Source: Acetivibrio sp. MSJd-27
Lineage (GTDB): Bacteria; Bacillota; Clostridia; UMGS1840; HGM11507
Direction: 5' to 3'
DNA length: 64,000 bases
NCBI RefSeq assembly: GCF_018918095.1
Contig: NZ_JAHLPV010000012.1
Location: 1-64,000 of the forward strand
The notes beneath the pieces were generated by a model, which worked only from the letters and a program-made list of their open reading frames with translations, had not been told where the DNA came from and did no database searches. A program made the position numbers and the translations under genes. Positions 1-64,000 of this stretch are shown here, piece after piece; within the stretch, counting starts at the first letter, position 1; the number at the start of each line of letters is the position of its first letter.

Positions 1-20
1 ATCTGGTATACTTTAGCCAT
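1..20 (-). CDS. Start of an unidentified leftward gene (partial, 6 codons)
   Basis: Reading the minus strand, an ATG at position 20 opens a frame M-A-K-V-Y-Q that leaves the window. An AAGGAG Shine-Dalgarno lies about 10 nt upstream, and a sigma-A-like promoter lies behind it. A small hairpin (CTCC, loop, GGAG) overlaps the Shine-Dalgarno. The visible peptide is too short for identification. A transposase or any ordinary gene would fit. Confidence 0.4.
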
Positions 21-66
21 GAAAACTCGTCTCCTTTCGGGAGGTACTTGGATTTGTGGTGAAACC

Positions 67-96
67 ATTGTACCAGAAAGGCTGGCGGGTTTTCAA
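67..96 (-). promoter_or_regulatory. Predicted sigma-A promoter of the leftward gene at the left edge
   Basis: On the minus strand TTGAAA (96-91) and TACAAT (72-67) are separated by 18 nt, about 45 nt upstream of the partial gene that starts at 20. Found by reading only. Confidence 0.4.
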
Positions 97-145
97 CTTT
101 CATTTAACTTTACAGAACGATAATTTCTGACAGGAGTGAAAAGTA

Positions 146-1597
146 ATGAAAAAACAATTGTCTTTATTTCTGGTATTGATTATGCTGACAACAATATGTT
201 CTTATGCCGTCGATGATGAAGTGAAAGTTTTTATAAATGACAAACGACTTGCTTTTGATCAGCCGCCTATTATTGTAGACGGCAGAACTCTTGTTTCAAT
301 ACGTGCAGTATGTGAAGCTTTGGGTGCAGATGTTTATTGGTATGAAGAAGAGCAGGACATTTGCATTGTGAAGAATCAAACGAAATTATTTCTTCAAATT
401 GACAGCAATGTTATGACGATTGTGTCGTGTGCAAATTTTGAAGAATTTATAAATATATTACAAGGTGTCTCTTTATCTGATTTGAATAAAATCAAAGAGG
501 TGTTTCTCGATGTGTCTCCTATGATATATAATGACAGAACATTGCTTCCTATCAGGGGAGTATGTGAAGCATTCGGTGCTATAGTCGATTATAATGAGGC
601 TTCAAAAAGCATCCTAATCAGCTGCAGTCAGGAATGGATAGAAGATAAAAACAGAGATATCGATTTTTATGAAAAGCTGATAGATTTTATAAAAGATGCT
701 AAAATAAATAATACGACGGTATATAATCATCGCGGAGAAGTTGAAATTTTTGTAAAGGATAAAGAGTTTTTATCCAATATCAATTACTATTACTATCTCT
801 TTTTGGATAACAACAATATTAATTTGATAAACGCAAAATACAAGGAAAAATCTGTATTGCTGGACATTGAATATACAGATAACATAGCGATGGAAACAAT
901 TATTTCAGATTATCTCAATAATAATACCAATGTGACAGTTAGAAATGCGAAGAAAGATATTGTCTACGGTATGGATGATATCGAAGAGATGGGTTTCTAT
1001 TCCTATGAAATGGAATTCTCTGTGTTTTTGAAAGATAAAAATGCACAAATCGATGAGGATTTATTTTTATATATTGACGATGAATATATCGGTAAATGTA
1101 GCGTAGCCAAAAATGATTCAGGCATATTTTTAAACGCTTTATGGGAAAATGATATAGAAAAAATGAGTGTTCTCGAGTACCTTGTTTTTGTTTCTCCTTA
1201 TGCAAAACGGGTGAATTCCAAAAATACTGTTCGAAAAATAGAAAAAATTGAATTCACAGAAACAGAGTGTAAACAATACGAAAAAAATATTATTTTTGCC
1301 GCTTTCGGTCAAGAAGAATTTGAATTATGCCGCAGTTTAGCACAAGAGATGAATCGGAATTTTGGTGTAACGCATGGGCTGGCAAAACAAGATTTTGAAC
1401 AGGGATATGCAGATGTACTCATCAGCGGTAACACAGATGCTTATTATTTAAATCATTCAGATTATTATACCATCGGTGTAAAAAACGATACCAGAAAGTT
1501 TTATATCACTGTCAGAGCTTGTGATAATGAAATCTATGAGGAGATAAAAATAGCGCTTAAAAGTATGACAAATTATGAAATTTTTCCAAATAGATAA
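146..1597 (+). CDS. Secreted protein with two copper-amine-oxidase N-terminal-like (stalk) domains
   Basis: A 483-residue protein with an N-terminal signal peptide (about residues 1-21). Two copies of the motif D-G/D-R-T-L-hydrophobic-IR-V-CEA-G-A occur at about residues 45-61 and 129-145, typical of the Cu_amine_oxidN1 stalk domain found in many exported clostridial and Paenibacillus proteins. Despite the name, the domain does not imply amine oxidase activity. Residues 165-483 form a region I do not recognise, Lys/Asn/Tyr-rich, with no transmembrane segment apparent. AGGAGTG precedes the ATG by 7 nt. The SAM methyltransferase follows about 27 nt downstream, so the two may be cotranscribed. 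Probably an extracellular or wall-associated structural protein; function unknown. Confidence 0.75.
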   Translation: MKKQLSLFLVLIMLTTICSYAVDDEVKVFINDKRLAFDQPPIIVDGRTLVSIRAVCEALGADVYWYEEEQDICIVKNQTKLFLQIDSNVMTIVSCANFEEFINILQGVSLSDLNKIKEVFLDVSPMIYNDRTLLPIRGVCEAFGAIVDYNEASKSILISCSQEWIEDKNRDIDFYEKLIDFIKDAKINNTTVYNHRGEVEIFVKDKEFLSNINYYYYLFLDNNNINLINAKYKEKSVLLDIEYTDNIAMETIISDYLNNNTNVTVRNAKKDIVYGMDDIEEMGFYSYEMEFSVFLKDKNAQIDEDLFLYIDDEYIGKCSVAKNDSGIFLNALWENDIEKMSVLEYLVFVSPYAKRVNSKNTVRKIEKIEFTETECKQYEKNIIFAAFGQEEFELCRSLAQEMNRNFGVTHGLAKQDFEQGYADVLISGNTDAYYLNHSDYYTIGVKNDTRKFYITVRACDNEIYEEIKIALKSMTNYEIFPNR

Positions 1598-1624
1598 AGA
1601 GACTTTTATGTGAGGTGGAAAAAG

Positions 1625-2371
1625 ATGATTGACCAAAACATATACGATAACCCGGTCTTTTTTGATGGCTATAAGGAACTCAGAGCCAGAGAAGATAATT
1701 ATAATATTCTGGTGGAACAGCCCGCAATGACCCGGTTGCTTCCAAATTTAAAAAACAAAACAGTTCTTGATTTAGGGTGCGGATATGGAAATAGCTGTAT
1801 TGACTTTATTGAGAAAGGTGCAAAAAGAGTTCTTGGAATTGATATTTCTGAAAGAATGCTTACAGTAGCCAAATCGGAATCCAGTCATAAAGATATAGAG
1901 TATTTATGTATGAATATGGCAGAACTCCATTTATTGAATGAAAAATTTGATCTGATATACAGTTCGCTTGCTTTTCATTATATTGAAAATTTTGGTTCGT
2001 TGATTTGTGATGTGTTCCATCATTTAAATGACGGAGGACAGCTTTTGTTTTCGCAGGAACATCCAATTGTCACTGCAACACTTGATGGAAAGGGACATTT
2101 TAATAAAGATGCGAACGGCAACTTGATATCCTATAGTTTTTCAAATTACAGTGAAAGCGGACTCAGAAATACAACTTGGTTTGTAGAAAATGTTATAAAA
2201 TACCATAGAACAATCGGTGAGTTGCTGACCACAATCGCAGAGACAGGATTTCGAATAGAGGAAGTTGTTGAACCGGTGCCGGAAGAGTGGGCGTTGCAAA
2301 AAAGGCCGGTTTTGGCAAAAGAGTTTATAAAACCCAATTTTTTGATTATTAAGGCAAGAAAACAACTGTAA
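1625..2371 (+). CDS. Class I SAM-dependent methyltransferase
   Basis: A 248-residue cytoplasmic methyltransferase of the Methyltransf_11/25 type. The SAM-binding motif I, VLDLGCGYGN, is at about residues 47-56. An acidic motif II (ID-S-E) and the motif-IV-like stretch F-D-L-IYSSLAFHYI follow in the expected order. The ATG at 1625 is preferred because GAGGTGG lies 6 nt upstream of it; an in-frame GTG at 1610 would overlap that Shine-Dalgarno. The family methylates many small molecules, and the substrate cannot be told from sequence. The MTA/SAH nucleosidase gene follows. It recycles the SAH this kind of enzyme makes, but a separate promoter lies between them, so a functional link is only suggestive. 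Confidence 0.85.
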   Translation: MIDQNIYDNPVFFDGYKELRAREDNYNILVEQPAMTRLLPNLKNKTVLDLGCGYGNSCIDFIEKGAKRVLGIDISERMLTVAKSESSHKDIEYLCMNMAELHLLNEKFDLIYSSLAFHYIENFGSLICDVFHHLNDGGQLLFSQEHPIVTATLDGKGHFNKDANGNLISYSFSNYSESGLRNTTWFVENVIKYHRTIGELLTTIAETGFRIEEVVEPVPEEWALQKRPVLAKEFIKPNFLIIKARKQL

Positions 2372-2376
2372 TTTTA

Positions 2377-2405
2377 TTGAGACGGCATACGTTGATTTAT
2401 AATAT
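2377..2405 (+). promoter_or_regulatory. Predicted sigma-A promoter of mtnN
   Basis: TTGAGA (2377-2382), 17 nt, TAATAT (2400-2405), 33 nt before the mtnN start. An alternative overlapping pair, TTGATT and TTATAG, lies slightly downstream. Confidence 0.45.
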
Positions 2406-2438
2406 AGACTTGGATTATAGTTTGGAGAGAATAAATGA

Positions 2439-3131
2439 ATGAGTTGGAAATTTGGTATCCTATGCGCCGGCGATTCTGAATTAGAGCCATTCCTGGGTCA
2501 TATTCAGAATTGTGTTGTCACGGAAAAAGCAATGCTGAAATTTTATGAGGGAAAAATAAATGGTGTCTCCATCACAGCATTGTATAGCGGTGTGGGCAAA
2601 GTAAATGCCGCGGTTGCCGCCCAGATTTTAATCGATACTTATCATGTTGACGCAGTGATTAATGCAGGAACAGCAGGAGGGATCCATGGTAAAATTAAGA
2701 TTTTTGACAGTGTTATTTCTACACAGGTAGCTTACCATGATATGGATGACGATATATTGACGGAGTTTCATCCATGGCTTGCTTCCGTCTACTTTGACGC
2801 GGATGAAAAACTATTAAATAAGGCCAAAGATGTTTTTAAGGACAGGAACTCTGTTTTTTTTGGAAAGATGGTTACCGGAGATAAATTCATTGAAGATAAA
2901 ATGAGGACAATCATTGATGAGAAATATTCTCCTTTGTCTGTCGATATGGAGACAGCAAGTATTGCCCATGTATGCTGCGTGAATAAGATACCTTTTATAG
3001 CAATACGGACGATTACAGATACTGCATCACATGACGGAGCAGACAGTTTTGAACGAAATTGTGAACAGGCTTCTGTCATTTCCAAAAATATTACTTTAGA
3101 GTTTTTAAAAGAATTCAATGATCGCTCATAA
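2439..3131 (+). CDS. mtnN: 5'-methylthioadenosine/S-adenosylhomocysteine nucleosidase
   Basis: A 230-residue cytoplasmic nucleosidase that hydrolyses methylthioadenosine and S-adenosylhomocysteine (and 5'-deoxyadenosine) to adenine and the thioribose product, in SAM recycling and methionine salvage. The length matches the family. The N-terminal acidic segment (GDSELEP, about 11-17) supplies the Glu matching E. coli E12. NAGTAGG (about 75) is the phosphorylase-fold glycine motif. VDMETASIAHVC carries the ribose-binding Met-Glu pair, and TITDTASHDG the catalytic Asp. An ATG four bases upstream is in another frame. It is followed at once by a strong terminator. Confidence 0.94.
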   Translation: MSWKFGILCAGDSELEPFLGHIQNCVVTEKAMLKFYEGKINGVSITALYSGVGKVNAAVAAQILIDTYHVDAVINAGTAGGIHGKIKIFDSVISTQVAYHDMDDDILTEFHPWLASVYFDADEKLLNKAKDVFKDRNSVFFGKMVTGDKFIEDKMRTIIDEKYSPLSVDMETASIAHVCCVNKIPFIAIRTITDTASHDGADSFERNCEQASVISKNITLEFLKEFNDRS

Positions 3132-3134
3132 GCA

Positions 3135-3176
3135 GAGAAGCTTTGCACTTTTGAATGTGCAAAGCTTCTCTTTCTC
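3135..3176. terminator. Intrinsic terminator between convergent mtnN and the surface operon
   Basis: Perfect 14-bp stem (3135-3148 with 3157-3170), 8-nt loop, followed on the plus strand by TTTCTCC. It lies between convergent genes; the T-rich side favours rightward termination, but it may serve both. Confidence 0.8.
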
Positions 3177-3179
3177 CTA

Positions 3180-6100
3180 TTAATATTCCACTAAAGTGAT
3201 ATCATCATAATAACAATCACTTACCCAGTATTCTGAGGTATAGAGATGAATTTTGATGTATGCGGCAGCCCGGTAAGTCATCGGGATAATCGACTCCAAA
3301 AGATTCCATTGCTGGGTACCTGGCTCCTCATTAAACAAGGTTCTGCCAAGCAGTGTTTTTTTGCTGTCGTAATAATAAATTCCAACACTGGTTCGTCCGC
3401 TTTCTAGATAAAGCGGTGTAAAAAGAGTATGATTTTTTGTTTTATCGATGGGAATATAGTCGCTGGCATATCCTACCGTCGCAGTCGTACTCTTATCGAC
3501 AATCTTCAGGCTTTGTTTTCCTGTGAACGCACGGTCGGTGGAAACCTGTGCGGACGTATTCTCGGTAAAGGGGGCAATAGAGGTAAAGCCCGGAACCGGA
3601 TCCGATTCGGAGAATGGTTCTTCAAAACTGCTGTTGGGTATAGAAAGAACGGTACTGTTTAGCTTATTTACCTCATTTTTTAATCTCTCCTGAACAGCCA
3701 GTCTGCTGTTTTGTTCGGAACGATCATTGTAAATGTAGAAATCAAAATAAGTTTTTATTTTTTCTGCATCTGCATCCTGAACAGATGAGAGATCGTCGCC
3801 AATGACAATCACACCGTTGTCATTCCAGTAAACCTGTTTAGAGAACGCATCAGAGACTGCCCGAAGGGGAAGAAGTGTCCGATCATCCTTTGTCTGCGCG
3901 GGGACGTCAATCGCTTTTGGCTCACCGTTTATCAGAATCTGCGATTCATTCAGAGTAACTGAAATCGTCAAGCTGTCTTTTTTCAGAGTGGCTGTCTGAG
4001 TGGCGTCATTCCAATCTACTTCCGCACCTAGAGACTCTGCAATAAATCGGACGGGGACCAGGGTACGGCCATTTTCCACAACCGGAGTTACTTTACTGTT
4101 TTGGCTGTCTATCTGTTTGATTGTGCCGTTGGAGAAGGCCAGGGAATTTCCGATAACCAAAGAGAGCTTATCAGAAAACAAATTTCTGATTTTTGCGCTG
4201 TCGCTTTTTTGATAGTCTGTCTTGCGGATAGGAAGCATCCATAGCTGCCCGCTTTTCGAGAAATAGATATTTCCATCAGACGCAATGGTCCACAGATAGG
4301 TTTCGTAACCCAGCTTATCTGTTAAATCATAGTATTCCATTGTTTCTGTGTTGACAACTTTAATCCCTTTAATGCCGGCATAGAGAAGGCCATCTTCATC
4401 AAAACGGATATAAAGCGGACGCCAGGTATGGCTGGTGGTAGAGTAAGTGTAGTCGTCAAATTTTAAAACATTGTTGACAGCTTCCGTTTCCGGATCGACC
4501 GAAAACAATGTATTTCCTGTAATAGCCCACAGTTTTCCATTTTTATCGAAAGCGACGGAACCAATCCAGCTGGGCTTATTAACGCCGGATATTTTAGGAG
4601 TAAATTCTTTTGTAAGCTGTTTTGCCGCGAGATCGTAGACAAATATTTTTGCCTGTTCCGCTACCGGTGTTGCACCCAAACCGCCCCAAATGGTAGTGGA
4701 ACCGTATATTTTGCCATCCCGGTATGCAATGCTCATGATTCCCTGCTTATCTATCAGATTGTTGACGGCTTCCATCTCTCCGGTCGCAACATCGTAAATT
4801 CCAAGAGCGCCGCCCAAAATGCCGTAAACGGGAATCGTGCCCGCGAAAATTTTTCCCTCGCCGGAGGTCATGGCAAACGGGCGATCTTGGTTTTCTCCGA
4901 TGATGCCAAGACGAGAAGGATTTGTACCGCTCAATGGAAGTGTGTGGTCATAGCGGTAAAGCTGAGCGCGGGTATAGATGCCGAAATACTGCTTTCCCTC
5001 GTATCCAAGCATTCCTTCCGGCTGGCCCAGCCCCATTGTCCTGTATTCTTTGGTGTCAAGATCGTATCGGGTGGCGGTATCACCGGCATATGCCCCGATA
5101 TACAGAGCGTTGTCACCGTTTTGATAGTCACCGTTTTCCAGAGATTGAATGGAGAAGTAACCGCCTTTTAAATCAATGTCCGTCTGCCTTAAAATCTTTT
5201 TACTCTGAACATTATAAAAGACAGGGCAGCCGGTCGAAGTATCAACTGTCACGAGTGATTCACCAGGAAAATCAGGGTTGTTTTCCAGCGTCACCCATCC
5301 GATTGCATGGGTTGTTGTGGAAACACCAAGGTCAAAATCCAGATCCTCTACTTTTCCCGTTGCCACATCGATTGCCATCAATTTATTTCTGGAAGTGAAA
5401 TAGCTTTTTCCGTTTCTGACCGGGGAGGTGTAGAGTCCGGTAAAAGTCTGCTTAAATCCGGTATCCAAAAATTTCTCATTTTTTGTATCGAATACAAGTA
5501 GGGGAGAGAGGGAATGAGATTTTGTGTACAGGGCAATTTTATCTCCGATCACAGTGCTGGTGTAAACCCATTCAATATCCTTCACCTCATAGTAGCCGGG
5601 ATTTTCCGGAATGTCATATTTCACTTTTTTGGAAGGATTTTTGGTATCAACGCGGTAGAATCCCACCAGATTATCTCCCTGCACGCCGCAGTAGAGATAA
5701 CCATCATAGTAGGAAATGGAGCGTACATAGGTTGCGCCCGGCACAAGCTGCCCCCAGTCTTCAAAGCTGTCTGTATTTTTGTCATACTTGATAATCTTTG
5801 CATTGGGGAACGTACCAATATAGATGTTGTCATTTTCATCTATCGTTGTGACAAAGGTGGCCTTTTCTCCTTCTACCATAACGCCGTATTTTTTAAACTC
5901 CTTGGTGTAGGGATTATAGCGGAAAAACAGACCGTCCGACGCCATATAGACAATTCCCTCGGAATCAACGATATGATTCCATAAGTTTTTGGCTCCCGGA
6001 GTCTCGTAAGTTGCCTCCAACTTCTGATCATCCAGATTATATACATTGAAGATACCGGGGGAGCCAGAAGCGGAGGTGTACATATAGTCTTTTCCATTTA

Positions 6101-6269
6101 CCACGCCGAACGCGGCGGAAATAACCTGATGGGATGGAATCGGTGAATTTAAATATACCGCCGGTAGATATTTGCTCTCATCAATCGTGGCCGCTGAGGA
6201 TGGGAGACAAAGGATACCCGACAGCAGGCAAACGGAAATGAAAAGGGAAATAAAGCGTTTCTTCATCAT
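3180..6269 (-). CDS. Secreted beta-propeller protein with two stalk (Cu amine oxidase-like) domains
   Basis: A 1029-residue exported protein, last gene of the leftward surface operon. A signal peptide ends near residue 26 (PSSAA-T). Residues about 40-680 form repeated strands with NHL/PQQ-like signatures (YIGTFPNAKIIKYD, VRSISYYDGYLYCGV, KIFAGTIPVYG), indicating a beta-propeller. Two stalk repeats lie at about 700-830 (NGRTLVPVRFIAES and DDRTLLPLRAVSDAF). A C-terminal module (about 870-1029, NSSFEEP...YYDDITLVEY) resembles a carbohydrate-binding jelly-roll domain. The propeller is clearly paralogous to that of the upstream gene. It overlaps that gene by 4 nt, so translation is coupled. Probably binds or recognises a glycan or partner at the envelope; no catalytic residues were recognised. 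Confidence 0.8.
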   Translation of the reverse strand: MMKKRFISLFISVCLLSGILCLPSSAATIDESKYLPAVYLNSPIPSHQVISAAFGVVNGKDYMYTSASGSPGIFNVYNLDDQKLEATYETPGAKNLWNHIVDSEGIVYMASDGLFFRYNPYTKEFKKYGVMVEGEKATFVTTIDENDNIYIGTFPNAKIIKYDKNTDSFEDWGQLVPGATYVRSISYYDGYLYCGVQGDNLVGFYRVDTKNPSKKVKYDIPENPGYYEVKDIEWVYTSTVIGDKIALYTKSHSLSPLLVFDTKNEKFLDTGFKQTFTGLYTSPVRNGKSYFTSRNKLMAIDVATGKVEDLDFDLGVSTTTHAIGWVTLENNPDFPGESLVTVDTSTGCPVFYNVQSKKILRQTDIDLKGGYFSIQSLENGDYQNGDNALYIGAYAGDTATRYDLDTKEYRTMGLGQPEGMLGYEGKQYFGIYTRAQLYRYDHTLPLSGTNPSRLGIIGENQDRPFAMTSGEGKIFAGTIPVYGILGGALGIYDVATGEMEAVNNLIDKQGIMSIAYRDGKIYGSTTIWGGLGATPVAEQAKIFVYDLAAKQLTKEFTPKISGVNKPSWIGSVAFDKNGKLWAITGNTLFSVDPETEAVNNVLKFDDYTYSTTSHTWRPLYIRFDEDGLLYAGIKGIKVVNTETMEYYDLTDKLGYETYLWTIASDGNIYFSKSGQLWMLPIRKTDYQKSDSAKIRNLFSDKLSLVIGNSLAFSNGTIKQIDSQNSKVTPVVENGRTLVPVRFIAESLGAEVDWNDATQTATLKKDSLTISVTLNESQILINGEPKAIDVPAQTKDDRTLLPLRAVSDAFSKQVYWNDNGVIVIGDDLSSVQDADAEKIKTYFDFYIYNDRSEQNSRLAVQERLKNEVNKLNSTVLSIPNSSFEEPFSESDPVPGFTSIAPFTENTSAQVSTDRAFTGKQSLKIVDKSTTATVGYASDYIPIDKTKNHTLFTPLYLESGRTSVGIYYYDSKKTLLGRTLFNEEPGTQQWNLLESIIPMTYRAAAYIKIHLYTSEYWVSDCYYDDITLVEY

Positions 6270-8257
6270 TCTTCCTCCTTGCAGATAGAAATTTTGTATA
6301 GTTTTGCATCAATACTGTAATATAAATTTTGATCCGAACCAATGGTAAACAACGGAACATTATTGCCGGTATAAGCCTGCAGATCAACAAATTCCAAAGT
6401 TTCCGGATTGATTATTTTAATGCCTTTAATATTCGTGTACAGATATCCGTTCTGATCAAAACGAATATAAGTGGGTCTCCACACATGCTGATGAACATTA
6501 TAAGGATATTCCCCGAAGGATAACTGTTCCATTTGTTCCAGTGTTTCAGGATGCAGACGGAAAAGAGTATAACCGCTCACCGCCCAAAGTCTTCCTTCTG
6601 TATCAAATTTTATCTGACCGATATGAAGAGCTTTTTTATCATTAGGAAGATGGAGCGTTGCCTGTGCAAGGAACTGTTCCGTCTCCGGATCATAGCAGAA
6701 GATTTTTGCTTCCTTCTCAACGGGCACAGACCCAAGGCCTCCGTGAACCGAAGTGGAACCGTAGAGACGACCGTTATGGTAAGCTAGGCTAATGATGCTC
6801 TGATTTTTTATCAAGCCGGGAAAACTTTTTTTCTGTCCCGATTCAACATCATAGATACAAAGGCAGCCATTATGCAGGCCGTAATAGGGAATTGTACCGA
6901 TAAAAATTTTTCCGTCCGCGGCCTCCAGTGCAAAGGGGCGGTCCTGCATTGCCTCCACTCTTCCGAGATTTTTTGGATTGTCGGAGGTTTGCAGATGATG
7001 GCAATCATATTCATACAGCCACGCATGAGGATAAACACCAAAATATTGTTTTCCGTGATAGAAGATGGAACCTTCAATCTGCCCGATGGAGATATCCTCA
7101 AACACCCTTTTCTTTAAATCATACCGAACAGCGATGTTTCCGGCGTAGGAGGAGAGATAGATATCATCCTCTCCTCCATTTTCCATGCATTGGATCAAAA
7201 ACTTTGAGCGGTCCATGCGCGGCAAAATGATGGAATGGTATTCTTTTCGATTCGGATATAAAGCGGTTGGTGTGCAGTTTCCGTGCCCTGTGATAATCAA
7301 TGCTTTTTCATCCGGGTAAAGAATCTTTAAATTTAGCCAGCCGCTGGCGCAGAGCTCATCGTTTTCTTTCATTTCTATGCCGCAGTCGCTCCATTTCAGG
7401 CTTCGGGTGTCCAACTCCCATAATTTGCAGTCTGAAATAAAATAGGTTTTATGACAATAAGGCACGGAAGTGTAAAGCCCTTTCAGTTCACCTCGGAAGC
7501 CAACATCTGCGAACTGCTCTCTCTTTGTGTCATACACCAAAAGCAGGGAACGGTTTTTGATTTTCACATGCAGCATCAAAAGATCATCTGCCATGTTCAT
7601 CGTGTAAATCCAATTTAACTCCTCCGGGCAAAAATATCCTTCGATGAAGGGGAGAGGAATGCATTTCTTTTCTTTGGGATTTTCAGCATGGATACGGTAG
7701 AGCTTTGCCACATCATTCCCAAAAGTGCCCGCATAGATATAGCCGTTGTGACAGGCAATGGAACGGACGTACTGGGCATCCGAATCCACAGTCCCCAAAT
7801 CCTCAAACATTTCTGTTTTAGTGTCAAAACGAATGATTTTTGCGTGAGGATACGAACCAATATAAAGATAATCGTTTTCATCGATGTCCATCACAAAATT
7901 GCCGGTTTCTCCGGGAAAGTAAGTCCCGTACTTTTTAAATACCGCCGTATAAGGGTTGAAGCTGAAAAAATAGCAATCCGATATAAAATACACAATTCCT
8001 TTGGAGTCAATTTTGTGAATCCAGGTGTTTTTTCCTCCGGTCGTTTCAAAGGAGGAGATAAGCTTCCGCTCATCCAAATCATATACGCAGAAACGACCGG
8101 GCATTCCGGAAAAAGTGGTGTACATGTAATTTGTCCCGTTGATCTGCTGGAATACCGAATGGATGATTTGATTGGAATTCAACGGTTCAGCGATCCATTC
8201 GGGCGCGGAATAATTTAATTTTGTCAAACAGCTTGTTGTAGTGGTATGCATGCTCAT
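6266..8257 (-). CDS. Beta-propeller protein without signal peptide, paralogue of its neighbour
   Basis: A 663-residue protein composed almost wholly of the same propeller as the downstream secreted protein. Corresponding stretches include FNPYTAVFKKYG versus YNPYTKEFKKYG, DENDYLYIGSYPHAKIIRFD versus DENDNIYIGTFPNAKIIKYD, and ICIYDVE versus LGIYDVA. It lacks a recognisable signal peptide, transmembrane segment, stalk domains and the C-terminal module. It overlaps both neighbours by 4 nt (ATGA type). It arose by tandem duplication, most simply with loss of the flanking modules. As written it would stay in the cytoplasm, odd for a member of an operon of exported proteins; a missed upstream start does not help because the frame lies against the preceding gene. 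Function unknown. Confidence 0.78.
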   Translation of the reverse strand: MSMHTTTTSCLTKLNYSAPEWIAEPLNSNQIIHSVFQQINGTNYMYTTFSGMPGRFCVYDLDERKLISSFETTGGKNTWIHKIDSKGIVYFISDCYFFSFNPYTAVFKKYGTYFPGETGNFVMDIDENDYLYIGSYPHAKIIRFDTKTEMFEDLGTVDSDAQYVRSIACHNGYIYAGTFGNDVAKLYRIHAENPKEKKCIPLPFIEGYFCPEELNWIYTMNMADDLLMLHVKIKNRSLLLVYDTKREQFADVGFRGELKGLYTSVPYCHKTYFISDCKLWELDTRSLKWSDCGIEMKENDELCASGWLNLKILYPDEKALIITGHGNCTPTALYPNRKEYHSIILPRMDRSKFLIQCMENGGEDDIYLSSYAGNIAVRYDLKKRVFEDISIGQIEGSIFYHGKQYFGVYPHAWLYEYDCHHLQTSDNPKNLGRVEAMQDRPFALEAADGKIFIGTIPYYGLHNGCLCIYDVESGQKKSFPGLIKNQSIISLAYHNGRLYGSTSVHGGLGSVPVEKEAKIFCYDPETEQFLAQATLHLPNDKKALHIGQIKFDTEGRLWAVSGYTLFRLHPETLEQMEQLSFGEYPYNVHQHVWRPTYIRFDQNGYLYTNIKGIKIINPETLEFVDLQAYTGNNVPLFTIGSDQNLYYSIDAKLYKISICKEEE

Positions 8258-11031
8258 TCTCCTTGATAGGGATTGTGTATCAGCTGCGGAAGTGGATAGG
8301 CTCCCTCTTCCTCAACTGTCCAAAGCTTTTGTTCTTCCGGCAAACTGGAGTCCAGATCCAGAAATGCATGTGTCAGTAATTCTGCAGTTGTTTCCGTCAC
8401 ATTGGCGACAGCATTTGTCTCCTCGGCTGTTTTGATGTAGTACACGTTTGACGCTGTAATATTGGCAGGATTCATTGCGGAAACCGCAAATTTTGTTCCG
8501 GTTGAGGAGGCATTATAACAGTTTGTTACCGTTACTTTCCCAGAGGGATTTGCGATAAAACCAGCACTGCTTTTTCCGGGAAAGGCACCCGTATTAAAGG
8601 TATTCTCGATAGCTCCGCTGTCCGCGCGGCATACAATTCCACCGATAAGATAGGTTCCGTCTGTACCGGATGTATTGTAGCATTCGGTGATTTTTCCGCC
8701 GGTAAGCCGGCCCGCGATCCCCCCGTACTGAGCGGGAGAGACCTGAGATGCCAAATTTGCGCTTCGGGATATAACAGAAGAAGCATAGGCGGTTCCGGTG
8801 ATTCCTCCGATGAAATATTTTGAGTTGTATGCAGTTTGAATGCTGCCTCTGACCGTCAAATTGGATACCTCTGTATTTTTTGACAGCTGTCCGATTAAAC
8901 CGCCGATTTGTCCTGCTAGCGAATTTGTCGGCGTGCCTGTAATAACGGTGGCGTTCACTTCCGCTGTTTCCGAAGCGGAACATCCGTCTAATCCGCCGGA
9001 GGCATAGCCGGTGATGCCGCCCAGGTACAAAATCATGCCCTGGTTACAGGTAGAAGAAAAATCACTCTGTATTTTCCCCGTATTGACGCAGCCGGTCAGC
9101 ACAGCGGAGTTGTTTCCGCAGATACCGCCTGCAAAACAGTTGGCTGCCATATGATTGTCGTTGGTTGTCCACACCGTGCCGCGGTTTTCACAAGCGGTAA
9201 GCGGCGCTTTTGTCTGTCCGCAGATACCGCCGATCATCCCTGCGCTGCTCTGGATTTTCCCGGTGTTGATACAGTTTTCCATCGTTCCGGCTCCTTCAAA
9301 GGAACCGGCGATTCCTCCTGCATAAGCGCCGTTCTGAATGCTGTCTCCTGTCACGGTAATATCGGCTTCATTTTCACAGTTTATGATGTCTGAACTGATA
9401 GCGAGTCCTGCGATTCCCGCAGTGTGCGTACCGGTGCTCTCTATACTTCCCGCAATTTTTATTCCTTCCACCTTTGCACCGTTTATCCGGCCGAATAGAG
9501 AGGCATACTGTGTTCCATTTTTCAAATGGAGGGTGATTTCCGCCCGTTCAGAACCGCTTCCGTTCCGGTAGCTTCCCGAAAAGGGGACTCCGGTGGCTTC
9601 AGAGAGAGGCATATAATCCTCCGGAAGGGAAAAGTCCGCAATCTGAATGTAGTGATAATCCATATGTTTTTTGATGTTGTCAAAGTGCTGGGCGGTTGCG
9701 ACCTGATACGGATCTTCCGCAGAACCGTTTCCGCCTGCGAAATAGGACATTGTTTTGTCAAAGATCGTTGTCTGACGTCCCAGAGCATTTTCCAGAATTA
9801 CGGTGTATACATAGTCCTCAGCTTCCTCGCCTTGCTGAACATAGGCAGTGACGTCAAAAGGACTTTCCGCTTCCGTCAGTGACCATTTATTTCCTTCTGT
9901 TAAGATAGTTAGATGCTTTGCGGCACCGCCTTCCCAGTTTAAAAGAAATTTCATCTCATTGTAATCGTAACTTGCCTTCAGCTGTAAGTCTGCGGTATTC
10001 AAAAATCCATTTACATTCAAATCGAGGCTGCTCAGGGCAGAATAATCGGAATCGGTGTAGCCGGAAGAGGCATTTGCTTTTACTTTTACAGAGAAGGTCA
10101 GAGATTCCTCCGTTGTGTTTTCACAGATCTCTTTTAAAATTTCATTTAAATCGCTTGAAAGCTCTTGGGTAGAAATTGTTTTTTCGGTGTCTCCGCACCG
10201 GAAAACAAGATCATAACTGTCTGCGTTTTTGACTTTTGACCAATGGACAATATAATCGTCGCCCAGTTTTAGAATGTTTGGAGAGGAAAGCTGTTTATTT
10301 TGTGGTTTGGAGCTGCCGCCGGAAGAACCGCTGCTGCTTCCGCCTGTACTGACAGACACGCCGCCCATTCCGGCTGTATTTCCCATGTTAGAGGAAGTCG
10401 GTGTCGGTGTGGGAGTAACAGCGGGAGAGCTTGAGATATTATAGAGGGCAATTGCCTTTTGCGAAAGAGTAAAGGCCTCCGCTCTGGTGACGAACTGATT
10501 CGGAAGAAAACTGCCGTCTGCATAGCCGCAAATAATTTTCTTCTGAGATAAAACGGAAACAGCTTCTTCGGCCCAATCGGGAATATCCGATTGGTCGGTA
10601 AAGAAAAGGGGAGAGTCAGACGTCTGTGACGGTTTCAAAATGCGGTATAATATCACAGAGATTTCCGCTCTTGTCAACTGTCCTTCGGGATTTGCATTGC
10701 CGGATGCGTCACCGGATAAGTAGCCGGCATTTTTTGCGGCAGAAAATTCATTTTCATACCAGCTGCCCTTTTCAATGTCAGGATAATTTTCCGCTGTGGG
10801 CTGATCGAACCCAAACAGTCGATTTGTAATTTTTACAAATTCGCAGCGGAGAATGGATGCATCCGGATGGATGTCACCGTTTTCATCGCCATTCAGCACG
10901 TCTGCCTCAATCAGGGTTTGAATGGATTCCTGTGCCCAATGCCCCTCATAATCGGAAGCGGACACGGCAAAGGGAAGGGTACAGAGGAAAAAGATCCATG
11001 CGGTGACTGTTGCGGTTATTTTTTTGTTCAT
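8254..11031 (-). CDS. SLH-domain surface protein with GLUG-like repeats
   Basis: A 925-residue exported protein. The start at 11031 follows GAGGAGG by 7 nt; the longer frame to 11052 covers that site. The signal peptide ends near AVSA-SDY (about residue 25). Three SLH repeats (about 26-195; HWAQESI, WYENEFSAAKNAGYLSGD, WAEEAVSVLSQKKIICGYADG) anchor it to secondary wall polymer. A Pro/Thr then Gly/Ser linker (about 205-245) follows, then a fibronectin-like segment and about eight GLUG-like repeats (GGIAGSFEGAGTMENCINTG, GGICGQTKAPLTACENRG, GGITGTAYASSVISRSAN) that should form a beta-helix, as in adhesins. Likely an anchored adhesive or glycan-binding stalk of the surface complex encoded by this operon. 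Confidence 0.85.
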   Translation of the reverse strand: MNKKITATVTAWIFFLCTLPFAVSASDYEGHWAQESIQTLIEADVLNGDENGDIHPDASILRCEFVKITNRLFGFDQPTAENYPDIEKGSWYENEFSAAKNAGYLSGDASGNANPEGQLTRAEISVILYRILKPSQTSDSPLFFTDQSDIPDWAEEAVSVLSQKKIICGYADGSFLPNQFVTRAEAFTLSQKAIALYNISSSPAVTPTPTPTSSNMGNTAGMGGVSVSTGGSSSGSSGGSSKPQNKQLSSPNILKLGDDYIVHWSKVKNADSYDLVFRCGDTEKTISTQELSSDLNEILKEICENTTEESLTFSVKVKANASSGYTDSDYSALSSLDLNVNGFLNTADLQLKASYDYNEMKFLLNWEGGAAKHLTILTEGNKWSLTEAESPFDVTAYVQQGEEAEDYVYTVILENALGRQTTIFDKTMSYFAGGNGSAEDPYQVATAQHFDNIKKHMDYHYIQIADFSLPEDYMPLSEATGVPFSGSYRNGSGSERAEITLHLKNGTQYASLFGRINGAKVEGIKIAGSIESTGTHTAGIAGLAISSDIINCENEADITVTGDSIQNGAYAGGIAGSFEGAGTMENCINTGKIQSSAGMIGGICGQTKAPLTACENRGTVWTTNDNHMAANCFAGGICGNNSAVLTGCVNTGKIQSDFSSTCNQGMILYLGGITGYASGGLDGCSASETAEVNATVITGTPTNSLAGQIGGLIGQLSKNTEVSNLTVRGSIQTAYNSKYFIGGITGTAYASSVISRSANLASQVSPAQYGGIAGRLTGGKITECYNTSGTDGTYLIGGIVCRADSGAIENTFNTGAFPGKSSAGFIANPSGKVTVTNCYNASSTGTKFAVSAMNPANITASNVYYIKTAEETNAVANVTETTAELLTHAFLDLDSSLPEEQKLWTVEEEGAYPLPQLIHNPYQGE

Positions 11032-11035
11032 TTTG

Positions 11036-14000
11036 TTACCTCCTCTCATCATTAATCACAAAAAATTGATCTGCTTTGAAGTCGCTGTGCTTTAAAACAA
11101 TCAGGCTAGCCCCGGTTGTATTGTTTGAATTGGACTGTACTGCCACAATATCATTGAAGGTGCCGGTACGAATCTCTAATTTTCCTTCTTTGTCAATCTG
11201 TATCAAGGGGAACTGCATGCCGGTGATACTGAAAATCTGTTCAATATAGCTTGTGGGATCACCAAGATCCACATCGGAGACCTTTGCGCTTCCCAGAAGA
11301 ACGCTCAGATTACTTCCTTTTAAGGAATTGCAGTAACCGACCGCCATTCCATAGTTGTTGGTAAAGCCTGCATAATACAGCCTCTCGTCAAAAGGCATTC
11401 CGTACATTCCATATAAAACAGAGGAATAAAGCAGCATAGAACTGGTCGGATACATTGGTGCGGAATAGGACTCCGTGAGATTGTCAAGATGAAGCACCCG
11501 TTCCAGATGGGTGAGTTTTCCGTCCTGCGCAATGACACGGATCATATCGCCCTCTTTCAGAGGGGTGACCGCTTTTCCATAAGGCGTTGCATCTGCTTGG
11601 CATCCCTCGATCAAAAAACGATAGAAGCAGAGAATATCATCCAAATCTGCTGTTGCACTGTATTCGTCTGTTCCGTTCATCGTATAGTAAATTTTTGTGA
11701 TGATTTTTTCCTTCTCCGTATCATATACCTGAGTTTTCTTTTTGAATATGTACATCGGGTAAGAAGCCGCATAGGGAACCTTTCCATAATAATAGGTATC
11801 CGTTCTGCCCCGCAGGATAACAAGACCTGCGATTCCGGTTTCCGGATCAATGTCATATCCCTGTATGTCATAGTTTATCATATTTGACAGGGAGTTGGAA
11901 TACATGACCTGATAATTTTCGTCCTTCAAAGGCATTTCATACAGTTTGGCCATAGCTTCTTCCGGTGCGCGGTTCAGATTGGCGTTCTGTTTGTTGGTAG
12001 CATATTTCTGCCATACGTCAAAGCCGTATACATCTACGTCAGGAACATTTAGGATCACGGTATCAGAGGTGAGATAAAAGCGTCCTTCAATGGAGACGCC
12101 CTTGGTCGTTTTTGTATCGCCTGCGCGGGGACTGCGGTATCCGGCCTTCAGCGCCTTTTCATCTTCTGTTTCATTTTTGCTGTATTTAATATGAGTCTGG
12201 GAAGAATAAAAAGTGAGCTCACCGTTATCCGGTTCGTTCGGCGTATCGGTATCAATTCTAGTTACCATATTATCCGAATTGATATCGACGATCACTGGAC
12301 GGGATAAGCTGGACACTGCTTTGGCTCCCTCCGGCCGTGTTTTCAAACGCGTCAAAGCTTCCTCCGCGTTTTTACAGCGGACGCCGTCAACTGTGACGGA
12401 ATCTCTTGCTTCCAAAGTAAGAACTTCGCCGTCTTTGGTGAACAACTTTAAATTCAGGGTATCACCGAAGGAATCCTCCAGCTGGGCGCCAATGAGATAA
12501 GCATAATTTTTTGCAGTTGTTGCAGCGTTTTCCGTATAGGCAATTTTTCCGGTGCAGTCCAAATAAAAGGTTGCATTCTGTCCGAAGGAGATCTGTTCAA
12601 TCAGGGTCTTTTTTATAGAAAGCAGACTGTTTGATACCTCATAACCTTTGTCGTCCACATAGATTTCTCTCTCAGCGGGAGACGCGGATGTGACGGTGCC
12701 GGATGCTGTGACCGACGAGACAGTCAGATAATAAAAATCTTTGCCGTCAATTTTTTCCGGCGACTGTGCAACCGAGACAATATCATTCTTGTTCAAATCC
12801 CGCAGCGTGGAATATCCTTCGCTCATGATAAAACGGAAGGAGGCATCCTTGTCGTTGAGATCCAGATTTTGAGAAGGATTCAGCCGGCAATTGATAAAAA
12901 GGTCGTCCTCGTCCGCCAGGTCCACAACAATATTGCGTGATGCGCCTTTTTGCCCATCATAGAGGTTGAAACTGATGATTTCAATAAATTCCGCTTTGTT
13001 ATTTTCGTTTAATACCGCGCGGATAAGACCGTCTTCCGGAACCAGTTCGTTCCAGTTGTAATGGACCAGGTGAACGCCGTTGAGTACAACAAAAGGCGGC
13101 TGCTGGCCAAAAGAAACCTTCTGGTATTTTCCGCTGTCCTTTTCCGGCTCATACTCCAGATAACCAGATGTGACGCCGATAACCCAATCTGCGTTCAAAA
13201 GAATTTCCTGTGTGTTTTTGTGCAGGGAGTAATAAATAACTTCATTTCTTCCGGTTTCTTCATTGTATTTAATGAATGCCTTTACACGGCAGCCCAAATG
13301 ATTTGAGATATCCGTTTTCCCAGTATAGGCAGTAATCCGGTCGGAAGTTTTGACATCCGTTAAAACCACTCGCTCCGGATCGGAGATACTGACTCCTTCC
13401 ATGGAAACCAGACCATTGTCAATAATCGTTGCATCGTATTCCAGAATACCCAGACGTTCCGAGAGAATATTTTTTGTTTTTTCGATCTCGACCTGGATTC
13501 CACTATTACTGACAGAGTCAATGGATACCAAGTCAGCGAACAGGGCATTGTAGAAAAGCTTTGCCATAATACTGCCGGTGATTTTTTCACTGGAGAGATC
13601 CACGCCTTTGGTGATTCCGGCTTCCCTTGCAATGACATAATAGCCGCTGGGATAACCGCCGTAAGCATTGGCGTATACCGTATAACCCAGAACATTTACC
13701 AGCATGGCAACGGCTTCCGGCATTGTGATTTCCCGATCGGGATAAAAATTATTTTCGTTGTCGCCGTTCACAACATTGATGTCGCGGCAAGCCTTGATAT
13801 ACGGGTAATAGGCGTGTGTGGACGGAACGTCCGCAAAAGGGATGCCCTCATAATTTCCCGCTGTTGAGAAGTCCACATGGGGGAACATCATTAAGGCCAG
13901 TAATTTCGTAAATTCTCCTCTTGTTTTGGAAGCGGTCAAATCAAAAGAGCCGTCTATCACGCCGATTGATTTCAAAAAGCCGGCTTCCATTGAGAATGGT

Positions 14001-14104
14001 AAGGAAATCGCTTGATCATCCGCAGTCTCTTCCAATGCAATTCCCGGTGAGAAACAGCCGAATAAGAGGCTGACTGCCAGAAGAACGGCAAAACTCTTTT
14101 TCAT
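11036..14104 (-). CDS. Large SLH-domain S-layer-type protein
   Basis: A 1022-residue exported protein. The ATG at 14104 is chosen because AAGGAGG lies 8 nt upstream and the signal peptide then starts correctly (MKKSFAVLLAVSLLFG). A longer frame to 14164 would only add residues overlapping the preceding gene. SLH-like repeats occupy roughly residues 45-205 (KTRGEFTKLLALMMFP, FADVPSTHAYYPYIKACRDI, DREITMPEAVAMLVNVLGY), more divergent than those in the next gene. The remaining 800 residues are beta-rich with repeated aspartate/valine segments, as in clostridial S-layer-like proteins, and contain no enzyme motif I recognise. Gaps of 1 and 4 nt to its neighbours show operon membership. Confidence 0.8.
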   Translation of the reverse strand: MKKSFAVLLAVSLLFGCFSPGIALEETADDQAISLPFSMEAGFLKSIGVIDGSFDLTASKTRGEFTKLLALMMFPHVDFSTAGNYEGIPFADVPSTHAYYPYIKACRDINVVNGDNENNFYPDREITMPEAVAMLVNVLGYTVYANAYGGYPSGYYVIAREAGITKGVDLSSEKITGSIMAKLFYNALFADLVSIDSVSNSGIQVEIEKTKNILSERLGILEYDATIIDNGLVSMEGVSISDPERVVLTDVKTSDRITAYTGKTDISNHLGCRVKAFIKYNEETGRNEVIYYSLHKNTQEILLNADWVIGVTSGYLEYEPEKDSGKYQKVSFGQQPPFVVLNGVHLVHYNWNELVPEDGLIRAVLNENNKAEFIEIISFNLYDGQKGASRNIVVDLADEDDLFINCRLNPSQNLDLNDKDASFRFIMSEGYSTLRDLNKNDIVSVAQSPEKIDGKDFYYLTVSSVTASGTVTSASPAEREIYVDDKGYEVSNSLLSIKKTLIEQISFGQNATFYLDCTGKIAYTENAATTAKNYAYLIGAQLEDSFGDTLNLKLFTKDGEVLTLEARDSVTVDGVRCKNAEEALTRLKTRPEGAKAVSSLSRPVIVDINSDNMVTRIDTDTPNEPDNGELTFYSSQTHIKYSKNETEDEKALKAGYRSPRAGDTKTTKGVSIEGRFYLTSDTVILNVPDVDVYGFDVWQKYATNKQNANLNRAPEEAMAKLYEMPLKDENYQVMYSNSLSNMINYDIQGYDIDPETGIAGLVILRGRTDTYYYGKVPYAASYPMYIFKKKTQVYDTEKEKIITKIYYTMNGTDEYSATADLDDILCFYRFLIEGCQADATPYGKAVTPLKEGDMIRVIAQDGKLTHLERVLHLDNLTESYSAPMYPTSSMLLYSSVLYGMYGMPFDERLYYAGFTNNYGMAVGYCNSLKGSNLSVLLGSAKVSDVDLGDPTSYIEQIFSITGMQFPLIQIDKEGKLEIRTGTFNDIVAVQSNSNNTTGASLIVLKHSDFKADQFFVINDERR

Positions 14105-14105
14105 G

Positions 14106-15683
14106 TTATTTTCCTCCTTGCTCCTTGTCGTATTCTTCCTGTGACTGATTGTATATGTTAACAATTTCGGATGCTCCCATTGTTTCTGCTTTGGTCAGCC
14201 ATTCCCTCCAGGCGCTGTCACCGGTTTTGCTGCCGAGAATATAGTTGGAGAAAAATTCGCTGGCCGCTTTCCGCAGGTTAGGCATTTTGTCGTTGATAAC
14301 TTCTTTTTGCTCGTTGGTGAAACGAAGAATCGGATCGGCAGGTTCGAAGATGTTATCCTTTTGTGCAAAATTCTGTGCCTCCTGTTCCCGTTCGCTAAAA
14401 ATATAATAATTGCTGTTCCGATCAAACCGGCGGTACATTCCGTTTACATACATTCCGTATTTTTGTTCTAAATCGGTAATGTTGGGGTTTTTGTCCGGAT
14501 ATTCTATGTAGTTTGCTTTTCCATTTTCGTCCAAGCTGTAAGTTACGCCTTCCTCACCCATTGTCATTAGTTTTGCTCCTGCGGGAGAGAGCATAAAATC
14601 GGCTAGCTGTAATGATAGTTCCGTATTTTTATTGTTGGATACCGCGATTCCCCCGGTTACCTTGGGAAGTGTGATAAGGGTTCCTTTCGGTCCAATGGGA
14701 TAGCCATAGCGCAGATCATAATCCGGCGTTGTTTTTCTTGCCTCCTCTGTGAAGCTGTCCAGCCTGCCAATCCAGTCGAAGGTGGTGAACGCTTTGTCTG
14801 CCTGTGTCATCTTTGAGGTCCAGGCGGATTGGGTCAGCGTCAGAAATTCTGGGTCAATCAATCCTTCCGTATAGAGCTTTCTCAAAAAATCCAGCATATC
14901 TTTCATTTTGGGATCGGTATCAGAATACTTCCAGGTTTTCTCTTCCTCATCATAATAGGGACTGTTGGCAACAATTCCCCAACTGGTTCCGAGATGGGTA
15001 AACAGCGTGCTCTGGTTTTTGGAGGTGAACGGAGTGGATGCGGGATACAGCTCCTTTAATTTTTTTAGGTTTTGATAAAATTCTTCCTGATTTGTCCAGG
15101 GAGTTATTCCGTGCTTGTCAAAAACGTCCTTCCGATATAACATACCGTGATTGACGTCCCGATTGATATCATAGGATGGGAGGACATACAGATGTCCGTC
15201 GTTGGCTTGGTACGAGGTGAAAATCCACTTGTTTTCGGGGTTATCTGCAAAAATAGATTTAAAATTCGGCATGATGTCCAGTTTGTTATCGACAGAAGCG
15301 AATGCTCCCTGCACAGCCAAATCATTGATCTGCTCGTTGTTTCCAAAACCAGCCCCCACGATATCGGGCAGTTTCTTTGAGGCGGCGAGCACCTTGATTT
15401 TTTCCTGTATCGTAGAGGTTGGGTATGCATCAATTTGTACATTGACACCTGTTATTTCCTTCAGCTTCTGGTGGACAAAGAGCTCATTCAGATTAGAAAT
15501 GCTGGAAGACACTGCCCAAGTAATCGTTTCATTCTTACTGGTAAGCGGCAACTTAAGCCCTCCGGTATCGCCCACGTCGCTTGTACCTATAGAATGCTGC
15601 GTATTTGCATTCTGCTGTTTGTTGCAGGATGCCATTGAAATTATCGTTATGGCACACAGCAAACCACATATCATTCGTTTCAT
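14106..15683 (-). CDS. Extracellular solute-binding lipoprotein (ABC sugar/oligosaccharide type)
   Basis: A 525-residue lipoprotein and first gene of the operon. The lipobox I-S-M-A-S-C puts the lipid-modified cysteine at residue 20. The body matches family 1 solute-binding proteins of the LplA kind (N-E-LFVHQKLKEITGVNV, PDIVGAGFGNNEQINDLA, WTNQEEFYQNLKKLKELYP, C-terminal LRKAASEFFSNYI), usually for oligosaccharides. AGGAGG precedes the start. The usual LplB/LplC permeases are absent on both sides in this window. It either borrows membrane components encoded elsewhere or serves as a surface receptor together with the SLH and propeller proteins. The ligand is unknown. Confidence 0.85.
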   Translation of the reverse strand: MKRMICGLLCAITIISMASCNKQQNANTQHSIGTSDVGDTGGLKLPLTSKNETITWAVSSSISNLNELFVHQKLKEITGVNVQIDAYPTSTIQEKIKVLAASKKLPDIVGAGFGNNEQINDLAVQGAFASVDNKLDIMPNFKSIFADNPENKWIFTSYQANDGHLYVLPSYDINRDVNHGMLYRKDVFDKHGITPWTNQEEFYQNLKKLKELYPASTPFTSKNQSTLFTHLGTSWGIVANSPYYDEEEKTWKYSDTDPKMKDMLDFLRKLYTEGLIDPEFLTLTQSAWTSKMTQADKAFTTFDWIGRLDSFTEEARKTTPDYDLRYGYPIGPKGTLITLPKVTGGIAVSNNKNTELSLQLADFMLSPAGAKLMTMGEEGVTYSLDENGKANYIEYPDKNPNITDLEQKYGMYVNGMYRRFDRNSNYYIFSEREQEAQNFAQKDNIFEPADPILRFTNEQKEVINDKMPNLRKAASEFFSNYILGSKTGDSAWREWLTKAETMGASEIVNIYNQSQEEYDKEQGGK

Positions 15684-15750
15684 AGTTTCTTTCCTCCTCC
15701 TTATTTTTTTCGAAATTTTTTCGTGAAAATATAGTCTTACCTCTTATTCT

Positions 15751-15779
15751 AGTATATAATGGGCTCTTTCGTTTCACAA
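15751..15779 (-). promoter_or_regulatory. Predicted promoter of the surface operon with overlapping inverted repeat
   Basis: On the minus strand TTGTGA (15779-15774), 17 nt, TATACT (15756-15751), about 68 nt before the lipoprotein start. The -35 box lies inside an inverted repeat GTTTCA-7 nt-TGAAAC (15771-15789), a plausible operator for a repressor. Confidence 0.55.
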
Positions 15780-15818
15780 TAAATGAAACGCTCATAAATT
15801 TGTACATTTGTTGCATAG

Positions 15819-15848
15819 AAAAAGAGCCGCAGCATTTTGCCGCGGCTC
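15819..15848 (-). terminator. Terminator-like hairpin upstream of the surface operon
   Basis: Stem GAGCCGC (15824-15830) with GCGGCTC (15842-15848), 11-nt loop, followed on the minus strand by TTTTT. No leftward gene lies upstream before the divergent ligA. It may be an attenuator of a longer leader, or the leftover terminator of a lost gene. Confidence 0.55.
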
Positions 15849-15855
15849 CAATCTA

Positions 15856-15870
15856 TTGAAACGGTTTCAA
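15856..15870. promoter_or_regulatory. 15-bp palindrome, LacI-family-like operator
   Basis: TTGAAACGGTTTCAA is a perfect palindrome around a central G and resembles LacI/CcpA-type operators (TGAAA..TTTCA arms), although a true cre site has one more central base. It stands between ligA and the surface operon; the related arms GTTTCA/TGAAAC recur at 15771-15789. Confidence 0.4.
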
Positions 15871-15997
15871 ATCTGCCTTTCCAATGAATGGCGTCATTTT
15901 GGAAACCGATAAAAAGGGGAGGGGTTCACTACATATTATGTGCTTCCATGTAAAAGGTTCCGGCATTGAAAAATATGAGGCAATCTTACAGAAATGG

Positions 15998-18050
<2,053 letters not shown>

Positions 18051-18065
18051 ACAGGAGGCTATCTT

Positions 18066-18350
18066 ATGATAACAAAAGAGACAGTGCAGTATGTTGCCGA
18101 TTTGGCAAGACTGTCCTTTGATGAAACAAGTATCGAAAAGTTTACAAAGGATATGGAGCAGATTATCGGTTTTGCCGATAAATTGGGAGAACTGGACACG
18201 GAAGGCGTCAATCCGACCGCCCATTCCGTTCCGGTTTACAATGTGTTTCGCGAGGATGAGGTGAAAGAATCTTTCCCGCGCAATGAAATTTTGAAGAATG
18301 CACCGGAAAAGGACAGCGAATATTTTGTTGTGCCGAAGGTTGTAGAATAG
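18066..18350 (+). CDS. gatC: Asp-tRNA(Asn)/Glu-tRNA(Gln) amidotransferase subunit C
   Basis: A 94-residue small subunit that wraps around GatA and stabilises the GatCAB complex. The complex converts misacylated Glu-tRNA(Gln) and/or Asp-tRNA(Asn) to the amidated form in bacteria lacking the cognate synthetase. The start T-V-QYVADLARLSF and the C-terminal EVKESFPRNEILKNAP are characteristic of GatC. AGGAGG lies just upstream. It is followed by gatA after 12 nt. Confidence 0.96.
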   Translation: MITKETVQYVADLARLSFDETSIEKFTKDMEQIIGFADKLGELDTEGVNPTAHSVPVYNVFREDEVKESFPRNEILKNAPEKDSEYFVVPKVVE

Positions 18351-18362
18351 GAGGAAGGATTC

Positions 18363-19808
18363 ATGTCTGATTTATTTCAATGCTCTGTCCGTGAGATTTC
18401 CGAAAAACTGAAAAAGAAAGAAATCTCCTCGGTGGAGCTGACACAAAAATCACTGGAACAAATTCATAAAACAGAACCGCAGGCAGAGGCTTTTCTGACC
18501 GTTTGTGAAGAGCAAGCGCTTGCACAGGCGAAGAAAGCGGACGAGGTATTGGCAGCCGGAACAGCACAGTCGATCCTGACAGGCATTCCGATGGCAGTCA
18601 AGGACAATATCTGTACCAAAGGAATCCGTACCACCTGTGCTTCCAGAATGCTGGAACATTTCATTCCGCCTTACGACGCCGCCGTGATGGAAAAGTTAAA
18701 TGGGGCAAATGCGGTTATGGTCGGTAAGGTGAATCTGGACGAATTTGCGATGGGCTCCTCCACCGAAAATTCTTATTTTAAAAAGACAAAAAATCCCCAT
18801 GATTTGACCCGTGTGCCGGGGGGCTCCTCCGGTGGTTCCGCGGCTAGTGTAGGCTTTCATGAAGTGTTTTATTCGCTTGGTTCCGATACCGGCGGTTCCA
18901 TCCGCCAGCCTGCAGCGTACTGCGGCGTTGTGGGCTTAAAACCCACTTACGGCTTAGTGTCCAGATATGGTTTGGTCGCTTTTGCTTCTTCTTTGGATCA
19001 AATCGGGCCTCTTGCCAATAATGTGGAGGATTGCGCTTTTGTATTGGAAACGATCGCCGGCAAGGATCCGCGGGATGCCACCTCGGTGGACAGCAGAAAA
19101 GCGGATTTTTCATCCGGATTGGGAAAAGGCGTCAAAGGTTTGCGTATCGGTATTCCAAAAGAATATTTTGGCAGCAGTTTGAATCCGGAGATTAAGGAGA
19201 AGGTGCTGAATGCAGTCAAAGCATTGGAGAAAGAGGGGGCTGAGATTGTTGACATCAGCCTCAAAGAGCTTGACTATGCGCTTCCGGCTTACTACATAAT
19301 TTCGTCAGCCGAAGCAAGCTCTAATCTGGCGCGTTATGATGGCGTAAAATATGGTTATCGTGCGCAGGAATTTGACAGCCTGATTGACATGTATCGCAAG
19401 AGCCGTACCGAGGGCTTCGGTGATGAAGTGAAGCGGAGGATTATGCTGGGAACCTATGTTTTGAGTTCGGGTTATTATGACGCCTACTACAAAAAAGCAC
19501 AGCAGGTTCGCACCCTGATTCAGCAAAGCTTTGTCAGCCGTTTTGAGCAGGTGGATGCCATCATCACTCCAACAGTGCCGAATGAAGCATTCCGTATCGG
19601 CGAAAAAACGGACAACCCCACTCAGATGTATCTGGAGGATATCTATACGGTCAGCATCAACATTGCAGGTCTTCCTGCAATGAGCGTACCCTGCGGAAAA
19701 ACCTCTTCCAATATGCCTGTCGGCATGCAGATCATTGGAAAGCATTTTGATGAGAAGACAATATTAAATGTGGGGTATACCTATGAGCAGATAAGGGGGA
19801 CGTTCTGA
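18363..19808 (+). CDS. gatA: Asp-tRNA(Asn)/Glu-tRNA(Gln) amidotransferase subunit A
   Basis: A 481-residue glutaminase subunit of the amidase signature family. It frees ammonia from glutamine and channels it to GatB. The Ser-cisSer-Lys triad is visible: Lys80 (GIPMAVKDN), Ser155 in GGSSGGSA, and the nucleophile Ser179 in [10 protein letters not shown]. Good Shine-Dalgarno (AGGAGGA) 7 nt before the ATG. Its stop codon overlaps the gatB start (TGATG), indicating translational coupling. Confidence 0.97.
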
Positions 19809-21238
19809 TGAATTACGAAACCGTCATCGGTCTGGAAGTCCATGCCGAGCTGAATACCAAAACAAAAATATACTGTTCCTGCGCCAATGAGTTTGGCGCG
19901 GAGCCAAATACCAAATGCTGTCCGATCTGCAGCGGGATGCCGGGGGTGCTTCCGTCACTGAATGAAAAGGTGGTGGAGTCCTGCGTCAAAGCAGGGCTGG
20001 CTATGAACTGTGAAATTACGGAATACTCCAAGCAGGACAGAAAAAACTATTTTTATCCGGATTTGCCGAAGGCCTATCAGATTTCTCAGTTTGATTTGCC
20101 GCTGTGCCATGATGGATATGTGGATATCTATGTCAACGGGGAGACGAAACGCATCGGAATTACCCGCATTCATATTGAGGAGGATGCCGGAAAGCTGATT
20201 CACGGATTGGACGGCAAGGAATCCTTTGCGGATTACAACCGCTGCGGCGTGCCGCTGATCGAAATCGTCACCGAGCCGGATTTCCGTTCGCCGGAGGAAG
20301 CTCATGTATTTTTGGAAACGCTGCGCAACATTCTTCTGTTTATCGGGGTTTCAGACTGTAAAATGCAGGAGGGCTCCCTGCGCTGTGATGTGAATGTCTC
20401 AGTCCGTCCGGAGGGACAAAAGAAACTGGGAACCCGCTCCGAAATGAAGAATGTGGGCACCTTCAAGGGAGCTGTCAAGGCGATGGAGTTTGAACGGGAT
20501 CGCCAGATTGCAATTCTGGAGCAGGGAGGCACCATCCAGCAGGAAACCAGAAGATGGGACGACGCAAAAGGGGAGTCCGTGCTTCTGCGCTCCAAGGAGG
20601 ATGCGCACGACTACCGTTACTTCCCGGAGCCGGATATTATGCCCATTCACATTCAGGCGGAAACCGTGGAAGAAATCCGGAAAACCATCCCTGAGCTTCC
20701 CAATGAAAAATTCAAACGCTATATGGATGAGTATGGATTGTCTGAATATGACGCTTCTCTGATTGCATTTCATATTTATTTTGCAGAATTTTTTGAAAAA
20801 TGTATTCAGGAGGGGGGCAACCCAAAAGCCATCAGCAATTGGTGCCTCGGAGATATTTCTAAGATTCTGAAGCAAAAAGAACAGGAGGCAGACGCCATTC
20901 CCTTTGCGCCGAAAGCGCTTGTGGAATTGACAAAACTGGTGGAAGCGGATAAAATCAGCAACACTTCGGCCAAAAAGGTACTCGACAGAATGTTTGAGAC
21001 AGACAAGTCCCCGGAAACTCTGGTGGAGGAGATGGGGTTGCTTCAAATCAGCGACAATTCCTTCCTGGAGGGAATTGTGGATGAGGTTATGGCGGAAAAT
21101 CCGGATACACCGGCACAATATAAAAACGGAAAAACCAACGTGCTGGGCTTCCTTGTGGGGCAGGTCATGAAGAAATCAAAAGGAAAGGCTAACCCGCAGA
21201 TGGTTAATCCGATGATTAAAGAGCGATTGGAAAAATAA
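19808..21238 (+). CDS. gatB: Asp-tRNA(Asn)/Glu-tRNA(Gln) amidotransferase subunit B
   Basis: A 476-residue subunit that phosphorylates and amidates the misacylated tRNA. The N-terminal signature ETVIGLEVHAELNT is present, as are the zinc-site cysteines (YCSCANEFG...CCPICSGMPG), the kinase-domain motif DYNRCGVPLIEIVTEPD and the C-terminal YqeY/tail domain ending in QMVNPMIKERL. The length is normal for the family. It is the last gene of the ligA operon and is followed by a terminator. Confidence 0.97.
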   Translation: MNYETVIGLEVHAELNTKTKIYCSCANEFGAEPNTKCCPICSGMPGVLPSLNEKVVESCVKAGLAMNCEITEYSKQDRKNYFYPDLPKAYQISQFDLPLCHDGYVDIYVNGETKRIGITRIHIEEDAGKLIHGLDGKESFADYNRCGVPLIEIVTEPDFRSPEEAHVFLETLRNILLFIGVSDCKMQEGSLRCDVNVSVRPEGQKKLGTRSEMKNVGTFKGAVKAMEFERDRQIAILEQGGTIQQETRRWDDAKGESVLLRSKEDAHDYRYFPEPDIMPIHIQAETVEEIRKTIPELPNEKFKRYMDEYGLSEYDASLIAFHIYFAEFFEKCIQEGGNPKAISNWCLGDISKILKQKEQEADAIPFAPKALVELTKLVEADKISNTSAKKVLDRMFETDKSPETLVEEMGLLQISDNSFLEGIVDEVMAENPDTPAQYKNGKTNVLGFLVGQVMKKSKGKANPQMVNPMIKERLEK

Positions 21239-21279
21239 AAACATTTCGTTTGTTGTTTTTGAGACAATCAGTAGAAGAA

Positions 21280-21310
21280 TAAGAGAAGTTCATTGAACTT
21301 CTCTTATTTT
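21280..21310 (+). terminator. Intrinsic terminator of the ligA-gatCAB operon
   Basis: AAGAGAAGT stem with matching ACTTCTCTT arm and a short loop, then a T-tract, about 45 nt after gatB. Confidence 0.85.
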
Positions 21311-21315
21311 AATGC

Positions 21316-21344
21316 TTGACAAATCAATTGTTCTGTTTTAAGGT
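21316..21344 (+). promoter_or_regulatory. Possible promoter of the tyrosine recombinase gene
   Basis: Exact TTGACA (21316-21321), 17 nt, weak -10 TAAGGT (21339-21344). Confidence 0.35.
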
Positions 21345-21365
21345 GGAGTTACAGAGGTGATAAGC

Positions 21366-22331
21366 ATGAAAGAATATTTAGAAAAATGCCCTAGAATTTT
21401 AAAAAATTTTTTGATACATAAGCAAACCATCGAGGGAAAATCTCCAAAAACAGCAAAGGAATACTATTTTGATTTATCAAATTTCCTGAAATATATGAAA
21501 AAACGAAAGCAGCGTTTGGAAACGGAAGTGGAAGAAATTGATATCATGGATATCGATGTGGAGTTTATCAAAGGGATTGATTTGAATGACCTCTATGATT
21601 ATATGATGTATGTCAGCAACGCAAAGAATAACAAGGCACGGGCGATGGCGCGGAAGGTATCCAGCCTGAAATCCTTTTTTAAGTATCTGAATGTGAAGGC
21701 GAAACTGATCGATTTCAATCCCGCGAAGGAGCTGGATTCGCCGAAGATTGTGAAAAGTCTTCCCAGATATCTGGAACTCAGCGAGAGCAAGCAGCTTCTA
21801 AACAGCATAGAAGGTCGCAATAAGGAACGGGACTATGCCATTATCACTCTGTTTTTAAACTGCGGTATGCGGCTGAATGAGCTGGTTGGAATCAATCTGA
21901 GCCACATCAAAGGCAACCGGTTAACCGTTTTGGGAAAAGGAAATAAGGAGAGAACGGTCTATCTGAATGAAGCCTGCATCGAAGCGATTGAGGAATATCT
22001 TAAGGTGCGTCCGAAAACAGGACTTTTGGATGAGGATGCTTTGTTTATCAGCTCTCAGAAAAAAAGGGTGTCCGATAAGACGGTGCAGTATCTGGTGAAA
22101 AAACATATCCGCGAGGCAGGGCTGGACGCCACAAAATACTCCACCCATAAACTGCGGCATACCTCCGCAACCCTGATGTATAAATACGGTAAGGTTGATA
22201 TCCGTGCACTGCAGGAAATTTTGGGACATGAGAATCTCAACACCACCGAGATCTATACGCATGTGGACAGCGATGAAATCCGCAAGGCGATTGAAAACAA
22301 TCCGCTGGCAGAGTTTAAAAAAGAAAAGTAA
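21366..22331 (+). CDS. Tyrosine recombinase (XerC/XerD-like)
   Basis: A 321-residue site-specific recombinase. The N-terminal SAM-like DNA-binding domain (about 1-110) is followed by the catalytic domain with the first Arg (NCGMRLNELVGI), H-x-x-R (HKLRHTSATL), the second His (LGHENLNTTEIY) and the nucleophile Tyr in EIYTHV. The length and composition fit chromosomal XerC/D rather than a phage integrase, which would usually carry an extra N-terminal arm domain. It probably resolves chromosome dimers at dif. The ATG at 21366 is preferred (AGAGGTG, 5-6 nt upstream); a GTG at 21357 lies inside that Shine-Dalgarno. It stands alone between two terminators. Confidence 0.88.
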   Translation: MKEYLEKCPRILKNFLIHKQTIEGKSPKTAKEYYFDLSNFLKYMKKRKQRLETEVEEIDIMDIDVEFIKGIDLNDLYDYMMYVSNAKNNKARAMARKVSSLKSFFKYLNVKAKLIDFNPAKELDSPKIVKSLPRYLELSESKQLLNSIEGRNKERDYAIITLFLNCGMRLNELVGINLSHIKGNRLTVLGKGNKERTVYLNEACIEAIEEYLKVRPKTGLLDEDALFISSQKKRVSDKTVQYLVKKHIREAGLDATKYSTHKLRHTSATLMYKYGKVDIRALQEILGHENLNTTEIYTHVDSDEIRKAIENNPLAEFKKEK

Positions 22332-22360
22332 GATTCATTGGATAGTTAACAGCTTGAAAA

Positions 22361-22406
22361 AAGCAACGTCATAGAGTTCATTTTGAAATCTATGGCGTTG
22401 CTTTTT
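22361..22406 (+). terminator. Intrinsic terminator of the recombinase gene
   Basis: Long stem AAGCAACGTCATAGA with TCTATGGCGTTGCTT (one mismatch) and a T-run at 22401-22406. Confidence 0.85.
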
Positions 22407-22547
22407 ATCGTTACAAAATCCTATTTTCTTGTATGAGGCAGAATCAGAATATCTTTTTTGAAACAGAGTCATCTTTCTGTTTTTGTTTTTTATATTTACA
22501 GTTCTATTTTGGGACAACACCTAATAGTATTTACAGAGGTGAAAATA

Positions 22548-23465
22548 ATGAACAAAAGATTAGAAAGTCTTCTGGGCTTTTTGCCTGAGAGAATGAAAAT
22601 AAGTGTTAGCAGAGTGAGCAATGATATTCTAAATACTCTGGAGGAAATTCGGATTCGGATTTGTCAGCCTGTCATTCTGTTAACCAATACGCAGGAGTTG
22701 TTTTTGAAGGATGCGTCAACCAATACCTTTTATGTACCGGGTACAGAGGAACTTAAGGAAATTCTGGAACGTATCACAAAAAGTTCTTTTTACGCTTACT
22801 TGGATGATATTAAAAATGGTTTTGTCACCGTTGAGGGAGGGCACCGGATTGGAATCTGCGGAAGAGGTGTTATGGACAACGGATCGATTGGAAACATCAA
22901 AGATATCTCTTTTCTGAATATCCGAATTGCAAATGAGAAAAAGGGGATAAGCGATAGGATTCTTCCGCAGATTTTGGAAAACGGAGCGGTAAAAAACACC
23001 CTGATCATATCACCGCCACAGGCCGGGAAAACGACATTGCTGCGGGATATTACCCGCAATATTTCCAATACGCTTCAAGGGGGAAAAGTATCCTTGATAG
23101 ACGAGCGTGGGGAGATTGCTGCCATCTATAATGGAATACCTCAAAATGATATCGGTATACGAACCGATGTTCTTACGGGAATTCCGAAGAGTGATGGAAT
23201 GATTCTTGCGATCCGTTCTTTGTCTCCAACCGTATTGATTACAGATGAGCTGGGAAGCTGCAAGGAGGTTGATGCTGTATTTACCGCTATCAACTCCGGT
23301 GTCAAAATTATCACAACCGTTCACGGTGAAGATGAAATGGAGATTCAGAAACGCGAAGACTTGAAATCCTTGTTTCAGAATCGGGTTTTTCAGAAGATTA
23401 TCATACTAAATGCTTCCAAAAAGGATCGGATTTTCAAAATTATGAATGGCGGTGAGTTAAGGTGA
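22548..23465 (+). CDS. spoIIIAA: Stage III sporulation protein AA, ATPase
   Basis: A 305-residue secretion-ATPase-like protein that powers the SpoIIIA-SpoIIQ channel between mother cell and forespore. The Walker A loop is SPPQAGKTTLL and the following motif LIDERGEIA is typical of SpoIIIAA. The start at 22548 has GAGGTGA 5 nt upstream; the frame extends 90 nt further but without a ribosome site. First gene of a complete AA-AH operon. A sigma-E promoter is expected from B. subtilis, but I see only a poorly spaced candidate (GAATATC...CATCTTTC around 22447-22477). Confidence 0.95.
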   Translation: MNKRLESLLGFLPERMKISVSRVSNDILNTLEEIRIRICQPVILLTNTQELFLKDASTNTFYVPGTEELKEILERITKSSFYAYLDDIKNGFVTVEGGHRIGICGRGVMDNGSIGNIKDISFLNIRIANEKKGISDRILPQILENGAVKNTLIISPPQAGKTTLLRDITRNISNTLQGGKVSLIDERGEIAAIYNGIPQNDIGIRTDVLTGIPKSDGMILAIRSLSPTVLITDELGSCKEVDAVFTAINSGVKIITTVHGEDEMEIQKREDLKSLFQNRVFQKIIILNASKKDRIFKIMNGGELR

Positions 23466-23974
23466 TAAAAGCTACAGGATTTTTTTTGGTTCTTCTCTCA
23501 GGCATTTTGCTCGCCTTAAAGGTGAACCAGGGATACAAAAAAAGAATCGCGGAATTGGAAGCGTTTTTAGAATCTGTCAAACTAATTAAGGCTGAGATGG
23601 CATATTTAAAGACACCACTCCGTGAAATCTTTACAAAAACGTCAAAAGGAGAGAATCCAATTGTAAATCGTTTTTTTAACTATTTGAAAGATGGGTTGGA
23701 GGCAGGCAACGGGTTAAAAGCTCTCTGGAATGACGGTCTTGAAAAATTTTCAAAGCTTTTCTGTTTAAATCAAAAGGATCTTCAAATATTATCCGACTTT
23801 TCTGTTTTGCTTGGACAGACGGATTTAGCCAATCAGATAGAGAATATAGACAATGTAGCAGACAAATTAAATTTGCAGCTTAAAATAGCACAAAAGGAGC
23901 AGGCAAAGAATGCAAAGCCGCAGGGGACACTTTATATTGCAGGTTCGATTGCTTTAGGGCTTCTTTTTCTCTGA
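23462..23974 (+). CDS. spoIIIAB: Stage III sporulation protein AB
   Basis: A 170-residue membrane protein of the SpoIIIA channel, with structural likeness to type II secretion GspF half-domains. An N-terminal transmembrane segment (about 4-20) is followed by a helical domain (KRIAELEAFLESVKLIKAEMAYLKTPL, read here in parts) and a short C-terminal hydrophobic end (LYIAGSIALGLLFL). It starts with GTG overlapping the spoIIIAA stop by 4 nt. GGTGAG lies 5 nt upstream. Confidence 0.93.
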   Translation: MIKATGFFLVLLSGILLALKVNQGYKKRIAELEAFLESVKLIKAEMAYLKTPLREIFTKTSKGENPIVNRFFNYLKDGLEAGNGLKALWNDGLEKFSKLFCLNQKDLQILSDFSVLLGQTDLANQIENIDNVADKLNLQLKIAQKEQAKNAKPQGTLYIAGSIALGLLFL

Positions 23975-24016
23975 GTACATTGAAATGTTTGGAAAAACAC
24001 GAAGGAGGAAATCAAA

Positions 24017-24211
24017 ATGGATGTGGATTTGATTTTTAAAATTGCTGCCATCGGTATCATTGTTGCAGTGCTGAATCAATTATTGGTTCGTTCCGGAAGA
24101 GAAGATCAGGCAATGCTTACCACACTGGCGGGCCTTGTTGTCGTGATGTTTATGATGGTCAATCAGATTGCCAGTCTTTTTACGACAATCAAAAGCGTGT
24201 TTGGACTTTAG
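24017..24211 (+). CDS. spoIIIAC: Stage III sporulation protein AC
   Basis: A 64-residue membrane protein with two hydrophobic helices (about 5-22 and 36-58) separated by a charged turn (RSGREDQAM). The SpoIIIAC/AD family forms part of the membrane base of the sporulation feeding-tube channel. AAGGAGG lies upstream of the ATG. Gene order and length match the family. Confidence 0.94.
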   Translation: MDVDLIFKIAAIGIIVAVLNQLLVRSGREDQAMLTTLAGLVVVMFMMVNQIASLFTTIKSVFGL

Positions 24212-24213
24212 CG

Positions 24214-24600
24214 ATGGAACTTTTGTTCAAGATTATAGGAATTGCATTCTGCAGTGCCATGCTCAGCATACTTTTAAAAAAAAGCAATCAGGAATTTGCA
24301 CTGGCTGTTACCATAGTGACTTCTGTTTTGATTTTTACAATGATATTCAATATGCTAAAGGATGTATTTGTTCAAATCAAAGCAATCGCCGGTCTGGGCG
24401 GCGTAGATCTATCTTACTTGGGGATTATCATTAAGGTAGTTTCAATCGCGTATCTGAGCGAGTATGCCAGCGCTGTTTTGGAGGATGCAGGGGAATCGGC
24501 CATTGCCAAAAAGGTGGAACTGGCAGGAAAGAGCATTATATTTTTTATGGCGCTTCCAATCATCGAATCCTTATTCAAATTGATCATTGCGCTGTTCTAA
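24214..24600 (+). CDS. spoIIIAD: Stage III sporulation protein AD
   Basis: A 128-residue protein with three or four hydrophobic helices, related to SpoIIIAC (shared KKSNQEFALAV-like turn). It begins 2 nt after the spoIIIAC stop without a strong ribosome site of its own, so its translation is probably coupled. Confidence 0.93.
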   Translation: MELLFKIIGIAFCSAMLSILLKKSNQEFALAVTIVTSVLIFTMIFNMLKDVFVQIKAIAGLGGVDLSYLGIIIKVVSIAYLSEYASAVLEDAGESAIAKKVELAGKSIIFFMALPIIESLFKLIIALF

Positions 24601-24621
24601 ACGAAAAGTACAGGTGATAAA

Positions 24622-25755
24622 ATGGGAAAAATACAAAAGAGTCTTTTTGTTTTTTTGCTTCTGGGCTTTCTTTTTTTTAATGTTCAGGCAAGTGAAAAAA
24701 CACAAGCACAGGAAAATTTGGAAAATCAAGCTTATGATGCTTTAAAAAAAATAGACAGCGGTGAAACCTTCAGCTTCTATGACATTTCGCGGCAACTGAC
24801 AGAGGAACCGGAGACATTTCGCATTCAGAGTATTCTAAAACGGTTTGTCCAGCTGCTTTTAGGGGAAATATATGAAGCGGCAAAGGTTCTGACAAAGCTG
24901 ATATTACCAATTCTTTTATTTGGAATTCTTCAGTCGATGCAGCTGAAAAAGAATGGCCAGACCGTATCCAATGCGGCGCTGATGGCATGTTATGCTATGG
25001 TGTGCGGTGTTTGTATCACGGTTTTTTACAATATGGCGGATTTAGCGCAAAATACAATGACAACTTTGGATGTGTCTGTAAAAGGATTGATCCCTATTCT
25101 TTTTTCTGTGATCGCTGCAGGAGGTGGGTTGACACAGGCTGCTTTGGTGCAACCGACGATATTTGTCGCCTCCCAGGTACTGGTCATTATTATCCATCAG
25201 TTTCTTTTTCCAATGATTCTGTTCAGCTTCGCGCTCATCATCACCGATCATTTTTCAGAGACTGCGAGATTAAAGCTTTTTGGGGATTTATTACATAAAG
25301 TCATCAAATGGGTTCTGATATTTTCCCTTACCATCTTTGTGGGGATTATCACAGTACAAAGTATTGCGGGCAGTTCCATAGATGCGGTGAAGCTCAAAGG
25401 TGCAAAATATGCTGTCAACACTTTTATACCACTGGTTGGGGGAACGTTGGCAGAGGCTTTGGAATCCATCGGCGGATCGGTTATGCTGATTAAAAACACT
25501 ACGGGTATGGCGGGAATCATCGGTATTATTCTGCTTTGCCTGGTTCCTGTCATCAAAATCTTTATGGTGGTATTTATTTTCCGGCTGACCGCCGCAGTAT
25601 GCCAGCCAGTCAGTGATGAGCGTTTCTGCACACTGCTTAACAGCATTGCAGACAACATCAGTCTGATCGGCATCTGTATACTTTGCATGGCAGTTGTCTT
25701 TATCTTGTCCATTGCCATAACCATTGGAACAGCAAACACTGTACTTTTACTTTAG
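24622..25755 (+). CDS. spoIIIAE: Stage III sporulation protein AE
   Basis: A 377-residue polytopic membrane protein with a signal peptide-like N-terminus (about 1-23), an extracytoplasmic segment (about 24-85) and roughly seven hydrophobic segments thereafter. It is the largest membrane component of the SpoIIIA complex. Conserved stretches GGGLTQAALVQPT and AVNTFIPLVGGTLAEALE identify the family. AGGTGA precedes the ATG. Confidence 0.94.
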   Translation: MGKIQKSLFVFLLLGFLFFNVQASEKTQAQENLENQAYDALKKIDSGETFSFYDISRQLTEEPETFRIQSILKRFVQLLLGEIYEAAKVLTKLILPILLFGILQSMQLKKNGQTVSNAALMACYAMVCGVCITVFYNMADLAQNTMTTLDVSVKGLIPILFSVIAAGGGLTQAALVQPTIFVASQVLVIIIHQFLFPMILFSFALIITDHFSETARLKLFGDLLHKVIKWVLIFSLTIFVGIITVQSIAGSSIDAVKLKGAKYAVNTFIPLVGGTLAEALESIGGSVMLIKNTTGMAGIIGIILLCLVPVIKIFMVVFIFRLTAAVCQPVSDERFCTLLNSIADNISLIGICILCMAVVFILSIAITIGTANTVLLL

Positions 25756-25766
25756 AAGGTGACAAA

Positions 25767-26219
25767 ATGGAAAACATTTCTCTTTGTTTTAAAATACTGA
25801 TCGGTATCTCCTTTCTTGCTGTGCTGGCGGATATGCTTATGCTGGAAGGGACCTTTAAAAAATATGTGAGGAGTATTTTGGGGCTTGTTATGCTTCTGGT
25901 CATGATAAATGCCTTTACAGGAATCAAAAATATTTCACTGGATTTCTCCCTGCTGAACGAGGCGGATGCGGCAGAGGAAGTACAACAGGGAATTACAATT
26001 GATCTTTTTCAGGATGTGAAGCAGAGAATCGAGGAAAAAATCATCACAGCATTGACGCAAAAAGAAATTTCTGTTCCGGAGATTGATGTAACGCTCGATA
26101 AGGACTTTCATTTGACTTCAGTTTCGCTTAAACTGCAGCGGACGGAGGATACGCGCCGGGCGCAAAAAATTCTCACAGAGGAATTAAAAATAGATGATAA
26201 AATCATTTCATTCTATTAG
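25767..26219 (+). CDS. spoIIIAF: Stage III sporulation protein AF
   Basis: A 150-residue protein with two N-terminal transmembrane helices (about 7-25 and 32-50) and an extracytoplasmic domain with a ring-building-like fold (VPEIDVTLDKDFHLTSVSLKL). The ATG at 25767 has GAAGGTGA upstream. The open frame begins earlier, inside spoIIIAE, but without a start signal. Confidence 0.92.
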   Translation: MENISLCFKILIGISFLAVLADMLMLEGTFKKYVRSILGLVMLLVMINAFTGIKNISLDFSLLNEADAAEEVQQGITIDLFQDVKQRIEEKIITALTQKEISVPEIDVTLDKDFHLTSVSLKLQRTEDTRRAQKILTEELKIDDKIISFY

Positions 26220-26229
26220 GGAGGTACGA

Positions 26230-26763
26230 ATGGAAAGAAAGAATATACAGGAAAGCTTGCGGACTTTCTCAGAAAAAATCAAAAAGAACCATTTCATGCC
26301 CATTGTAGTCATTGCGCTTATCGGAATCGTTCTTCTTCTGTTCGGAAGTTCTTTTTCTTCTGCGAAACCCAATTCAGCGGAAAAAACTGTCTCCTCCGCA
26401 GCAGAGAGAATTGAATCAAAAGAAATTGAAAAGATGCTTACGCATATTCCCGGCGTCTCCAAAGCGTATGTTCTGATTTCTTATGAGGATGATGGAAAAC
26501 TGGAATATGCCTATGATTATAAAGAGGATTTCGCCAAAAAAGAGGAGGGAAACGTGCAGGAAAATACAGACAATAAAATGGTGATTACCAGGCAAAATGG
26601 GGATGAAAAACCTGTTGTCGTAAGGCAAATCAGTCCCGGCATCAAGGGGGTGACAGTCATTGTGCAGGGGACGGAAGAAACAGCCTTAAAATATAAAATT
26701 TATAATGCGGTGAAATCTGCATTGGGCGTCGACGCTCATAAAATTGAGGTGATTTTAAATTGA
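26230..26763 (+). CDS. spoIIIAG: Stage III sporulation protein AG
   Basis: A 177-residue protein with one transmembrane helix (about 21-39) and a domain that in B. subtilis builds a large ring in the intermembrane space. The conserved stretches LTHIPGVSKAYVLISYE and PGIKGVTVIVQGTEE are visible. The start at 26230 follows GGGAGGT; the frame extends 36 nt upstream into spoIIIAF. Confidence 0.93.
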   Translation: MERKNIQESLRTFSEKIKKNHFMPIVVIALIGIVLLLFGSSFSSAKPNSAEKTVSSAAERIESKEIEKMLTHIPGVSKAYVLISYEDDGKLEYAYDYKEDFAKKEEGNVQENTDNKMVITRQNGDEKPVVVRQISPGIKGVTVIVQGTEETALKYKIYNAVKSALGVDAHKIEVILN

Positions 26764-26779
26764 AAAGGAGTAACATGCT

Positions 26780-27331
26780 ATGATGATATTTAAAAAAAGA
26801 CAAATTGTGACGGTGACTTTGGTAGCCTTGCTGGTTGTGGCGGGATATTTGAATTTTGTGTATCTGGGAGAATCGCCGCAGGAAGATGGGCAAATGGTGT
26901 CCGGCATAGGGCATGAAGCGGAAAACGAAGATAACATAAATTATGGTGAGGCAAAGTTTGTGACCAATATGGATGGAGCAAAAAATGATTATTTTAATGA
27001 GACAAAGTTAAGCAAAGAAAAGACAAGGAGTGAATCAGTTGCTCTGCTGAAGCAGGTGACAGATAATCCAAGTGCAAGCGCCGAGGAGAAAAAACAGGCT
27101 CAGCAGAAAATGATACAAACAGCGCAAAATATTGAAAAGGAGGGAGCGGTAGAAAATATTCTGAAGGGAAAAGGGTTTGCAAATGTCAGCGCTTATATAT
27201 CAGAGGATTCCATTACAGTAGCTGTGCTGACAGAAGGATTGAATCCTACCGATGTGGCGAAAATCCGGGATGTTGTTATCAGCGAAACGAAATTAAAAGC
27301 GGATAAAATTAAAATTATGGAAATTAAGTAG
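26780..27331 (+). CDS. spoIIIAH: Stage III sporulation protein AH
   Basis: A 183-residue single-pass membrane protein (helix about 9-28). Its C-terminal domain pairs with SpoIIQ across the intermembrane space. The middle is helical and charged (SASAEEKKQAQQKMIQ). The C-terminal KGFANVSAYISEDSITVAV with DVAKIRDVVISETKLKADKI is the YscJ/FliF-like ring fold. Last gene of the operon, followed by a terminator. Confidence 0.94.
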   Translation: MMIFKKRQIVTVTLVALLVVAGYLNFVYLGESPQEDGQMVSGIGHEAENEDNINYGEAKFVTNMDGAKNDYFNETKLSKEKTRSESVALLKQVTDNPSASAEEKKQAQQKMIQTAQNIEKEGAVENILKGKGFANVSAYISEDSITVAVLTEGLNPTDVAKIRDVVISETKLKADKIKIMEIK

Positions 27332-27360
27332 TATACGGGAAATGCTTCCTATGAAAGAGT

Positions 27361-27410
27361 GAAGAAATCGTCATGGAGTTTTGAGAATTCCATGACGATT
27401 TCTTCGTTTT
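27361..27410 (+). terminator. Intrinsic terminator of the spoIIIA operon
   Basis: 17-bp perfect stem (27361-27377 with 27389-27405), 11-nt loop, followed by GTTTTCC. Confidence 0.88.
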
Positions 27411-27453
27411 CCTAAAAATACTTCTTCATTTTTCATACCCTTACAGCAGCATT

Positions 27454-27482
27454 TTCTGCAATCGGCCTTCCGGATTGCAGAA
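27454..27482. other. Stable hairpin without T-tract in the spoIIIAH-glycosyltransferase gap
   Basis: TTCTGCAATC pairs with GATTGCAGAA around a GC-rich loop that can extend the stem. No T-run follows on either strand, so it is not a standard terminator. It may sit in the leader of the glycosyltransferase gene or be a protein-binding site. Confidence 0.4.
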
Positions 27483-27556
27483 GTGGAGGGGATTTAACAC
27501 TTTTTTCACTTTTCTTTCATATATTAAATTATCCTATATGATGAGAAGGAGATATT

Positions 27557-28636
27557 ATGCAGACAATTAGCCTTTGTATGATTATAAGGGATGAAGAGGA
27601 GGTGCTGGCGCGCTGTCTTGACAGTATCAGCGATTTGGTAGATGAGATTATTATAGTTGATACCGGTTCCCTCGATAATACCAAAGCAATTGCAGAAAGA
27701 TATACAAATCATATCTATGACTTTCCGTGGATTGACGATTTTTCCGCTGCCAGGAACTTTGCTTTTTCAAAAGCAACAATGGATTACTGTATGTGGCTTG
27801 ATGCGGATGATATCCTGACACAAACGGACAGAGAACTGTTTCGAAAAATGAAAAAAAGTTTGGATGGCTCTGAGGATGTGATTATGATGAAATATCATGT
27901 AGCATTTGATGAAAAAAATAATCCGACTTTTTCCTATTACCGCGAGCGTATTTTAAGACGGGCTGCAGGTTTTATATGGGAAGGTGCTGTCCATGAGGTG
28001 ATTGCTCCAAGAGGAAAGATCCTTTATTCAGAAGCGGCTGTTTCCCATAAAAAGATGCGTCCGGGAGATCCGCAGAGAAATATCAGAATATTTGAAAAAC
28101 TTCTTGCAGATGGGAAGGAGTTAAATCCCCGCCAACAGTTTTATTACGGGCGGGAACTGTTCTATCACGAGCGGTATCAGGACTCCATTGCCATGCTTGA
28201 AAATTTTCTGAACGAAAAAAGGGGCTGGCTCGAAAACAATATTGAAGCCTGCATGCAGCTATCAGCCTGTTATGAAAAAATAGGGGATACCGAACAACGG
28301 CTTTGTTCCCTTTTTAAAAGCTTCATTTTTGATACGCCCAGAGCGGAAATATGTTGTGGAATCGGCAATTACTTTTTTGAGTTGGAAGAATATAAAACAG
28401 CGATATTTTGGTACGAGCTTGCAGCGGCCTGTGTGAAAAATGAAACATCCGGCGGATTCGTAATGCTGGATTGCTATGATTATATTCCCTATATACAGCT
28501 TTGCGTTTGTTATGACAAAATGGGAGATCTGCAAAGTGCTGAGCGCTATAACGATAAGGCGGGAGAGGTGAAGCCCCATGATGCTGCCTATCTTCAAAAT
28601 AAGGAATATTTCCGAAAGATGAGAAAAAGGCCCTGA
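27557..28636 (+). CDS. Family 2 glycosyltransferase with C-terminal TPR region
   Basis: A 359-residue cytoplasmic glycosyltransferase. The N-terminal GT-A domain (about 1-200) shows ISLCMIIRDEEEVLARCLDS, DEIIIVDTGSLDNT and the metal-binding WLDADD. The C-terminal region has TPR-like helices (YYGRELFYHERYQDSIAMLENFL, read in parts; DKMGDLQSAERYNDKAG). This architecture matches SunS-type and related transferases that glycosylate peptides or proteins, as well as general TPR-glycosyltransferases of clostridia. The acceptor is unknown; no bacteriocin precursor lies nearby. It is a single-gene unit ending at a shared terminator. Confidence 0.87.
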   Translation: MQTISLCMIIRDEEEVLARCLDSISDLVDEIIIVDTGSLDNTKAIAERYTNHIYDFPWIDDFSAARNFAFSKATMDYCMWLDADDILTQTDRELFRKMKKSLDGSEDVIMMKYHVAFDEKNNPTFSYYRERILRRAAGFIWEGAVHEVIAPRGKILYSEAAVSHKKMRPGDPQRNIRIFEKLLADGKELNPRQQFYYGRELFYHERYQDSIAMLENFLNEKRGWLENNIEACMQLSACYEKIGDTEQRLCSLFKSFIFDTPRAEICCGIGNYFFELEEYKTAIFWYELAAACVKNETSGGFVMLDCYDYIPYIQLCVCYDKMGDLQSAERYNDKAGEVKPHDAAYLQNKEYFRKMRKRP

Positions 28637-28655
28637 TTTTCAGGGTCTTTTTCTC
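28621..28655. terminator. Bidirectional terminator between convergent genes
   Basis: GAGAAAAAGGCCCTGA pairs with TCAGGGTCTTTTTCTC; A-tract on one side and T-tract on the other allow termination in both directions. Confidence 0.88.
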
Positions 28656-28658
28656 ATT

Positions 28659-29264
28659 TTATTCAGAAAACATTTCCTCTTCAGAAGCAGTTTGCATATC
28701 TATTGGAATTTTATTTCGAAGAATGAAAAAATAAATGCTTTGATAAAGCGGAACAAACATACCCAGAAGCATATGAAGTAAAGCTTTATTGTCATCCTGA
28801 TATCTTTTATGTATGTTATAGCGGACCAGTCCCGTTATCAGATTGACAGCGGTTCCGCCGATTATAGCAAGCAGCATAATAATTACGATAAATCCAATCA
28901 TTCCGCTTATCAGTGCCTGCACGGCAGCAGGGGATTTATCCAAATAATCGGCGGATCCTTGAAGTGCTATAGAAATAATGAAAATAATGTAAACGGTGAA
29001 GAAGACAGCGTAAAAAATGATGGGTATCAGCAACATCCAGAGACCAGGATTCTTCCACTCCTTTTTCCCTATTTTGAGAGATTCTCCGGCGAGGCGGCCC
29101 TGAAGATAGTTGGATGCGACTGGAATAAAAGCCAGCCAGGCATAAGACAAATTTTGCTGTTTTGCGATGCCGTACATTCCAAGCCCTTTGAGCAGATAGC
29201 CGGCTAACCCAACGATAAGATAGAGGCCCAGAAAGATAATGTAAAACAGAATCAATCCATTCAT
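28659..29264 (-). CDS. Conserved membrane protein of unknown function
   Basis: A 201-residue integral membrane protein with about four hydrophobic segments (near residues 3-25, 75-100, 120-145 and 160-180). A polar stretch (NYLQGRLAGESLKIGKKEW) resembles membrane proteins common in clostridial genomes, which I cannot place in a named family. AAGGAG precedes the ATG. It starts 15 nt after coaX and so is probably the third gene of the panT-like-coaX operon. The linkage gives no clear role. Confidence 0.7.
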   Translation of the reverse strand: MNGLILFYIIFLGLYLIVGLAGYLLKGLGMYGIAKQQNLSYAWLAFIPVASNYLQGRLAGESLKIGKKEWKNPGLWMLLIPIIFYAVFFTVYIIFIISIALQGSADYLDKSPAAVQALISGMIGFIVIIMLLAIIGGTAVNLITGLVRYNIHKRYQDDNKALLHMLLGMFVPLYQSIYFFILRNKIPIDMQTASEEEMFSE

Positions 29265-29279
29265 AACAAATTCTCCTTT

Positions 29280-30047
29280 TTAAATATTATTTTTTTGAAA
29301 AAGAATATAGAGTCCTTTCAATAGTAAATGTTCATCATATATAATTTTATTTTTGCAATGAGGTACAATAAATTTGGAGAGTCCGCCGGTAGCCACTGGA
29401 GTTACTTTGCTTCCCAATTCCTCCTCTACGCGCTGTATCATACCATCTACCAAGGAAGCATTGCCGTATATCAGGCCGCTTTCCATACATTCCACAGTGT
29501 TTTTTCCGATCACGTAATCCGGCTTTTCTAAGGCGATATGAGGAAGCTGAGAGGTGTTTTGCGCCAGCGCCTCCACAGATATTTTAATTCCGGGCACGAT
29601 CATACCTCCTAAAAAAGAACTGGATTTGTCAATAACCGACATTGTTGTTGCTGTTCCCATGTCAATAACCATAACGGGAGCATTATAGCAGGTCACTGCT
29701 GCGACGGCGTCAACCACTCTGTCGCTTCCCAGCTGAGCTGGATTTTCCACCAGAATCTTTAAACCGGTTTTAATGCCTGGACCGACCAGCAACGCATTAA
29801 TCCCCGCTGCTTTTTCAATCGCTTTGTGAATGATCCCGGACAAGGCGGGGCTGACAGAGGAAATGATTGCCCCTTCTATTTTACTGATACTTATTCTACG
29901 GGAGAAAAGAATATTTTTTAGATACACTGCATATTCTTCATGGGTTCGCTGTAATACAGTTGCAACACGGGCAACAAATTCCACTTTTTTTTCAGAAACG
30001 GCAGCAAAAACAATGTTGGAGTTTCCGATATCTGCTGTTAAAACCAT
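29280..30047 (-). CDS. coaX: Type III pantothenate kinase
   Basis: A 255-residue kinase for the first step of coenzyme A synthesis. It belongs to the ASKHA superfamily and, unlike CoaA, is not inhibited by CoA. Motifs: DIGNSN (phosphate 1, residues 6-11), GSDRVVDAVAA (about 103-113), DMGTATT (about 124-130) and GGMIVPGI. The length is standard. It lies 10 nt behind an ECF transporter S component, which therefore probably brings in pantothenate. Confidence 0.95.
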   Translation of the reverse strand: MVLTADIGNSNIVFAAVSEKKVEFVARVATVLQRTHEEYAVYLKNILFSRRISISKIEGAIISSVSPALSGIIHKAIEKAAGINALLVGPGIKTGLKILVENPAQLGSDRVVDAVAAVTCYNAPVMVIDMGTATTMSVIDKSSSFLGGMIVPGIKISVEALAQNTSQLPHIALEKPDYVIGKNTVECMESGLIYGNASLVDGMIQRVEEELGSKVTPVATGGLSKFIVPHCKNKIIYDEHLLLKGLYILFQKNNI

Positions 30048-30057
30048 ATAAACACCT

Positions 30058-30687
30058 TCATTTTTTTCTCTTTAGAGCAACAATTAAAGCGGCGGCAATT
30101 GGAGTTACAATAAGAGCTGCAACAACAGCCTCCAAAACACCATTGAAGGAAATAACATATAAAATTGCATCATAGAGAATACTTACATTTTTATTTGTCG
30201 CTGCGGCATAGCTGTCAGAGAAAAACAAATAGATCATATTCATGACCAATATGGTATTCGTCATGGAACCTAATATAGTCGAGAAACCGTAACCAATGTA
30301 TTTATTCCAACGGCGTTTTTCAAAAAAATAATTCACCCAGAACGGAATAATTCCAACGAGAATACGGGGAATAAAACAGATCAGGAGACTTGAAAAATTT
30401 CCCTGTGTGCTTCCAATTGTACCGAATGGAGTGAAAACGAAAGAGGTAGCGGTTGGATTGAGTGTATTCATAATAAGGCTTGTCAATCCGAATACAAATC
30501 CTAAAAAAGCTCCCTTTTTCGGTCCCAGTAAAATGGAACCGAGGATAACGGGAATGTGAATAATAGTAACCCGTGTTATTCCCAATGGGATATAACCGAT
30601 CATCGGTGTAAATGCCAAAATAACGATGATTGCTGTGAACATGGATAATTGAGCCATGCCAAGAATTCTTTCATTTCTTTTTATCAT
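30058..30687 (-). CDS. ECF transporter S component, probably for pantothenate
   Basis: A 209-residue membrane protein with about six hydrophobic helices, an N-terminal LSMFTAIIVILAF and the A-F-L-GFVFG motif of the ECF_trnsprt family. S components bind the vitamin and associate with a shared EcfA/A'/T module, which is not in this window. Assignment to pantothenate (PanT-like) rests on the tight linkage to coaX. AGGAGGA lies 7 nt before the ATG. First gene of the operon. Confidence 0.82.
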   Translation of the reverse strand: MIKRNERILGMAQLSMFTAIIVILAFTPMIGYIPLGITRVTIIHIPVILGSILLGPKKGAFLGFVFGLTSLIMNTLNPTATSFVFTPFGTIGSTQGNFSSLLICFIPRILVGIIPFWVNYFFEKRRWNKYIGYGFSTILGSMTNTILVMNMIYLFFSDSYAAATNKNVSILYDAILYVISFNGVLEAVVAALIVTPIAAALIVALKRKK

Positions 30688-30740
30688 AAATATTCCTCCT
30701 GCTGCTGTTCCAATCGGATACAGCGCATATTTTCTTTAAC

Positions 30741-30769
30741 ATTATATAAGAAAAACATTTATATTGCAA
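30741..30769 (-). promoter_or_regulatory. Predicted sigma-A promoter of the ECF S component-coaX operon
   Basis: On the minus strand TTGCAA (30769-30764), 17 nt, exact TATAAT (30746-30741), about 54 nt before the start codon. Confidence 0.65.
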
Positions 30770-30794
30770 GCGCAGAAAAAAATTATTACAATAG

Positions 30795-30832
30795 AAAAAG
30801 CCTCCTTTTCTGTATCCGAACGAAAGGGAGGC
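30795..30832 (-). terminator. Intrinsic terminator of spoIIID
   Basis: On the minus strand GCCTCCCTTT pairs with AAAGGAGGC, followed by TTTTTC (30799-30794), about 53 nt after the spoIIID stop. Confidence 0.75.
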
Positions 30833-30884
30833 AGAATGGCTTAAATATGAAAGAGCCTAACGCACATTGAGCCGGTTCTTAAGT

Positions 30885-31136
30885 TTAAACCTTGTGGAAA
30901 TGTTTTTCTTTTGTGGCAAGACCGCCTCTTATATGGCGCTCTGCCTTATTCTTATCAAGAACAGTCCGCGCTTGGTTGAATAAATCTCGGTTGATTTTAT
31001 ATAATCGTTCTGCAATATCTTTATGTACTGTACTTTTACTGACACCAAATTGTTTGGCAGCGTCTCGAACGGTAGAATTTTTTTCGATAATGTACTGAGC
31101 CAGCATAACGGCCCTCTCTTCGATATTACCTTTCAA
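30885..31136 (-). CDS. spoIIID: Sporulation transcriptional regulator SpoIIID
   Basis: An 83-residue DNA-binding protein that modulates the sigma-E regulon in the mother cell. The helix-turn-helix is visible in TVRDAAKQFGVSKSTVHKDIAERL (read in parts, about residues 22-45), followed by the basic tail HIRGGLATKEKH. The start is TTG (31136), with GGAGG 9 nt upstream and no ATG alternative. A sigma-E-like promoter precedes it. Confidence 0.95.
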   Translation of the reverse strand: MKGNIEERAVMLAQYIIEKNSTVRDAAKQFGVSKSTVHKDIAERLYKINRDLFNQARTVLDKNKAERHIRGGLATKEKHFHKV

Positions 31137-31170
31137 TGCGATCGACCTCCAATTTCGTTAATTCTCTATA

Positions 31171-31199
31171 AATATATGAGGTCGTCTTTCTTTATATGA
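31171..31199 (-). promoter_or_regulatory. Predicted sigma-E promoter of spoIIID
   Basis: On the minus strand TCATATA (31199-31193), 14 nt, CATATATT (31178-31171). This is close to the sporulation sigma-E pattern (kmATATT-N14-CATACAnT), and spoIIID is sigma-E dependent in B. subtilis. Confidence 0.55.
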
Positions 31200-31221
31200 C
31201 TCAAAACAGAAATGAAAATAA

Positions 31222-31250
31222 TTGATTTTATCATTCAAATTTGTTATAGT
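31222..31250 (+). promoter_or_regulatory. Predicted sigma-A promoter of the TRIC channel gene
   Basis: TTGATT (31222-31227), 17 nt, TATAGT (31245-31250), 39 nt before the start at 31290. Confidence 0.5.
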
Positions 31251-31289
31251 AAAAATATTGAGGATTCTATAAGCGGAGGGATAAAGACA

Positions 31290-31943
31290 ATGGACAGGGA
31301 GGAAATCACTTTTATATTTGAAATGCTGGCTGCAATTGCTTTTGGTTTCTCAGGCGCTTTTCTTGCCATACGGAAACGGTACGACTTATTTGGGGTGATA
31401 ACACTTGCTGTTATTACTACGGTTGGCGGTGGTCTGATGCGCGACTTGATCATCGGCAAAATTCCTCCGGCTGCATTTGTTCACCCAAGCTATGTGATCG
31501 CCGGTTTGATTTCAGCTGTGATCACTTTTCTGTATTTTCAATTTTTGGACAACAAGGTAAAACGCCATATTTTTAACCGCATTGCCTATTGGATTGAATT
31601 GTTTGATGCAATCGGCCTTGGGCTTTACACAATGCTTGGCGTTCAGACAGCTGCCGATTATTGGCCTAAAAATCCTTTTTTGGTTATCGCCGTAGGCGTA
31701 TTGACGGGGGTTGGGGGTGGCCTGATGCGGGATGTTTTGAGCCGAACGGAACCTTATATTTTTAAGAAGGAGCTCTATGCAATCCCATCTATTATCGGAG
31801 CAACACTATTTTATTATACCCGCTATTGGGGTGACTATAATGTCAGTTACTATGGCTGTGCGCTGTTTGTCTTTGCAATACGGATGCTGGCTGTAAAGTA
31901 TAAAATCAAGCTTCCTGCAACCCAATATCGAAAGAGTCAATGA
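31290..31943 (+). CDS. Trimeric intracellular cation channel (TRIC/UPF0126) family protein
   Basis: A 217-residue membrane protein with seven hydrophobic helices. The internal duplication is typical of the family: two glycine motifs GGGLMRD, at about residues 46-52 and 137-143, which contribute to the pore. Prokaryotic TRIC proteins are K+-permeable channels; a physiological role is not established. The ATG at 31290 is chosen because GGAGGG lies 9 nt upstream. It is transcribed divergently from spoIIID. Confidence 0.9.
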   Translation: MDREEITFIFEMLAAIAFGFSGAFLAIRKRYDLFGVITLAVITTVGGGLMRDLIIGKIPPAAFVHPSYVIAGLISAVITFLYFQFLDNKVKRHIFNRIAYWIELFDAIGLGLYTMLGVQTAADYWPKNPFLVIAVGVLTGVGGGLMRDVLSRTEPYIFKKELYAIPSIIGATLFYYTRYWGDYNVSYYGCALFVFAIRMLAVKYKIKLPATQYRKSQ

Positions 31944-31953
31944 CGAAAAATAG

Positions 31954-31987
31954 AGAAACATTCTTTCTATAGGGATGTTTCTTTTTT
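31954..31987 (+). terminator. Intrinsic terminator of the TRIC gene
   Basis: AGAAACAT pairs with ATGTTTCT, 13-nt loop, followed by a T-run. Confidence 0.75.
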
Positions 31988-32024
31988 ACTGCAGGACATA
32001 TCTATTACACCGTTCTCCGCTTCT

Positions 32025-32118
32025 GCAAGCGATTGGATACCACTTTATGAGTAAATGGAGGACATCGAAAACTTTTAGGAGGACTTTTACTTTGCAAAAG
32101 CGTTTTTATCTTGTTATA
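32025..32118 (+). repeat. Possible dispersed intergenic element, copy A
   Basis: In the gap before miaB. It begins GCAAGCGATTGGAT and, 59 nt later, has CTTTTACTTTGCAAAAGCG (a weak hairpin) followed by TTTTTATCTTGTTATAA. Copy B (43968-44052) and copy C (63424-63515) share the start, spacing, end hairpin or tail. Aligned by eye; divergent. Confidence 0.3.
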
Positions 32119-32134
32119 AATAGGGGAAAAAAGC

Positions 32135-32163
32135 TTGTACTTTAAAAGCGGTTATGATAAAAT
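32135..32163 (+). promoter_or_regulatory. Predicted sigma-A promoter of miaB operon
   Basis: TTGTAC (32135-32140), 17 nt, TAAAAT (32158-32163), 30 nt before the miaB start. Confidence 0.5.
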
Positions 32164-32192
32164 AAAAATATTAATTTAGATGGGTGATATGA

Positions 32193-33608
32193 TTGAGCAA
32201 TCGTGAAAAAATTGTTGTTTTAGAAAAAGACATGGAGATTCAGAAAAATTATATAAAACAAATTAAGGAATATATTGGAAAGTCAAAAAAGATTCCAACC
32301 GCTTGTGTGCAAACATTTGGCTGTGCGCAGAATGAAAATGATTCGGAAAAACTGAAAGGTATGCTTTTGTCAATGGGATATGAATTGGGAAATGAACCGG
32401 AAAAATCTGATCTTATTCTGTACAATACCTGTGCAGTGCGAGCCGGAGCGGAAGACAGGGTGTTTGGAAATCTTGGAGCACTGAAACATTTAAAAAGAAA
32501 AAAAGAAGACTTATTGATTGGTATCTGCGGCTGCATGATACAGGAGGAACAAGTGGTTGAGCGTTTGAAGAGCAAGTACAAACATGTCGACATGGTGTTT
32601 GGAACCCATACTCTTCATAAGTTTCCTCAAATTCTGTATGAGACATTGGAACAGCAGCACCGTGTCATTGCAGTGGAGGATTCCGATGGATATTTGGTGG
32701 AAGGAATTCCGCAGAAGCGGGAAGATCCTTATAAAGCAGGAGTATCCATTATGTATGGCTGCAACAACTTTTGCTCTTACTGTATTGTTCCCTATGTGCG
32801 CGGAAGAGAGCGCAGCAGAGACAAAGAAGATATCCTGAGGGAATGTGCGCAGCTAGTACAGGACGGGTACCGGGAAATTACACTGTTGGGGCAGAATGTG
32901 AATTCTTATGGAAATGACTTGGACAGCGGGATTGACTTTGCGGATCTTTTAGGGGAGATCAACCGCATTGAGGGGATTAAGCGCATTAAATTTATGACCT
33001 CCCATCCCAAGGATATTTCGGACAAGCTGATTGAGACAATGGCAGAGTGTGAGAATGTCTGCGAGTATCTGCATTTGCCTTTTCAGGCGGGAAACAATCG
33101 TGTTCTTCAAAGGATGAACCGGAAATATACAAAGGAACATTATTTGTCCATTATTGACAAAGTGAAAAAGGCGATGCCGAATATCACGCTCACCAGTGAT
33201 GTGATAGTCGGTTTTCCTGGGGAGACAAACGAGGAATTTCTTGATACGCTGGACGTCATCAGACAGGTGGAATTTGACAGCTTGTATACCTTTATTTTCT
33301 CTCCAAGGGAGGGAACTCCTGCGGCGAAGATGGAGGATGTTTTAAGCCGTGAGGAAAAACAGAAAAATTTTCAAACCTTGGTAGATTTGCAAAATCAAAT
33401 TTCAAAAAAGAAAAATGATGCCTATGTCGGGAAAACCGTTGCGATTCTGGTAGATGGAGTAAGTAAAAATAATCCGGAAATGATGGCGGGAAGAACAGAG
33501 GGCAATAAAATTGTCAATTTTGAGGCTAAAACAGCCAAACCTGGACAGATTGTCCCTGTTAAAATCACCAAAGCACAGACATGGGCCTTAATCGGTGAAG
33601 AAGTGTAG
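32193..33608 (+). CDS. miaB: tRNA-2-methylthio-N6-dimethylallyladenosine synthase
   Basis: A 471-residue radical-SAM methylthiotransferase that adds 2-methylthio to i6A37 in tRNAs reading UNN codons. The N-terminal UPF0004 domain has its three cluster cysteines (QTFGCAQNEN, YNTCAVR, GICGCM). The radical-SAM motif is C-x3-C-x2-C in YGCNNFCSYCIVPYVRG. A TRAM domain lies at the C-terminus (about 405-468). The start is TTG with GGGTGAT about 6 nt upstream. An ATG four bases earlier is in another frame and stops after a few codons. The partner gene miaA lies in the same cluster. Confidence 0.96.
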   Translation: MSNREKIVVLEKDMEIQKNYIKQIKEYIGKSKKIPTACVQTFGCAQNENDSEKLKGMLLSMGYELGNEPEKSDLILYNTCAVRAGAEDRVFGNLGALKHLKRKKEDLLIGICGCMIQEEQVVERLKSKYKHVDMVFGTHTLHKFPQILYETLEQQHRVIAVEDSDGYLVEGIPQKREDPYKAGVSIMYGCNNFCSYCIVPYVRGRERSRDKEDILRECAQLVQDGYREITLLGQNVNSYGNDLDSGIDFADLLGEINRIEGIKRIKFMTSHPKDISDKLIETMAECENVCEYLHLPFQAGNNRVLQRMNRKYTKEHYLSIIDKVKKAMPNITLTSDVIVGFPGETNEEFLDTLDVIRQVEFDSLYTFIFSPREGTPAAKMEDVLSREEKQKNFQTLVDLQNQISKKKNDAYVGKTVAILVDGVSKNNPEMMAGRTEGNKIVNFEAKTAKPGQIVPVKITKAQTWALIGEEV

Positions 33609-33648
33609 TAAAATAATTTTTCAACACAAAAATTTGGAGGAGATTGAA

Positions 33649-34044
33649 ATGGAAATTTTGAAAAGAGCAGAAGAACTGGGAAAACTGATCCGTGAAACAC
33701 CCGAATACCGCAATGTTGTTTTGGCGGGGGAAATTCAGTCGAAGGATGAAGAAGCCGTCAAATTGATCGATGCATATAATGAAGAAAGAAATCAGATTGC
33801 ACAGAGAATGCAGAAGGAAGAACTTTCCGATGAGCAGATGGGCGAGCTGCGGCTTCAGCTTGAAAAATCTTACGGAAAACTTTTGGAAAACACGGTGATC
33901 AGCACCTATGTCAAAGCCTTGGATAAATTTAATGAACTGGAACAAAGTGTTTATAAAACGATTTCAGATACCATTTTGGGCAATCAGGGCGGTTGTGCTT
34001 CCGGCGGCTGCAGTTCTTGCAGCTCCTGTTCCGGATGCCATTAA
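33649..34044 (+). CDS. YlbF/YmcA-family protein with cysteine-rich tail
   Basis: A 131-residue, mostly helical protein of the YlbF (Com_YlbF) family. In B. subtilis the relatives YlbF (RicF) and YmcA (RicA) form the Y-complex with YaaT (RicT), which directs RNase Y and has been reported to carry [4Fe-4S] clusters. The tail GGCASGGCSSCSSCSGCH holds five cysteines and a final His in 18 residues, suited to binding metal. A RicT gene is present at 57.2 kb. The ATG at 33649 follows GGAGGAG; the frame extends 54 nt upstream into miaB. It is followed by mutS after about 40 nt. Confidence 0.88.
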   Translation: MEILKRAEELGKLIRETPEYRNVVLAGEIQSKDEEAVKLIDAYNEERNQIAQRMQKEELSDEQMGELRLQLEKSYGKLLENTVISTYVKALDKFNELEQSVYKTISDTILGNQGGCASGGCSSCSSCSGCH

Positions 34045-34084
34045 TTTGGCAGAAAAAGCAAATCTGAAAAAAGGGTGGAAAATC

Positions 34085-36724
34085 TTGCCAAAGTATGATT
34101 TGAATGAACTTCTTGAATCCAGCATCACACCGATGATGAAGCAATACTTGAATATCAAGATAAACAATCAGGATTGTATCCTGTTCTATCGGTTGGGTGA
34201 CTTTTATGAGATGTTCTTTGACGATGCGATCACCGCTTCCAGAGAACTTGAACTCACCTTAACCGGGCGTGACTGCGGCCTTCCGGAAAGAGCTCCTATG
34301 TGCGGTGTCCCATATCATGCGATGGATGGGTATATTGCAAAGCTGGTGGCAAAAGGATATAAGGTTGCAATTTGCGAACAGCTGGAAGATCCCAGCACAG
34401 CAAAGGGAATTGTGAAACGCGATATTATCCGTGTGGTCACACCTGGAACGGTAACCGATCCAAAAATGCTGGATGAGACAAAAAACAATTACCTTGCTTC
34501 CATGTATCGTGAAGATGTTTTTACCTGTATTATCTTTGCAGACGTCACAACAGGCGAATTGACGATCAGTCCGATTATTGTAGGAGATGACTTAAATAAG
34601 CTTTACTCGGAGATTTCCAAATTCTCGCCTTCTGAGATTCTAGTCAATGCAAAGATGGCATCCAATCAAAAAATGATGGAGGAAATCCGCCAGCGCTTTG
34701 TCACAACAATTGATATCAAGGATGACAGCTTTTATCAGTTTGATAAAGCTGTTGCGGCGGTAGAAGGCCGTTTTGGAAAAAAGCTGATTTCTGAGAAAGG
34801 AATTGCTCAGTCGGCTGAAACGGTTTTAGCGCTCTACGCATTGCTGGACTATCTGGAGGACACGCAGAAGAATGAACTGAAGCACATCAATGATGTAGAA
34901 TGTGTTAATGACAGCCTGTTTATGGAGATCGATCTCTCCACCAAACGGAATTTGGAATTAACAGAAACCATGCGTGAAAAAAAGAAAAAGGGCTCCCTTC
35001 TGTGGGTTTTGGACGATACGAGAACTTCTATGGGGGCACGGCTTCTCCGGCATTTTATCGATCGTCCGCTTGCTTCCTACAACCTAATTAACGAAAGGCT
35101 GAATGCGGTAGATGAGTTATTTTCCGGTCATTTTATGCGGGACGGTATCCGTGAGACATTGTCTGGTGTGAACGATATCGAACGGCTGGCTTCCAAAATA
35201 TCCTTTAAAAGTGCGAACGGCCGGGATTTGGTTAGCCTAAAAAATTCTTTGAAATGTATTCCTGCGCTGAAAGAGACGATTATACAAAGTCAGGCAAAGA
35301 TGCTTCAGCAGATATGCTGTGAGCTGGATCCGCTGGAGGATGTGACTTCTATTCTGGACATGGCAATTGTTGACGATCCGCCTTTTACTGTTAGAGAAGG
35401 CGGTATTATCAAGGATGGTTATCATGACGGACTTACCGAACTCAGACGAGCGATGCGCGAGGGGAAAGATTGGATCGCTCAGGTCGAGCAGGAAGAGAAA
35501 GAAAAAACGGGAATTAAAAATCTGAAAGTGGGATATAACAAGGTATTTGGCTATTTTCTGGAGGTGACAAAATCCTATCAGAATTTGGTTCCTGATTATT
35601 TTATTCGAAAGCAGACTTTGGCAAATTGTGAGCGTTACATTACTCCGAAACTGAAGGAAATTGAAAACGTTGTGTTGGGGGCGGAAGAAAAGAGTGTCGC
35701 TCTCGAATATGAAATATTCTGTCAGGTTCGTGATGTGGTCTATGACAATATGCTTCGGATTCAAAAGACAGCTCGGGCGGTTGCAAAACTGGACTTTTTG
35801 CAGTCCCTTGCCAACGTGGCTTATAAAAACAACTATACAAAGCCTATCATAACCAACGACGGCATTATTTCCATCAAAAACGGAAGGCATCCCGTAGTGG
35901 AAAAAATGCTGACCGATTCGCTTTTTGTACCGAATGGCACTCTGCTGAATCTAAGCAGTGATAATTTTGCGATTATCACAGGACCGAATATGGCGGGAAA
36001 ATCTACCTATATGCGGCAGGTTGCATTGATTGTGCTGATGGCTCATTTAGGGAGCTTTGTGCCGGCTGACAGTGCTGCGATTACCATTGTGGATAAGATT
36101 TTCACAAGGGTTGGCGCATCGGATGATCTGGCCAGCGGTCAGTCTACTTTTATGGTGGAGATGAACGAGGTATCCAATATTCTAAAAAACGCTACGGAAA
36201 ACAGTTTGCTTATTCTGGATGAAATTGGACGCGGGACCAGTACCTTTGATGGTCTTTCCATTGCCTGGTCTGTGGTGGAATACATTACGAAAAAAATCGG
36301 TGCGAAAACCCTGTTTGCCACCCATTACCATGAGTTAACTGTGCTGGAAGAACGGCTGAAGGGTGTTAAAAATTACAGCATTGCGGTTAAAAAACGCGGG
36401 GATGACATCACGTTTCTCCGTAAGATTGTGGATGGCGGCACTGATGACAGTTTCGGAATACAGGTTGCTAAGATCGCAGGGGTTCCCAGTGAGGTTATCA
36501 GGCGTGCAAAAGAGGTTGTCAAAGTGCTGGAATTGAATGAAATCACATTCGATGCCTCAAAAGTGAAAAAAGAAGAGACAGAAGAAGAACAACTGGATCT
36601 CACTCAAATGTACGACAATGAAATTATTAAAGAACTCCAAAAATTAGATGTCACCACATTAACCCCGATTGAAGCACTCAATAAACTATTTGAATTTTCA
36701 AAAATGGCAAAAAATATAGGTTGA
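34085..36724 (+). CDS. mutS: DNA mismatch repair protein MutS
   Basis: An 879-residue ATPase that recognises mismatches. The N-terminal mismatch-binding domain has the FYEMFFDDA motif (Phe-x-Glu that contacts the mispair). Core and clamp domains follow. The ABC-type ATPase has Walker A GPNMAGKSTYMRQ, Walker B LLILDEIGRGTSTFDG and ATHYHEL. The frame is open from 33908, but its first 59 codons lie inside the YlbF-family gene. I place the start at TTG 34085, with GGGTGG 7-8 nt upstream, giving the usual family length. An ATG at 34133 has no ribosome site. Confidence 0.95.
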   Translation: MPKYDLNELLESSITPMMKQYLNIKINNQDCILFYRLGDFYEMFFDDAITASRELELTLTGRDCGLPERAPMCGVPYHAMDGYIAKLVAKGYKVAICEQLEDPSTAKGIVKRDIIRVVTPGTVTDPKMLDETKNNYLASMYREDVFTCIIFADVTTGELTISPIIVGDDLNKLYSEISKFSPSEILVNAKMASNQKMMEEIRQRFVTTIDIKDDSFYQFDKAVAAVEGRFGKKLISEKGIAQSAETVLALYALLDYLEDTQKNELKHINDVECVNDSLFMEIDLSTKRNLELTETMREKKKKGSLLWVLDDTRTSMGARLLRHFIDRPLASYNLINERLNAVDELFSGHFMRDGIRETLSGVNDIERLASKISFKSANGRDLVSLKNSLKCIPALKETIIQSQAKMLQQICCELDPLEDVTSILDMAIVDDPPFTVREGGIIKDGYHDGLTELRRAMREGKDWIAQVEQEEKEKTGIKNLKVGYNKVFGYFLEVTKSYQNLVPDYFIRKQTLANCERYITPKLKEIENVVLGAEEKSVALEYEIFCQVRDVVYDNMLRIQKTARAVAKLDFLQSLANVAYKNNYTKPIITNDGIISIKNGRHPVVEKMLTDSLFVPNGTLLNLSSDNFAIITGPNMAGKSTYMRQVALIVLMAHLGSFVPADSAAITIVDKIFTRVGASDDLASGQSTFMVEMNEVSNILKNATENSLLILDEIGRGTSTFDGLSIAWSVVEYITKKIGAKTLFATHYHELTVLEERLKGVKNYSIAVKKRGDDITFLRKIVDGGTDDSFGIQVAKIAGVPSEVIRRAKEVVKVLELNEITFDASKVKKEETEEEQLDLTQMYDNEIIKELQKLDVTTLTPIEALNKLFEFSKMAKNIG

Positions 36725-36815
36725 AGGAAAATGCGGAAGAAGCGTGGCTTTGAAGCGGAAAACGCAAAGTGCTGGCAGAAGAAAATCTTTGCGGATGGAA
36801 TAGAAGGTGAATTGT

Positions 36816-38681
36816 ATGGCAAAAATTAAAGTACTGGATAGTTTGATTGCGAATATGATCGCGGCCGGAGAAGTTGTGGAACGTCCATCTTCCGCTGTGA
36901 AAGAGTTTATAGAAAACTCGATCGATGCGCATGCAACCCGCATCAGCATAGAGATCGCAGACGGAGGAAAAACTTTCATTAAAGTCACTGACAACGGTGA
37001 CGGGATGGAGCCGGAAGATGCCAAGAATGCTTTTTTGCGTCATGCGACCAGTAAGATTCGGACAAAGGACGATTTAAGCTATATCGCCACTATGGGATTC
37101 CGGGGCGAAGCGCTAGCCAGTATTGCAGCGGTATCCAAAATTGATCTGATAACCAAAAGGGAAGAGGATATATCCGGCTTTCATTTGATCTTGGAGGCAG
37201 GCAAGATTGTTTTGGAAGAGGAAATCGGCGCTCCTAAGGGAACGACAATTACAGTTACGGATTTATTTTACAACACACCTGCCAGAATGAAGTTTTTGAA
37301 GAAGGATGCGACGGAGGCTGCCGTGATTCGGGAAACAGTAGAAAAGCTGATATTATCCAAGCCTTTTATCTCCTTCCGATTGTTAAAAGACGGAAGAGAA
37401 CAGCTCTTTTCTGCGGGAGACGGCAATCAGCTGAATAATATCGCGACCATCTATTCCAAAGAGGTTGCCTCTAACTTAAATGAAGTGCATTATGAATCAA
37501 ACGGAATTCAGATTATCGGCTTTGTAGGAAATGAAAATATTTTGCGGCCAAACCGAAAACAACAGACTTTTTTTGTCAATGATCGCTGTGTCCGCAATAA
37601 AATTTTTTATGCCGCAGTGGACGAGGCTGCAAAGGAAAAGGCTACCGTCGGAAAATATCCATTCGTCCTGCTGAATATCGGCGTGGATTATGACAAGGTA
37701 GACGTCAATGTTCATCCCACTAAGGCGGAAGTGAAATTTACAGATGAGAGAAGCATATACGGCAGCATCTGCCAGGCAGTTTCGGAAGCTTATCAGGTAA
37801 AAGAACTGGTTGTTTCGGCAAGAGAGGACTATGAGGATAGAACCTTTTCTTCGCCTCAGTTTGAAAACAAAGCTTTTTCATTTCAAATCCCTGAAAAAAT
37901 GGAGAATGAAATACATCGGCAGAAAGAATCCGTTATCTTTAAAGAGGAGAACTCTGCTCCAAATACCCTTCATCTTACAGAAGTCAGTGAGCCGTTTCTG
38001 GAGGCTGATACCACGGAGTTTAAAGCGTTCAAACCGAAAATCCGTGAAGATCACCGTGACTTTGTCCAGAAGGTGACAGAACACGGGGAAGAAAAAAATG
38101 AATTTAAGATAGACTACCGTATTGTAGGTCAGATATTTGATACCTACATTGTGATTGAAAAAGAGAAAAAAATGATGTTGCTCGATCAGCATGCGGCCCA
38201 TGAAAGGCTGAATTATGACAAAATTGTTGAAAATCTGAAAAACAGCCAGACAATGAGTTCTTTGCTGCTGGTTCCATACACTGCAAGACTTACTCCTGCG
38301 GAATATGAATGTGCTCTGGAAAATTTAGATTTTTTTAAACAATGCGGTTTTGATATTGAGGATTTCGGAAACAACTGTATCCTTGTACGGGCGGTTCCAT
38401 TTGATTATGAAAGAGAAAATATTCAGGATATTTTGATCGAACTATGTGATATGCTGGACAGCTATAAAAAAGAGCCCATAGCTTCAAAACAGGAAAGGGC
38501 GCTTTATACGATAGCCTGCAAAAAATCCATTAAGGCGAATAAAAAGCTCAGCATTCTCGAAATGGAAAAGCTGGTGAATGATGTTTTTGTTTTACAGGAA
38601 AAAAACACGTGTCCTCATGGACGGCCGCTTTTTGTTACGTTTGATCAGTACTTTATCGAGAAACAGTTTAAGAGAGTGTGA
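36816..38681 (+). CDS. mutL: DNA mismatch repair endonuclease MutL
   Basis: A 621-residue GHKL ATPase. N-terminal motifs: EFIENSIDAHA, DNGDGM, ATSKI, GFRGEALASI. The C-terminal dimerisation domain has DQHAAHERLNYD and CPHGRP, the metal-site motifs of MutL proteins that nick DNA themselves, as expected in bacteria without MutH. The start at 36816 has AAGGTGA 5 nt upstream. It is followed by miaA after 3 nt. Confidence 0.96.
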   Translation: MAKIKVLDSLIANMIAAGEVVERPSSAVKEFIENSIDAHATRISIEIADGGKTFIKVTDNGDGMEPEDAKNAFLRHATSKIRTKDDLSYIATMGFRGEALASIAAVSKIDLITKREEDISGFHLILEAGKIVLEEEIGAPKGTTITVTDLFYNTPARMKFLKKDATEAAVIRETVEKLILSKPFISFRLLKDGREQLFSAGDGNQLNNIATIYSKEVASNLNEVHYESNGIQIIGFVGNENILRPNRKQQTFFVNDRCVRNKIFYAAVDEAAKEKATVGKYPFVLLNIGVDYDKVDVNVHPTKAEVKFTDERSIYGSICQAVSEAYQVKELVVSAREDYEDRTFSSPQFENKAFSFQIPEKMENEIHRQKESVIFKEENSAPNTLHLTEVSEPFLEADTTEFKAFKPKIREDHRDFVQKVTEHGEEKNEFKIDYRIVGQIFDTYIVIEKEKKMMLLDQHAAHERLNYDKIVENLKNSQTMSSLLLVPYTARLTPAEYECALENLDFFKQCGFDIEDFGNNCILVRAVPFDYERENIQDILIELCDMLDSYKKEPIASKQERALYTIACKKSIKANKKLSILEMEKLVNDVFVLQEKNTCPHGRPLFVTFDQYFIEKQFKRV

Positions 38682-38684
38682 CAA

Positions 38685-39611
38685 ATGAATCAGTTAATCG
38701 TTGTAGCGGGACCAACTGCTTCGGGGAAGACCAGTCTGTCCATTCAGCTGGCAAAACAACTAAATACGGAAATTATTTCAGCAGATTCTATGCAGATTTA
38801 CCGCTATATGGATGTTGGATCTGCGAAACCTACAGCGGAGGAAATGGATGGCGTTGTTCATCATTTGATCGACGAAGTTTCTCCCTTTGAGGAATTCAGC
38901 GTAAAGCAATATACCGATCTTGCAAAAAAAGCTATTGAAGAGATACAGAGCAAAGGAAAGATTCCAATCATCGTAGGAGGCACAGGCCTTTTTATCAATT
39001 CCGTTATTGATAACATTGCATTCTCTGAGACAGAGAATGATGAAAATATCCGCAGAGAGCTAAATCAATATGCAAAGAAAAACGGCAATCAGGCTCTTCA
39101 TAAAATATTGGAAGAAATTGATTATGACAGTGCGGAAAAAATACATTATAATGATGTGAAGAGAACCGTCCGGGCGATTGAAGTATTCCGCACTACCGGA
39201 GTTCCGATGAGTGAACATATCAGGCGCTCCAAAATGCTTCCTTCGCCTTATGATTTGTTTTACATTGGTCTTACCATGGACAGGACTGTTTTATATGAAA
39301 AAATTAATCAGCGTGTTGATAGAATGATGGAGAACGGTTTACAGGAAGAGGTAAAAAAGCTTTTATCCATGGGGCTTGATGATTCGTATCAATCTATGCA
39401 GGGGATTGGCTATAAGGAACTAATCTGGTGTCTGCAGGATAGAATGCCATTGGAAAAAGCGATAGAGATGATCAAACAGGAATCCAGGCGTTACGCGAAA
39501 CGACAGTTGACTTGGTTTAAGCGGGACAAGCGGATTCAATGGTTCGATTCTTCGAAACCTCGGCTTACAGAGCGAGTAACAGGGCAGTTAAATGAATTTA
39601 TTCATAAATAA
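38685..39611 (+). CDS. miaA: tRNA dimethylallyltransferase
   Basis: A 308-residue enzyme that transfers the dimethylallyl group to A37 of tRNAs reading UNN codons, making i6A for MiaB. The P-loop is [13 protein letters not shown] (about 6-18). [19 protein letters not shown] carries the catalytic Asp and tRNA contacts, and [14 protein letters not shown] and the C-terminal QGIGYKEL and [11 protein letters not shown] are conserved. The order mutS-mutL-miaA-hfq is a common bacterial arrangement. Confidence 0.96.
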
Positions 39612-39652
39612 TAAGAAGAAACAGCCGTAAAACGGCGGAATGGAGTGTCATC

Positions 39653-39892
39653 ATGAAGACAAATATGAATTTGCAGGATGTATTTTTAAATTTGGCAAGA
39701 AGAGAAAGGGTAAATGTCTCTATTTTTCTTGTCAATGGCTTCCAGTTAAAGGGATCTGTGCGCGGTTTTGATAATTACACAATTATTCTGGAGAGTGACG
39801 GAAAGCAGAGTATGGTATATAAACATGCTGTGGCAAGTATTGTACCTTCCAAGCCACTTGAAAATATCCTTTCACAGAATCCGGAAAATTAA
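39653..39892 (+). CDS. hfq: RNA chaperone Hfq
   Basis: A 79-residue Sm-like protein that forms a hexameric ring and binds small RNAs and mRNAs. Sm1 is visible as [20 protein letters not shown] and Sm2 as [12 protein letters not shown]. The proximal-face YKHA motif is intact. The C-terminal tail is very short, as is usual in Firmicutes. GGAGTG precedes the start by a few bases. Confidence 0.95.
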
Positions 39893-39910
39893 GCTTGGGG
39901 CTGATGAAAA

Positions 39911-41197
39911 GTGAATGAGAATCAGGCAAACAAGAATGTAAGAAAAAAAAACAGAAAAAAAAATCAGTTTTTTGTAGTGCTTCTGCTGGGAATTGCTGCA
40001 ATTTTTCTGATCTCCTTTTTATCCCTTCAAAACGGCTCTCTTAAAACTTCCACGGCGATGCTTGACAGTGTCGAGGATAAAATAAGCAAGGCAGGGATTC
40101 TTGCGTTTGACGAGGAACTCTTCACATCTTCCAGCGATGGAGAGGCTCTTTTTATGTATCCTGATGGGCAGAGGATTGTCAGCAAGGTTAAGATCGCAAC
40201 CGTATACAAGGGAAGTATAGATGCTGCTACAAAAGATAAACTGATGGTGGCAAACAACAATATTAAGCAATCGGAAACGCGGTTGAATAATAAAGTAAAT
40301 ATGCCCAGCGATCCAGCTATGGCGAAAAAAGAAGTTTCAACAATATCCAACAGCCTGGCAGTGGAGACTGACGAATTTGATTACAGTAATGTTTATAAAT
40401 ATAAAAATGATATCATTTCCCGGATTGATTACATCAATGCTCAAAGCGGGAAAGAATCCCTGGAGACAAAAAATATAGAACAGCTGAAAAATGAGATCTC
40501 GGCGATTGAGAACTCCATCAGCTATGAAAAAAAGCAGTATTATAACACACAGACAGGAATTTTTTCCACTAAAATAGATGGCTTTGAAAATGTGATCAAT
40601 CACAAAAATGTGAAAGATTTAAAAGCTTCTGACTTAAAGTCTATCATGTCTATGAAACCGGAAACAAAATCAGGTGTTGTGGCAAATCAGCCATTTTGTA
40701 AAGTGATCAATAATTTCAGATGGTATATTTCTGGAATTTTTACGCAGGAAGAACTCGGTCAGCTAAAAGTAGGGAGTTCCGTGAAAATTCGTATACCCGG
40801 GTTATCAGCAGTGGCTGTGCGTGGCACCATTTCTTCCATTTCTGAACCGGAGGATGAAAAATATGCGGTAACAATCAGCTCAGCCGATTACATAGAAGGA
40901 CTGTTTGAAGCCAGAAATGTGGAATTTGAGCTGATTAAAAAGGATTGCAGCGGTTTCCGTATTCCACAGCAAGCGTTGACGATAGTAGACGGTGAGGAAG
41001 GCGTATTTGTCATCCGCAGCGGTGTGGCAAAATTCCGTCCTGTCAAAAAGGTATATGAAGATAAAAACTTTATTCTTTCTGAAAAAGAAGCGTCTTCGGA
41101 AGTTGGGGATTCTTCGGGAATCGTGCTTTACGATTTGATCATTTTGGAACCGGAAAAAGTTTATGAAGATAAAATAATAAAAGGCTATTCAACATAG
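39911..41197 (+). CDS. HlyD-like membrane-anchored protein in the cell-division cluster
   Basis: A 428-residue protein with a very basic N-terminus (NKNVRKKNRKKNQ), one transmembrane helix (about 22-40) and an extracytoplasmic region with a charged, coiled-coil-prone middle (about 110-215). A C-terminal beta region (about 255-425: NFRWYISGIFTQEELGQLKV, VKIRIPGLSAVAVRGTISS, GFRIPQQALTIVDGEEGVFV) looks like the beta-barrel part of HlyD/RND-type adaptor proteins. The start is GTG. No exporter subunits are nearby. It sits between hfq and the yggS-sepF genes in a chain with spacings below 20 nt, which suggests an envelope or division-related role rather than efflux. Confidence 0.72.
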   Translation: MNENQANKNVRKKNRKKNQFFVVLLLGIAAIFLISFLSLQNGSLKTSTAMLDSVEDKISKAGILAFDEELFTSSSDGEALFMYPDGQRIVSKVKIATVYKGSIDAATKDKLMVANNNIKQSETRLNNKVNMPSDPAMAKKEVSTISNSLAVETDEFDYSNVYKYKNDIISRIDYINAQSGKESLETKNIEQLKNEISAIENSISYEKKQYYNTQTGIFSTKIDGFENVINHKNVKDLKASDLKSIMSMKPETKSGVVANQPFCKVINNFRWYISGIFTQEELGQLKVGSSVKIRIPGLSAVAVRGTISSISEPEDEKYAVTISSADYIEGLFEARNVEFELIKKDCSGFRIPQQALTIVDGEEGVFVIRSGVAKFRPVKKVYEDKNFILSEKEASSEVGDSSGIVLYDLIILEPEKVYEDKIIKGYST

Positions 41198-41208
41198 GAG
41201 ATGGTTTT

Positions 41209-41919
41209 ATGAGCCAAGTTTCTGAAAATTACCGTTATATCCTTGAAAGGATAGAGCAGGCTTGTTTTGTTGCCGGAAGGGATCCGAAGGACATCCTGTT
41301 TCTTGGCGTGACAAAAACAATTGACTGTGAAAAAATTTCGGAAGCGCTAAACTGCGGCATTAAGGCAATCGGAGAAAACAGAGTTCAGGAATTTCTCGAA
41401 AAGTATGACCGTCTAAAAGAAAAAAACATTTCATTCCATCTGATTGGCCATCTGCAGACCAATAAAGTGAAATATGTTGCAGACAAGGTAGATATGATAG
41501 AATCCGTGGATTCTATCAAACTGCTTCGCGAGATAGATATGCAGGCGGAAAAACACGGGAGAAAGATGGATTGCCTTATTGAATTAAATGTTTGCAAAGA
41601 AGCTTCTAAATTTGGTTTGATGCCTGAAAGGCTGGAAGAATTTTTATATGAGGCAGCTTCTTTTCAAAATGTATCTATCCGGGGATTAATGGCGATTCCT
41701 CCTGTTTTTACCGATGAGAAGACACAAAGATCAATATTTTATAAATTATATCAAATTTTTGTTGACATAAGGGACAAAAAAATAGATAATATAAATATGG
41801 ACTATCTGTCCATGGGTATGTCCCTTGATTACTACTACGCTATTTTAGAAGGCGCTAATATTGTAAGAATCGGGACAGCACTGTTCGGAAAAAGAGAAAT
41901 AAAAGTGGAGGGTGTTTAA
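41209..41919 (+). CDS. YggS-family pyridoxal phosphate homeostasis protein
   Basis: A 236-residue PLP-binding, single-domain protein (PLPBP/YlmE) with an alanine-racemase-like TIM barrel and no known catalytic activity, involved in PLP and amino-acid homeostasis. The PLP lysine is in FLGVTKTIDCEKI (about residue 37). Other signatures are IGENRVQEFLEKY, HLIGHLQTNKV and SMGMSLDY...IVRIGTALFG. It comes just before sepF, as in many Firmicutes and actinobacteria. Confidence 0.93.
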   Translation: MSQVSENYRYILERIEQACFVAGRDPKDILFLGVTKTIDCEKISEALNCGIKAIGENRVQEFLEKYDRLKEKNISFHLIGHLQTNKVKYVADKVDMIESVDSIKLLREIDMQAEKHGRKMDCLIELNVCKEASKFGLMPERLEEFLYEAASFQNVSIRGLMAIPPVFTDEKTQRSIFYKLYQIFVDIRDKKIDNINMDYLSMGMSLDYYYAILEGANIVRIGTALFGKREIKVEGV

Positions 41920-41920
41920 A

Positions 41921-42373
41921 ATGGCAAACTTTTTTAAAAAAGCAATGACCTTTGTCGGCCTTGCAGAAGAAGATGAAAATTTGGAAGAGCAGGAAGAGTT
42001 AAATCCAATCAAAGAAGTCAATACCGATTATACCCCGTCTTCCAGTTCAGGAAAGAAAGGGAAAATCGTAAATATTCATACAACAACCCAGCTAAAAGTG
42101 GTTGTACATAATCCGGATTCTTTTGAAAATGCAAGAGAGATTGCAGATCATTTGAAGGCAAAAAAACCGGTTGTCATCAATTTGGAGAATGTGGAAATGT
42201 CTATCGCTAAGAGGATTATTGATTTTCTTTCCGGATCTGTTTATGCTCTCGACGGAAATATTCAGAAAATTGCAGACAGAATTTTCTTGATTGCTCCTTA
42301 TAATGTTGGTATTATGGGAGGCGATTTCAAGAATGAAATCAAAAATAAAATTGTTTTTCCGTTCAACAATTAA
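41921..42373 (+). CDS. sepF: Cell division protein SepF
   Basis: A 150-residue FtsZ-binding, membrane-tethering division protein. The N-terminal amphipathic helix (MANFFKKAMTFVGL) binds membrane. An acidic linker follows, then the compact SepF domain (about 60-150) with HNPDSFENAREIADHLKAKK and FLSGSVYALDGNIQKI. The start at 41921 has GGAGGGTG 7 nt upstream; the yggS stop lies immediately before it. Confidence 0.95.
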   Translation: MANFFKKAMTFVGLAEEDENLEEQEELNPIKEVNTDYTPSSSSGKKGKIVNIHTTTQLKVVVHNPDSFENAREIADHLKAKKPVVINLENVEMSIAKRIIDFLSGSVYALDGNIQKIADRIFLIAPYNVGIMGGDFKNEIKNKIVFPFNN

Positions 42374-42387
42374 TTTAGGGAGTTTTT

Positions 42388-42651
42388 ATGCGGACAGTTG
42401 TATTAATCCTTTCTTTGTTTTTTCGGTTTCTGGAATTCATGGTTGTTATTGAGTGTCTTATGTCCTGGATTCCGCCGATTCAGAACACAAAGTTTTATTA
42501 TCTTGTTACAAAATTTAACTATCCTTTTTTGGAGCCGATCCGGCGAGTCCTCAGAAGGCTTATGCCGGGCGGATTTATGATTGACTTTTCACCGATTATT
42601 TTGTTTGCGCTGATTGTAATGGTTCAGCGTCTGCTTGTTATAGCATTGTGA
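42388..42651 (+). CDS. YggT-family membrane protein (YlmG)
   Basis: An 87-residue protein with two hydrophobic segments (about 1-27 and 66-86) separated by the signature LMSWIPPIQN and FLEPIRRVLRRLMP. YggT/YlmG proteins are linked to division and, in plastids, nucleoid distribution; the biochemical function is open. GGGAG lies upstream. It is followed by the ylmH-like gene after 1 nt. Confidence 0.93.
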   Translation: MRTVVLILSLFFRFLEFMVVIECLMSWIPPIQNTKFYYLVTKFNYPFLEPIRRVLRRLMPGGFMIDFSPIILFALIVMVQRLLVIAL

Positions 42652-42652
42652 T

Positions 42653-43423
42653 ATGTTTGATCGTGAAAAAATACTAAAATCTGCCAGTGGCAGTGAGGAT
42701 AGGCTGTTTTTTTCAAAGATAATTGATCGGATTTCTTCTACCGAGAAAAAAGGATATACCACATACTGCGGTTTTCTCGATCCAAGGCAACAAATGCTAT
42801 TAAAGCGTATAGAACCCGAGTTACCTGTTTCGTTGCTGTTGTACGGAGGTTATCAGGCTGCAGAACGGCAAATGGCCGCTTTTTATGAAAGAATACCGGA
42901 ATGGAATGAATTCCCGATTTCTATTTTGGAAGGGAAGGCAAGAGAAATTTCCTCTTTTTCTCATCGGGATATTCTCGGGTCCCTCATGGGACTCGGGCTC
43001 AAAAGGGAGAAGATTGGGGATATTCTCATAGATGAGACAGTTAAAATAATAGTCAGTGATGATGTTGCGCAGTATATTCTTTTTCATTTAGAAAAAATCG
43101 GAAACCGTAATATTCAGGTTGATTATTATACGAGAGTTCTCACTGCACCGGAAAGAAAGCAAAAAATCATACGCGATACAGTAGTTTCTCTTCGATTGGA
43201 TACGATATGCGCAGTTGCTTTTGGAATTTCGAGATCCAGTGCAGTGAAGCTGATTCAACAACAGCGGGTTTTTGTGAATTATGAAATGATTGATAATGTC
43301 AGCCATATTTTAAAAGGCGGTGACATTCTTTCTGCAAAAGGATATGGAAAGGCGGAATTTGATCAAGTAACAGGGAAGAGCAGGAAGGATCGTTATATTA
43401 TTGTGATGAAAAAATATATATAG
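42653..43423 (+). CDS. ylmH: YlmH-family S4-domain RNA-binding protein
   Basis: A 256-residue protein. The N-terminal about 75-160 region carries YLMH-type features (HRDILGSLMGLGLKREKIGDI). The C-terminal S4 RNA-binding domain (about 183-245) has LDTICAVAFGISRSSAVKLI and RVFVNYEMIDN...ILKGGDILSAKGYGKAEF. YlmH of B. subtilis has been linked to rescue of stalled ribosomes. It lies between yggT and divIVA, the usual ylm order. Confidence 0.93.
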   Translation: MFDREKILKSASGSEDRLFFSKIIDRISSTEKKGYTTYCGFLDPRQQMLLKRIEPELPVSLLLYGGYQAAERQMAAFYERIPEWNEFPISILEGKAREISSFSHRDILGSLMGLGLKREKIGDILIDETVKIIVSDDVAQYILFHLEKIGNRNIQVDYYTRVLTAPERKQKIIRDTVVSLRLDTICAVAFGISRSSAVKLIQQQRVFVNYEMIDNVSHILKGGDILSAKGYGKAEFDQVTGKSRKDRYIIVMKKYI

Positions 43424-43450
43424 TGACAGTGGAACAGGGGGCTTATTTTA

Positions 43451-43891
43451 ATGCTAACGCCGATTGATTTTGACAATAAAGAATTCAAAAATGCGTTTAA
43501 TGGTTATAACAAGGATGAGGTGGACGATTTTTTATCGCTCGCAAAAAGCGAATTTGATAAAATATACCGAGATAACATTGCGCTGAAGGATAAAATCAAT
43601 ATGCTGACCGAGGCGATTAAGGAATATAAAAATATGGAGGCCGCCTTACAGAATACAATTGTCACGGCAAATAATATCGCCGAGGAAGTAAAGCGTACCG
43701 CACAGCTAAATGCGGAAAATTTGATGAAAGAAGCTGAAAACAAAGCCAAGGAAGTTTTGTTGCAGGCACAAAAAGAAATTACGGATATCAGGGGAAAGCA
43801 TGAAACGCTGATTCAGGATTACAATGCGTACAAAGCGAAAATCCGCAGTATTGTAGAAGCACAGATAAGAGTTCTGGAAGATTTAGAATAG
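43451..43891 (+). CDS. divIVA: DivIVA cell-division/polarity protein
   Basis: A 146-residue coiled-coil protein. The N-terminal lipid-binding domain starts MLTPIDFDNKEFKNAFNGYNKDEVDDFLS (given here as a paraphrase of residues 1-29; key features are the ...I-x-N-x-x-F...GY-x-x-x-EVD-x-FL pattern), followed by a long coiled coil to the end. DivIVA senses negative membrane curvature and marks septa and poles. Last gene of the yggS-sepF-ylm chain, followed by two hairpin terminators. Confidence 0.94.
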   Translation: MLTPIDFDNKEFKNAFNGYNKDEVDDFLSLAKSEFDKIYRDNIALKDKINMLTEAIKEYKNMEAALQNTIVTANNIAEEVKRTAQLNAENLMKEAENKAKEVLLQAQKEITDIRGKHETLIQDYNAYKAKIRSIVEAQIRVLEDLE

Positions 43892-43990
43892 TGCAGGACA
43901 CAGTGTAAAAATACTGTTACCTAAAAATATAATTTCGCTTTTGAAAGCGAGCGAGTTACGATTATAAGCAAGTGATGGATTACTATTCTC

Positions 43991-44015
43991 CGTTTCGTAA
44001 GGTTGAAACGTTTTT
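43991..44015 (+). terminator. Terminator-like hairpin downstream of divIVA
   Basis: CGTTTC pairs with GAAACG around an 8-nt loop, followed by TTTTT. Confidence 0.5.
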
Positions 44016-44019
44016 CTGG

Positions 44020-44048
44020 CGGCTTTTGCTTTGCAAAAGCCGTTTTTT
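44020..44048 (+). terminator. Intrinsic terminator downstream of divIVA
   Basis: CGGCTTTTG pairs with CAAAAGCCG, 5-nt loop, followed by six T. Confidence 0.8.
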
Positions 44049-44154
44049 ATAACATAGCAAATTGCGCGGACTCGTGCACAATTGCATGTTTCAAAAAACA
44101 GCGTGCGAAGCGCGGCTGCGTTTTTCAGAAGAAAAAACTTTTTTATATTTTTAT

Positions 44155-44194
44155 AAAACAAAGCCGCGGGGACTGTTTTTAACAGTGCCGCGGC
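44155..44194 (-). terminator. Intrinsic terminator of the Ldh-family gene
   Basis: GCCGCGG pairs with CCGCGGC, with an inner ACTGTT/AACAGT stem; on the minus strand TTTGTTTTA follows. Confidence 0.75.
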
Positions 44195-44221
44195 CGTTTT
44201 CATTTTATTCTTAAAAATTTT

Positions 44222-45307
44222 TTAAGCTTTAAAATAGCTGTCGAAATCGAGACCCAACTGCTGGCCAATCCCCTTCATTTCAGCAACTGTTTTATCGTTT
44301 ACCGGAATACCGTTTTTCAGTTTGTCAGCCTGAGATTCCATTTCTTTTTCACCATGAGTATAAATACGATCGTGACCATCTGCTTTCGGACTTTCCCGCA
44401 ATTCTTGGAGAAGGGTAGACATTCTTGCTTTGATTTCCTTTTTATCGCCAAAGATTCCATAATCAATTGCCCAGAAACAGAAGGAAGTGTCAGCGTTTCC
44501 ACTGTTTTTCACATGTGGAGAAGTGGTTCCGCCGGAGAAGATAGAAGTAAAGATCTCCACAATAACACCCAAGCCATAACCTTTATGAGAACCGGTTAAT
44601 TCATCTGCCCCACCTAACGGGAAAATGCCTCCGCCCAGTTTGCCGATAATATTTTTGAGAACTCTATCCGCTTCACTGCAATCTTTTCCGTTCTCATCTG
44701 CTGCCCATCCCTGCGGGAGGGGAGCTTCTTTTTTGTTGTATACCTCCAGCTTGCCTCGGGTTACGACGGTCGTTGAAACATCATACCAGAAGTCTACTGG
44801 ATCCGCAGGCATACAAACAGCAATAGGGCTGGTTCCCAGCATTGCTTTTTTGCCATAGGTGGGAATTGCGATTGCCTCCGTGTTTGTCATACAGATTCCA
44901 AGCATATCATTATCGGCGGCCATTTTTGTATAATAACCAGCAATTCCGTAATGGTTGGAACCCCTTACAACCACTGCGCCGATTCCATGTTCTTTTGCCA
45001 TATCAATCGCCATATTCATTCCCATTTTTCCCATAACCTGTCCCATTGATTTTGGTGCGTCGAATACAGCTGAGATTGGCGTTTTATGTATCAATGAAGG
45101 TTCCACGCCCGGAATGATAGAACCTTCATCAATTGCTTTGTGATAACGAATCAAACGCTGAACCCCATGCGATTCAATACCGTAAAGATCCGCTGTGGAC
45201 AAAACATCGACGATATCGTCGCTCTCCTCTTTTGAAAAACCCCTTTTTTCAAATACATCTGCGCAAAATTTCTTAACAGCATTGACATCCAGTTTTACAT
45301 ATGCCAT
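44222..45307 (-). CDS. Ldh-family NAD(P)-dependent oxidoreductase (malate/L-lactate dehydrogenase type)
   Basis: A 361-residue enzyme of the Ldh_2 family, which is unrelated to classical Rossmann-fold lactate dehydrogenases. Members reduce 2-oxo acids or cyclic imines (malate, lactate, sulfolactate, ureidoglycolate, piperidine-2-carboxylate). Signatures: GIESHGVQRLIRY with the catalytic His, VVRGSNHYGIAGYYT, and TSPIAVCMPA. The substrate cannot be told. The ATG at 45307 has AAGGAG 9 nt upstream; a TTG at 45316 would lie inside that spacing. Single-gene unit with its own promoter and terminator. Confidence 0.9.
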   Translation of the reverse strand: MAYVKLDVNAVKKFCADVFEKRGFSKEESDDIVDVLSTADLYGIESHGVQRLIRYHKAIDEGSIIPGVEPSLIHKTPISAVFDAPKSMGQVMGKMGMNMAIDMAKEHGIGAVVVRGSNHYGIAGYYTKMAADNDMLGICMTNTEAIAIPTYGKKAMLGTSPIAVCMPADPVDFWYDVSTTVVTRGKLEVYNKKEAPLPQGWAADENGKDCSEADRVLKNIIGKLGGGIFPLGGADELTGSHKGYGLGVIVEIFTSIFSGGTTSPHVKNSGNADTSFCFWAIDYGIFGDKKEIKARMSTLLQELRESPKADGHDRIYTHGEKEMESQADKLKNGIPVNDKTVAEMKGIGQQLGLDFDSYFKA

Positions 45308-45316
45308 TTTAAGCAA

Positions 45317-45672
45317 CTCCTTTTCATATTGTTTGTGATCATTATATCAGAGAATCTTTGGAAATTCAATGGATTATCTTAAAAAAATAACTAAATAGTT
45401 CACCTGATAAAAAATCACATTGCATGTTGCTTTTTTCGTGGCATATACCCTTCTGCCGGAGTGATTAAGTCCTAGAATATCAGATCCAATATATCCTGCA
45501 TTTGTTTGAATTCTAAAATCAGAGCTGCAAATTTTTTCTAATGAAAGAAAAAAGCACGGAGATAACTATACGCAATTATGATATATAGCTATATATAGGT
45601 ACGGAAAATTGGTCTTCAAAACAATAACAGATTTAGTTGCTTAATGTTAGAAAAAATAGAATTACAGTATTT
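45317..45672. other. 356-bp AT-rich gap between Ldh and lipase genes
   Basis: The right part of the Ldh promoter lies at its left side. A perfect 16-bp AT-rich palindrome ATATATAGCTATATAT is at 45581-45596. Otherwise I see no gene, no strong terminator for the lipase and no recognisable repeat. Confidence 0.6.
45341..45369 (-). promoter_or_regulatory. Predicted sigma-A promoter of the Ldh-family gene
   Basis: On the minus strand TTGAAT (45369-45364), 17 nt, exact TATAAT (45346-45341), 33 nt before the start. Confidence 0.65.
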
Positions 45673-46347
45673 TTATTGTTCGAATCCTAAGAGTCCGGCA
45701 TAGTACTTCTGACAAAAATGCTGGCCAATAGAATAAATACCAGCGATTCGTTTTCTGCCGATATGAACTTTTGTTCCGACATGGCAGTATCCAAGCAGGC
45801 AGAAAGGAATTTTCGTAACAAGATCGTTTCCGTTTTCGAAACGCAGCGTTTTAAAAATACGTTTGTTATAGGAAGAAGCAAAGGCGCGATTCCCCACCCG
45901 GGGACAGCCAAATAAAAAAACTTCATAATCTTTTTTGGGAAAATGATATTGTAAATCAACAGCACATAAGACTGCCAGAGCCGCTCCATAAGAATGGCCT
46001 GTCAACTGTATTTTTTCAATATTCTCTGTGATACAGAATCGAATACAATCTCGAATTTGCCGTTTTTTATAACGTTCAATAAAACCTGAATGTACCCGAA
46101 TTCTTGAATTATGATTGTCATAGGGAATTTTCTTTTTCCAGAATTGAACATCGGTGATGAAATCTTTTAAAGAATCTGTCCCACGAAATGAAATACACAA
46201 TGTATTTCCCTTTTGACGGAGAATGCACTGTATATCTGTCTCAGGATCATCAATGACTTTAAGACGAATATTTGAACATTCGGGTTGAATCGCTTGATAG
46301 GCGATACCAGAATATTCAGCCATCTTTAAAATATCATTCTGAATCAT
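45673..46347 (-). CDS. Class 3 (fungal-type) lipase family protein
   Basis: A 224-residue alpha/beta hydrolase of the Lipase_3 family. The oxyanion/early motif SFRGTDSLKDF, the nucleophile elbow GHSYGAALA (Ser near residue 121), FGCPRVGNRAFA, the Asp in ENGNDLVTKIP and a C-terminal His (YSIGQHF) make up a full triad. There is no signal peptide, so it is predicted to be cytoplasmic or exported in an unconventional way. The ATG at 46347 follows AGGGTG by 6 nt; a GTG at 46356 lies in the ribosome site. Divergent from hppA. Substrate unknown (acylglycerol or phospholipid). Confidence 0.88.
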   Translation of the reverse strand: MIQNDILKMAEYSGIAYQAIQPECSNIRLKVIDDPETDIQCILRQKGNTLCISFRGTDSLKDFITDVQFWKKKIPYDNHNSRIRVHSGFIERYKKRQIRDCIRFCITENIEKIQLTGHSYGAALAVLCAVDLQYHFPKKDYEVFLFGCPRVGNRAFASSYNKRIFKTLRFENGNDLVTKIPFCLLGYCHVGTKVHIGRKRIAGIYSIGQHFCQKYYAGLLGFEQ

Positions 46348-46538
46348 AGTTATCACCCTATAAATGTTATATGGTCAAATCGGTTGAAAAAGACCGAAAA
46401 ACAGTATTTTCATGCGGTTTTGATCGAACTGTGCAATCCAGAAAAAATTTACCTTTTAAATTAATGGATTTTAATTGAAATAAAAAGAAATATATGTTAC
46501 TTTTAAATTATCATAAAATATAGGAGGGTTATACAGAA

Positions 46539-48671
46539 ATGGATTTATCGCTTTTAGCCCCGATTGGTTCGGTCATTGCTCTGCTGTTTGCGGTGTATCT
46601 TTCACGCAGAGTAATGAAGGAACCAGAAGGCACCGACCTGATGAAGAAGATTTCACTTGCCGTCCGCAAGGGGGCGAATGCGTATTTAAAACGGCAGTAT
46701 ACCGGTGTTTTGATTTTCTTCGGAATTATGTTTGTCATTTTGTTTATTCTGGCACTCAATGGATTTCTTACCCTGTTCGTTCCTTTTGCCTTTATTACTG
46801 GTGGTTTTTTCTCTGCGCTTTCCGGGTTTATCGGCATGAAAATTGCGACAGCTGCTAATGCGAGAACGGCGAATTCTGCGCATAAAAGTTTGAATTCTGG
46901 TTTGAAAGTTGCATTTTCTTCGGGTGCTGTAATGGGATTTGTTGTAGTGGGCTTAGGCTTACTTGATATTTCTTTCTGGTTCTTTTTCTTAAAATTTTGG
47001 TATGCTGATCCTGCTCATCTGAGTATGATTGCAGGGCAAAACATGGCGGATGCCCAGGTGCAGGCGATCACTTCCGCCATGCTTACATTCGGTATGGGAG
47101 CTTCTTCTATGGCTTTATTTGCCCGTGTTGGGGGCGGAATTTTTACCAAAGCAGCTGATGTTGGAGCTGACTTGGTCGGCAAAGTGGAAGCCGGAATTCC
47201 GGAGGACGATCCCAGGAATCCAGCGGTTATCGCAGATAACGTCGGAGACAATGTCGGCGATGTAGCGGGGATGGGCGCGGATTTATACGAGTCTTATGTA
47301 GGCTCTATTATCTCTACCGCCGCACTTGCTGTTGCCGCAGGACTTGGTTTCAAAGGAGTTACCATACCTATGATTATGGCGGCAGTGGGAATTCTGGCGT
47401 CCATTATTGGTACGTTCTTTGTCAGTACCAAAGAGGGGGCATCACAGAAAAATTTGCTGTCCGCATTGAGAAGGGGAACCTGGATCAGTGCCGGATTAGT
47501 TGCGATTGTTGCTTTCCCGCTGATTTACTTTGGATTGGGCGCTGATAAAATAGGATTTTACTTTGCGATTCTTTCCGGTTTGATTGCAGGCATTTTAATT
47601 GGGCTGACAACAGAATATTATACCTCGGACAGCTATAAGCCAACGCAAAAGCTTTCCGCCACCTCTTTGACAGGGCCTGCAACTATTATCATCGGAGGAC
47701 TTTCTCTGGGAATGCTGTCCACTGTTTTGCCAGTTATTATTGTCGGTATCTCTGTTTTAATTAGTTACACGGTATCCGGCGGTGCCGGAGGAATCGGTGA
47801 TTTTACATTTAATCAAGGTTTATATGGTGTAGGATTATCCGCTGTCGGTATGCTTTCGACACTTGGAATCACACTGGCAACGGACGCATATGGACCTGTG
47901 GCTGACAATGCAGGGGGGATTGCAGAAATGGCAGGTATGGGAGCAGATGTCCGCAAGCGAACGGATGCTTTGGATTCCCTTGGAAATACAACTGCAGCAA
48001 CCGGAAAGGGCTTTGCCATTGGATCCGCTGCTCTGACCGCTTTGACTTTAATCGCTTCTTTTGTCGCAGAGATCAAAGTTCTCGATCCGAACTTTCAATT
48101 TGAACTTACCATTTTGAATCCGCCTGTTCTGATTGGTTTGTTTGTGGGCGGGATGCTTCCATTTTTGTTTGCATCTCTCACAATGGATGCAGTGGGGCGC
48201 GCAGCACAAAGCATTGTAATTGAAGTACGTCGACAGTTTAAAGAAATTGTTGGGCTGATGGAAGGAAAAGCGGAACCGGATTACGAAAGTTGCGTTGATA
48301 TCTGTACGAGATCCGCACAGAAAGAAATGATTTTACCTGCTTTGATTGCAGTTATTTCACCGATTATAGTCGGGCTGATTTTAGGGGTGAACGGCATAGC
48401 AGGAATGCTGGCCGGCGCCACTGTTTCAGGTTTTATTTTGGCTGTCATGATGGCAAATTCGGGCGGAGCCTGGGATAATGCAAAAAAATATATCGAGAGC
48501 GGAAAACACGGCGGAAAGGGAAGCGATGCTCATAAAGCGGCAGTTGTTGGCGATACGGTTGGTGATCCGTTTAAGGACACATCCGGACCGTCTATCAATA
48601 TTCTAATTAAGTTGCTTTCTATGGTTTCCATTGTGTTCGCAAGCTTTATTTTAACGTTTCATATCTTTTAA
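46539..48671 (+). CDS. hppA: Membrane-bound ion-pumping pyrophosphatase
   Basis: A 710-residue protein with about 16 transmembrane helices. It hydrolyses pyrophosphate to pump H+ and/or Na+. Substrate-site motifs: DVGADLVGKVEAGIPEDDPRNP and NVGDNVGDVAGMGADLYES (read in parts), plus a second DNAGGIAEMAGM and GDTVGDPFKDTSGPS near the C-terminus. GNTTAATGKGFAIGSA has Ala where K+-independent enzymes have Lys, so this is a K+-dependent type, a group that includes Na+ pumps. AGGAGGG lies upstream of the ATG. Single-gene unit ending at a strong terminator. Confidence 0.95.
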   Translation: MDLSLLAPIGSVIALLFAVYLSRRVMKEPEGTDLMKKISLAVRKGANAYLKRQYTGVLIFFGIMFVILFILALNGFLTLFVPFAFITGGFFSALSGFIGMKIATAANARTANSAHKSLNSGLKVAFSSGAVMGFVVVGLGLLDISFWFFFLKFWYADPAHLSMIAGQNMADAQVQAITSAMLTFGMGASSMALFARVGGGIFTKAADVGADLVGKVEAGIPEDDPRNPAVIADNVGDNVGDVAGMGADLYESYVGSIISTAALAVAAGLGFKGVTIPMIMAAVGILASIIGTFFVSTKEGASQKNLLSALRRGTWISAGLVAIVAFPLIYFGLGADKIGFYFAILSGLIAGILIGLTTEYYTSDSYKPTQKLSATSLTGPATIIIGGLSLGMLSTVLPVIIVGISVLISYTVSGGAGGIGDFTFNQGLYGVGLSAVGMLSTLGITLATDAYGPVADNAGGIAEMAGMGADVRKRTDALDSLGNTTAATGKGFAIGSAALTALTLIASFVAEIKVLDPNFQFELTILNPPVLIGLFVGGMLPFLFASLTMDAVGRAAQSIVIEVRRQFKEIVGLMEGKAEPDYESCVDICTRSAQKEMILPALIAVISPIIVGLILGVNGIAGMLAGATVSGFILAVMMANSGGAWDNAKKYIESGKHGGKGSDAHKAAVVGDTVGDPFKDTSGPSINILIKLLSMVSIVFASFILTFHIF

Positions 48672-48690
48672 TCAGGTTGTTCTATGAGAA

Positions 48691-48730
48691 AATGCAGGGA
48701 AAAATGAAAGTTTTCCCTGCATTTTAATTT
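48691..48730 (+). terminator. Intrinsic terminator of hppA
   Basis: GCAGGGAAAA pairs with TTTTCCCTGC, 7-nt loop, followed by ATTTTAATTT. Confidence 0.85.
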
Positions 48731-48751
48731 ATAGTTGTCTTTAAATTTCTT

Positions 48752-48793
48752 AAAAATCAAAAAAGCTTTTGACAAAAGGTCAAAAGCTTTTTT
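48752..48793 (-). terminator. Intrinsic terminator of the tRNA-Leu gene
   Basis: AAAAGCTTTTGAC pairs with GTCAAAAGCTTTT around a 5-nt loop directly behind the tRNA CCA end. On the minus strand TTTTGATTTTT follows. Confidence 0.8.
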
Positions 48794-48879
48794 GGTGCCG
48801 CTGGCCGGAGTCGAACCGGCACGGTATCGCTACCGGCGGATTTTGAGTCCGCTACGTCTGCCAATTCCATCACAGCGGC
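48793..48879 (-). tRNA. tRNA-Leu (anticodon CAA)
   Basis: An 87-nt class II tRNA on the minus strand, with CCA encoded. The acceptor GCCGCTG pairs with CAGCGGC and the discriminator is A. The anticodon stem GCGGA/TCCGC encloses loop CTCAAAA, giving anticodon CAA (reads UUG). A long variable arm (GGTAGCGATACC) and the T arm GCCGGTTCGACTCCGGC are clear. tRNA-Leu reading UUG is a target of the MiaA/MiaB modification encoded in this window. Confidence 0.97.
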
Positions 48880-48908
48880 ATAAAATGTTATCTGTATTCA
48901 ACTATTAA

Positions 48909-48938
48909 ATAATAACACATATGAGACCTTGATGTCAA
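48909..48938 (-). promoter_or_regulatory. Predicted sigma-A promoter of tRNA-Leu
   Basis: On the minus strand exact TTGACA (48938-48933), 18 nt, TATTAT (48914-48909), 30 nt before the tRNA. Confidence 0.65.
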
Positions 48939-48957
48939 TATATATTTAAAAAAATAA

Positions 48958-48986
48958 TTGAAAAAATTTCTTTAATGGGATATAAT
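48958..48986 (+). promoter_or_regulatory. Predicted sigma-A promoter of murT-gatD
   Basis: TTGAAA (48958-48963), 17 nt, exact TATAAT (48981-48986). A leader of about 90 nt precedes murT. Confidence 0.65.
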
Positions 48987-49082
48987 ATCATAAGAGGATA
49001 TCAGTATAAATGCGAAGGCGCCAAATCGTCTTGGCTGTTGTACATAAATCAGAATCACAAAAGATGACGGAGAGAATACCTT

Positions 49083-50447
49083 ATGAATAGAATCAGACGG
49101 ATAGCAGCGGTTTGGACTTGTAAGCTACTTATCAAAATCGGAAAACTGGCAGGAAAAAAGGGGTCTTCCACACCAGGGATTTACGCATTGAAAATATATC
49201 CCGGAATTCTTGAAGATTTATCGAAACAGGTGAAGCATGAAATCATTGCAGTCTGCGGAACCAACGGGAAAACTACAACCAACAATCTTATTTGCTCTAT
49301 CTTGGAAAAGAAAGGCTATAAAGTGGTGTGCAATAAGGTTGGGGCAAATATGCTTCCAGGTGTTGTGACCGCGTTTATAGACAGTGCGGATTTATTTGGG
49401 AATCTGCATGCAGATTATGCTGCAATTGAGATGGACGAGGCCTCCTGTGTCAGAATATTTCCCCATTTCACACCCGATATTATGGTAATATCAAATCTGT
49501 TCCGTGATCAGCTGGATCGGTATGGCGAAATTGATATCACGGTTGATTTTTTGAAAAAAGCGCTGGCACTCACCAAAAATACTACGTTGATCATCAATGG
49601 CGATGACCCTATCTGTGCGACAATCGGAAAAGATTTCAATCAAAAAGTGATTACCTATGGGATCAGCGAGGATCTACAGATTCATCTGAATGAGACGAAG
49701 GAAGGGCAGTTTTGTGCATACTGCGGCAGCCGCCTTGCCTATGATTACTATCATTACAGCCAGCTTGGACAATATCATTGTGAGAGCTGTGGCTTTCAGC
49801 GGCCGGCGATCGATTATGAGGCAACACAGGTGGATATCCAAAACGGCCTGAAATTTACTGTGAATCAGAAAATGCGCATTGCGGTTGACTACCGCGGTTT
49901 TTACAATGTGTATAATATTTTGGCGGCACTGTGCACGGCGGACTGCCTGCACATTGACTTATCAGATATCAATGAAATCCTTTCAGACTATAAGCCGCAA
50001 ATTGGAAGAATGGAAAAGTTTGATCTGGGAAAACCGGTTATTTTAAATCTTTCCAAAAATCCGGCCGGTTTTAATCAGGGGATTTTTACCGTTTTATCGG
50101 ATACTCATACAAAAGACATTATTGTTATGATCAACGACAATGCGCAGGATGGAAAGGATATTTCATGGATTTGGGATGTTGATTTTGAGAAGCTGGATAA
50201 CGAGAAGGTGCACTCTCTCGGCTTCTGCGGCATTCGGAGATATGATGTCAATGTTCGGTTCAAGTATGCGGACTTTGAACGAAAGTCCTCCAAGGTTTAT
50301 GATGATTTGAAATCAGCCATAAAGGATATGATAAAAAAAGGCGGTGAGGTACTCTATATTTTGGTGAATTACACTGCTATTTTTCAAGCACAGGATATTT
50401 TGAAGGAATTGGAAGAGGAATACCGGAAAGGCGGTCTGGAAATATGA
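49083..50447 (+). CDS. murT: Lipid II isoglutaminyl synthase, Mur-ligase subunit MurT
   Basis: A 454-residue Mur-ligase-like subunit. With GatD it amidates the alpha-carboxyl of D-Glu in the lipid II stem peptide, using ATP and glutamine. The ATP loop is AVCGTNGKTTTNNL (about 56-69). A zinc ribbon is inserted with two CxxC pairs (CAYCGSRL...CESCGFQRP, about 209-240), typical of MurT. The C-terminal DUF1727 region (about 315-425) has NLSKNPAGFNQ. GGAGAG lies upstream of the ATG. Overlaps gatD by 4 nt. Confidence 0.96.
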   Translation: MNRIRRIAAVWTCKLLIKIGKLAGKKGSSTPGIYALKIYPGILEDLSKQVKHEIIAVCGTNGKTTTNNLICSILEKKGYKVVCNKVGANMLPGVVTAFIDSADLFGNLHADYAAIEMDEASCVRIFPHFTPDIMVISNLFRDQLDRYGEIDITVDFLKKALALTKNTTLIINGDDPICATIGKDFNQKVITYGISEDLQIHLNETKEGQFCAYCGSRLAYDYYHYSQLGQYHCESCGFQRPAIDYEATQVDIQNGLKFTVNQKMRIAVDYRGFYNVYNILAALCTADCLHIDLSDINEILSDYKPQIGRMEKFDLGKPVILNLSKNPAGFNQGIFTVLSDTHTKDIIVMINDNAQDGKDISWIWDVDFEKLDNEKVHSLGFCGIRRYDVNVRFKYADFERKSSKVYDDLKSAIKDMIKKGGEVLYILVNYTAIFQAQDILKELEEEYRKGGLEI

Positions 50448-51163
50448 AAATCACGATAGGACATTTTTATCCCGACCTGCTGAATTTATACGGGGACAGG
50501 GGAAATATTCTTGCCATAAAAAAACGCTGTGAATGGCGCGGAATAGAGACTGAAGTAAAGGAGTTCTCCATTGATGACGAAGTGGATTTCTCCGGACTGG
50601 ATATTGTTTTTCTAGGCGGCGGATCCGACAGGGAACAGCTTATTGTCTGCAAAAGACTTAAGGAAATTCAGAAAGATATCCTGGATTATGTGCAGGATAA
50701 CGGCGTCATTCTGGCAGTTTGCGGCGGTTATCAGTTGCTGGGCCATTATTATCAGCTGGAGAAGGAAAAGATAGAGGGTTTATCTGTTTTGGATATTTAT
50801 ACCATTGCAGGGCAGAAAAGATTGATTGACAATGTCATCCTAGAGACAGACTTTGGTTCCGTTGCAGGCTTTGAAAACCATGGAGGACGTACTTATATTG
50901 GTGATCACAAGCCTTTGGGTAAAGTCCTGTACGGCAACGGAAATAATGGGGAAGATGGGCAGGAAGGCGTTTTATACCGCAATGTTTTCGGTACCTATCT
51001 CCACGGGCCTATTTTGCCGAAAAATCCGAATCTGACAGATGAACTGATCGCAAGAGCTTTGACGCGCAAATACGGGACAGCTGCTTTGTCTCCTCTGGAC
51101 GATTGCATAGAAATACAGGCAAAGGAATATATTATTGAGAGATTCTTAAAAGAAAAGAGTTGA
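50444..51163 (+). CDS. gatD: Lipid II isoglutaminyl synthase, glutaminase subunit GatD
   Basis: A 239-residue class I glutamine amidotransferase, CobB/CobQ-like, which supplies ammonia to MurT. The nucleophile Cys is in ILAVCGGYQLLGHYY (about residue 93) and the catalytic His in TYLHGPILPKNP (about 188). ATGA overlap with murT; 4 nt to malQ. Together with the FemAB-type gene downstream it forms a peptidoglycan-modification neighbourhood. Confidence 0.96.
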   Translation: MKITIGHFYPDLLNLYGDRGNILAIKKRCEWRGIETEVKEFSIDDEVDFSGLDIVFLGGGSDREQLIVCKRLKEIQKDILDYVQDNGVILAVCGGYQLLGHYYQLEKEKIEGLSVLDIYTIAGQKRLIDNVILETDFGSVAGFENHGGRTYIGDHKPLGKVLYGNGNNGEDGQEGVLYRNVFGTYLHGPILPKNPNLTDELIARALTRKYGTAALSPLDDCIEIQAKEYIIERFLKEKS

Positions 51164-51167
51164 GATT

Positions 51168-52637
51168 ATGCGAAGAGCAGGCGTTTTGATGCCTATATTC
51201 TCACTGCCCGGTCCATTCGGAATCGGTGGATTCGGGGAAGAAGCCTATGGTTTCATTGATCGGATTGCTGAAATGGGGTTCCGGCTTTGGCAGCTGCTTC
51301 CGTTTACGATTGTCGGTGAGGGCAATTCTCCTTATTCCAGCATCAGTGTTTTTGCGGGAAACTATCTTTTTATCGATCCGCGCCAGCTTCAGGCGGAAGG
51401 GCTTCTCAGTGAAGAGGAGGTGCGGGAATGTATCTATCCGGGCACTCCGCATACGGCCGACTATCCGTTTGCCGGCGAAAAGAAATTATCTGTTTTAAGA
51501 AAAGCATTTTCCAGGCTGAATGGGGAGTCTCTCGAAAAAATAGAAATATTCTCAAAAGAGCAAGCTTGGCTTTCCGATTTTGCTCTTTTTATGTTTTTAC
51601 AGAAGAAATACAAGGGAATGTCCTGGAGGGAATGGGCGGAGGAAATCAAACGAGAACCTGCTGACAAAGACGAGCTTCTCTTCTGGATGTTTGTTCAATA
51701 TGTCTTTTTGAAACAATGGGAAAAGGTAAGAGAATATGGCAACCGGAAAGGCATTGCTTTTATTGGAGACATGCCGATTTATCCCTCCTTGGACAGCTGC
51801 GATGTATGGGCCAATGAGAACTTGTTTCAAATGGATCCCGAAACACATCAACCTCTTCAGGTAGCAGGAGTGCCGCCAGATTATTTTTCTGAAAACGGGC
51901 AGCTTTGGGGAAATCCGCTCTATGACTGGATGGAAATGAAGAAAGATGGATACTCCTGGTGGAAGCAGCGTTTTACTCATGCTTTTTCTATGTTTGATAT
52001 CATCCGAATCGATCATTTCCGCGCTTTTGCTTCTTACTGGGCGGTTCCGGCTGATTCTGTCAGCGCTAAAGAAGGGCATTGGGAAAGCGGTCCCGGAGTT
52101 TCTTTTTTTCACTCTGTCTGGGAAAATTGGAAGGATAAAATCATTGCAGAAGATTTGGGGAGTTATGGTCAGGACGTAGAAGCGCTTTTGGAAGCCACCA
52201 GTTTTCCAGGGATGCGGGTGATTCAATTTGCATTTACCCCTGGAGCGGACAGCATTCATCTGCCGCATCACTATCCTTTCCGCTGTGCCGCTTATATCGG
52301 GACGCACGACAACACCACCTTGCTCGGCTGGCTGTGGGAATCCAGTATGGAGGAAAGAGAATTTGCACTCCGCTATTGTGGGTTTCAAGACACAGACTGG
52401 GGAAGAGGCGGATATCATTCGCGTTCCTGCCGCAGTATTATTGAGACAGTATGGAAATCCTCGTCCGATACGGCAATCATTCCGATACAGGATATGTGCG
52501 GTTTTGGAAATGATGCCAGAATGAATCTTCCGGGAACCGAAAAGGACAATTGGAGATTCCGTGTGACGAAAGAAATTTTGGAGCAGATAGATCATGAATA
52601 TTTTAAGCATATCAATGCGCTTTATGGCAGGAAATAA
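51168..52637 (+). CDS. malQ: 4-alpha-glucanotransferase (amylomaltase)
   Basis: A 489-residue GH77 enzyme that transfers maltooligosaccharide units in glycogen/starch metabolism. Key segments: RRAGVLMPIFSLPGPFGIG, IGDMPIYPSLDSCDVWAN, the nucleophile Asp in IRIDHFRAF, the acid/base Glu in IAEDLGSYG and the third Asp in GTHDNTTLLGW. The length matches the family. It is placed behind murT-gatD by 4 nt, an operon that does not suggest a shared pathway; no other glycogen genes are nearby. Confidence 0.95.
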   Translation: MRRAGVLMPIFSLPGPFGIGGFGEEAYGFIDRIAEMGFRLWQLLPFTIVGEGNSPYSSISVFAGNYLFIDPRQLQAEGLLSEEEVRECIYPGTPHTADYPFAGEKKLSVLRKAFSRLNGESLEKIEIFSKEQAWLSDFALFMFLQKKYKGMSWREWAEEIKREPADKDELLFWMFVQYVFLKQWEKVREYGNRKGIAFIGDMPIYPSLDSCDVWANENLFQMDPETHQPLQVAGVPPDYFSENGQLWGNPLYDWMEMKKDGYSWWKQRFTHAFSMFDIIRIDHFRAFASYWAVPADSVSAKEGHWESGPGVSFFHSVWENWKDKIIAEDLGSYGQDVEALLEATSFPGMRVIQFAFTPGADSIHLPHHYPFRCAAYIGTHDNTTLLGWLWESSMEEREFALRYCGFQDTDWGRGGYHSRSCRSIIETVWKSSSDTAIIPIQDMCGFGNDARMNLPGTEKDNWRFRVTKEILEQIDHEYFKHINALYGRK

Positions 52638-52647
52638 GCCACAAATA

Positions 52648-52676
52648 TTTACTTTTTGGAAAAATCATGTTACAAT
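52648..52676 (+). promoter_or_regulatory. Predicted sigma-A promoter of the FemAB-type gene
   Basis: TTTACT (52648-52653), 17 nt, TACAAT (52671-52676), 33 nt before the start. Confidence 0.5.
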
Positions 52677-52709
52677 AAATACATTATGAAACGAATAGGG
52701 TGGTAACAG

Positions 52710-53777
52710 ATGTTTAAACTTTTGACTCCTGATAGAATAGATGAATTTCACAATTTTGTAGCAGGGTGTGAAAAGGGCAGTTTTATGCAGACAAAAATGT
52801 GGGCGGCGGTCAAAGACAACTGGATCAATGAGGTTGTTTTGTCAGTGGATGAAAATGATAAAATAAAAGGCGCTATGAGTTTGCTGATCCGCAAAGTTCC
52901 GTTTTTTAAAAATACGATCATGTACTCACCGCGCGGTCCCGTCTGCAATATCACAGATAAAGAGACTTTTGCGGAACTGATAGAGGGAGCAAAAGAAGTC
53001 GGTAAAAAATATAAAACCTATGTTCTGAAAATCGATCCGGATGTCCGGGCAGACAATCAGGAATTCCGGAAAATTTGCCTGGATTTAGGGTTTGAAATCA
53101 AAGGTGAAAATTCGAAAAACTTTGAGGGAATACAGCCTAAATTTGTCTTTCGGATGGATATCAAGGATAAAACTGAGGAAGAAATTTTTATGAGCTTTCA
53201 CTCCAAAACCAGATACAATGTCCGTCTGGCAGAACGAAAGGGTGTCAAAGTCCGAATCGGGAACAGGGATGATTTAAAACGGTTTCACGAAATTATGGAG
53301 GAAACTGGGCAGCGCGACGAATTTGTGGTAAGAACGCTTTCCTATTTTGAGAAGATGTATGACTGCCTTGCACCGGAGTATGCGCGGCTTTATATGGCGG
53401 AACATGAAGGAAAGGATATCGCGGGAACCTTTGCGATCTACTTTGGCGATAAGGTATGGTATCTGTATGGAGCAAGCTCCAACAGTGCGAGAAATGTTAT
53501 GCCGAATTATCTGCTGCAGTGGGAGATGATCAAGTGGGCCATTGAGAAAAAATGCCGCATCTACGATTTCAGAGGTGTGTCCGGCGATCTGGACGAATCC
53601 AATCCGCTTTACGGATTATACCGCTTCAAAAAAGGCTTTAACGGCGAGTTTACTGAATTTATCGGGGAATTGGAGCTGGTGTTTAATCCGATGCTGAATA
53701 AACTGGTGGACGCTTCGGAAAAAACGTTTCGGGAACTGCGCAGAAAAGTTTATCTTTTAAAAGGGAAGAAGAAATAG
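52710..53777 (+). CDS. FemAB-family peptidoglycan-bridge aminoacyltransferase
   Basis: A 355-residue cytoplasmic enzyme with two GNAT-like folds that adds an amino acid from aminoacyl-tRNA to the lipid II stem peptide. Signatures: GSFMQTKMWAAVKDNW, PRGPVCN, the central MSFHSKTRYNVRLAERKGV and the late YDFRGVSGDLDESNPLYGLYRFKKGFNG (residues about 288-315, read in parts). The long coiled-coil insertion of S. aureus FemA/B is absent, so it is closer to FemX/MurM-like clostridial proteins. Which residue is added is unknown. Next gene after 1 nt is alanine-racemase-like. Confidence 0.9.
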   Translation: MFKLLTPDRIDEFHNFVAGCEKGSFMQTKMWAAVKDNWINEVVLSVDENDKIKGAMSLLIRKVPFFKNTIMYSPRGPVCNITDKETFAELIEGAKEVGKKYKTYVLKIDPDVRADNQEFRKICLDLGFEIKGENSKNFEGIQPKFVFRMDIKDKTEEEIFMSFHSKTRYNVRLAERKGVKVRIGNRDDLKRFHEIMEETGQRDEFVVRTLSYFEKMYDCLAPEYARLYMAEHEGKDIAGTFAIYFGDKVWYLYGASSNSARNVMPNYLLQWEMIKWAIEKKCRIYDFRGVSGDLDESNPLYGLYRFKKGFNGEFTEFIGELELVFNPMLNKLVDASEKTFRELRRKVYLLKGKKK

Positions 53778-53778
53778 T

Positions 53779-54861
53779 ATGAATAAAACTCTTGTGATTG
53801 AAAAGGACAAGCTGGAAGAAAATATTCACCTGATTCAGGGGACTGTAGGCGACAAGCAGATTATTGCGGTATTGAAAGGAAACGGATACGGACTGGGGTT
53901 AGAAACATATGCCCGTATTTTAAACGAGAACGGGATTCATTTTTTTGCCGTGTCGGAGCCGGAGGAAGCGCTCTCCCTCCGCGAAAGTGAAATTGAGGGT
54001 AACATTCTGCTTCTGACTCCCGTTACAGAGCAGACATTGGCTGAAAAGCTGATGGAACAGAATGTGATACTGACAATTCACTCGTATGAGAATGCAAAGT
54101 TATATGAAAATGCCGCTTTGAATTTGGATATTATTGCATCGGTTCACATTAAGGTGGATACCGGTTTCGGACGGTTCGGATTTCAGGATATGCAGGAGAT
54201 TCCAAAAGTGTTTAAATTGAAGAATTTATCTTTTGACGGAATCTATTCGCATTTTTCCTGTTCCTTTGAGAAAACCTATCGAATTACGAAAAAACAGCTT
54301 CAAAAATTTTTAGAAGTTTTGTCCTATCTGGAAACGCTGGGAATAAAAATTCCTCTGAAGCATATTGCGAATTCCAGTGCCGCGCTGCGATTTCCGGAGA
54401 CAAGGATGGACGCTGTGCGGATCGGTTCCGCTTTTTTGGGAAGGCTCAGTTATCCAACCGAGCTGAAGCTTAACCGCATTGCTTATCTGGAAAGCAAAAT
54501 ACTGACTACAAGCGAGCTTCCTGCCAACCATAATATCGGTTATGCCAATACGTATTACACGAAGAAACCGACGAAAATAGCGGTTATTCCTGTGGGATAT
54601 AAAGATGGTTATATGGTGGAAAAATCCAGAGATACCTTTCGGTCGATCGACATTCTGCGCTACATTTATCAGGACATAAGGCAGCTTGGCAAAAAGACAT
54701 GGGTAGAGATCGATGGTACAAAGTATCCGCTTTTGGGCAGAGTCGGTATGTACAATATTGTTACGGATATTACAGGTACGGATATCAAAGCCGGAGACAC
54801 AGTGAAATGCAGTGTGAATCCGATTTTGATTGACAATCAAATTCCGAGAGAGTTCAGGTGA
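53779..54861 (+). CDS. Alanine-racemase-family PLP enzyme with divergent C-terminus
   Basis: A 360-residue protein of the alanine racemase fold. The PLP lysine is Lys33 in AVLKGNGYGLG (the usual form is VVKADAYGHG). Barrel motifs HIKVDTGFGRFGF and YSHFS are present. A Tyr in NIGYANTYYT stands where the second catalytic base of alanine racemases lies, and VIPVGYKDGY matches. In the C-terminal domain the usual GRVCMDQ is GRVGMYN, and the last 40 residues are short and unlike canonical Alr. It may racemise another amino acid or have altered activity. It follows the FemAB-type gene by 1 nt and overlaps the decarboxylase-fold gene by 4 nt. Confidence 0.82.
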   Translation: MNKTLVIEKDKLEENIHLIQGTVGDKQIIAVLKGNGYGLGLETYARILNENGIHFFAVSEPEEALSLRESEIEGNILLLTPVTEQTLAEKLMEQNVILTIHSYENAKLYENAALNLDIIASVHIKVDTGFGRFGFQDMQEIPKVFKLKNLSFDGIYSHFSCSFEKTYRITKKQLQKFLEVLSYLETLGIKIPLKHIANSSAALRFPETRMDAVRIGSAFLGRLSYPTELKLNRIAYLESKILTTSELPANHNIGYANTYYTKKPTKIAVIPVGYKDGYMVEKSRDTFRSIDILRYIYQDIRQLGKKTWVEIDGTKYPLLGRVGMYNIVTDITGTDIKAGDTVKCSVNPILIDNQIPREFR

Positions 54862-56213
54862 ATAATTCTTTGCAGTTAACAAAAACGCTTTATGACTATG
54901 CGGATAAAAATTATATTTCCTTTCACACCCCCGGACATAAAGGAAAAATTGATTTACCGGCTTCTGTGCTCGACGTGACGGAATTGGAGGAAACGGACAA
55001 TCTTTTTCATCCGTCCGGTGTGATAGAGGAAAGTCAAAAAGAATTAGCGGCTTCTCTTGGTTGCAACCAGGTTATTTTTCTTCCCAATGGAGCAACCAGT
55101 GGGAATTTGGGCGTTTTTTATGCTCTGTTTCGAGAAGGGGACAAGGCGTTGGTGGATCGAAACTGTCACATATCTGTCATCAATGCCTTAGTACTCAGCG
55201 GCGTGATGCCGGTATTTACCGAAAGCAGTTTTTTTGATCATTTGCCTTTACCGGTAGAACCGAAAAATGTAAAAGCACTTTTAGAGAAAGAGCCCGACCT
55301 CAAAGCGATTTTTGTCACATCCCCAAACTATTATGGGATGCTCGCCGACATCCGTCAGCTTTCCGCTCTGGCAAAACAGCATCGTATTCCTTTGATTGTG
55401 GATGAAGCGCATGGAACCCATTTTTATTATAACGAAAAGGGACAGAATTCAGCGTTGCATTGCGGTGCTGATATCAGCATTTTAAGTTTACATAAGAATC
55501 TTCCTGTTCTGACACAATGCGGCGCAATCGCATATAATAGCAATGATTTCGACAGAATTAAACAAGGTGTAAAGTGTTTTACCTCTACAAGCCCATCTTA
55601 CCTCTTGATGAGTGCAATGGATCAGCTTGCGGATAGAATGAGGAAAAAAGGTCGAGAAGACTTGAAAAAAATTACGGAATATACTGTGATATTAAGAGAA
55701 AAAATCCGTAAAATAAAGAATCTGTTTTTGATTGAGACCGAACGGTATGATCCGACAAGAATCGTTATCTCCATCAAAAACTGTAATACCACAATTGATC
55801 GATTGCAGGATTATCTGAAACAGAAACACCGGATTGTATGTGAAATGACAGACGAAAGACATATTGTTTTTATTATCACATTGTGTAATACAGAGAAGGA
55901 ATTGGAATGTCTGTATGACGCGCTTTTGGCTGCTTCGGACAAATTCGGACACTCTGTTTCTAATGACGAGAGTGAAATTCCGTCTTTTTCTTCCCATATG
56001 GCGATGTCCCCAAAAGCTGCACATTTCTCACAGAAGGAAGAAATTCCTCTTTCACAGGCTGTCGGCAGAATTGCCGGGGAAAATATGATCTGTTTTCCTC
56101 CTTCGATCCCTATTGCTGTTTTAGGAGAGCAAATGACAAAGCAAACCATAGAGAACATCCGAAAATTTGCCGGAAGAGAATCCATACTGGCAGTAAAACA
56201 GGAGCAAGCATAA
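54858..56213 (+). CDS. Orn/Lys/Arg decarboxylase-family (YaaO-like) PLP enzyme
   Basis: A 451-residue fold-type I PLP enzyme of the OKR_DC_1 family. Typical stretches are FHTPGHKGK, DNLFHPSGVIEESQ and IFLPNGATSGNLG. The cofactor Asp is in LIVDEAHGTHF and the Schiff-base Lys in LSLHKNLPVLTQ. It starts with GTG inside the preceding gene. Lacks the N-terminal wing domain of E. coli inducible decarboxylases, as does B. subtilis YaaO. Members decarboxylate arginine, lysine or ornithine; the substrate is not determined here. As in Bacilli, it lies near holB and ricT, but tmk is missing between them. Confidence 0.88.
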   Translation: MNNSLQLTKTLYDYADKNYISFHTPGHKGKIDLPASVLDVTELEETDNLFHPSGVIEESQKELAASLGCNQVIFLPNGATSGNLGVFYALFREGDKALVDRNCHISVINALVLSGVMPVFTESSFFDHLPLPVEPKNVKALLEKEPDLKAIFVTSPNYYGMLADIRQLSALAKQHRIPLIVDEAHGTHFYYNEKGQNSALHCGADISILSLHKNLPVLTQCGAIAYNSNDFDRIKQGVKCFTSTSPSYLLMSAMDQLADRMRKKGREDLKKITEYTVILREKIRKIKNLFLIETERYDPTRIVISIKNCNTTIDRLQDYLKQKHRIVCEMTDERHIVFIITLCNTEKELECLYDALLAASDKFGHSVSNDESEIPSFSSHMAMSPKAAHFSQKEEIPLSQAVGRIAGENMICFPPSIPIAVLGEQMTKQTIENIRKFAGRESILAVKQEQA

Positions 56214-57221
56214 ATGCAGTATCAACAAATTATCGGTCATGAAACGATCAAAGAACAACTGAAAAACATTGTACACTCAGGTAAAATTAGTCATGCATAT
56301 ATTTTTGACGGACCGGATGGAATTGGGAAAAGTATGATGGCTCATGCTTTTGCAAGCTCGATTGTCTGTGATAATTTTCAGCAGGAACCTTGCGGTGTCT
56401 GCAAAAATTGTCATCTTTCCTTTGGAAATTCTCACCCGGATATCATAGAAATGGATTTGACTATTGACAAAAATGGTGATATAAAAGAAAGTATATCGGT
56501 AGATGCTGTTAGAGAATTAAAGAAAGATGTCTATATCAAGCCTTTTTTCGCTGATCGGAAGGTCTATATCATTCCGAGTGCACAAAAAATGACAGTGGAA
56601 GCACAAAATGCACTGCTTAAAGTTTTTGAGGAACCTCCGCGGTTTGCTACCTTTATTCTTCTGACAAACGGTCTGTCAAAGCTTTTGCCGACTATCCTGT
56701 CAAGAGGAGTTATTGTGAAGTTTCAACTGCTTTCCAAAGAGGAACTTCTTCAATTTGCTGTGCAGAACGGTTTGAAAGATGATAACAGGAAGGTTTTGAC
56801 CAATCTTTCAAACGGACAAATCGGCCGCCTTATTGCTCTATCGGAAGATGAAGAACTGATAGAGCTTCGGAATGAAACGCTGAAAGGATTTGAGGCGCTG
56901 GTTGTTGGACAGAAACAAAATGCGATTGACAGGATGTTTCTCCTGATGAAAGAAAGACAGGAAAAAGCTTCGGATATCATTGAATTTTTGACTATCATCC
57001 TTTCCGATATCGGATTGATCCGTTCTGGAAACAGCGGAAAAATCATCAATTCCGATCAGTTACAAGCTTTGAACGAGTTGGCTGAGATATTGAATTATCA
57101 CACTTTAAATAATTTGTTGATGTGTACGTTATCATTTTCCGAAGGGCAGCAAAAAAATCAAAACTATTTAGTCGGAATGATGAAATTGCTTATCAGCATG
57201 TGGGAGGAAATACATGGTTGA
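56214..57221 (+). CDS. holB: DNA polymerase III subunit delta'
   Basis: A 335-residue AAA+ clamp-loader subunit. Nucleotide-loop-like GPDGIGKSMM (about 33-42), zinc-module cysteines (CDNFQQEPCGVCKNC, about 56-70), AQNALLKVFEEPP (sensor/lid segment) and LPTILSRGVIVKF are all characteristic. It starts directly at the stop of the decarboxylase-fold gene and overlaps ricT by 8 nt. This is the usual Firmicute holB-yaaT linkage. Confidence 0.94.
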   Translation: MQYQQIIGHETIKEQLKNIVHSGKISHAYIFDGPDGIGKSMMAHAFASSIVCDNFQQEPCGVCKNCHLSFGNSHPDIIEMDLTIDKNGDIKESISVDAVRELKKDVYIKPFFADRKVYIIPSAQKMTVEAQNALLKVFEEPPRFATFILLTNGLSKLLPTILSRGVIVKFQLLSKEELLQFAVQNGLKDDNRKVLTNLSNGQIGRLIALSEDEELIELRNETLKGFEALVVGQKQNAIDRMFLLMKERQEKASDIIEFLTIILSDIGLIRSGNSGKIINSDQLQALNELAEILNYHTLNNLLMCTLSFSEGQQKNQNYLVGMMKLLISMWEEIHG

Positions 57222-58074
57222 AATCGTAGGAATCAGATTCAAAAAAGTTGGGAAAACATATTATTTTGACCCCGATGGCAAAAAATTTGAATTGGGCGAC
57301 AAGGTGATTGTAGAAACGGCAAGAGGAGTCGAAATGGGGGAGATCTCCATTGAGAATCGGATGGTTGCGGACGAAAAGATCATTCCGCCGCTGAAGAAAG
57401 TGATGCGGGCCGCTTCGCCAAAGGATTTGGAACAGGTTATTATAAACGAACACAAGCAGGAGGAAGCATTTCGTATCTGTAAGGAAAAGATTGAAAAACA
57501 TAAATTGGAGATGAAATTGCTGGAGGTGGAATATACGTTCGACCGCAGCAAAATTTTATTTTATTTTACGGCAGACGGAAGGGTTGACTTTCGTGAATTG
57601 GTGAAAGATTTGGCATCTGTTTTTAAAACCAGAATTGAATTGAGACAGATTGGTGTGAGGGACGAAGCGAAATTTTTAAAGGGGATCGGCGTCTGCGGTC
57701 GGCCGTTTTGCTGTACTACGTTCCTAGGAGATTTTCAGCCTGTTTCCATCAAAATGGCTAAAGATCAGAATCTTTCTCTGAATTCTTCCAAAAATTCAGG
57801 TGGCTGCGGGAGGCTGATGTGCTGTTTAAACTATGAACAGTCGAATTATGAGAAAATGTGGATAGTTACGCCAAGACCGCGTTCTATCGTTGAGACACCG
57901 CAGGGAAGAGGAATGGTAATCGATGTAAATATCCTGAAAGGAACTCTTCGTGTTCTCCTAGATTCCAATGGTACCGTTGTTCCCTTTACGGTAAAGGAAA
58001 TAAGAATTGTAAAGAATGCAGAGACAGAAATCGATAAAGAAACGCTGAAAGAACTGAAGAAAATGGAAGAGTGA
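57214..58074 (+). CDS. ricT: PSP1-domain regulatory iron-sulfur protein RicT (YaaT)
   Basis: A 286-residue protein of the PSP1 family. In B. subtilis RicT joins RicA and RicF in a complex that stimulates RNase Y and affects sporulation and competence. The cysteine clusters GVCGRPFCCTTFLGDF (about residues 158-173) and GGCGRLMCCLNYEQ (about 193-206) are conserved and suit iron-sulfur binding. The upstream GGAGGAA supports the ATG at 57214. The YlbF-family partner gene lies at 33.6 kb. Confidence 0.95.
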   Translation: MVEIVGIRFKKVGKTYYFDPDGKKFELGDKVIVETARGVEMGEISIENRMVADEKIIPPLKKVMRAASPKDLEQVIINEHKQEEAFRICKEKIEKHKLEMKLLEVEYTFDRSKILFYFTADGRVDFRELVKDLASVFKTRIELRQIGVRDEAKFLKGIGVCGRPFCCTTFLGDFQPVSIKMAKDQNLSLNSSKNSGGCGRLMCCLNYEQSNYEKMWIVTPRPRSIVETPQGRGMVIDVNILKGTLRVLLDSNGTVVPFTVKEIRIVKNAETEIDKETLKELKKMEE

Positions 58075-58145
58075 TACTTGCGTTGTTATCCTCTGATATA
58101 AAAATTTAGTGAAATGAAAAAGATCAAAAAAATTTAAAATACTAC

Positions 58146-58174
58146 TTTAAATTTTAAATATAGTGTGGTAGAAT
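58146..58174 (+). promoter_or_regulatory. Predicted sigma-A promoter of the ferredoxin gene
   Basis: TTTAAA (58146-58151), 17 nt, TAGAAT (58169-58174), 29 nt before the start. Confidence 0.45.
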
Positions 58175-58203
58175 AAATTGAAAACTAAGGAGGTGCTTTC
58201 AAA

Positions 58204-58374
58204 ATGGCTTACAAAATTACAGAAGCTTGTATCAGCTGTGGCGCTTGTGAAGCAGAATGCCCCGTTAGCTGTATCTCTGCTGGCGATGAAAGATATGTAA
58301 TCGATGCTGATACTTGTATCGAATGCGGCGCTTGTGCAGGCGTTTGTCCGGTTGATGCTCCGCAGCCTGAATAA
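58204..58374 (+). CDS. Clostridial-type 2[4Fe-4S] ferredoxin
   Basis: A 56-residue electron carrier starting [20 protein letters not shown]. Two intact C-x2-C-x2-C-x3-C-P motifs (cysteines 9, 12, 15, 19 and 38, 41, 44, 48) bind two low-potential clusters. AAGGAGGTG is followed 8 nt later by the ATG. It stands as a single-gene unit between its own promoter and terminator, downstream of ricT. Serves general anaerobic redox metabolism; the particular partner is not shown. Confidence 0.96.
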
Positions 58375-58396
58375 GATTTCAAACAATCGAATTCGA

Positions 58397-58430
58397 AAAA
58401 CCTGTCTTATTTTAATAAGGCAGGTTTTTT
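58397..58430 (+). terminator. Intrinsic terminator of the ferredoxin gene
   Basis: AAACCTGTCTTAT pairs with ATAAGGCAGGTTT (one G-T pair), short loop, followed by a T-run. Confidence 0.85.
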
Positions 58431-58447
58431 ATTATTATGTTTTCTGG

Positions 58448-58476
58448 TTGACATTATTCGCCAGATCTTATATGAT
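58448..58476 (+). promoter_or_regulatory. Predicted sigma-A promoter of the ABC-2 exporter operon
   Basis: Exact TTGACA (58448-58453), 17 nt, TATGAT (58471-58476), about 60 nt before the first gene. Confidence 0.65.
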
Positions 58477-58536
58477 TAAAATAGGGTAAAATATTGAAAA
58501 TGTGAGACTAACAGAACACGGGAGGGATAATAGAAA

Positions 58537-59517
58537 ATGATCGAATTAAAAAACATCAACAAAACATTCCGCGTTGTGAAGAAAACCAGCGGAGCCAAAG
58601 AGGCCTTTAAAGCGATGTTTCATCGGGAATACAAGGAAATTGAAGCGCTGAAAGATTTATCCCTCAAGGTAAATGAGGGCGAGATTGTCGGCTATATCGG
58701 TCCGAACGGAGCTGGCAAATCCACCTCCATCAAGGTGATGAGCGGAATTCTGACGCCGGACAGCGGTGAATGCAGCATCATGGGATATACTCCTTGGAAA
58801 GACAGAAGAAGATATGTCAAGAATATTGGTGTGGTATTCGGTCAGCGAAGCCAGCTTTGGTGGGATGTTCCTGTCATGGATTCCTTTCTGCTTCTAAAAG
58901 ATATTTACAATGTTCCGGAAAAAACGTTTCGGGAAAATGTCGATATGCTCACCGAAATGCTCAATCTGAATGAATTTATCAACCAGCCCTTGCGGCAGCT
59001 GTCATTGGGTCAGAAAATGCGGGCGGAGATCGCAGGATCACTTTTACATAATCCTCAATTGCTGTTTTTGGACGAGCCGACGATTGGCCTTGACGCAACC
59101 ACAAAGCTGTCGGTTCGGAATTTTATAAAGACCATCAATAAGGAGAAGGGAACAACCATCATGCTGACAACCCATGATATGAACGATATTGACGCAATTA
59201 CCGATCGGGTTGTTTTGATTGGCAAAGGAAGAATTCTTTATGACGGTTCCTTTGAACAGATTAAGAAAAAATACGGGAATAACAAAACCCTTACCGTTTC
59301 CTTTGAAAATGAGGCGGAGCCCATTGAGATAAGCGGTGCCGTTCTGACAAAAATAGACCGAAATCAAGCTACCTATACGGTGGATACCGGAACGGTTTCC
59401 ATTGCGGAAATCATAAACCGTTTGAGTGAAAAAACGCAGCTCACCGATGTCGATGTGAAATCTCAGGCCATCGAAGAGATCGTAGCTTCTCTGTACGAAC
59501 ACTTCAACATTAAATAG
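58537..59517 (+). CDS. ABC-2-type exporter ATP-binding protein
   Basis: A 326-residue ATPase of the COG4586-like group, recognised by the N-terminal insertion between the first strands (KTSGAKEAFKAMFHREYKEI) and a C-terminal extension of about 80 residues. Walker A GYIGPNGAGKSTS, signature LSLGQKMRAEIA (variant of LSGGQ), Walker B LLFLDEPTIGLD and the H-loop LTTHDM are all intact. Two permease genes follow, with spacings of 12 and 4 nt. Such systems export hydrophobic compounds or toxic cations; the substrate is unknown. Confidence 0.92.
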   Translation: MIELKNINKTFRVVKKTSGAKEAFKAMFHREYKEIEALKDLSLKVNEGEIVGYIGPNGAGKSTSIKVMSGILTPDSGECSIMGYTPWKDRRRYVKNIGVVFGQRSQLWWDVPVMDSFLLLKDIYNVPEKTFRENVDMLTEMLNLNEFINQPLRQLSLGQKMRAEIAGSLLHNPQLLFLDEPTIGLDATTKLSVRNFIKTINKEKGTTIMLTTHDMNDIDAITDRVVLIGKGRILYDGSFEQIKKKYGNNKTLTVSFENEAEPIEISGAVLTKIDRNQATYTVDTGTVSIAEIINRLSEKTQLTDVDVKSQAIEEIVASLYEHFNIK

Positions 59518-59529
59518 GGGGACGGGATC

Positions 59530-60330
59530 ATGAAGTGGTTTAAGGGAATTTTTAAAATGACGTTTATCTCGGAATTGCAGTATCGTGCCGCGGCGTGGTC
59601 AGGGATACTCACTAATATTTTTATCGGCGCGATTTTTATTATGATCTATTCCGCATTTTATAAAAGTAGTACAGAGGTTCCTATGAATTTTAAGGATTTG
59701 GCCTCTTATATTTGGCTTGGACAGGGATTTTTTCTGCTCACTTCGCTGTCCTTTCAGGATTGGGAATTGATTGATACGGTAAGGTATGGTTCGGTTTCCT
59801 ATGAAATGGTCAGGCCTTATGAATTATACGGCTTTTGGTTCGGACGGCTTATGGCGCAGAGAATGGCGGCTGTCGCATTGCGTTTTTTGCCGGTCTTAGC
59901 GGTAGCATTTTTAATTCCCGATCCCTACGGACTGAGTTTGCCAGCTACGTGGACGGGCTTGATTTTAAGCATAATAAGCTTATTATTGTCCTTTATTCTG
60001 GCGACTGCAATCTCCATGTATGTATATATTTTTTTGTTTCGGGTGCTTGCCGCGTGGGGTGCGACAACGATCCTGGCGGTTATTTCAAGCTTTTTTTCAG
60101 GAGGAATTATTCCGATTCCTCTCATGCCCGATTATATGTATCAGATTGTGAACGCTTTGCCGTTCCGGTATTTGGGTGATTTTCCATTCCGGGTTTACAC
60201 TGGGGGAATCGGAACAAATGATGCTGTATTCGGAATTTTGATACAAATCATATGGATCCTTGGGTTGATACTGCTGGGAAGAGTCTTATTCCGTATTGCT
60301 TCCAGAAAAGTGGAAATACAGGGGGGCTAA
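59530..60330 (+). CDS. ABC-2-type permease, first subunit
   Basis: A 266-residue membrane protein with six hydrophobic segments and the COG4587-like conserved stretch DTVRYGSVSYEMVRPYELYGFWFGR (residues about 79-103, read in parts). A second hallmark is the C-terminal NALPFRYLGDFPFRVYTGGI. Forms the transmembrane channel together with the next gene product. AGGGGGACGG lies upstream. Confidence 0.9.
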   Translation: MKWFKGIFKMTFISELQYRAAAWSGILTNIFIGAIFIMIYSAFYKSSTEVPMNFKDLASYIWLGQGFFLLTSLSFQDWELIDTVRYGSVSYEMVRPYELYGFWFGRLMAQRMAAVALRFLPVLAVAFLIPDPYGLSLPATWTGLILSIISLLLSFILATAISMYVYIFLFRVLAAWGATTILAVISSFFSGGIIPIPLMPDYMYQIVNALPFRYLGDFPFRVYTGGIGTNDAVFGILIQIIWILGLILLGRVLFRIASRKVEIQGG

Positions 60331-60334
60331 GAGG

Positions 60335-61114
60335 ATGCTATTGTTTAAATATATGAAAATCAATATTATGTCGAATCTGGAGTATCCGCTTGCAACATAT
60401 TCCACTTTACTTGCAAGGATGGTCGGCATCATTTTGGAACTTATCGGGTTATTCTTTCTGTTTGACCGGTTTCAATCTCTGGTCGGTTATTCCCTGTATG
60501 AGGTCGGTTTGTGCTATCTGATTATCCGACTAGCAAATGCCTTGTCGATTTGTTTTGGAAAAGGGTACAATTCCATGAGCGGTTTGATACGTAAGGGCGC
60601 CTTTGACACCATGCTGATAAGACCGCGGAATCTGGTTTTACAAAGCTTCAGCCATGCCTTAGATATCAGGGATCTCGGAGTAAGCGTACAGTATATCATT
60701 ATGCTTGTTTTATTCATTTCTATATACGGTGTAAATTTTACGGTAATGAAAGGCATCGTTTTGCTTTTAACCGTTATCAGTGGGACGGCAATCTTCCTGG
60801 GAATCTTGATGATTTCAGCCGGAATATGCTTTTTCAGTGTAAAAAATATAGAAGCAGTCAGTGTGTTTACAGACGGCGGTGTCAAATTGGGTTCTTATCC
60901 TCTGACGATCTATAACAAATGGATCACAAGATTTTTCACGTTTATCATCCCTTTTGGATGCGCAAATTATCTGCCGGTTCTATATATCGCGGATAAGATT
61001 GATTCCTACCGGTGGTTATATATGCTTTCGCCGGTTTTCGGAATGCTTTTTATCATTCCTTGCATTTTTATTTGGTACGCTTGTGCAAAACATTATTCTT
61101 CAACGGGAAGTTAG
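60335..61114 (+). CDS. ABC-2-type permease, second subunit
   Basis: A 259-residue membrane protein with about six helices, COG3694-like (SGLIRKGAFDTMLIRPRNLV; TIYNKWITRFFTFIIPFGCANYLP, read in parts). The ATG at 60335 fits GGGGGG upstream and gives a normal N-terminus (MLLFKYMKINIMSNLEYPLATY); the open frame to 60296 lies inside the preceding gene. The trmN6-like gene follows 24 nt later. Confidence 0.9.
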   Translation: MLLFKYMKINIMSNLEYPLATYSTLLARMVGIILELIGLFFLFDRFQSLVGYSLYEVGLCYLIIRLANALSICFGKGYNSMSGLIRKGAFDTMLIRPRNLVLQSFSHALDIRDLGVSVQYIIMLVLFISIYGVNFTVMKGIVLLLTVISGTAIFLGILMISAGICFFSVKNIEAVSVFTDGGVKLGSYPLTIYNKWITRFFTFIIPFGCANYLPVLYIADKIDSYRWLYMLSPVFGMLFIIPCIFIWYACAKHYSSTGS

Positions 61115-61138
61115 TTTGAACGATACAAAGGAAATAAG

Positions 61139-61882
61139 ATGGAATTAAAGAAATTTGAACGAATAGATGATCTGAATTTGGACGGTCTTCAGATTATCCA
61201 GAATAAAAATCATTTTTGCTTTGGCACAGATGCGGTGTTGCTTGCCTCTTATGCTGATATCAAGCCAAATATGCAGGTTTTGGATTTGTGTACCGGCAAT
61301 GGAATCATTCCTATTCTCCTGGCGGCAAAAACGAAAGCTGCTCATATTACAGGAATTGAATTTTTTGAGGAACATGTTCAGATGGCGAAACGATCTGTTC
61401 TTTTAAATGGACTGCAGGAAAAAGTTGATTTTTTGACCGGCGATATCAAAGAAATCAGAAGTCTGGTTTCTTGCGGAAGCTTTGATTATGTGACGGTGAA
61501 TCCTCCCTATAAACCGCTGCAAAGCGGTTTCCAAAATCAAAATGATTTAAAAACTGCGGCACGCCATGAGCTCCTCTGTACCCTTGAAGATGTGATAAAG
61601 GCGGCGCGTTTTGCCCTTCGATCCGGAGGAAGGCTGGCGATGGTACACCGCGCAGATCGCTTGGCGGAGGTGATCTGTTTTATGCGGAAAAACCGCATTG
61701 AACCGAAGAAACTGACCATGATATCTGCCCGGAAAGAGGAAAAACCGAAGCTGATACTCATTGAAGGACTCAGCGATGGGGGAACCGGAATAATGATTAC
61801 AGCTCCTTTGTTCATTTATGGAGATGATGGGAAGTACACCAAACAATTCAGAGAGATATACGGTAAGGAGGATATCCAATGA
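61139..61882 (+). CDS. trmN6: tRNA1(Val) (adenine(37)-N6)-methyltransferase-like protein
   Basis: A 247-residue Rossmann-fold methyltransferase (YfiC/YabB family). Motif I VLDLCTGNGIIPILLA (about 48-63), the N6-adenine motif NPPY (about 121-124) and the preceding FGTDAVLLA segment are characteristic. In E. coli the enzyme modifies A37 of tRNA1(Val); the target in Firmicutes is less sure. Overlaps rsmI by 4 nt, a very common pairing. Confidence 0.9.
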   Translation: MELKKFERIDDLNLDGLQIIQNKNHFCFGTDAVLLASYADIKPNMQVLDLCTGNGIIPILLAAKTKAAHITGIEFFEEHVQMAKRSVLLNGLQEKVDFLTGDIKEIRSLVSCGSFDYVTVNPPYKPLQSGFQNQNDLKTAARHELLCTLEDVIKAARFALRSGGRLAMVHRADRLAEVICFMRKNRIEPKKLTMISARKEEKPKLILIEGLSDGGTGIMITAPLFIYGDDGKYTKQFREIYGKEDIQ

Positions 61883-62718
61883 CGGATATAGGAACCTTGT
61901 ATGTTGTGGCCACGCCAATTGGAAATTTAAAGGATATTACACTGCGCGCTCTAGAGGTCTTGAAAACTGTGGATCTGATAGCGGCGGAGGATACCCGGCA
62001 TACTTTAAAATTACTGAACCATTTTGAGATCAAAAAGCCCCTTACCAGCTATTATGAACATAACAAGCAGTATAAAGGGGCGAAGATTGTTGCGGAATTA
62101 CTCGCAGGAAAAAATATTGCCTTAGTATCGGATGCGGGTACCCCTGTGATTTCGGATCCGGGAGAGCTGCTGATTAAAGAATGTGTGCAGAACAGTATTC
62201 CCATTATAACGGTTCCCGGTGCTTGTGCTGCAGTTTCCGCTCTTACCCTTTCTGCTCTGAATACCAAAAGATTTGTTTTTTATGGATTTCTCTCCGCCAA
62301 AAGCAGAGAACGGACTGCGGAACTGGAACAGTTAAAATATGAGGAAAAAACACTGGTTTTTTATGAAGCGCCCCATAAATTAAGACAGACATTAAAAGAT
62401 ATGCGGCAAATTTTTGGAGACCGTAGAATTTCTGTTTGTCGGGAGCTGACAAAAAAATATGAACAGGTTCTGAGGTTTTCTCTTGAAGAGGCAATCTGTT
62501 ATTTTGAGGAGAATGAGCCAAAAGGAGAATTTGTTTTGGTTTTGTCGGGCTCGGAGAAAAAAGAAGGGGCATTTAACAGTCCTCTTCTGGAAATGAGTGT
62601 AAGAGATCATGTCAATTTTTATATTCAGTCCGGTATGGATAAAAAGGATGCAATCAAGAAGTGTGCGCTGGATCGCGGCGCCCCCAAGCGGGATATTTAC
62701 CGGGAAATGATAGACTGA
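61879..62718 (+). CDS. rsmI: 16S rRNA (cytidine(1402)-2'-O)-methyltransferase
   Basis: A 279-residue tetrapyrrole-methylase-fold enzyme that methylates the ribose of C1402 in 16S rRNA at the P site. The signature TLYVVATPIGNLKDITLRAL, DLIAAEDTRHT, SDAGTPVISDPG, VPGACA and FYGFLSAK...EAPHKLRQTL (in parts) mark the family. The C-terminal segment KKDAIKKCALDRGAPKRDIY is normal. Last gene before the carD promoter. Confidence 0.96.
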   Translation: MTDIGTLYVVATPIGNLKDITLRALEVLKTVDLIAAEDTRHTLKLLNHFEIKKPLTSYYEHNKQYKGAKIVAELLAGKNIALVSDAGTPVISDPGELLIKECVQNSIPIITVPGACAAVSALTLSALNTKRFVFYGFLSAKSRERTAELEQLKYEEKTLVFYEAPHKLRQTLKDMRQIFGDRRISVCRELTKKYEQVLRFSLEEAICYFEENEPKGEFVLVLSGSEKKEGAFNSPLLEMSVRDHVNFYIQSGMDKKDAIKKCALDRGAPKRDIYREMID

Positions 62719-62722
62719 AACT

Positions 62723-62751
62723 TTGACAAAGCTTTTAAGCTGTGCTATAAT
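62723..62751 (+). promoter_or_regulatory. Exact-consensus sigma-A promoter of carD
   Basis: TTGACA (62723-62728), 17 nt, TATAAT (62746-62751): full match in both boxes and spacing. A leader of about 125 nt, with GAAACAT (62791-62797) and ATGTTTC (62844-62850) as an inverted repeat, precedes the gene. Confidence 0.8.
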
Positions 62752-62880
62752 AATCTTATATGTTTCTAATTTCAAGAGATGCGCAACATTGAAACATGAT
62801 ACGTTAGCTCCATTTTGTCACGTTTATATGCACAAATTGTATTATGTTTCTGTTAGGACCAAAAAAGGGGGGACTTACCT

Positions 62881-63360
62881 ATGTTTCATATAGGTGATAG
62901 AATTGTTTACCCTATGCATGGCGCCGGCATTGTCAGCGCTGTTGAAGAGAAAGCAATTTTAGGCGAAAAACAAAGCTGTTATATTTTAAAAATTGTGTAC
63001 AGCAATATGGATGTTATGATTCCTGTAAAGAGTGCCCAAAAAATTGGAATGCGGGAGATTGCGAAACCGGAGGATGTGGATCGGCTTTTTTCCTATATTA
63101 AAGGTTATACATATGACACGACGGACAGTTGGAACAAGCGTTACCGGGAAAACCTTGACAAAATTCGTTCCGGTGATATGAAGCAGATTGCCGAAGTATT
63201 AAAATATCTCATGTGCAGGGAGGAGAAAAAGCCATTGTCTTCCGGTGAGAAAAAAATGCTTCAGCAGGCAAAGCAAATTTTATATAGCGAAATTGTACTG
63301 GTGAAAAATATTTCCCAGGAGGAAACGGAAGCAATTTTTAAAGAATGTATCGGCCTGTAA
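62881..63360 (+). CDS. CarD/CdnL-family transcriptional regulator
   Basis: A 159-residue RNA polymerase-binding protein. The N-terminal RNAP-interaction Tudor-like domain (about 1-60) has FHIGDRIVYPMHGAGIVSAVEE and YILKIVYSNMDVMIPV. The C-terminal helical domain (about 65-155) binds DNA at the promoter upstream fork, with RYRENLDKIRSGDMKQIAEVLKYL (in parts). CarD relatives stabilise open complexes. GGGGGG lies 9 nt before the ATG. It is followed by ispD, the usual clostridial partner. Confidence 0.94.
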   Translation: MFHIGDRIVYPMHGAGIVSAVEEKAILGEKQSCYILKIVYSNMDVMIPVKSAQKIGMREIAKPEDVDRLFSYIKGYTYDTTDSWNKRYRENLDKIRSGDMKQIAEVLKYLMCREEKKPLSSGEKKMLQQAKQILYSEIVLVKNISQEETEAIFKECIGL

Positions 63361-63423
63361 TGATGATAGCCATGCATTCTTTTTCAATATTATAACCTCG
63401 CTGTTGTCCCCCTTATTGAAAGA

Positions 63424-63515
63424 GCAAGCCAACGAACATCATCTTGCGCTTCGCTCGGTTGAAACGCCATTAAGGTAACGTTTGCCGTGCAAACGTTTTC
63501 AATGAAATCTTGTTA
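63424..63515 (+). repeat. Possible dispersed intergenic element, copy C
   Basis: In the carD-ispD gap. It starts GCAAGCC, carries GGTTGAAACG (63457-63466), ends with hairpin AACGTTTGC...GCAAACGTT and then ATCTTGTTATAAC. GGTTGAAACG is shared with copy B, ATCTTGTTATAA with copy A, and the start-to-hairpin spacing (53 nt) is similar in all three. Confidence 0.3.
63476..63502 (+). terminator. Hairpin between carD and ispD
   Basis: AACGTTTGC pairs with GCAAACGTT, 3-nt loop, followed by TTCAATG. The T-run is short, so it may be only a partial terminator. Confidence 0.45.
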
Positions 63516-63537
63516 TAACAATTGATTGGAGGAGCGT

Positions 63538-64000
63538 ATGATTTTTTCATCCCTATTTAACCGAAAAGACGAAGACGAGTATTGTTCGGCTATTGTATTG
63601 GGAGCAGGACAGGGAACTAGGATGCACAGCAATGTAAGAAAGCAGTTTATCGAAGTGCTGGGAAAGCCTGTCATTGCCTATGCACTGGATGCCTTTCAGC
63701 AATGTGATTATGTGGACGAAATCATTTTGGTGGTGTCCAAAGAAGATATCGTCTATGCCAATGATATTGTTAAGGCCTTTGAACTGGATAAAGTGAAAAA
63801 GATTGTCTCCGGCGGAAAAAGGAGGCAGGATTCCGTTCTGTGCGGTTTGAAAGAGATATCAGATAAGGCGGATATTGTCGCGGTTCATGACGGAGCCAGA
63901 CCTCTGGTGCGCACGGAGGACATCAAAAATGTTATCGATGATGCTCTTGTCTTTGACGCTGCAACACTGGGTGTGAAAGCAAAAGATACGATGAAAATGA
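63538..64000 (+). CDS. ispD: 2-C-methyl-D-erythritol 4-phosphate cytidylyltransferase (partial)
   Basis: The 5' part (154 codons) of IspD, which makes CDP-methylerythritol in the non-mevalonate isoprenoid pathway. The CTP-binding loop IVLGAGQGTRMHSNVRKQF is at about residues 19-37, followed by FIEVLGKPVIAYAL, SGGKRRQDSV and VHDGARPLV. An extra N-terminus of about 15 charged residues (SSLFNRKDEDEYC) precedes the usual start. GGAGGAG lies 5 nt before the ATG. The gene runs off the right edge. Confidence 0.93.
   Translation, partial: MIFSSLFNRKDEDEYCSAIVLGAGQGTRMHSNVRKQFIEVLGKPVIAYALDAFQQCDYVDEIILVVSKEDIVYANDIVKAFELDKVKKIVSGGKRRQDSVLCGLKEISDKADIVAVHDGARPLVRTEDIKNVIDDALVFDAATLGVKAKDTMKM

Follow-up and report, generated by a model that had tools for sequence, protein, structure and literature searches.

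What purpose is served by an operon that joins a solute-binding lipoprotein, two S-layer homology (SLH) proteins and two paralogous beta-propellers is the question raised by five genes near the beginning of the window (the whole 64,000-nucleotide stretch of Acetivibrio sp. MSJd-27 DNA that was analysed). The answer that we consider moderately probable is that the operon represents one cassette in a multi-copy, S-layer-based system for glycan capture and uptake, feeding import. All five ORFs lie on the minus strand with intergenic distances of 1, 4, 2 and -4 nt (Table 1), the tight head-to-tail packing given in a preliminary description of the locus. Domain and signal searches bore out the lipoprotein, the SLH pair, the GLUG repeats, and the signal-less and secreted propellers listed there, and a Pfam search agreed that the operon carries no glycoside hydrolase, lyase or permease; no hydrolase of any other kind was found among the five proteins by the same search, and NCBIfam offered no useful name for any of them.

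Table 1. Coordinates of the five genes and of candidate flanking signals in the window
Feature	Position	Strand	Remarks
Gene 1, solute-binding protein (SBP) lipoprotein, 525 aa, AlgQ/Smon0123-like	14106..15683	-	lipobox ...SMASC; SBP_bac_8/1
Gene 2 (S2), signal peptide, SLH trimer and small beta-barrels	11036..14104	-	
Gene 3 (S3), signal peptide, three SLH repeats and variable beta-rich region with GLUG motifs; partner of S2	8254..11031	-	
Gene 4, signal-less paralogue with a double beta-propeller and 16 Cys beyond residue 40	6266..8251	-	
Gene 5, secreted propeller with stalk match, long helix and C-terminal beta-sandwich	3180..6269	-	
Candidate sigma-70 promoter, TTGTGA-N17-TATACT	15751..15779	-	~70 nt upstream of gene 1; consensus match only
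Intrinsic terminator-like hairpin, 12-bp stem then T-run	15823..15849	-	upstream of candidate promoter
Perfect palindrome TTGAAAC-N-GTTTCAA, possible operator	15856..15870	no strand	
Perfect inverted repeat GAGAAGCTTTGCAC...GTGCAAAGCTTCTC, likely bidirectional terminator	about 3132..3167	no strand	between operon and convergent gene

The genome searched (G000) is a 3.05-Mb draft in 104 contigs, 98.8% complete; cassette counts derive from genome searches and from the stretches read, about 60 neighborhoods in which operons were called. By homology, the five-gene operon (on contig C12) is assigned to a set of about two dozen paralogous cassettes in this genome, which holds 24 S2 proteins and 27 full-length propellers, with two further propeller fragments at contig edges. 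The same five components recur at C11 with the propeller order swapped, as SBP-S2-S3-propeller (secreted)-propeller (signal-less). A sister genus (G003) has propeller-S2-S3-propeller-propeller at its C13 and S2-S3-propeller-propeller at its C10, both without an SBP. Among 32 S2 genes counted (those of G000 and G003 and one locus of G036), the operon also holds another SLH protein in 28, a propeller in 14 and an SBP in 12. Among other Clostridia, the genomes G036 and G068 carry LplB-YtcP-SBP-propeller-S2-SLH as a single gene run, and SBP, LplB and YtcP genes lie near propellers in Paenibacillus selenitireducens, P. contaminans, P. nasutitermitis, P. cisolokensis and Paenibacillus sp. 32O-W. The five-gene arrangement is beyond chance, because the cassette recurs as paralogues both in the same genome and in others; the preliminary description had named a lack of joint conservation as part of what would refute it, and in the related genomes checked the genes are conserved together. 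A literature search yielded neither an SLH-propeller system nor a Monoglobus SLH system.

We propose that S2 and S3 would be anchored to the wall through their SLH domains and form a surface scaffold on which the glycan is captured, with the variable part of S3 probably facing it. The secreted propeller (gene 5) would bind or process the glycan outside the cell, and the SBP lipoprotein would take up the released oligosaccharide and hand it on to an LplB/YtcP ABC permease whose genes lie outside the cassette, at C18, and which many cassettes would share. The signal-less propeller (gene 4), which has the same conserved residues, would act on or sense the imported oligosaccharide in the cytosol. 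The products of one cassette may assemble with one another.

The propellers belong to an unnamed family that has no Pfam entry; no Pfam family rises above threshold in the propeller region, and the two operon copies are 42% identical. Named relatives occur in Paenibacillus, Bacillus and kin, Erysipelothrix and Actinomycetes (a scan of named genomes with a tighter alignment, the broad alignment being too divergent), and propeller matches, as distinct from matches to the stalk unit alone, were found in ~16 of the sampled genomes of the class, making the family much rarer than S2. Structure prediction, which the preliminary description had proposed as a check, returned a confident propeller model for gene 5 (pLDDT 90.3, pTM 0.85). 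The propeller region (about residues 35-683, with ~55 strands over 38-679) is read from the model as 14 blades in two seven-bladed propellers; since a single seven-bladed chain aligns with ~280 residues spread over 35-681, the model suggests that the two ends of the region come together to close one of the two. The "stalk domains" attributed to this protein come down to a single Cu_amine_oxidN1 match (residues 724-819, Pfam), and the binding-like module described with them corresponds to the C-terminal beta-sandwich. Fold comparison was set aside as a guide to function; the matches (Z about 27-28, rmsd mostly 2.5-3.0, ~280 residues) are to generic seven-bladed propellers and are uninformative.

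Sequence conservation is more specific. All 82 propellers compared, drawn from Clostridia, Bacilli and Actinomycetes, have Gln416, Tyr432 and Arg463 (Q416, Y432, R463), and Q461 (98%), Y181 and Y290 (95% each) and E418 (91%) are nearly invariant; gene 4 keeps the equivalents of all seven. The invariance of Q416, Y432 and R463 suggests an active site or an obligate site for a ligand, and the propellers may be enzymes, a possibility to which we give somewhat less than an even chance. It is a tentative and on the whole doubtful extension of this idea that they are a new glycan-degrading enzyme family (with its site at Q416/E418/Y432/Q461/R463), repeatedly split into surface and cytosolic forms and serving a hub-and-spoke import in which a dozen or more cassette SBPs use one ABC permease. 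The propellers could instead be non-catalytic lectins, the secreted copy capturing the glycan and the cytosolic copy being a ligand sensor that regulates the cassette or metabolism. The best Foldseek matches of gene 5, the sensor propellers of Bacteroides HTCS (BT4663, for example), point in that direction, as do the SLH or binding-like modules carried by some family members and the lack of any sequence match to known lyase families. For the propeller polysaccharide lyases in particular (PL11, PL22, PL24, PL25), Pfam and PDB searches gave no sequence match, and the fold comparison was taken up by generic propellers. HTCS periplasmic sensors likewise have tandem beta-propellers (about 14% identity to gene 5), whereas in gene 5 the propellers are followed by the stalk unit, helix and beta-sandwich, with no kinase or regulator domain. 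Nor does Pfam detect a DNA-binding, kinase or membrane domain in gene 4, and invariance at three positions together with near-invariance at Q461 would exceed the conservation usual in lectins; we regard the lectin and sensor interpretation as rather unlikely.

The signal-less copies bear on where such a propeller would work. Six propellers at S2 operons have no signal peptide: gene 4, two at G003 C13, and one each at C11, C3 (45.8 kb) and G003 C10. Only by extending into the upstream gene, which ends 2 nt away, could gene 4 accommodate a signal peptide. A secreted propeller adjoins a signal-less one at four operons (C12, where they are genes 5 and 4, C11, G003 C13 and G003 C10), and the two partners fall in one small clade at C12 and at G003 C13 (100% support), with a weaker join at C11 and G003 C10 (84%); Paenibacillus sp. 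32O-W has a comparable pair (L127_9 and L127_10). On the propeller tree the gene 4 group is separate from the group of C11, C3 and G003 C10, and the secreted or signal-less label needs at least six changes. By this phylogeny, signal-less propellers are judged to have arisen more than once beside secreted paralogues. In five of the six copies at S2 operons, cysteine makes up 2.0-3.2% of the propeller part, compared with a median of 1.05% in secreted members (p 0.011 for the eight signal-less Clostridial members together, two of which are low). High cysteine content in most signal-less copies fits the expectation for cytosolic proteins; the gene 4 product is probably cytosolic, and the signal-less propeller in general is probably a repeated, cytosolic derivative of the secreted one.

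Pfam detects SLH in both S2 and S3, with GLUG in addition in S3. Three SLH stretches are recognized in S3 and one repeat in S2, whose full SLH trimer is apparent by structure (about residues 34-192) and aligns with SpaA-SLH (6cwh; Z 17.7, rmsd 2.8, 149 residues), in a model of middling quality (pLDDT 77). The string of small beta-barrels beyond the trimer found no confident match in the PDB; a relationship to OB-like barrels was considered and dropped, the matches being weak (Z 7.5 and lower) and no evidence of kinship. In the class, 174 of the 391 genomes sampled have an S2 relative. Pairing with another SLH protein was rejected as a property of all S2 and is better regarded as a feature of this lineage, since in other families the best-scoring S2 copies mostly stand alone. 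SLH proteins as a whole are very numerous in the genome.

It is accordingly worth asking whether the cassettes are S-layer variants, in which S2, S3 and the propellers would make up an interchangeable surface lattice or coat with an adhesive or protective role, the SBP being incidental. The wide spread of S2 across the class, frequently as a lone SLH gene, the abundance of SLH proteins and the several S3 proteins that have SLH and GLUG domains only would all suit such a coat. It would leave unexplained the SBP in the S2 operons that have one, the lyases or GH20 in others, and the propellers that track sugar transporters in Paenibacillus too, and we consider it unlikely. The "adhesion complex" offered in the preliminary description as an alternative to cell-surface glycan capture gained no specific support.

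Glycan uptake is indicated first by gene 1 itself (SBP_bac_8/1 by Pfam), one of 14 close SBP paralogues in the genome (at least 39% identity, gene 1 included). Its closest solved relatives are Smon0123 and AlgQ1/AlgQ2 (E about 1e-26 over ~440 residues), and on sequence similarity it is placed in the AlgQ/Smon0123 oligosaccharide-binding type. Smon0123 binds unsaturated chondroitin disaccharides (PMC5430744). Its stacking tryptophan, Trp284 (numbering inferred as solved-chain index plus 17), corresponds to W304 in gene 1 and is kept in 21 of 22 sequences. The ligand contacts Arg204, Arg322, Arg393 and Glu410 are not kept, being replaced by Lys, a gap, Glu and Tyr, respectively, and we make no claim of glycosaminoglycan (GAG) specificity for gene 1 for this reason. 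The cassettes thus resemble the Smon0123/AlgQ systems, with their LplB/YtcP-like permeases, in SBP family, stacking tryptophan and permease type, and differ from them in the GAG-contact residues and in having 14 SBPs per one cognate permease pair.

Enzymes in sibling operons narrow the polymer class. Two PL8 lyases come after SBPs, one of them SLH-anchored and preceded by an SBP that shares 76% identity with gene 1; heparinase II/III-like domains occur in 7 sibling-operon proteins (two tallies), DUF4962 in 5 and GH20 in 3, along with GH3, SASA and F5/8 C domains. The PL8, heparinase-like, GH20 and F5/8 C domains point to uronate or hexosamine polymers, which we favor as ligands without singling one out. 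PL8 and heparinase-like folds act also on other uronate polymers. No sulfatase or GH88/105 scored over the cut-off in G000, and host GAG as the substrate is thus not established. A host-GAG utilization locus in the strict sense (for hyaluronan, chondroitin or heparan) would accord with Smon0123 as the closest SBP, with the PL8 lyase beside a sister SBP and with the heparinase-like and GH20 neighbors; it is quite improbable, given that the missing sulfatase and GH88/105 argue against standard host-GAG catabolism and that the SBP has not kept the GAG-contact residues. For uptake of uronate or hexosamine glycans more generally, these sibling enzymes, the AlgQ/Smon0123-type SBP and the LplB/YtcP genes beside the same components in other Clostridia and in Paenibacillus all support the glycan capture first suggested for the locus.

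Few permeases are available to so many binding proteins. The LplB of the G036 cassette, a genome with 27 LplB relatives, finds three relatives in G000, at C18 (65%), C3 (48%) and C1 (40%); those at C3 and C1 adjoin SBPs divergent from gene 1 (23-29% identical), and the SBP at C18 is sister to that of the C11 cassette, nested in a clade of 26. This leaves 14 close SBPs to one cognate permease pair, in a genome with 11 BPD_transp_1 permeases in all. G003 likewise has about nine such SBPs and one cognate LplB/YtcP pair, at its C21, where the 13 kb read contain no SBP. From these ratios, the cassettes probably share a hub importer, and the SBP and permease counts in the 104-contig draft make the C18 pair the probable importer for most of them. 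That each SBP has its own permease, lost from an assembly in 104 contigs, and that there is no hub, is very improbable for a genome 98.8% complete with so few permeases and with the same imbalance in the sister genus.

Several known systems are comparable in part. Gram-positive polysaccharide utilization loci (gpPUL) likewise combine surface glycan proteins with SBP-dependent ABC import, and some siblings here have a linked AraC (C11) or LacI (C13) regulator; most of the cassettes, however, have no permeases and many have no recognized CAZymes, with the S2/S3 SLH pair and the propellers instead. The five-gene operon has an SBP without permeases of its own (present in G036 and G068), no CAZyme Pfam family in its five proteins (present in several siblings) and no linked regulator. 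We have not filed it as a gpPUL member because these three features are missing locally, although it would work like one. In the pneumococcal Ami system, several lipoprotein SBPs (AmiA, AliA and AliB) share one permease, AmiCDEF, for peptides; here too there are many SBPs per permease, but a dozen or more as against few, most of them encoded in or next to surface cassettes. Bacteroidetes use SusCD cassettes to deal with many glycans, and as in those loci there are many paralogous, presumably substrate-specific surface cassettes per genome, with SLH wall anchoring and ABC import in place of an outer membrane and TonB transporter. To our knowledge, glycan handling by wall-bound, S-layer-bearing Clostridia is poorly described; this genome suggests a Clostridial answer, in which SLH pairs and an unnamed propeller family would be joined to many SBPs on one importer. 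If correct, it would provide a candidate enzyme family, a clear test case for SBP-permease sharing, unusual in its scale, and help with annotating the numerous genes of Clostridial genomes that are labeled "S-layer homology domain-containing protein".

Signals around the operon are less distinctive. The single promoter of the preliminary description has a plausible candidate (Table 1), in a scan with 39 sites where chance alone would give 25. Rfam returned nothing at gathering level in the upstream region. The upstream palindrome was rejected as a shared operator, since it is unique to this operon and absent upstream of its siblings, and the hairpin as a shared leader, since a like hairpin precedes only 3 other operons of the set, no SBP/S2 cassette among them. 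On its 5' side the operon is flanked by ligA and gatA/gatB, with no linked regulator there. S2 starts at the ATG at 14104, not at a TTG farther upstream, and gene 4 at the ATG at 8251 or 8257.

The Acetivibrio sp. MSJd-27 genome carries at least 150 SLH matches within 3 Mb, and some of its SLH-bearing open frames exceed 3,000 aa. The gene for S2, the SLH protein encoded second in the five-gene operon, is also found as a solitary copy (about 860 aa) across many families of the class (L163-L177); this solitary form is perhaps ancestral, the cassettes having grown from it. An integrase-core (rve) gene (L052:6266-7180) located before a propeller gene is a possible means by which cassettes spread.

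The stretch separating ligA from the candidate promoter of the operon (window 15823-15870) contains a strong hairpin resembling a terminator, together with a 15-nt perfect palindrome; among the sibling operons, no other has this palindrome. The LplB/YtcP permease pair proposed as a shared importer (contig C18; L153:9439-11368) is the sole close pair in the genome, and its neighbors are a solute-binding protein and an AraC-type regulator of 752 aa.

In Clostridia, Bacilli, and Erysipelothrix, propeller genes are repeatedly adjoined by FAD_oxidored (PF12831) family proteins. Another protein family recurs at Paenibacillus propeller loci (L096_8, L101_6, L105_8, L105_10, L120_8, and L127_5); L096_8, the sole member scanned, combines a GntR DNA-binding domain and an SBP_bac_1 domain in one chain, and may be a regulator sensing oligosaccharide. 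The sole Rfam match within the 64,000-nt window is a tRNA gene.

Coordinates of the tRNA gene and of genes at propeller loci
Feature	Position	Strand	Remark
tRNA gene	window 48796-48879	-	Rfam
FAD_oxidored (PF12831) proteins	L064:10084-11334; L100:3592-5187		relatives in L104, L112, L115, L117, L124, L126
L096_8	L096:7045-8412		Paenibacillus propeller locus
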